In this document: piece after piece, positions 1-20,447 of the stretch | How positions within the stretch are numbered: the first letter of the stretch is position 1 | How the letters are laid out: each line of letters starts with the position of its first letter | Origin: a virus | Strand: one strand, 5' to 3' | DNA: 20,447 nucleotides | IMG/VR virus record: IMGVR_UViG_3300046012_000026 | Location: 1 to 20,447 of that record | The notes under the pieces: model-generated | The model's input: the letters and a program-made list of their open reading frames with translations, nothing else | Told to the model about the DNA's origin: nothing | Databases searched by the model: none | Position numbers and translations under genes: made by a program

Positions 1-48
1 CAGCAGCGAGACGATCGACAGCCCGAGCGCGAGCAGGTCGACGCTCAC
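1..48 (-). CDS. Partial small membrane protein at the left edge
   Basis: From GTG 48, overlapping the previous stop, the visible codons read MSVDLLALGLSIVSLL, a hydrophobic start typical of a membrane segment or signal anchor. The gene runs off the window, so nothing more can be said. Confidence 0.5.
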   Translation of the reverse strand, partial: MSVDLLALGLSIVSLL

Positions 49-218
49 GCGCCCGCGTCGATCTGCTCGGCCATCAGCGTCAGATTCTCGGCGAGCTCGC
101 GCGCGGAATCGGGCAGCAGCGTCACCCAGCCGCTGTCGCCGAATTGCACGAGCACGGCCCGTCGGCCTGCGGGGTCGTCGACGACGTCGAGCTCGACGGG
201 CAGGCGCCCGCTGCTCAC
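45..218 (-). CDS. Small hypothetical protein (57 aa)
   Basis: Starts at GTG 218, overlapping the zinc-finger gene stop, and reads MSSGRLPVELDVVDDPAGRR, AVLVQFGDSGWVTLLPDSAR and ELAENLTLMAEQIDAGA. Two strands followed by an amphipathic helix are likely. I recognise no family. The stop overlaps the next GTG, continuing the coupled chain. Confidence 0.65.
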   Translation of the reverse strand: MSSGRLPVELDVVDDPAGRRAVLVQFGDSGWVTLLPDSARELAENLTLMAEQIDAGA

Positions 219-367
219 GACGCCCGCCGTCCGCGATGCTTCGGCGTGTAGCCCTTCCGCTTCGGGCAGCCGCCGTCTTCGGTCAGGTGCTCGACGAGCT
301 CGGCCTGCTCGGCGTACTCAGTGCCGCAGTACGGGCAGACGTTCGGGTTCGTGCCGCGCTCAGGCAT
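215..367 (-). CDS. Zinc-finger-like small protein (50 aa)
   Basis: The 50-residue product contains CPYCGTEYAEQAELVEHLTE followed by DGGC, a CxxC-x(11)-H-x(6)-C arrangement like a C2HC/C2H2 zinc finger, and then a basic tail (PKRKGYTPKHRGRRAS). It should bind one zinc ion and perhaps DNA or a partner protein. ATG 367 overlaps the end of the preceding gene by eight bases, and its stop overlaps the next GTG as GTGA. Small zinc-finger proteins of this sort occur in actinophage genomes, but their target is generally unknown. Confidence 0.72.
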   Translation of the reverse strand: MPERGTNPNVCPYCGTEYAEQAELVEHLTEDGGCPKRKGYTPKHRGRRAS

Positions 368-578
368 TGACGAGCCGCACCGTCGTCGCGTCGACGATCA
401 CGAGCCGCTGCCCTGGGCGCATCACCCGCTGAGCGGCTGCCAGCAGCCCAGGATCGACGCGTGAGCGCTCCACACGTGACGAGCGGGCTCGTGCCTCAGG
501 CGCGCGTTCGCGGCGCTGTGAGCGCCCGCTGACGGGCTCGCTGACGGTGACGATCGCGACCGTGTCGCGGATGCTCAC
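360..578 (-). CDS. Small hypothetical protein (72 aa)
   Basis: From GTG 578, overlapping the previous stop, it reads MSIRDTVAIVTVSEPVSGRS, then a very Arg-rich middle (QRRERAPEARARSSRVERSR) and a C-terminal strand-rich part (VMRPGQRLVIVDATTVRLVN). The N- and C-terminal hydrophobic strands with a basic linker suggest a small folded protein that may bind nucleic acid. A longer in-frame reading from 668 overlaps the previous gene and is less likely. No family recognised. Confidence 0.65.
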   Translation of the reverse strand: MSIRDTVAIVTVSEPVSGRSQRRERAPEARARSSRVERSRVDPGLLAAAQRVMRPGQRLVIVDATTVRLVNA

Positions 579-721
579 TCGCCCAGCCTCAGCAGTCGAG
601 CGATCCGACGGCAGCGCTCGGGATCGTCGCCGAGCGGCGGCGCCTTCGCTAGCTGTCGCTCGATCCACGCGTGCAGCTGCGGGTCGTCGGCGGGCATGGC
701 TTCGTCTTCGTTCCTTCCCAT
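575..721 (-). CDS. Small hypothetical protein (48 aa)
   Basis: Reads MGRNEDEAMPADDPQLHAWI, then ERQLAKAPPLGDDPERCRRI and ARLLRLGE. The helix-turn pattern QLxxAPPLxxxxxxRIARLL is one I know from many small actinobacterial and phage proteins of unknown function. ATG 721 lacks a good ribosome binding site but has a possible leaderless promoter; ATG 697 (MPADDPQ) is the alternative, with AAGGAA rather far upstream. The stop overlaps the next GTG (GTGA). It is the first gene after the non-coding block and probably opens a new operon. Confidence 0.68.
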   Translation of the reverse strand: MGRNEDEAMPADDPQLHAWIERQLAKAPPLGDDPERCRRIARLLRLGE

Positions 722-734
722 GCCGCCCACGGTA
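722..734 (-). promoter_or_regulatory. Possible -10 element for a leaderless transcript
   Basis: TACCGT (minus strand, 734 to 729) matches the TANNNT consensus and is seven bases from ATG 721, the spacing expected when transcription begins at the start codon, which is frequent in actinobacteria. No -35 box is seen and the hexamer is weakly informative, so this is a low-confidence suggestion. Confidence 0.25.
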
Positions 735-749
735 ACGCCGAACGGCGCC

Positions 750-774
750 GCACGCCCCCAGGCACGCCCCCCAG
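750..774. repeat. Tandem GCACGCCCCC(C)AG repeat
   Basis: GCACGCCCCCAG (750-761) is followed directly by GCACGCCCCCCAG (762-774), a near-perfect tandem duplication with one extra C. It lies just upstream of the small gene starting at 721 and may belong to its promoter region. Confidence 0.45.
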
Positions 775-793
775 CGGGCCTCACGTCACGCGC

Positions 794-818
794 GGCGCCG
801 TCCCTTTGACGGAACGCC
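794..818. repeat. Hairpin-forming inverted repeat with a bulge
   Basis: GGCG and CCGTC (794-802) pair with GACGG (808-812) and CGCC (815-818), with a two-base AA bulge and a CCTTT loop. It is the hairpin closest to the downstream small-gene set. Confidence 0.35.
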
Positions 819-861
819 CGGCCTCGCTGCGCCGTAACCGAAGGGTGCGACGGGATCGCTT

Positions 862-885
862 ACCTATGGGGTGCGCCCATCGGGT
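862..885. repeat. Hairpin-forming inverted repeat
   Basis: ATGGG (866-870) and CCCAT (876-880) form a stem around GTGCG, extended outward past a mismatch by ACC (862-864) pairing with GGT (883-885). Confidence 0.4.
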
Positions 886-888
886 ACG

Positions 889-929
889 GGTGAGCTCAGC
901 CGGGCGCCCCTGCTCAGGTGAGCCCAGCC
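889..929. repeat. 13-bp repeat pair containing palindromic TGAGC half-sites
   Basis: GGTGAGCTCAGCC (889-901) and GGTGAGCCCAGCC (917-929) differ at one base and lie 28 bases apart. The first contains the palindrome TGAGCTCA (891-898); the second is part of GCTCA-GG-TGAGC (912-923), an exact inverted repeat with a two-base spacer. The clustering of TGAGC half-sites looks like an operator for a dimeric DNA-binding protein, which is inference. Confidence 0.4.
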
Positions 930-943
930 AGCTCGACTAGCGC

Positions 944-970
944 TCGGATCGTGCCCCCCGCACGACCCGA
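944..970. terminator. Strong hairpin with C5/G5 loop
   Basis: On the plus strand TCGG (944-947) and TCGTGC (949-954) pair with GCACGA (960-965) and CCGA (967-970), giving ten pairs with one mismatch around a CCCCC loop (GGGGG in the minus-strand transcript). No T-tract follows in either direction, so it may be a U-less terminator of the kind proposed in high-GC bacteria, or another structural element. Confidence 0.4.
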
Positions 971-1014
971 ACCCGAGCGAGCTGCGAAGCGGTCGAGCGT
1001 GTCGACTGCTCCAT

Positions 1015-1037
1015 GCTGCGTGCTCCCGGCAGGCAGC
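1015..1037. repeat. Hairpin-forming inverted repeat
   Basis: GCTGC (1015-1019) and TGC (1021-1023) pair with GCA (1029-1031) and GCAGC (1033-1037) around a five-base loop, with one G-G mismatch. It lies about 80 bases after the last lysis gene in the direction of transcription and could contribute to termination. Confidence 0.4.
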
Positions 1038-1083
1038 AATCTAGGGGACGGACGGGCGAAATGGGAACCCGGGCGCCCCAGTG

Positions 1084-1118
1084 TGAGACGCCCTCCACCC
1101 CTGAGGATGAGACGCCCT
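1084..1118. repeat. 11-bp direct repeat at the end of the lysis operon
   Basis: TGAGACGCCCT occurs at 1084-1094 and 1108-1118, 24 bases apart. The second copy overlaps the stop codon of the 55-residue membrane protein. Confidence 0.45.
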
Positions 1119-1284
1119 AGTCGTCGTCGTCGAGCTCGTCGCGGCGGCGCCCGTGTCGGCAGCCGCGCGTCATGTGTATGTCGATCGTGTAGCTGCGCAG
1201 CACGGCGACGATCAGCACGAGCGCAAGCGGCGCGATCGCGATGACGGCGACGATCGCGAGGTTTCGGGCGTCGCTCGTCGTCAT
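1117..1284 (-). CDS. 55-aa membrane protein (possible holin)
   Basis: The product begins MTTSDARNL, followed by a single hydrophobic segment at about 9-29 (AIVAVIAIAPLALVLIVAVL), then RSYTIDIHMTRGCRHGRRRD and an acidic end, ELDDDD. By the positive-inside rule the C-terminus should be cytoplasmic. The ATG at 1284 overlaps the stop of the 23-residue peptide (TGATG) with no separate ribosome binding site, implying translational coupling. It is the last gene of the late operon before the non-coding block. A holin or accessory lysis role fits its size, charge pattern and position after the endolysin, but holins share no sequence signature. Confidence 0.65.
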   Translation of the reverse strand: MTTSDARNLAIVAVIAIAPLALVLIVAVLRSYTIDIHMTRGCRHGRRRDELDDDD

Positions 1285-1355
1285 CAGTACAGCGCCCAGA
1301 GCACCACGCTCAGGGCGACGGCGGCGACGGCGGCGCCGACGAGCAGCAGCGTCAC
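1284..1355 (-). CDS. 23-aa single-span membrane peptide (possible holin part)
   Basis: A 23-codon reading frame starts with GTG overlapping the EEP stop (GTGA) and reads MTLLLVGAAVAAVALSVVLW then ALY, which is almost entirely one transmembrane helix. Its stop overlaps the next ATG as TGATG. A GAGG motif lies about ten bases before the GTG. Such short frames can occur by chance, but the overlaps on both sides and the membrane character of both neighbours make it credible. A role in membrane permeabilisation at lysis is inferred from position. Confidence 0.5.
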   Translation of the reverse strand: MTLLLVGAAVAAVALSVVLWALY

Positions 1356-2098
1356 CACGGGATCGCCTCGCCGTACGGGCGATGATCCGAGCTCGCGTCG
1401 TCTTTCAGCAGCTTCGCCTTCGTCGGCTTGCTCGTCGCCCAGGTCGCGTCGATCAGGCGGTTACCGTGCGTCCCCTTGTCTGCGGGCGGCTCGCGGTCGC
1501 CCGCCCAGGTGCAGAACATGCTCGGGAACGTGTCGCCGACGTAGCCCATCCAGCAGCCTTTATGAAAGTCGACGTTCCAGTCGGCGACGATCAGGGCGAC
1601 GTCAGGGTGATCGCGCTGCCGGATCTCGTTCCAGTAGTCGGCCCAGCCGTCGACAGCTGAGCGCCACGCCTGCGCCTGCTTGTTGTCGTTCAGCTCGCAC
1701 CCGTTCTGCACGTTGCTCGGTAGGTGACATACCGACACGAGCGCCGTGTCGCCCGTGTCTTCGTTGCCCAGCAGCGCCGAGCCGCAGTGCGTCTCGTGCG
1801 TGCGCCCCTGCCCGTCGACCCACGTCTTGCCGGTGAGCTTGTGCGCTTCCTTCCACAGCGGCGAATATTGCGCCTTGCGCCACATGATGCCGACGTCTGT
1901 CGCGCTGGGAACCCAGGCAGCCCAGTCGGGGTCGGCGTCTTTGAGCACCTGTGTGCGGGCGTCGCTGCCGACTTCGGTGAACGTGAGCAGCGTCGCGTTC
2001 GGGTCGTCGGCTTCGACGGCGCGCTCGACTTGATCGGCGAGCGACTGCGGGCTGTTGCTGTACAGCGACGAGCTGTGTGCGTGTCGGAACGTCGGCAT
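1352..2098 (-). CDS. Endonuclease/exonuclease/phosphatase-fold (EEP) enzyme
   Basis: The 248-residue protein shows the complete metal-dependent phosphoesterase set: LLTFTEVGS with metal-binding Glu42, VSVCHLPSN with His125, ALIVADWNVDF with Asp173 and Asn175, LIDATWATS with Asp217 and the C-terminal SSDHRPYGE with Asp238-His239. This is the DNase I/exonuclease III superfamily, whose members cleave DNA, RNA or phospholipids, so the substrate is not determined. Six cysteines are visible and no signal peptide is. ATG 2098 follows the endolysin stop by two bases; GTG 2128 in the same frame is an alternative. Being between endolysin and membrane peptides, it is probably expressed late. Confidence 0.83.
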   Translation of the reverse strand: MPTFRHAHSSSLYSNSPQSLADQVERAVEADDPNATLLTFTEVGSDARTQVLKDADPDWAAWVPSATDVGIMWRKAQYSPLWKEAHKLTGKTWVDGQGRTHETHCGSALLGNEDTGDTALVSVCHLPSNVQNGCELNDNKQAQAWRSAVDGWADYWNEIRQRDHPDVALIVADWNVDFHKGCWMGYVGDTFPSMFCTWAGDREPPADKGTHGNRLIDATWATSKPTKAKLLKDDASSDHRPYGEAIPW

Positions 2099-2100
2099 CG

Positions 2101-2649
2101 CTAGGTCGCCTTCGTGACCTTTTGCCACAGCTCGCGCAGCACCTGCTGCCGCGCCTTGCTCGTGTCGGCGCCGCTCCCGGGCTGCGTCACTGTCATGTGT
2201 TCCTGCCAGGCGCCGTCGACTTCGTCGTGCACGATGTCGCGCAGCTTGTTCCAGTCGGCTTCGTTCATCTCATCCCCTAGCGGTAGGTCGATGCCGTTTA
2301 AGTCTTCGGTCCATCCGAGATAGTCGTCGCCCCAGGCGCGCTCGGGCCAGCCGAGATCGGCGTCGCTGACGTGACCCGAGCTCGGGCAGTCGGTCGAGCG
2401 CATGTCGTCGCCTTTCCATATGACGATGTGCCCGTACTGCCCGCCTGCGTAGAAACACGGCGCGCCGAGCGGCGGCGTGCGGTCGCCCGGATGCTTGTGA
2501 CGGGCGCCGTGCCACGCTTCGATTGCCGAGCCGTACAGGCTGGGCAGCCGCCAGCACTGATCGCGAACGTACTTCTGGCAGTAGCCCGTCGCGTAGCTGC
2601 TGACGGCGTTCGCGTTCCTGACGGCCTGCTCGGCGCTGCTCGCGCTCAC
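2101..2649 (-). CDS. Endolysin-like cysteine peptidase/amidase
   Basis: The 182-residue protein resembles the papain-like (CHAP or NlpC/P60-type) peptidoglycan hydrolases of actinobacteriophages. Candidate catalytic Cys24 lies in ATGYCQKYVRDQCW at the start of a helix and His74 in GGQYGHIVIWKG; other family-like segments are YGSAIEAWHGARHKHPGDR, PPLGAPCFYAGG and WGDDYLGWTEDLNGIDLP. The last 55 residues (MNEADWNKLRDIVHDEV and following) look helical and may bind wall or tail. There is no signal peptide, so export would need a holin, and two tiny membrane peptides lie just downstream. GTG 2649 overlaps the preceding stop. A tail-associated hydrolase is the alternative. Confidence 0.78.
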   Translation of the reverse strand: MSASSAEQAVRNANAVSSYATGYCQKYVRDQCWRLPSLYGSAIEAWHGARHKHPGDRTPPLGAPCFYAGGQYGHIVIWKGDDMRSTDCPSSGHVSDADLGWPERAWGDDYLGWTEDLNGIDLPLGDEMNEADWNKLRDIVHDEVDGAWQEHMTVTQPGSGADTSKARQQVLRELWQKVTKAT

Positions 2650-2837
2650 GGCTTCATCGCCGCCTGTGCTCGGCGCAGCACACTGCGCAGCGCGGCGATC
2701 CGCAGCAGCAGCTGCGCGACGTCGTGATCGTCGCCGTCGGCGTGCTTCAGCTGCGCCCAGACGTCGTCGAGCAGGATCAGCGTCACGGCGATCGCGAGCC
2801 GCACGTCGGGCGGGTCGGATTCCTGCGGTGTGCTCAC
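2646..2837 (-). CDS. Small hypothetical protein (63 aa)
   Basis: Starting at GTG 2837, overlapping the previous stop as GTGA, this 63-residue protein reads MSTPQESDPPDVRLAIAVTL, ILLDDVWAQLKHADGDDHDV and AQLLLRIAALRSVLRRAQAA, ending MKP. It should be two amphipathic helices; the LAIAVTLILL stretch is too short for a confident membrane span. A longer in-frame reading from 3047 would add an Arg-rich, shadow-like N-terminus, so the GTG start is preferred. Its stop overlaps the endolysin start (GTGA). Function unknown; being between tail and endolysin, it could take part in lysis or tail-tip assembly. Confidence 0.68.
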   Translation of the reverse strand: MSTPQESDPPDVRLAIAVTLILLDDVWAQLKHADGDDHDVAQLLLRIAALRSVLRRAQAAMKP

Positions 2838-3109
2838 GGCGTCGCGACCATCGGCTGCACGACGGCGAGAATCATGCCGTCGGTAATGACGTCGTCGCGG
2901 GCGCCTGTGTTCGGGTTCGCATTCTCGCTCGACGTCGCGCGCGCTGAGTCCCAGGCAGCGACCCAGTCGGCGGCGCTGACGACGGCCCACATGTTCTGAC
3001 GGGCCCATTCGATCGGGTCGCCGACGTAGCCTTCGTCGGCTGCGCACGCGGCGACGCGCGCCGCCAGCGACTGCGACCCGACCATCTCGACAATCGACGT
3101 GTACGTCAT
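2834..3109 (-). CDS. Small conserved tail-associated hypothetical protein (91 aa)
   Basis: A 91-residue protein beginning MTYTSIVEMVGSQSLAARVA, then ACAADEGYVGDPIEWARQNM, WVAAWDSARATSSENANPNT and GARDDVITDGMILAVVQPMV. The layout matches small proteins that commonly lie just after minor tail genes in actinobacteriophage genomes and are usually annotated as hypothetical; I recall the pattern but not a function. GAGAGGAACAGGCG just upstream of ATG 3109 provides a good ribosome binding site. Its stop overlaps the next GTG start. Confidence 0.78.
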   Translation of the reverse strand: MTYTSIVEMVGSQSLAARVAACAADEGYVGDPIEWARQNMWAVVSAADWVAAWDSARATSSENANPNTGARDDVITDGMILAVVQPMVATP

Positions 3110-3125
3110 CGCCTGTTCCTCTCTC

Positions 3126-6100
3126 TCATCCCGTGCCGCCGAGCCTGTGCCCGTCGAACATGCTTCGGTTGGCTTGAATGTTGCTCAGGCTCACGTACTG
3201 CCCGGTGACGACGACTTCGAAGGTGTCGCCGACGAGCGCGTCGAAGTGTGCCGCCGCGACGACGTCGACAAAGTCGCCCGGCAGCGTGCTGCCGACTGCC
3301 TCGCGTATGGCGATCTGCACGCCGCTGCGCCGTTGAATGATGTTGACGAGATGCCAGATGTTCCCCGAGCCGCCCGTCTGCTGGAACGTGCACGACGTCG
3401 ACACGTAGTACACGCCCGGGGTAGCGACGACGAGCTGCTGCTGATTGGCGCTCAGCGCGAGCCCGCTGCCGCTGTTGCTGCCGTTCCATCCGACGACCTG
3501 CGCCGCCGTACTCATCTGATACGTCGACGCGAGCGTGACCGAGCGCCACGCGGGCAGGTCGAGCCGTATCTGCGCCCAGAGCATCGCCGTCGTGCCGACG
3601 ATGTCGGTCGCCTTGCACGTCGTACCCCAGCGGGTGCCGCCGTACAGCGTGCCGCTCGTGACAGCGAGCATCGCGCCCGCCAGCTGTAGCGGCGTCGTCG
3701 CGTCGGCGGCGCGCTGCCAGACGCCGTTAGCGCCCGTGCCGACGGTGACGACGGTCCATACGCCGTTATTGACGTGCCCGCCCGGCACGGCTTTCAGCAC
3801 ACGGTCGCCCAGGGCGAGCGCGACGCCGTCGACCGTGCTCGGCGCGGCGCTCGTCGGCACGCTCGTGCTCGTGTCGACGGCGCGTACGGCTTCCTTCGGC
3901 CAGCTGTTGCCCGGCAGTACGGCGACGCCTGCGCCTGTGCGGCTCGACGTCGACGCGTCGACCCGCGCGACGGTCGCGTTGCTGTCTACCGAGCCGACGC
4001 GGAACGTCAGTCGGCAGACGGTGTGACCCGCTGGGATGACGAACGATCGGCTGTACTGCGTGAACGTCGCCGACAGCGGCGTCGCCTCTGAATTCTGCTG
4101 TGCCGAGACGCCGTCGAACGGCCCGGGCGTGCCCGACGCCGCCGACATGACGCCGATCGTTAGTGACGGGTTGCCGCTCACGGCGCGCGCCCAGATACCG
4201 ACGTCGACCGTGTCGCCCGGGTTCACGGTGAACACGGATGACAGAGCGAGCTGATTGTTCCCGGCGCCCGCTGGGACGGTGACTGTCAGCGAGCGCGCGC
4301 CGAACAGCACATCGCTCGTCTCGGTGCCGACGGTGCACCCGCCGTTCTGCCAGAACGTGTCCCAGCTCGTGAGCGGCGGGCCCCAGGTTTCAAAGCTCGG
4401 GTTCAGGTGCAGCGCCGACGCAGCTGAGCCGAGCGCGAGCGGCACGACGACGCCCGTCGGCGTCTCAAAATACGGCAGCCCGTCGGCGGCGAAGTACGGG
4501 CCCGCTGCGTGCCCCGCTGCGGGCAGCGCGGGCGCCGCGCCCTGAAACGTCTGCACGAGCGGCGCGTCGAGCGTCTTGCTGCCCGTGATCGTCTCGGCGC
4601 CCGTCTTGTGCACGACGGCGGCGTCGCTCGCTGCGCCGACGATGCGCGCGTCGTTCCCGGCAGCGGCCTGCTGCGCGCCTGTGCCGAGCGTGCGCAGCGA
4701 CAGCGTCGCAGCAGTGCCGTCTTTGTTCGCCGCCGCGACGTCAGCGTCGACGATCACGCCCGCCGCGATCTGCGGGTTCGGGTAGCTGCCGCTCAGGTCG
4801 CCGCCCGCTGCACCGTTCGGCGGGCGCGGGTCGACGAAACGTGCGTCGTTCCCGGCAGCGGCCTGCTGCGCGCCCGTGCCGAGCGTGCGCAGCGAGCCCG
4901 TCGCTGCGACCGCGTCGACAGTCATCGGGTCGCTTCCCCCGGGCTGATGTGTGCCCGCGTGCAGCGTCGGCGTGCGCGCGTTGCTGAGCCGCGCGTCTGT
5001 GCCGCTGACGGCCTGCCTGTCGCCCGCGCCCAGGGTCCGCAGCGACGGCGTCGCGGGGATGCCGTCTTTGTTGGCGGCAGCGACGTCGCCGTCGACGATC
5101 GTGCCGTCGACGATGTGCCCCGACGTGATGACGTTCGCGGCGACGCTCGGGTTCGGGTAGGTGCCCGACAGCTGCCCGCCTGCGGGCCCGCTCGGCGGCA
5201 ACGTCGTCGGGATGACGCCCGGCGCGAGATCGGCGGCGACGATCGTGTTGTCGGCGATGTGCGCGCTCGTGACCTTGCTGGGCCCGATCAGCGGGTTCGG
5301 GTAGGTGCCCGTCAGGTCGCCGCCCGCTGGGCCCGATGGCGGCAGCGTCGTCGGGTGGTGAGCGTCGACGTACGCCTTCGTCGCAGCATCCTGCGGGTTC
5401 GTCGGGTCGGCGGTCTGCGAGACGCGCTGCAAACCCATGTTCATGATCGAATTCGGAACCCGGATCTGATCGAGCGTCACGCTGCCTTCCATCGCCCGAT
5501 CAGTCGCCGACGCGCCGTGCCCGAGCTGACGCAGCGCGGGCACGCCCGGCAGTGCGGTGCCCGTGCTGTAGCCCGTCGGCAGGATCGTGTCGTTCAGGTC
5601 GGTGATCACGACCGCGCCCGCGCGAATGTCGGGGTTCGGGTACGTGCCGCCCAGGTCGCCGCCTGCCGCACCCGACGGCGGCAACGTCGTCGGGATGACG
5701 CCCGGCGCAATCTTGACGCCGGTCACTGCCGCGTCAGCGAGCGCGGGCGTCGTGACTTTGCCTGCGCCGATCGTCGGGTTCGGATAGGCGCCCGTCAGGT
5801 CGCCGCCTGCCGCGCCGCTCGGCGGCAGCGAGCTCGGTACCGACGGGATGACGCCCGGCGCGATGTCACCCGCGACGATCGTGCCGTCGGCAATCTTCGC
5901 CGACGTGACAGCGTTCGGCGCGAGCTCGGCGTTCCCGATCGTGCCGTCGACGACCTTGCTCGCGTCGACGCTGTTCGGCGCCAGCTTCGCGAGCGTCACG
6001 CCGCCGTCTTTGAGCCCGAGCGTGTCGACGGGGATCTCGATACCGACGTTGTCGACGTTCACGTGCAGGTCGGTGCCGACGAGCGTCAGCCCGGCGCCCG

Positions 6101-8984
6101 CGACGATCGACGTGCCGCCCCCGCCGCCGCCGCCCGACACGACAGCCGAGCCGCTGCCGCCTGCGCCGCCCGTCGTCGGGATCGCAGCGGGCCACTCGAT
6201 CGACCCTGTGCGCTCGACGCCTGTGCCCGCGACGGGCGCTCGGAACGCGAGCTCGGTCTGCCACTTGCTGTCGGGCCCGCTGATCGTGTGCGAGATCGAG
6301 ATGACCTGGGCGGGCGCAGCGGTCAGCCCGGCGCGGTCGCACGTGATCGCGACGACGTCGTACAGGTCGAGCCATGCGAACCATGACTCGATCGCAGCGA
6401 AGTCGTCGCTCGGGTCGACGTGCAGCTGCATCGTGTTCAGCCGCAGCGCGGGCGTCGCGTTCGCGTCGAGAATCTGCTGCGCGAACGCCGACAGCACCGT
6501 CTCGTCTTCGACCATGCCCTGCACGGTGAAGTCGGCGCCCCAGACGTTCCACTCGCGGATGCTGTCTTCGTCGCGGTAGGGCCCGTAGATGACTTCGGTC
6601 GTCTCCTCTAGCTCGGCGTCGTACGACAGGTAGTGCAGCGTGATCTCGTTCATCAGGTTCTGCGAGTCGTACGCGATGCCTACGTCGATGTACGCGTCTT
6701 CGTCGAGCACGGGCCCGATCGGCGCGTCGGCGGCGTGCGCCCTGTCGACGGCGTACAGCACGCCCATGCGGTTGACCCAGGCATAGCCGAGCTCGGAGTC
6801 GCGGGTCACGTTCACCTGATCGAGCGCGGTCGCGTTCTCGTTCGTCGCGGCGATCGTCGCGCCGCCTGTCTGTGCGCCCGAGCCGTTCACGTTCCACGGC
6901 ACGCCGCAGCCCTCTAGCACCGTCGGCAGCTCGGCGATGTGCCCGACGCCTTCGCTGCGTTTCTGATTCGCGAGTTTCTGCACGTTGTCGATCGCGGTCA
7001 GCTCGATCTCGGCCCGCTTCGCCGCGTCGGGTCGAGTCAGCTTGTACTCGACGACAGCGTGAGCGGTCGTGCCTGTGAACACTGGGCGCCAGACGCCGTC
7101 GAGCGCGTCGCGGGCGCTGAACCGCACGGCGCGCCCAGGTCGCACGATCGAGCTCTGCGACGGGTCGAGCGCGCTGTCGACGATGTGCGCCGTCAGCGAT
7201 CCGACGTTCAGCGCTTCGCGGGTCACGCTGATGTCGTGCGTCGTGCCGAGCACGTCGACGTACGGCACGGGCGCGATGTACGACAGGTCGGTCGTCGAGA
7301 TCGCGCCGTCGACGAACGGGCTCACTGTCTGCCCGAGCTCGACTTGCACGGCGTCGACGTAGAACGTGCTGAGCGGGTCGGCCCAGCCGCCGAAGTAGAC
7401 GCCGACGCGCACGCCGTCGACGTCGACGGGCGCGGCGACGATGCGCGAGACGCGGTGCCAGCTCGTGTCGCCGAGCGTGTCGATGCCGCCGAAGTCGTCG
7501 TGCCTGACGAGCGTGCCGCCGAGATACCAGTCGACCGTGAGCCCGACGCTCACGGCCTGCGAGCTCGCGCTGCGCTTCGCGTACGCCGAGATCGCGTGAT
7601 ACTGCGCGCCGTACGCCTGCGCCGTCGCGCTCTGCTGCACGCCCGGATTCCCGCTCGGCGCTATCCGAATTGTCTCCTGACTGAACCCGCTGACGTGCGG
7701 CGTGCCGACGAACATGTGACTGACGAGCGCGCTGTTCGGCGTGCTGCCGTCGAAGTACCCGCCTTCGGCGTACTTTCCCGAGCCGCCGAGCTCTAGCAGC
7801 ATCGAGTCGACCCACATCGAGTCGAGCGGCCCGACGGTGCCGCCCTGCCCGCCCTGATACGACTCGACTGCGACGCGGCAGTACGTCGCGCCCGGCAGCA
7901 CGAAAGACGACCCGTCGAGTGTGTACCAGCTGCCCGCCGCAGGGTTCAGCGGCGACGCGGCGATCGTGCTGCTGCCGATCTCGGCGAGCGCGCTGTTATA
8001 CCAACGAACGATCAGCTCGGCCTTGCTGTTCGCGTTCCAGCCCGCGTCGAAGCGAATGTCGGCACGGGCGCGCACGATGTCGCTGCCGTAGCTGACGGCG
8101 ACGCCGTCTTGCAGCAGCCCAGCTCGCCGCTGCCGATTGCTGCTCGGCCCGACGACGCGCCAGCACGCGCCGCCGCTCGTGCCGCCCGCTTCGCGGGTGA
8201 CGACGGCGCCGAATTCCGCCTGTACGTCGCTCATGCCGACTTCGGCGCTCGGGTTGCCAAACCAATTCGTACGCACGTTCTGATTCGTGTTCGTCACGCG
8301 CGCCGACGCGACGCCGTGCTGATGCTCGCCCGTGTCGCGGGCGATCGACGTCGTGCCCGTCGGCGCCCAGCTCGACAGGTCGACTTCGAAGCTCGGATTA
8401 GTGACTAGGTTCGTGACGTTCGTGCCGAGCGCGGCAGCCGTCGCAGCGGTCGCGACCGTGACGCGGTTCAGGAACACGTACGTCGCTGCCGAGCTCGGCG
8501 GCACGCCCGCCGCGCTGCCGTAGACGTCGAAGCGCAGCCGCACGTACACAGTCGCCGCAGGCATCAGGTACGGCCCCAGCGCGAACGTGCCCGTTACCCC
8601 GGGCCCGCCGACATAGTTGCTCTGCGGCGACGACGAGAGCAGCGCCTGATTCGTGTCGAGAAATTCGAACCGCGCCCGCACGAACCAGCCCGCCGCAGGG
8701 ATCTGCCAGGAAGCCGCGACGTACTGCGGGCTGACGGTCGGAACCGACATCGCCTCAGTCGAGAATGCCTGCGGCTGATTCGCGGCCACGGTGTACCGCA
8801 GCGACCTGACGCTGCTGCTGTTCGGGTAGCCCTCCATCAGCGATGTTGCGACGGGCGTCAGCCATCCCCAGCCGCCGAGCTCGCCGTTCGGGTTCGGCAC
8901 GATGTTCACGAGCGCGCCCGGCAGCGGGTCGCCTTCGATCTCTAGGCGCAGCGCCCGCCCCAGCGGCTTGACGGTCGAGCTCAT
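3126..8984 (-). CDS. Giant tail hub-fibre fusion protein (1952 aa)
   Basis: One polypeptide appears to supply both tail tip and receptor-binding fibre. Approximate regions: 20-560, three or four beta-sandwich modules of carbohydrate-binding type (NPNGELGGWGW near 28, TNPSFEVDLSSW near 200, GNPSAEVGMSDV near 245, a further one near 430-550); 570-935, a tail-hub-like domain (GTTHDISVTREALNVGSLTA, RDEDSIREWNVWGADFTVQG); 935-960, a Gly-rich linker; 980-1410, repeated fibre motifs of the GGDLTGTYPNP type, with two GTGAQQAAAGNDAR copies and HAGTHQPGGSDP; about 1525-1680, another NPSFETW-type sandwich; about 1700-1800, a TVDGVALALGDRVL domain; 1810-1952, a probable C1q/TNF-like tip. ATG 8984 overlaps the tape measure stop. 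Hub and fibre roles are inferred from position and motifs. Confidence 0.85.
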   Translation of the reverse strand: MSSTVKPLGRALRLEIEGDPLPGALVNIVPNPNGELGGWGWLTPVATSLMEGYPNSSSVRSLRYTVAANQPQAFSTEAMSVPTVSPQYVAASWQIPAAGWFVRARFEFLDTNQALLSSSPQSNYVGGPGVTGTFALGPYLMPAATVYVRLRFDVYGSAAGVPPSSAATYVFLNRVTVATAATAAALGTNVTNLVTNPSFEVDLSSWAPTGTTSIARDTGEHQHGVASARVTNTNQNVRTNWFGNPSAEVGMSDVQAEFGAVVTREAGGTSGGACWRVVGPSSNRQRRAGLLQDGVAVSYGSDIVRARADIRFDAGWNANSKAELIVRWYNSALAEIGSSTIAASPLNPAAGSWYTLDGSSFVLPGATYCRVAVESYQGGQGGTVGPLDSMWVDSMLLELGGSGKYAEGGYFDGSTPNSALVSHMFVGTPHVSGFSQETIRIAPSGNPGVQQSATAQAYGAQYHAISAYAKRSASSQAVSVGLTVDWYLGGTLVRHDDFGGIDTLGDTSWHRVSRIVAAPVDVDGVRVGVYFGGWADPLSTFYVDAVQVELGQTVSPFVDGAISTTDLSYIAPVPYVDVLGTTHDISVTREALNVGSLTAHIVDSALDPSQSSIVRPGRAVRFSARDALDGVWRPVFTGTTAHAVVEYKLTRPDAAKRAEIELTAIDNVQKLANQKRSEGVGHIAELPTVLEGCGVPWNVNGSGAQTGGATIAATNENATALDQVNVTRDSELGYAWVNRMGVLYAVDRAHAADAPIGPVLDEDAYIDVGIAYDSQNLMNEITLHYLSYDAELEETTEVIYGPYRDEDSIREWNVWGADFTVQGMVEDETVLSAFAQQILDANATPALRLNTMQLHVDPSDDFAAIESWFAWLDLYDVVAITCDRAGLTAAPAQVISISHTISGPDSKWQTELAFRAPVAGTGVERTGSIEWPAAIPTTGGAGGSGSAVVSGGGGGGGTSIVAGAGLTLVGTDLHVNVDNVGIEIPVDTLGLKDGGVTLAKLAPNSVDASKVVDGTIGNAELAPNAVTSAKIADGTIVAGDIAPGVIPSVPSSLPPSGAAGGDLTGAYPNPTIGAGKVTTPALADAAVTGVKIAPGVIPTTLPPSGAAGGDLGGTYPNPDIRAGAVVITDLNDTILPTGYSTGTALPGVPALRQLGHGASATDRAMEGSVTLDQIRVPNSIMNMGLQRVSQTADPTNPQDAATKAYVDAHHPTTLPPSGPAGGDLTGTYPNPLIGPSKVTSAHIADNTIVAADLAPGVIPTTLPPSGPAGGQLSGTYPNPSVAANVITSGHIVDGTIVDGDVAAANKDGIPATPSLRTLGAGDRQAVSGTDARLSNARTPTLHAGTHQPGGSDPMTVDAVAATGSLRTLGTGAQQAAAGNDARFVDPRPPNGAAGGDLSGSYPNPQIAAGVIVDADVAAANKDGTAATLSLRTLGTGAQQAAAGNDARIVGAASDAAVVHKTGAETITGSKTLDAPLVQTFQGAAPALPAAGHAAGPYFAADGLPYFETPTGVVVPLALGSAASALHLNPSFETWGPPLTSWDTFWQNGGCTVGTETSDVLFGARSLTVTVPAGAGNNQLALSSVFTVNPGDTVDVGIWARAVSGNPSLTIGVMSAASGTPGPFDGVSAQQNSEATPLSATFTQYSRSFVIPAGHTVCRLTFRVGSVDSNATVARVDASTSSRTGAGVAVLPGNSWPKEAVRAVDTSTSVPTSAAPSTVDGVALALGDRVLKAVPGGHVNNGVWTVVTVGTGANGVWQRAADATTPLQLAGAMLAVTSGTLYGGTRWGTTCKATDIVGTTAMLWAQIRLDLPAWRSVTLASTYQMSTAAQVVGWNGSNSGSGLALSANQQQLVVATPGVYYVSTSCTFQQTGGSGNIWHLVNIIQRRSGVQIAIREAVGSTLPGDFVDVVAAAHFDALVGDTFEVVVTGQYVSLSNIQANRSMFDGHRLGGTG
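4648..4895. repeat. 53-bp direct repeat pair with one mismatch
   Basis: Bases 4648-4700 and 4843-4895 are identical except for one T/C difference. They encode two copies of TLGTGAQQAAAGNDAR in the fibre region of the tail protein. The offset is 195 bases, exactly 65 codons, so recombination between them would delete or duplicate 65 residues in frame. Confidence 0.9.
4768..5826 (-). repeat. Five protein-level fibre repeats (PPSGxAGGDLxGxYPNP)
   Basis: Within the hub-fibre protein, a unit of the form LPPSGAAGGDLTGAYPNP occurs five times, at approximately 5826-5773, 5684-5632, 5345-5293, 5205-5150 and 4832-4768, each followed by a short segment such as SAHIADNTIVAADLAPGVIP. The copies differ at a few residues (A/P, D/Q, T/G/S), so they have diverged but remain clearly homologous. 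This motif is common in phage tail fibres and probably forms a trimeric shaft. The repeat region is interrupted by an ATDRAMEGSVTLDQIRVPNS segment between copies two and three. Confidence 0.8.
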
Positions 8985-11900
8985 GCCCGAGCCCTGCCGC
9001 CCGCCGAGCGGTACGCGTCGAGATCGAGCTGTATCTGCCGCCCGCGCTCTAGCTGACTGACCTGCTGCGACGTCAGCGTCACGGTTACGCGCTGCTTCTC
9101 GCCGCCCTTGACGGCCTCGCCGCTCGGTTGCTTCGCGCCCTTCGCCTTCGTCGGCTTCACCTCGGCGAGCTCGGCCTTGACGGCAGCGGCGAGCGCGGCT
9201 GCCATCCTGCGAGCCGTGTCGTTCAGGTCCTTTTGATGCGCTTGCAGCTGCGTCACGAGCGCGTCGGCGGCGACGGTGCCGAGCTGATTGCCGCCGACGT
9301 CGAACTTGTCGGCGAGCGTCTGCCCGAGCGCGCCGCCCGACGCAGCGATCTGCCGTTCTAGCTCGGCGATCTGATCGACGGCGGTCTGCCCGCCCGAGAC
9401 GATCGCGCGCACCGTCGCGAGCGCGGCCTCGGGCCCTTGCGCGGTCAGCTGCTCGATCGTCGTCTGCGACAGCCCCTGGGCGGCGAGCTGGGCGACGAGC
9501 CGCTGAAACTCTGCCGCGTCGGCGGCGCGCTTGCGCAGCTCGGCGAGCAGCTTCGTCAGCGAGACTTTGCCCGTGTCGGATCGGCCTAGCTGCGTGATGT
9601 CGCCGAAGCTGACGAACGTGTCGCGGATGCTGTTCGCGTAGTCGTGAAACTTCTGGGCGACGTCGACCGCGTGCGTCAGCGCGTCGTTGTTCTGCTGCTG
9701 CGCCTTCGCGTTCGCGCGCAGCAGCCGGTACCGCTTGCTGAGATCGTCGAGTATCGCCTTGCTGCGCTTCGCGGCCTGCTTGTCATCCTTCACCCGCTTG
9801 TCGACGATCTGCCTGACGTAGTCAGTCGCCTTGCCGAGCGCGTCGCGGATCTCGTCGGCGGTCAGCTGGGCGCCCTTCCCGATCGGGCCGAACAGCGACT
9901 GAGCGAGCGCTGCGCTGTGCTTGCTCGCGCCCTTCGCTGCGCCCTTCCCGAACGCGTCGCCCAGGCGCTCGCCGTACAGCGCCATCTTGTCGCTCTGCTG
10001 CCGCTGCTCCTGCGGCTTGGGCGCGGCACGCTGCGTCTGCTCGCCCTGCGGCCCGAGCGCGGGCTTGTTGCTGCCGTGCACGGTGATCAGGTGCGTCGTC
10101 ACGTAGACGTCTTCATCGTGCAGCGCGTTCATCCTGTCGATCAGCGTCTGCACCTGCCGCGCTGACGTGTCGGCGCCGGTCGCAGCGATCAGCGTTTTGA
10201 CCTGCTTCGGCGTCAGCTCGTACTTGCGAGTCAGGTCGGCGATCGCGCGCGCCGTCGGCTCGATGCCCTCCTCTTGGATGACGGTTTTCACCTGCGGCGG
10301 GATGCCCTTCAGCTTCCCGCTGTAGTCGGCTGTCGCGGCGCTCGTCGCGCGGATCTCGCGCCCGGCATCCTTCAGAACGCCCGGCATCTTTTCCAGCTCG
10401 GCGATCGAGCCCTGCGCCGCCTTTTTCTGCAGCTCTAGCGCGTCGTACTGCTCGCCCGCTGCCTTCGTAAAGCCGGTGTCAGTGAAGTTGTTGGCATCCT
10501 CAGCGAGCCGCGCCTGCGCGTCGTCAGCGGCCTTCACCTGCCCCTGATAGTCGGCGATCAGCGGGTTGATCTGACGCAGCGCGTCGGCCTGCCCTAGCGC
10601 GGCATTGATCAGCGTGCGCTGACTTATGCCGTACTTGTCGGCTGTCTCGATCAGCCCGGCATCGCCGAGCTTGCGCAGCGCCGCCGCGCGGGTCGCGCCC
10701 GTGTAGGCGCCGGTCACCTGATCGAGCGTGTCTTTCAGGTCGCCGAGCGACTTCTTCGCCTGCTCGACAGGGTCGATCGCGGCAATCTCGCGGTAACTAT
10801 CCTGGGCAGCCGCGCCAGCGTCTTTCGTGTTCACGACGAGCGTGTACATCAGCCCGGCGAGCCCGCCGATACCTGCGCCGATCGGCCCGCCGACAGCGAA
10901 CCCGGTAGCAGCGCCGCCCAGCGTCGTCAGCAGCGCGCCCGTCGCGCTGTCGGTCTGCTGCATGCCGACGGTCAGCGCGCCGATGCCTGCGATGCCTGCC
11001 GCGCCCTTCGCGGCTGCGGCGAGCTTGCTCGTCGACTTCTCGGCGGTCGCCAGGGTGCCAGACGTCGTCGCGGTCACCCCTGCGGCGACGCCCTGCGCGC
11101 CGTTCACTTCGCGGATGACGACGGCCAGCTCGCGGTTCGCGACGATCAGCCGTCGGGTCGCGACGAGCTGCAACCCTAGGCCGATCAGCGAGTCGCGCCC
11201 CGCGATGTTGTTCAGCGTCTGCGCTGCCTTCAGCCCGATGTACCCCGCGATGATCAGCGGCAGCACCTTGCGCAGCAGGGTTAGGTGATCGGCGGCGAAC
11301 CCGATCAGGGTTGAGAACACTTTGAGCGAGCTGTTCACGCTCTCGACGCTGACGCCTGCGAGCGCGGGCCCGAGCTCGTGCAGCGTGTCGGCGAGATCGC
11401 CCACGGACTGCCCCATGCTCTGCCAGTCGATGTCGCCCAGGCTGTCGCCGATCTCGCCGAGCTTCGCGCTCGGGTCGCCGCTGACCATGTTCTCTAGCGC
11501 GGCCTGTACTTCGGGTAGGTACTGCTTCGCCAGCCGTCGCAGCGTCGGCATCAGGTCGTCGTTCAGCCGCGCGAACAGCGCGCTCACGACGGGCAGCAGC
11601 GCCTTGCCGATCCTCGCTTTCAGGTTGTCCCACTGTGCGCCGAGAATCTGCTGCTGCTCGGCGAGCGTCTGACTCTGCTTCGCGAATTGACCCTGTGCGA
11701 TCGCGCCCTGCTTGCTGATCAGCGACAGCGTCGCTTGCCGCTTGTACGCGGTCTGCGTGGCGCTGCTGAGCTTGCCGAAGTCGGCGGTCGTCTTGACGCC
11801 CGCTAGGCGCATCGCCTCTAGGTTCACCTTGCTCTGTAGCAGGGTGATGCCGAAGTTTTGCAGCGGGTCGAATTCGCCCTTGAACGCCGACGCGAGCGCG

Positions 11901-12343
11901 TCGACGGCGTCTTTCGTCTCGCCGCCGTAGGTCGCGGCGAGATCCGACGCGGTGCCGATCAGCCCGAGCGTCGAGTCGCGCAGCTTGTCTTGCTGCTCGC
12001 CCTGATTGAGCAGCAGCGATCCGATGATGTTCGCGCTCTCGCGGTACTGATTGCCGCTCAGCCCGAACGCGTCGGCTGCTCGTCTGCCGTCGCGGATGAC
12101 CTGATCGGCGAACTTGCCGAAGACGGCCTGTGTGCCGCCGAGCGACTGCTGTGCCGCCGACGCTGCGTCGATCGACGCTTTGCCCAGCAGCGCGAGCCCG
12201 CCCGCTGCGGCGACGCCCGCCGCTAGGGCGATCTTGCCGACGGCCCTGCCGAACGATCCGAGCTTGCTCTGCGACTGATCGAGCGCGCTCTGTAGCGAGG
12301 AGTTGTCGCCGACGATCGCGACTTTGACTGTCGCATCAGCCAT
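8981..12343 (-). CDS. Tape measure protein
   Basis: The 1120-residue protein spans the tail lumen and sets tail length; using about 0.15 nm per residue, a known rule of thumb, the tail would be roughly 165 nm. It begins MADATVKVAIVGDNSSLQSA and has a hydrophobic segment at about 38-54 (IALAAGVAAAGGLALLG), a second around 358-373 (LPLIIAGYIGLKAA) and a Gly/Ala-rich pair of segments at about 476-505 (AVGGPIGAGIGGLAGLMYTL). Long Gln/Ala/Lys-rich helices fill the rest, including a probable coiled coil near KQAAKRSKAILDDLSKRYR. No peptidase or lysozyme motif was recognised. AGAGGAG precedes the ATG, and the stop overlaps the next ATG (ATGA). Confidence 0.92.
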   Translation of the reverse strand: MADATVKVAIVGDNSSLQSALDQSQSKLGSFGRAVGKIALAAGVAAAGGLALLGKASIDAASAAQQSLGGTQAVFGKFADQVIRDGRRAADAFGLSGNQYRESANIIGSLLLNQGEQQDKLRDSTLGLIGTASDLAATYGGETKDAVDALASAFKGEFDPLQNFGITLLQSKVNLEAMRLAGVKTTADFGKLSSATQTAYKRQATLSLISKQGAIAQGQFAKQSQTLAEQQQILGAQWDNLKARIGKALLPVVSALFARLNDDLMPTLRRLAKQYLPEVQAALENMVSGDPSAKLGEIGDSLGDIDWQSMGQSVGDLADTLHELGPALAGVSVESVNSSLKVFSTLIGFAADHLTLLRKVLPLIIAGYIGLKAAQTLNNIAGRDSLIGLGLQLVATRRLIVANRELAVVIREVNGAQGVAAGVTATTSGTLATAEKSTSKLAAAAKGAAGIAGIGALTVGMQQTDSATGALLTTLGGAATGFAVGGPIGAGIGGLAGLMYTLVVNTKDAGAAAQDSYREIAAIDPVEQAKKSLGDLKDTLDQVTGAYTGATRAAALRKLGDAGLIETADKYGISQRTLINAALGQADALRQINPLIADYQGQVKAADDAQARLAEDANNFTDTGFTKAAGEQYDALELQKKAAQGSIAELEKMPGVLKDAGREIRATSAATADYSGKLKGIPPQVKTVIQEEGIEPTARAIADLTRKYELTPKQVKTLIAATGADTSARQVQTLIDRMNALHDEDVYVTTHLITVHGSNKPALGPQGEQTQRAAPKPQEQRQQSDKMALYGERLGDAFGKGAAKGASKHSAALAQSLFGPIGKGAQLTADEIRDALGKATDYVRQIVDKRVKDDKQAAKRSKAILDDLSKRYRLLRANAKAQQQNNDALTHAVDVAQKFHDYANSIRDTFVSFGDITQLGRSDTGKVSLTKLLAELRKRAADAAEFQRLVAQLAAQGLSQTTIEQLTAQGPEAALATVRAIVSGGQTAVDQIAELERQIAASGGALGQTLADKFDVGGNQLGTVAADALVTQLQAHQKDLNDTARRMAAALAAAVKAELAEVKPTKAKGAKQPSGEAVKGGEKQRVTVTLTSQQVSQLERGRQIQLDLDAYRSAGGRARA

Positions 12344-12344
12344 G

Positions 12345-12805
12345 TCAGCGACTCCTCTCGTTCACGATGTCGACGAACGCTTCGACTTCCCAGCCCGTCA
12401 GCTGCTCGTACTCGCTGGGCTGCACTCCTGTCGCCAGACAGAACGCGGCCTTGCGCTGCGCCCGCTCGGCGCTCAGCTCGGCGATGTCGACGGCTCGTCT
12501 TTTCCCGCTTCGTCTTCGTCGTCGTCGTCGGCGGCAGCTGACGACAGCCCGAGCTCGCGCGTGATGTCGGTCAGCGTGCGGCTGCTCATGTAGTCGTCGT
12601 ACTTCGATCGCGGCTCGTGACGGCGGTACATGACCCAGCCGAGCGCGCCGAGCAGCCCGGCCTGCGGGTGCCGTTCGTTGCCGAGCGTCGTGATGCTCTG
12701 CGCGGCCTGCCGTTCGGCCATCGCCGTTTCGGCAGCGGTCAGGCTGTCGATGCCCTTCGGCTGCACGACGTCGTCGGGCGGCTCGGGCTCAGGTACGGCT
12801 TGCAT
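12345..12805 (-). CDS. Tail assembly chaperone GT, made by -1 ribosomal frameshift
   Basis: This is the long form of the tail assembly chaperone that helps load tube subunits on the tape measure protein. Translation follows the short G frame to GCG GGA AAA, where the slippery heptamer GGGAAAA occupies 12506 to 12500 in exactly the X XXY YYZ register, then shifts -1 and continues for 51 codons to a TGA at 12347-12345. The extension reads LSAERAQRKAAFCLATGVQP followed by SEYEQLTGWEVEAFVDIVNE, a typical T-domain. The product is about 153 residues from ATG 12805 (162 from ATG 12832). The stop is one base before the tape measure ATG. The arrangement is that established for lambda G/GT and most siphoviruses; the shift itself is inferred. 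Confidence 0.85.
12473..12805 (-). CDS. Tail assembly chaperone G (short form)
   Basis: The unshifted product is 110 residues from ATG 12805. It contains MAERQAAQSITTLGNERHPQ, LLGALGWVMYRRHEPRSKYD and MSSRTLTDITRELGL, then an acidic stretch (AAADDDDEDEAGKDE) and stops at 12473. The acidic segment overlaps the slippery site. I prefer ATG 12805 because AGGAAAGGGGAACGC immediately before it closely matches the leader of the tail tube gene (AGGAAGGGAAACGGC); ATG 12832, overlapping the gp10-like stop, would add nine residues and is the alternative. Position directly before the tape measure gene is diagnostic for this family. Confidence 0.85.
   Translation of the reverse strand: MQAVPEPEPPDDVVQPKGIDSLTAAETAMAERQAAQSITTLGNERHPQAGLLGALGWVMYRRHEPRSKYDDYMSSRTLTDITRELGLSSAAADDDDEDEAGKDEPSTSPS
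12500..12506 (-). promoter_or_regulatory. Slippery heptamer GGGAAAA for -1 frameshifting
   Basis: The minus-strand heptamer GGGAAAA is in the right register (codons GGA at 12505-12503 and AAA at 12502-12500 in the zero frame, codons 110 and 111 counted from ATG 12832). After the slip the tRNAs re-pair on GGG and AAA, an allowed pairing, and the next codon is AGA. The sequence belongs to the same class as lambda GGGAAAG. The zero-frame stop is 22 bases or more downstream; I did not identify a clear downstream pseudoknot. Confidence 0.85.
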
Positions 12806-12831
12806 GCGTTCCCCTTTCCTGGGCGCGGTCA

Positions 12832-13212
12832 TCAGCCGAGCCCTTCCTTGCGAATGTCGCGGCGGATCTCGGCAGCCAGCGCATCGGCTGCCTGCGGGCC
12901 CTTCGGGTCGGCGGCGCGCTGCGCGAACAGGTGCGCGGCGATGCCCCTGCGTGACCAGCCGAAGTTTTGTACGCCCGCGTACGGCACGCCGCCGAGCGTC
13001 ACGCCGCCAGCTCGACGGGTGGCGCTCGACGCGATGCCTGCGGCGAGCCGCCCTGTCACCTTCGGCGCGTAGTTGCGTTCGGCGGCTGCGATCGCGTCGG
13101 CGACGCCTGCGAAGACGGCGTGCATGTCGTCGACGTCGTGCGACAGCCTGCCCAGGCGACGGGCGACGTCGTCGGCGCCCGTCATCTCGACCCGTACGAC
13201 GTCGCCGCTCAC
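12832..13212 (-). CDS. HK97 gp10-like neck/tail-completion protein
   Basis: A 126-residue protein with the gp10-family pattern: an N-terminal strand (VVRVEMTGADDVARRLGRL), a long helix (AVFAGVADAIAAAERNYAPK), then VTGRLAAGIASSATRRAGGV, GVPYAGVQNFGW and a C-terminal helix (ADALAAEIRRDIRKEG). In HK97-like phages this family sits at the head-tail joint. Here it lies after both tube-like genes and before the chaperone, not in its usual place between adaptor and terminator. It starts at GTG 13212 overlapping the previous stop, and its own stop overlaps a possible chaperone start (TGATG). Confidence 0.75.
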   Translation of the reverse strand: MSGDVVRVEMTGADDVARRLGRLSHDVDDMHAVFAGVADAIAAAERNYAPKVTGRLAAGIASSATRRAGGVTLGGVPYAGVQNFGWSRRGIAAHLFAQRAADPKGPQAADALAAEIRRDIRKEGLG

Positions 13213-13610
13213 GTCGTCACCCGCGTCGGGTTCTCCGTGCAGGTGAGCCGCGCATCGAACGCCCAGCGCGCACCCGCCTCGCCGCCGATCGGCGGTTTGC
13301 GGTCGACGGTGACTTCGCCTGTGAACACAGGCGTCGACGTCGTCGGCGCGTCGACGCCGTACGGATTGAATTCGTACGGGATCGGCACGTACGCGGGTGT
13401 GTCCCAGAGCAGCGACCAGAACGAACCCGCGCCGTAATCGGGCAGCCCAGACACGGTGAAAAACCAGCGCTTGTCGTTACCCGCGACGACGTCGCCGAAC
13501 GTCACGAGCTCGGCGTCGGCGTCTTCGTTGTCGAGCACGATCGACGTCGAGTCGCAATTGATCTCGACGCTGCCGAACGTGAGTGACAGCCGCCTGCCGT
13601 CGATGCGCAT
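13209..13610 (-). CDS. Second tail-tube-like protein (paralogue of upstream gene)
   Basis: This 133-residue protein is similar in layout to the gene just upstream: an early strand (RLSLTFGSVEINC), VTFGDVVAGNDKRWFFTVSG, the shared SG..DYG motif (SGLPDYGAGS), a central Trp/Tyr-rich stretch (FWSLLWDTPAYVPIPY) and a late GGEAGA element matching GGDAGA in the other copy. It therefore probably shares the tail-tube fold. It could be a minor tube subunit, a tube initiator near the tip, or a decorating protein. The ATG at 13610 follows GAGGAAG at rather long spacing; its stop overlaps the next GTG start. Function is inferred from the paralogy. Confidence 0.6.
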   Translation of the reverse strand: MRIDGRRLSLTFGSVEINCDSTSIVLDNEDADAELVTFGDVVAGNDKRWFFTVSGLPDYGAGSFWSLLWDTPAYVPIPYEFNPYGVDAPTTSTPVFTGEVTVDRKPPIGGEAGARWAFDARLTCTENPTRVTT

Positions 13611-13613
13611 GCG

Positions 13614-13697
13614 CTAGCCCGCTTCCTCGCTGCTGTCGTCGACCTGGGCGACGTCGTCTTCGCTACCGAGCTCGCTCGGCGCTTCCCGCAAAGACGT
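13614..13697 (-). other. Acidic -1 frame extension after the tail tube stop (candidate recoding product)
   Basis: Between the tail tube stop (13700-13702) and the next gene (ATG 13610) lie 89 bases. In the -1 frame relative to the tube gene they read TSLREAPSELGSEDDVAQ followed by VDDSSEEAG and a TAG at 13614-13616, filling the gap to within three bases of the next ATG. The composition is protein-like, while the zero frame reads an Arg/Lys-rich shadow. The last sense codons are GTC CCT before TAG, so a peptidyl tRNA-Pro could slip from CCT back to CCC and continue. No ribosome binding site precedes the only candidate start (a TTG), which makes an independent gene less likely. Production of the extension is unproven. 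Confidence 0.4.
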
Positions 13698-13699
13698 GC

Positions 13700-14119
13700 C
13701 TAAGGGACCGTGCCGTCAGTGATCGCCCCGACCACGGCGAGCGCGATGTCGCCAGTCATCGCCGCACCCGCGTCGCCGCCGAAGGGCGTGTCGTTCTGCG
13801 GCTTGCAGGCGAACGATCGCGTCGAGCTGCCGACGGTGAGCACCGCGTCGATCTCGGCGTCGGTGATGTAGGCGGTATGCAGCATGTCGAAGACGCTGTC
13901 GGGCGTGCCCGGCGCGACGCCCGACGTGTGTCCGTAATCCTGAAACCCGCTGATGTTGAGCGTGTACTTCGGCGTACCGCTGACGTCTTCCGCACCGCAG
14001 AACGTCGTCAGCGTCTCGGCGCCTTCGGGCTCGTCGACGAGCTGCGCTGTCGTCAGCTGGCACTCGACCTGATCTGTGTCGAGCATCAGCGTCAGCGTCT
14101 TGATCGAATTGATTGCCAT
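13700..14119 (-). CDS. Major tail tube protein (probable)
   Basis: A 139-residue, beta-rich, Thr/Asp-rich protein likely to stack as the tail tube. It begins MAINSIKTLTLMLDTDQVEC and contains VSGTPKYTLNISGFQDYG, a strand pair typical of tube proteins, and NDTPFGGDAGAAMTGDIAL near the end. The ATG at 14119 is preceded by CAGGAAGGGAAACGGC, a strong ribosome binding site. Its location between tail terminator and chaperone genes fits. The next gene downstream encodes a recognisable relative, so which of the two is the main tube subunit is inferred from the better ribosome binding site here. The end of the gene has a possible shifty stop (CCT TAG) discussed separately. Confidence 0.72.
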   Translation of the reverse strand: MAINSIKTLTLMLDTDQVECQLTTAQLVDEPEGAETLTTFCGAEDVSGTPKYTLNISGFQDYGHTSGVAPGTPDSVFDMLHTAYITDAEIDAVLTVGSSTRSFACKPQNDTPFGGDAGAAMTGDIALAVVGAITDGTVP

Positions 14120-14139
14120 GCCGTTTCCCTTCCTGATCC

Positions 14140-14538
14140 TCAGGCGCGAACGCGAACCCTGAGCTCGTACGCGGGCAGGTCTGTGCCCGCGACTGCGACC
14201 GTCGACGGGCGAGCCGTCAGCGGCGTGATGTCGAAGACGCCGTCGGGCGGGTCGGCGTCGTTCAGCGCGACCGCGACGGCGGCGACGAACGCGCTGAGCT
14301 TGCGCTGTGCGTCGCGGTCGTTAGCCCGCTCGACGACGATCGCGACGGGGAAAGTCCATCGGGCGAAGCAGAACGGTGCTTCGGGGTCGGTGTAGTCGAT
14401 CTCGGGCTGTGCGATGACGGCGACGGGCGGGCGTGCGGCGTCTGAGATCCACCATGTAACCCGCAACCCTTCGACGGTTCCGATGATGTCGGCGAGCACC
14501 TGGGCGACGTCGGCTGTCTGTGCGGTCGTGACGGCCAT
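14140..14538 (-). CDS. Putative tail terminator protein
   Basis: A 132-residue protein that probably caps the tail tube at the head-proximal end. It shows a pattern shared by actinophage tail terminators: an N-terminal helix (DVAQVLADIIGTVEGL), strands with PPVAVIAQPEIDYTDP, then WTFPVAIVVERANDRDAQRK, a helix with LSAFVAAVAVAL, and C-terminal strands ending YELRVRVRA. The start overlaps the adaptor stop (TGATG), and the tail tube gene follows after 20 bases with its own ribosome binding site. The family is divergent in sequence, so the assignment leans on predicted fold order and position; a head-tail stopper is the main alternative. Confidence 0.62.
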   Translation of the reverse strand: MAVTTAQTADVAQVLADIIGTVEGLRVTWWISDAARPPVAVIAQPEIDYTDPEAPFCFARWTFPVAIVVERANDRDAQRKLSAFVAAVAVALNDADPPDGVFDITPLTARPSTVAVAGTDLPAYELRVRVRA

Positions 14539-14960
14539 CAGGCGATCGGCGTTCTGAGCCACGGGCCCTCTAGGCGCACGATGTCGGCGTCGATCGACGG
14601 CAGCCGCGCGGCAGCGAAGTCGCCGCCCGTGCCAGTGATGCCGACGACGCCTTCGGGCGAGCTGCGCCGAGCCGTGTACCGCTGCGTGCGCAGCAGCAGA
14701 GCTTCGTACAGGTCGGGCTCGACGTACGGCTCGTCGTCGATGTCGAGCGGGTAGAAACAGACGCGCAGCTGTGCCGCGATCGCCGCGTCGAGCGAGCGCT
14801 GTAGCAGCGCGTCGTCGGCAGTGTCTTCGGCCTCTAGCCCGAGCCATTCCTTGACGTCGTCGAGATCAGGCACGCCGTTCGGCGCGCCCGACACAGACGC
14901 GGGCGCGGGCGCGGGCAGCACCCCGGCCTGCGAAGCCTGCGTCTGTGTCGGGTCGCTCAT
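14538..14960 (-). CDS. Head-tail adaptor (HK97 gp6-like connector)
   Basis: A 140-residue protein expected to form the ring beneath the portal. After a proline/alanine-rich N-terminus comes the signature VPDLDDVKEWLGLEAEDTAD followed by DALLQRSLDAAIAAQLRVCF, the helical pattern of gp6/gp15-type connectors. I use ATG 14960, preceded by a GGGGA motif; the same frame stays open back into the capsid gene but that extension is Arg-rich and has the look of antisense-like shadow sequence. The stop overlaps the following ATG as TGATG. Position right after capsid supports the assignment. Confidence 0.82.
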   Translation of the reverse strand: MSDPTQTQASQAGVLPAPAPASVSGAPNGVPDLDDVKEWLGLEAEDTADDALLQRSLDAAIAAQLRVCFYPLDIDDEPYVEPDLYEALLLRTQRYTARRSSPEGVVGITGTGGDFAAARLPSIDADIVRLEGPWLRTPIA

Positions 14961-14968
14961 GCCATCCC

Positions 14969-16156
14969 CTACGGCCCGACCACGGGCCCGGTCGCTTCGA
15001 CGAGCGCCTGCGGGCGCACGACGGCGGTCAGCCCGCGACGCTCGGCGAGCAGCGTGAAGACGTTGCTCAGGAACGTGTCGGCGTGACTGTCGGTGATGTA
15101 CAGGGCGATCGCGCTGCGCGTGTAGTGGTGAATCGCGCTTCGGAAGTCGCCGACGACAGCCGTACCAGCGGTCTGCGCGCTCGACGGGATCGGCGTCAGT
15201 CCCCAGAACGTCTGATTGACGCGCGGCCCGCCCAGGGTGTCGCCCATGACGGCGACGTCGAGCGCGGCCCAGTCGCTCGGGTTGAGCAGCACAGCCGTCG
15301 GCGTGTAGCCCGCTTCCTGCACGGTGCCCATGCCTTCGCGGATGCCTGCGAGCAGGCTTTCGGTGCTCGCGACGTCGGGAATCGTGCCCGACGCGGCTGC
15401 CAGCACCGCGACCGCGTCGGCTTCCTCGGCCCGGGCGACGTCGCGCCGCAGCTCGCCGTCGATCAGCGAACGCACAGCGGCGAAATCTTCGATCAGCTGC
15501 CGCGTCAGCTGCGTGTACACAGCCCAGGTGTCGAGCGTGTCGGCGGTGACGGTCGGCGCCCATTCTGCCGACGGCTTCGGCGCCTTCTCAGCGACCTTTG
15601 CGGCGCCGCCTGCGATCTTCGCCCAGCTCACGTATTCGATCGCGTTGCCGCTGACAGTGATCTGCGTGACGTTGTCCATCAGCGGGGTCGGCGCGAGCGG
15701 CGGCGTCAGGTCGACGCTGTACTTCGCCGACGTCAGCCCAGCGGCGACGAGATCGGCGACGCCCGTCGGCAGCCCAGCACGCGTCTGCACGTCGTCGTCG
15801 AGCTCGAACATGCCGCTCGTACCGCGCCCGCGATAGTTGCGGAATTCGTCGCTACGGGTGAACGCGGCGCCCCAGCTCTCGCGCGTCTGTACGCGCTGCT
15901 GCTGCGGCTCGTCGGCGCGCTGCTGTCGCTGCTGCGCTGCCTTCGCGAGCTTGCCGTCGAGCTTGTCGGCGGCGCTCTGCTGCTCGATCAGCTCGGCGAG
16001 CGAGGCGACGCGGGCGTCGAGATCGGAAGCGCGGCTGCGCAGCTCGACGTACGTCTTGTCGTCAGGATTGAAGTCGTCAGATTCGGCGATCGCGACGGCG
16101 GCTGCGCGCGTCTCGTCGCGTTCAGAGCAGAGCTTGTCGAGTACGGCTGTAGACAT
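14969..16156 (-). CDS. Major capsid protein, HK97 fold with N-terminal delta (scaffold) region
   Basis: The 395-residue protein forms the icosahedral shell. Residues about 1-90 are charged, helical and Gln/Ala-rich (for example LAELIEQQSAADKLDGKLAK), matching the delta domain that acts as built-in scaffold and is removed by the protease. The HK97-fold core follows, with TRESWGAAFTRSDEF at the junction, LTSAKYSVDLTPPLAPTPLM, a long helix segment (TRQLIEDFAAVRSLIDGELR) and AVLLNPSDWAAL, a typical A-domain strand. No separate scaffolding gene is visible, consistent with this arrangement. The start is fixed by AGGAGG seven bases upstream. The next gene begins nine bases after the stop. Confidence 0.93.
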   Translation of the reverse strand: MSTAVLDKLCSERDETRAAAVAIAESDDFNPDDKTYVELRSRASDLDARVASLAELIEQQSAADKLDGKLAKAAQQRQQRADEPQQQRVQTRESWGAAFTRSDEFRNYRGRGTSGMFELDDDVQTRAGLPTGVADLVAAGLTSAKYSVDLTPPLAPTPLMDNVTQITVSGNAIEYVSWAKIAGGAAKVAEKAPKPSAEWAPTVTADTLDTWAVYTQLTRQLIEDFAAVRSLIDGELRRDVARAEEADAVAVLAAASGTIPDVASTESLLAGIREGMGTVQEAGYTPTAVLLNPSDWAALDVAVMGDTLGGPRVNQTFWGLTPIPSSAQTAGTAVVGDFRSAIHHYTRSAIALYITDSHADTFLSNVFTLLAERRGLTAVVRPQALVEATGPVVGP

Positions 16157-16333
16157 GGCGGGCCCTCCTGAGCACGCTCGTTTACGGAGCGGCGGAGGGT
16201 GTGCGTCGCGCGATCTGCTCGGGATGGCCCACGGGCACGACGGGCCCGTACTGGGCGCGTCTGCGTGCGCTGCCTATATCGCGAGGTCGGGCGGTTTGCC
16301 TGCACCTACTTGCGCCGCCGACTGTACGCGCGA
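16157..16333 (-). promoter_or_regulatory. Leader upstream of the major capsid gene, strong RBS and palindrome
   Basis: This 177-base gap is the longest among the head genes. It ends with AGGAGG (16164-16169 on the minus strand) seven bases before the capsid ATG, the strongest ribosome binding site in the window. It also holds a perfect 10-base palindrome, ACGGGCCCGT (16240-16249), whose left arm is repeated as ACGGGC at 16231-16236 and can form an alternative hairpin, and an AT-richer patch CGATATAGG (about 16273-16281). No promoter with both boxes is convincing. The layout suits separate high-level expression of capsid, but the regulatory role is inferred. Confidence 0.5.
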
Positions 16334-16915
16334 TCAGCTGTCGTGCCCAGGGCCCGCCGTCAGCGTCGCGAGGTAAGCGAGCTCGCGTTCGCGTGCCCGG
16401 TCGGCTTCGGCGGCACGTACCGACAGCACCCGCGCGTCGCGACCGTAGACGCCCGCCGCGACGGGCGAGCAGCCGAGCAGCAGCGCGCGATCGTGCCGCA
16501 CGAGCATGCCGCTGTCGCGTCGGGTGACCCGCATGTGCTTGCGCATCGGCGCGAATTCGACGCTCATCTCGTCGAGCACCTTCGCGCTCAGCAGCGTCAG
16601 CACGTCACGGCCCGCGACAGTGTCGGCGATCCGCAGCCGCCCGTAATGCCCGTCGGCTTCGTCGCGCAGCTCGATCGCGTTGCCGATCACGGTGCTGCGG
16701 TCGTGCTGCTGATCGGTGACCTTGCAGCGCCCAGGGTTGCCGACGGCGGCAGCGAACGCGCCACGGGTGAACACTTCGACGAGCCCTTCGTCGAGCTCTG
16801 CTTCGACTTCGTACGGCACGATCTTCACTTCGACGATGCCGTGCTCGTCGTCGACGTCGACGACCTGGGCTGCGCGCACCTGCACGCCGTCGAGTACGTC
16901 AGCTGTCATCGTCAT
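16334..16915 (-). CDS. Prohead maturation protease (peptidase S78, HK97 type)
   Basis: This serine protease is packaged in the immature head and removes the N-terminal part of the capsid protein before expansion. The 193-residue product shows the S78 signatures: VFTRGAF (about 48-54), VTDQQHDRSTVIGN with candidate catalytic His71, and LDEMSVEFAP with candidate catalytic Ser118. In the usual third block the acidic residue normally preceding the Ser of ExSxV appears replaced (ALLLGCSPVAAGVY), which is mildly atypical. I use ATG 16915, preceded by GGAAG at suitable spacing; ATG 16909 is also possible. A further upstream in-frame start at 16987 would add an unlikely Ser/Arg-rich segment. It lies directly before the capsid gene, its substrate. 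Confidence 0.88.
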   Translation of the reverse strand: MTMTADVLDGVQVRAAQVVDVDDEHGIVEVKIVPYEVEAELDEGLVEVFTRGAFAAAVGNPGRCKVTDQQHDRSTVIGNAIELRDEADGHYGRLRIADTVAGRDVLTLLSAKVLDEMSVEFAPMRKHMRVTRRDSGMLVRHDRALLLGCSPVAAGVYGRDARVLSVRAAEADRARERELAYLATLTAGPGHDS

Positions 16916-17048
16916 CGCGCGCCGCCTTCCGCTTCGGCTTCGGCTGCTCGACGGGCTCGGGCTCGGGCTCGCGCGCCTTGCCCGCATGCTTCGGCTGCGG
17001 CGGCTTCGCCGCCCGAGCTTCGCGGCGCCGTAGTTTCTTGTTCGGCAT
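16899..17048 (-). CDS. Small highly charged hypothetical protein (49 aa)
   Basis: A 49-residue protein with a basic N-terminus (MPNKKLRRREARAAKPPQPK), a Glu-Pro repeat (REPEPEPVEQPKPKRK) and an acidic end (ARDDDDS). It looks intrinsically disordered and low in complexity. A good ribosome binding site, AAGGAAG, lies just upstream inside the end of the previous gene, and its 3' end overlaps the start of the prohead protease. I recognise no family. Because it is low complexity its reality depends on the ribosome binding site and on filling the gap exactly. Confidence 0.55.
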   Translation of the reverse strand: MPNKKLRRREARAAKPPQPKHAGKAREPEPEPVEQPKPKRKAARDDDDS

Positions 17049-17053
17049 GGCTG

Positions 17054-17251
17054 TCACTTCCTTCGTTTGCGCAGCGACGGGTAACGCCTGAGTACGGCGC
17101 GTCGGATCGTCGACGGGCTGCCGACGGTGTCTTTGCGAGCGCTGTACGACAGCGCCGCACGGGCCCGCTTCTTTGTGTCGATCGGGTATTTGCGTTTGCT
17201 CGGCAGCGCGAACGCCGAGCGCGGCAGCTGCTTGCGACGGGCGGCTCTCAT
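17054..17251 (-). CDS. Small basic protein, DUF6582-like (65 aa)
   Basis: This 65-residue, strongly basic protein carries LPRSAFALPSKRKYPIDTKK followed by RARAALSYSARKDTVGSP and RRAVLRRYPSLRKRRK. The pattern (LPxSAFALPxxRxYPID, then an Ala-rich helix, then a basic helix ending in xRYPSL) resembles a small helical domain I know from phage and actinobacterial proteins annotated as DUF6582; that family assignment is from memory. The ATG at 17251 overlaps the preceding stop as ATGA, which decides the start against an upstream in-frame alternative at 17335. The charge suggests contact with DNA or another nucleic acid during head assembly, but this is inference. Confidence 0.7.
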   Translation of the reverse strand: MRAARRKQLPRSAFALPSKRKYPIDTKKRARAALSYSARKDTVGSPSTIRRAVLRRYPSLRKRRK

Positions 17252-17409
17252 CTCGGTACCTGCTCGACGGGCTCGGGCAGCGTGACGCCCTGGGCGAGCA
17301 GGTACTTCGCGATCGCTAGCGGCGGCGTCGAGCACCAGCCGCGCACCTGGGCGCTGCGTTTGATCAGCCGCGCGAGCTCGTCTGCCTGCACGTCGAGCGG
17401 CGCCGTCAT
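17248..17409 (-). CDS. Small hypothetical protein (53 aa) downstream of portal
   Basis: I do not recognise this 53-residue protein. It begins MTAPLDVQADELARLIKRSA and ends VTLPEPVEQVPR; the first half should form a helix, and there is one cysteine in VRGWCSTPP. Its ATG overlaps the portal stop (ATGA) and its own stop overlaps the next ATG in the same way, so it is embedded in a translationally coupled chain between portal and protease. That tight embedding and the ordinary high-GC codons are the evidence that it is real. A minor head or packaging role is possible by position only. Confidence 0.65.
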   Translation of the reverse strand: MTAPLDVQADELARLIKRSAQVRGWCSTPPLAIAKYLLAQGVTLPEPVEQVPR

Positions 17410-18821
17410 CGGCGCAGCGCAGACGGTCGGGCCCGAGCTGGCACGGGCTCGGGCCCGCCGCCGTCGGTGGGTTCAGCGCCCTGATCGGGCACGACTTGCA
17501 GCTGCGGCGGCACGGGCATCGGCTCGGGTTCGGGCAGCGGCGGCAGCCCTTCGGATGCGCGCCATTCGTCGACGGTGATCAGCCCAGCGTCGACGCCGAG
17601 CTTGCCCGTTTCGACGCGCGTCTTTAGGTCGGGCTGGGCGAAGCTGTCGAGCGAGACGAGCACGCCGTTCGTGCCCGGCAGCAGCGCGCTCAGCGTGTCT
17701 TGCAGCCCAGTGACCCACGGGCTCAGCGCGTAGTCGCGGTGATTGACCCAGGCATCGCGAACGTTGTTGTACGTCGCGCTGTTCGCGAGCGACACGTTCA
17801 GCGTCACGGGATCGAGCCCGAACGCGAAAGCTACGTCGGCGATCGCGAGCCGCTTGCTCTCGCCGATCGCGGCGTCGACGGGTGAGAACGTCAGCGGGGT
17901 AAACGACGTCGTCGCGTTCAGCACGGCGATGCTGCGACGGTCGCCGCCGTGCGCGAGCATCCATGACGCTTTGAGCTCGTCGGCCTGCGTCTGCGTGAAC
18001 CCGGGCGTCTCGGTTTTCAGGTAGCCAGCTGGCACGCCGCTGCGGAACGTGCCCGACATGTACGAGCTGATCTGCGCGCCGAGTTGGAACGCGTCGGGCG
18101 ACATCGCGAACACGCCGAGCGACGTGCCTTCGATGTCGACTTCGCTGAGCGGGTTGCGCAGCACGGTCAGCCGGTAGCGCACGGGCCCGAGCTGTAGGAA
18201 CCCGTCGCGATCGAACGTCGCGGGATCTCCCGATGCGTCGTCGATCGACCAGTGCAGCGCGCCGTCGTCGTCGCGCACCGTCGTCAGGTAGCGCGGGTCG
18301 ACGAGCTTGCAGGTTCCTGCAAGCGGCTGCCCCGTGTCGAGATCGGGAATCGACAGGAATGCGCCCAGCCCATACCAGAGCGCAGCCCTGACGAGCCCGC
18401 CCCAGAACGCCGAGCGCGACAGCCGCAGCACGGCGGGATACACGCTGTCGACGATGCGCGCGTCGGGTCGCAGCAGCATCGGATCGCGCAGCCATGACGG
18501 CGTCGGCACGGGCTCGCCGATCTGCCCTTCGCTGACGACGCGGTACGGCGCCGCGCACAGCGGCCCGACGATCAGCGACGTAGCCCGTACGACGACAGCT
18601 GTCGCGCCAGCTGTCGAGTAGGGCCCGTTCGGGCCGATCGGTACCGCGCCGCCGCCGCTGTCGATGCCGTACCACCAGTCAGACGGGCCCGAGCCGCCGC
18701 CGCCCAACCACGTGATCGGCGGGTACGCCGACGGGTACCCGAGCGGGTCGTTCACGAGCGGGTCGTTCGCGCCGTAACGCGCGTACCTAGCTCGGTTCAG
18801 ACCTGCGACGTGACGCGGCAT
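17406..18821 (-). CDS. Portal protein (HK97-type)
   Basis: The portal is the dodecameric ring at one vertex of the head through which DNA enters and leaves and onto which the terminase docks. The 471-residue product has the usual HK97-family length and pattern: a glycine-rich N-terminal segment (LGGGGSGPSDWW), a helix with VVVRATSLIVGPLCAAPY, the wing and stem core, and a long proline/glutamate-rich C-terminal tail (LPEPEPMPVPP). I chose ATG 18821 because AGGAAA at 18827-18832 is a good ribosome binding site, whereas ATG 18863 in the same frame has none. The stop overlaps the next start as ATGA, indicating translational coupling. Position directly after terL supports the call. Confidence 0.9.
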   Translation of the reverse strand: MPRHVAGLNRARYARYGANDPLVNDPLGYPSAYPPITWLGGGGSGPSDWWYGIDSGGGAVPIGPNGPYSTAGATAVVVRATSLIVGPLCAAPYRVVSEGQIGEPVPTPSWLRDPMLLRPDARIVDSVYPAVLRLSRSAFWGGLVRAALWYGLGAFLSIPDLDTGQPLAGTCKLVDPRYLTTVRDDDGALHWSIDDASGDPATFDRDGFLQLGPVRYRLTVLRNPLSEVDIEGTSLGVFAMSPDAFQLGAQISSYMSGTFRSGVPAGYLKTETPGFTQTQADELKASWMLAHGGDRRSIAVLNATTSFTPLTFSPVDAAIGESKRLAIADVAFAFGLDPVTLNVSLANSATYNNVRDAWVNHRDYALSPWVTGLQDTLSALLPGTNGVLVSLDSFAQPDLKTRVETGKLGVDAGLITVDEWRASEGLPPLPEPEPMPVPPQLQVVPDQGAEPTDGGGPEPVPARARPSALRR

Positions 18822-18922
18822 GCGAGTTTCCTGACCAGAGATCCGGGTCGGACACTCGACCATGCGGGCGGCAGCTGACGCTTAGCTGCGCTGCTGGGCA
18901 CTGTACGCGTGATCTGAGCGGG
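18822..18922. other. Terminase-portal intergenic gap with a short hairpin
   Basis: About 100 bases separate the terminase stop from the preferred portal start. It contains an inverted repeat, GCAGCT at 18871-18876 and AGCTGC at 18884-18889, with a seven-base loop. There is no T-tract, so a terminator is not supported. A possible in-frame extension of the portal through this gap (ATG at 18863) uses codons such as TGT, TCT, GGT and ACT that are unlike the neighbouring genes, so I treat the gap as non-coding leader. Confidence 0.4.
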
Positions 18923-20446
18923 TTAGAACACGCGCGCGGGCTCGGGTGCCGACAGCGCCCGCTGAGCCGCCCAGACGGTCACCTTGATCGCGTCGTTTCG
19001 CGACTTGCTCACCAGTCGCGGGCCATCGTTGCCCGGCAGCGTGCGCAGCTGCGCGACCTGTACGCCGAGCACGTCGGCGTCGCCGACGCGCAGCGTGTCG
19101 TCGTCGAGCATCCTGCGCAGCTCCTCCACGGCGACGCGCGACGTCATGCCGACGGCTTCGACGGCCAGCGTGCGGAACACAGGCGAGCTCAGCAGCGACT
19201 TGCCGACGACGACGACGCCCGGGCTCGACGACTGCGCCCAGGCGACGGCGCTCGGCACATCGGGGAACGCTTCGACGTCGACGAGCACCCGCCCGTCGAC
19301 GACCCAGGCGAGCGCCGCGCAGACGCCCTCGCTGAACCATGACTCGACGGCGGCGACGGCGGGCGCCGAGCTCGGGCGCGAGCCCGCCTGCACGCTCGCC
19401 CATTCGGCGTCGGTGACCAGAGCTCGCCCGGGCGTGATGCGCTTGCGCGACGCAGGCGGCCAGACGTTCAGGTACTGGGCTCGGAAGCCCTCTAGCGGGT
19501 CGGGGTCGTCGACTTCGGCGTCGGCTTCGCCGCGTACCGCGCGGTCGTACTTGCCGCCGATCATCCGCAGCCGCTGATCGGACCAGTACGGCGACGCCCG
19601 GCGCCAGGTCTCAGGGTCGCCGATCGCGTCGTCGCGGCCCGCGCACCACAGCATCAGCAGCGTGTCGGTCACGTCGCCGTCGCGGATCTCGGCGAGCGCC
19701 GTGTCGATCCGCTTGCGCATCAGCGAGGTAGCCCGACGGTGCGCCGTCGACAGCAGCCACAGCTGCGGGTTCGTGCGCTCCATCAGCGCGGGTTCTAGCC
19801 CGTCGTCGACGACGATCGGGTCGACGCCCCAGCCTTCGTCGATGATGCCGAGCCCGACGTCGTACCCGTAGACGCTCGGCGTGCCGCGCACCAGCCAGCG
19901 GCTGCCGTCGGGCGTCTCGATCTCCTCGCTGCCGTTCTGCTGCCGCACGTGCCAGCCGTACAGCTTCGCCCAATTCCACGCGCGTCGGTGGATCTCGCGA
20001 GCGATGAAAGCGTCTTTGCCTGTGTGCAGCGCAAGCTGCTGCTCGCCGAACAGCTCGGAATGCGCGATCCGGTACAGCGCGACGCAGCGCAGCCTGATCG
20101 ACTTGCCCGCCCGGCGCGGCGTCGACTCGATCACGGACTGCCAGACGAGCACGCCGTTCGCGTCGTGTTCCAGCTGACGGCGCAGCGCGAACCGCTGCCA
20201 GTGCCGCAGCACGACGCCGTGCTCGGCTTCGATCCAGCGCTCGGCGTCGGCGCCCCAGCTGCCGACCGCGCTCGGGTGCTGCCCCGTCATGTACCTGGGC
20301 CAGCTGAAATCGGGCGGCGCGTCGCCGAGATCGGCCAGCCACGGCACGGAAGCGATCGAGCTCGGATCGAAGACGGGATCGTCGGGCGTGATCGGGCGGG
20401 TTTCGCCAGAGTCGGCACGGTGTTCCCCCAGATCGGTAGAGCTCAC
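18923..20446 (-). CDS. terL: Terminase large subunit (packaging ATPase/nuclease)
   Basis: This is the DNA-packaging motor that pumps phage DNA into the prohead and cuts it. In the 507 residues visible, an ATPase domain shows a Walker A-like loop (STPRRAGKS, about 108-116), a Walker B segment (GLGIIDEGW, about 198-206, with the adjacent Asp-Glu) and a coupling-type motif (LLSTAH, about 231-236). The C-terminal part should be the RNase H-like nuclease; a late Asp in SRNDAIK fits its last metal ligand, but I cannot assign the first acidic residue with certainty. The reading begins with GTG one base from the window edge, so the true start may lie further upstream and the gene may be partial. It is the most upstream gene seen, followed by the portal after about 100 non-coding bases; a small terminase subunit, if present, is outside the window. 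Confidence 0.93.
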   Translation of the reverse strand: MSSTDLGEHRADSGETRPITPDDPVFDPSSIASVPWLADLGDAPPDFSWPRYMTGQHPSAVGSWGADAERWIEAEHGVVLRHWQRFALRRQLEHDANGVLVWQSVIESTPRRAGKSIRLRCVALYRIAHSELFGEQQLALHTGKDAFIAREIHRRAWNWAKLYGWHVRQQNGSEEIETPDGSRWLVRGTPSVYGYDVGLGIIDEGWGVDPIVVDDGLEPALMERTNPQLWLLSTAHRRATSLMRKRIDTALAEIRDGDVTDTLLMLWCAGRDDAIGDPETWRRASPYWSDQRLRMIGGKYDRAVRGEADAEVDDPDPLEGFRAQYLNVWPPASRKRITPGRALVTDAEWASVQAGSRPSSAPAVAAVESWFSEGVCAALAWVVDGRVLVDVEAFPDVPSAVAWAQSSSPGVVVVGKSLLSSPVFRTLAVEAVGMTSRVAVEELRRMLDDDTLRVGDADVLGVQVAQLRTLPGNDGPRLVSKSRNDAIKVTVWAAQRALSAPEPARVF

Positions 20447-20447
20447 G

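Follow-up and report, generated by a model that had tools for sequence, protein, structure and literature searches.

In the Bacillus phage SPP1, the last codon of the tail tube gene before the stop is a proline codon, and by shifting between CCC and CCU the ribosome produces a minority of C-terminally extended tube protein (PMC6316719). The extended form, gp17.1*, is found together with gp17.1 at about 1:3 in the tube and is dispensable (PMC6316719, PMC8718954). Extended tail proteins are likewise made, by a +1 shift, from the tsh genes of the Listeria phages PSA, A118, and A500, in which a proline codon stands right before the stop in CCC_UGA (PMC5009743), and in MTP-TpeX of the lactococcal 936 phages, with CCC_UAG (PMC4759559). 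For the Lactobacillus phage A2, a −1 frameshift that extends the major tail protein is cited in PMC5009743, and the extension is described as Ig-like. That phages seem indifferent to the direction of the shift has already been remarked for the coat and Ig-like extensions of Listeria and other phages (PMC5009743). Another relevant group of signals are the Z_ZZ.N tetramers of the IS3 family and other insertion sequences, where a single tRNA slips by −1 and a strong structure lies about 5 nt downstream (PMC4066793). In E. coli, six tetramers, C_CC.U among them, clearly exceeded background, and they did so only in combination with a strong downstream structure, in assays with a spacing of 5 nt to the structure; the −1 frameshifting across the six was 0.26–5.6%, the tetramer alone being weak (PMC4066793).

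The window analyzed here, a virus record of 20,447 bases with a GC content of 69%, carries on its minus strand a set of late genes in the order portal, protease, capsid region (assigned from position only), tail terminator, TT1, TT2, tail completion, tail assembly chaperone, and tape measure (Table 1). At the last proline codon of TT1, the apparent tail tube gene, some ribosomes very probably slip by one base and thereby add a short tail to the protein, as judged from the sequences of the window and its relatives. SPP1 shifts by +1 at CCC_UAA and gains an FN3 domain of 87 aa, whereas the window combines a −1 site, C_CCU_UAG, and a downstream stem with an acidic tail of 29 aa. The Listeria and 936 phages differ in the same way from the window and four of its relatives, in which the site is of the −1 type with a stem; two other relatives (L033 and L041) carry the Listeria-type CCC_UGA and are the only TT1 genes that fit a +1 shift. 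With A2, TT1 would share the direction, and with the insertion sequences the single-tRNA tetramer slippage ahead of a structure, although the latter serves transposases while in TT1 the stop follows the tetramer directly and the product is structural.

Table 1. Features of the TT1 region in the window and TT1 endings of the related genes.
Sequence	Feature	Coordinates	Strand	Description
Window	TT1, apparent tail tube protein gene	13700..14119	−	139 aa; ends in ACG GTC CCT TAG
Window	TGA closing the −1 frame upstream	13716..13718	−	three codons 5' of CCC
Window	Putative shift site CCCTTAG	13700..13706	−	0 frame CCT (13705..13703) TAG (13702..13700); −1 frame CCC (13706..13704) TTA
Window	−1 extension	13614..13703	−	29 codons + TAG, TTA GGC ACG ... 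TAG: LGTSLREAPSELGSEDDVAQVDDSSEEAG
Window	Putative stimulatory stem-loop, outer 9-bp stem	13655..13696	−	CGUCUUUGC (13696..13688) with GCGAAGACG (13663..13655); 6 nt past CCU
Window	Inner 6-bp hairpin of the putative stem-loop	13680..13675 with 13670..13665	−	GCCGAG with CUCGGU
Window	TT2, paralogous tail tube-like protein	13209..13610	−	PHROG 4574, E = 4.8e-19
Window	Chaperone frameshift, canonical	12506..12345	−	0 frame GCG GGA AAA (G_GGA_AAA)
Window	TT1 end, −1 class			GTC CCT TAG; 29-residue extension
L009	TT1 end, −1 class	3480-3593 (mini-domain)		GTC CCT TAG; 65-residue extension closed by a helical mini-domain of 35–38 aa
L002	TT1 end, −1 class			ACC CCT TAG; 30-residue extension
L003	TT1 end, −1 class	4564-4674 (mini-domain)		ACC CCT TAG; 58-residue extension closed by the mini-domain
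L032	TT1 end, −1 class	604-717 (mini-domain)		GCC CCT TGA; 58-residue extension closed by the mini-domain
L033 (identical in four contigs)	TT1 end, +1 class	2507-2617 (mini-domain)		ACG CCC TGA; 67-codon extension closed by the mini-domain; no stem
L041	TT1 end, +1 class	3518-3622 (mini-domain)		ACG CCC TGA; 67-codon extension closed by the mini-domain; no stem
L004	TT1 end, in-frame class			CCG CCT GTC, no stop; acidic tail VAAFDASASDSDETDDELATASNY; no shift site, no stem
L044	TT1 end, no-extension class			ACC TGA; runs straight into the chaperone gene; no shift site, no stem
L046	TT1 end, no-extension class			CCG TGA; runs straight into the chaperone gene; no shift site, no stem

The TT1 of the window gave no family match at E < 0.001, while its relatives match the major tail protein family PHROG 4574. 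TT1 aligns with its paralogue TT2; TT2 matches the same family, and its homologues in Microbacterium phages are annotated as major tail proteins. The structure predicted for TT1 was of low confidence (pLDDT 59), and its best PDB matches in Foldseek were tail tube proteins, namely those from monocin, Sf11, lambda, and a gene transfer agent; comparison of the TT1 and TT2 sequences with PDB sequences returned nothing credible. The family matches of the relatives, the paralogy with TT2, and the Foldseek matches of the low-confidence model together suggest that TT1 encodes a tail tube protein. In L032, L044, and L046, TT1 (with its extension in L032) is followed by an apparent tail assembly chaperone gene with no TT2 in between, and TT1 is therefore presumably the tube protein of these phages. 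In the window, the two paralogous tail tube-like proteins lie in tandem (13209..14119, minus strand). Microbacterium phage Biscayne has a TT2-like protein only and the three relatives just named have TT1 only; two related major tail subunits were remarked as odd in the Rhodococcus phages Peregrin and Grayson (PMC13313380). The tail assembly chaperone of the window has its own frameshift, the −1 frame of which ends in TGA just ahead of the tape measure ATG at 12343, and in L002 the frame and the arrangement are the same.

An earlier note on this DNA had proposed that tRNA-Pro slips from CCT to CCC at the end of TT1, yielding a C-terminally extended tube protein. The details on which it built were found as described: the GTC CCT TAG ending of TT1 (minus strand, 14119..13700), the acidic −1 tail of about 29 residues, correct in position and sequence, whose TAG lies three bases ahead of the TT2 ATG at 13610, the 89-base gap between TT1 and TT2, and the TGA at 13718..13716, which closes the −1 frame upstream so that any shift is confined to the last few codons of TT1. 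Its citation of PSA as a phage that uses a +1 shift was also correct (PMC5009743). The stem 6 nt past the site, the +1 and in-frame relatives, and the identity of TT2 as a paralogous tube-like protein go beyond it.

The heptamer CCCTTAG occurs only once in the window. CCU is a rare codon, accounting for 11 of the 263 proline codons in the window genes (4%), compared with 66 for CCC. The computed sizes are 139 aa and 14.3 kDa for the short form of TT1 and 168 aa and 17.3 kDa for the −1 extended form, and the extension contains nine D/E residues and one K/R, with a pI of 4.05. The +1 frame is closed after 12 codons and the site reads C_CCT_TAG, so the CCC-stop of a +1 shift is absent from the window. 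No Shine-Dalgarno-like stimulator was found within 30 nt upstream in the four phages scanned, such an element being optional for a tetramer-type signal. At this GC content, 82% of the −1-frame start points within the window genes remain open for at least 30 codons, and the open −1 frame of the window alone is thus not significant. It is the comparison with relatives, not the single sequence, that lifts it above chance.

Scanning IMG/VR with TT1, TT1 alignments, a TT1 DNA pattern, and the extension yielded nine further distinct TT1 genes. No TT1 relative was found among annotated phages by tblastn or in bacterial genomes by alignment scan, and all matches from a pattern search of bacterial genomes were weak or due to chance; L024, the strongest, was rejected as it sits in an unrelated reading frame. 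Seven of the ten distinct TT1 genes carry an out-of-frame extension behind the stop, five in −1 and two in +1. The −1 class comprises the window, L002, L003, L009, and L032, all of which have C_CCU followed by a stop and a −1 frame open to the next gene. The earlier note had named stops or indels in this frame of relatives as evidence against its reading; the frame is open to the next gene in all four other relatives with C_CCU-stop, and every indel that separates the extensions of the window and L002 has a length divisible by three. C_CCT-stop is missing from L004, L044, and L046. Where the site is gone, the extension has moved with it, being reached in +1 in two genes, fused in frame in one, and missing in two, and in all eight extended cases it ends at the next gene or a few bases from it. 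The relatives support the reading of the earlier note.

The slippery tetramer C_CCU is in the right frame in 5/5 phages of the −1 class. Since the codon before CCU varies (GTC, ACC, or GCC) and could not re-pair in the −1 frame, the only step common to all would be the change of CCU to CCC. Downstream of the tetramer, the five phages have perfect stems of 9, 9, 12, 11, and 9 bp that begin 5–6 nt past CCU, while in the five genes that lack a −1 extension stems at offsets 5–7 reach only 4–6 bp. This split by class (5/5 vs. 0/5) has a chance of 1 in 252 under random labels. In the window, L002, L003, and L009, the nine stem pairs are 100% paired although both sides have changed in five of the nine, and sliding the stem partner by 1–3 columns reduces the pairing to 34–57%. 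Elsewhere in these contigs, 2–3% of positions have a 9-bp stem when any of three adjacent offsets is allowed. When codons were resampled with the protein preserved, a stem as long was obtained in 2.6% of cases for the window, 2.2% for L002, 1.5% for L003, 3.9% for L009, and 18.6% for L032. The total folding energy around the site was not unusual and is not usable as evidence; as, in addition, the stem criterion was picked after the folds had been seen, we regard the evidence for the stem as good but not overwhelming. A downstream structure at about 5–9 nt is thus present, with moderate significance.

The extensions of L003, L009, L032, L033, and L041 have a common domain, M[AT]NTKAE...TKA, although it lies in −1 in three of them and in +1 in the remaining two, so that the frame varies from relative to relative while the product stays. 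Of the extension, only the acidic part is present in the window and L002, and the helical mini-domain is absent from the window. The extension domain gave no credible match in Pfam, NCBIfam, or PHROG, or among PDB folds (the best Pfam match, FANC_SAP with E = 0.018, was below the cut-off), and an Ig-like or FN3 decoration was found neither in the window, with its acidic 29-mer, nor in the relatives, with their helical mini-domain of 35–38 aa. The comparison of synonymous and non-synonymous change proposed in the earlier note came out in favor of a coding extension for the relatives but not for the acidic linker. The dN/dS of the extension domain was about 0.3–0.6 for eight pairs out of ten, with 0.79 and 0.93 for the other two, and for the +1 extension of L033 and L041 it was 0.55 vs. 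0.32 for the tube body. Between the linkers of the window and L002 it was about 1.1, which indicates no purifying selection and is uninformative. Neutral linker sequence would fit a part of the protein in which only charge and length matter, which in itself proves nothing.

The segment could instead be an independent small gene, with its own start or translated by re-initiation after the TT1 stop. The window has a TTG five codons past the site, L003 and L009 have an ATG where the helical domain begins, and in L032 a tandem ATG ATG is located directly at the TT1 stop. However, these start positions are not conserved, the stretch from the shift site to the ATGs of L003 and L009 is open as well, and in L004 the tail is fused to TT1 in frame. 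Moreover, the −1 frame of L002 contains no ATG, GTG, TTG, CTG, or ATH between the site and the stop and is therefore reachable by a shift only. Independent initiation is disfavored by this frame, and we consider it quite improbable. It is very improbable that the segment is a non-coding spacer, i.e., a chance open frame at high GC and at most an RNA element or decayed sequence. The high background openness of −1 frames and the linker dN/dS of about 1 would agree with a spacer, but five phages share a homologous domain under moderate purifying selection, each extension stops at the next gene, the changes of frame follow the site, and neither an intrinsic terminator nor an Rfam match was found in the region. 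That a missing or extra base has put an in-frame gene out of frame through an assembly or sequencing error, as the in-frame tail of L004 might suggest, is hardly credible, as five divergent contigs carry the same site, followed by either UAG or UGA, and the +1 version occurs in two different sequences, of which one is shared unchanged by four contigs. Stop readthrough was rejected because the extension is not in frame 0.

We therefore consider it highly likely that the extension is a C-terminal extension of TT1 produced by programmed −1 ribosomal frameshifting at C_CCU_UAG. The majority of ribosomes would terminate at UAG and release the 139-aa protein. At the rare CCU, the stem 6 nt downstream would hold the ribosome while UAG delays the next step, and tRNA-Pro could then move one base back, from CCU to CCC, after which reading would continue with UUA GGC ACG to give the 168-aa protein. 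Given the low efficiency of such tetramers in E. coli, only a minority of the subunits would be of the long form. By analogy with gp17.1* of SPP1, the extension, which is acidic in the window and in several relatives consists of a linker and a small helical domain, probably decorates the exterior of the tail, and in virions it may serve adhesion or stability. L004, in which every TT1 copy has the tail, thus tolerates a full set. TT1 would belong with the SPP1 and Listeria type of extended tube proteins.

In the open-licence literature, we found no description of a tube gene that shifts by −1 at C_CCU-stop, or of a single family of tube genes that combines −1, +1, in-frame, and missing extensions and uses a CCCU run for both shifts. 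What thus looks new is that the proline stop site is of the mirror-image −1 kind and that the direction changes between members of a gene family. We think it fairly likely that the CCCU proline run at the end of the tube gene is a two-way slip site, with evolution alternating among −1, +1, in-frame fusion, and loss but preserving the kind of extension, so that selection acts on having an extended subunit and not on the recoding route. Where CCU is in frame and a stem follows at 5–6 nt, the ribosome would slip back to CCC; where CCC is in frame and only a stop codon follows, it would slip forward to CCU. Such extensions are missed by annotation, being short and, in one relative, without a start codon. 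The natural series in TT1 (−1 with a stem, +1 without, in-frame, and none) offers a way to tell apart what the stop, the tetramer, the stem, and codon rarity each contribute. The frameshift-extended tube proteins that we found described are mainly those of phages infecting low-GC Firmicutes, for the most part with +1 proline stops, and the TT1 family would be their −1 mirror image in GC-rich phages.
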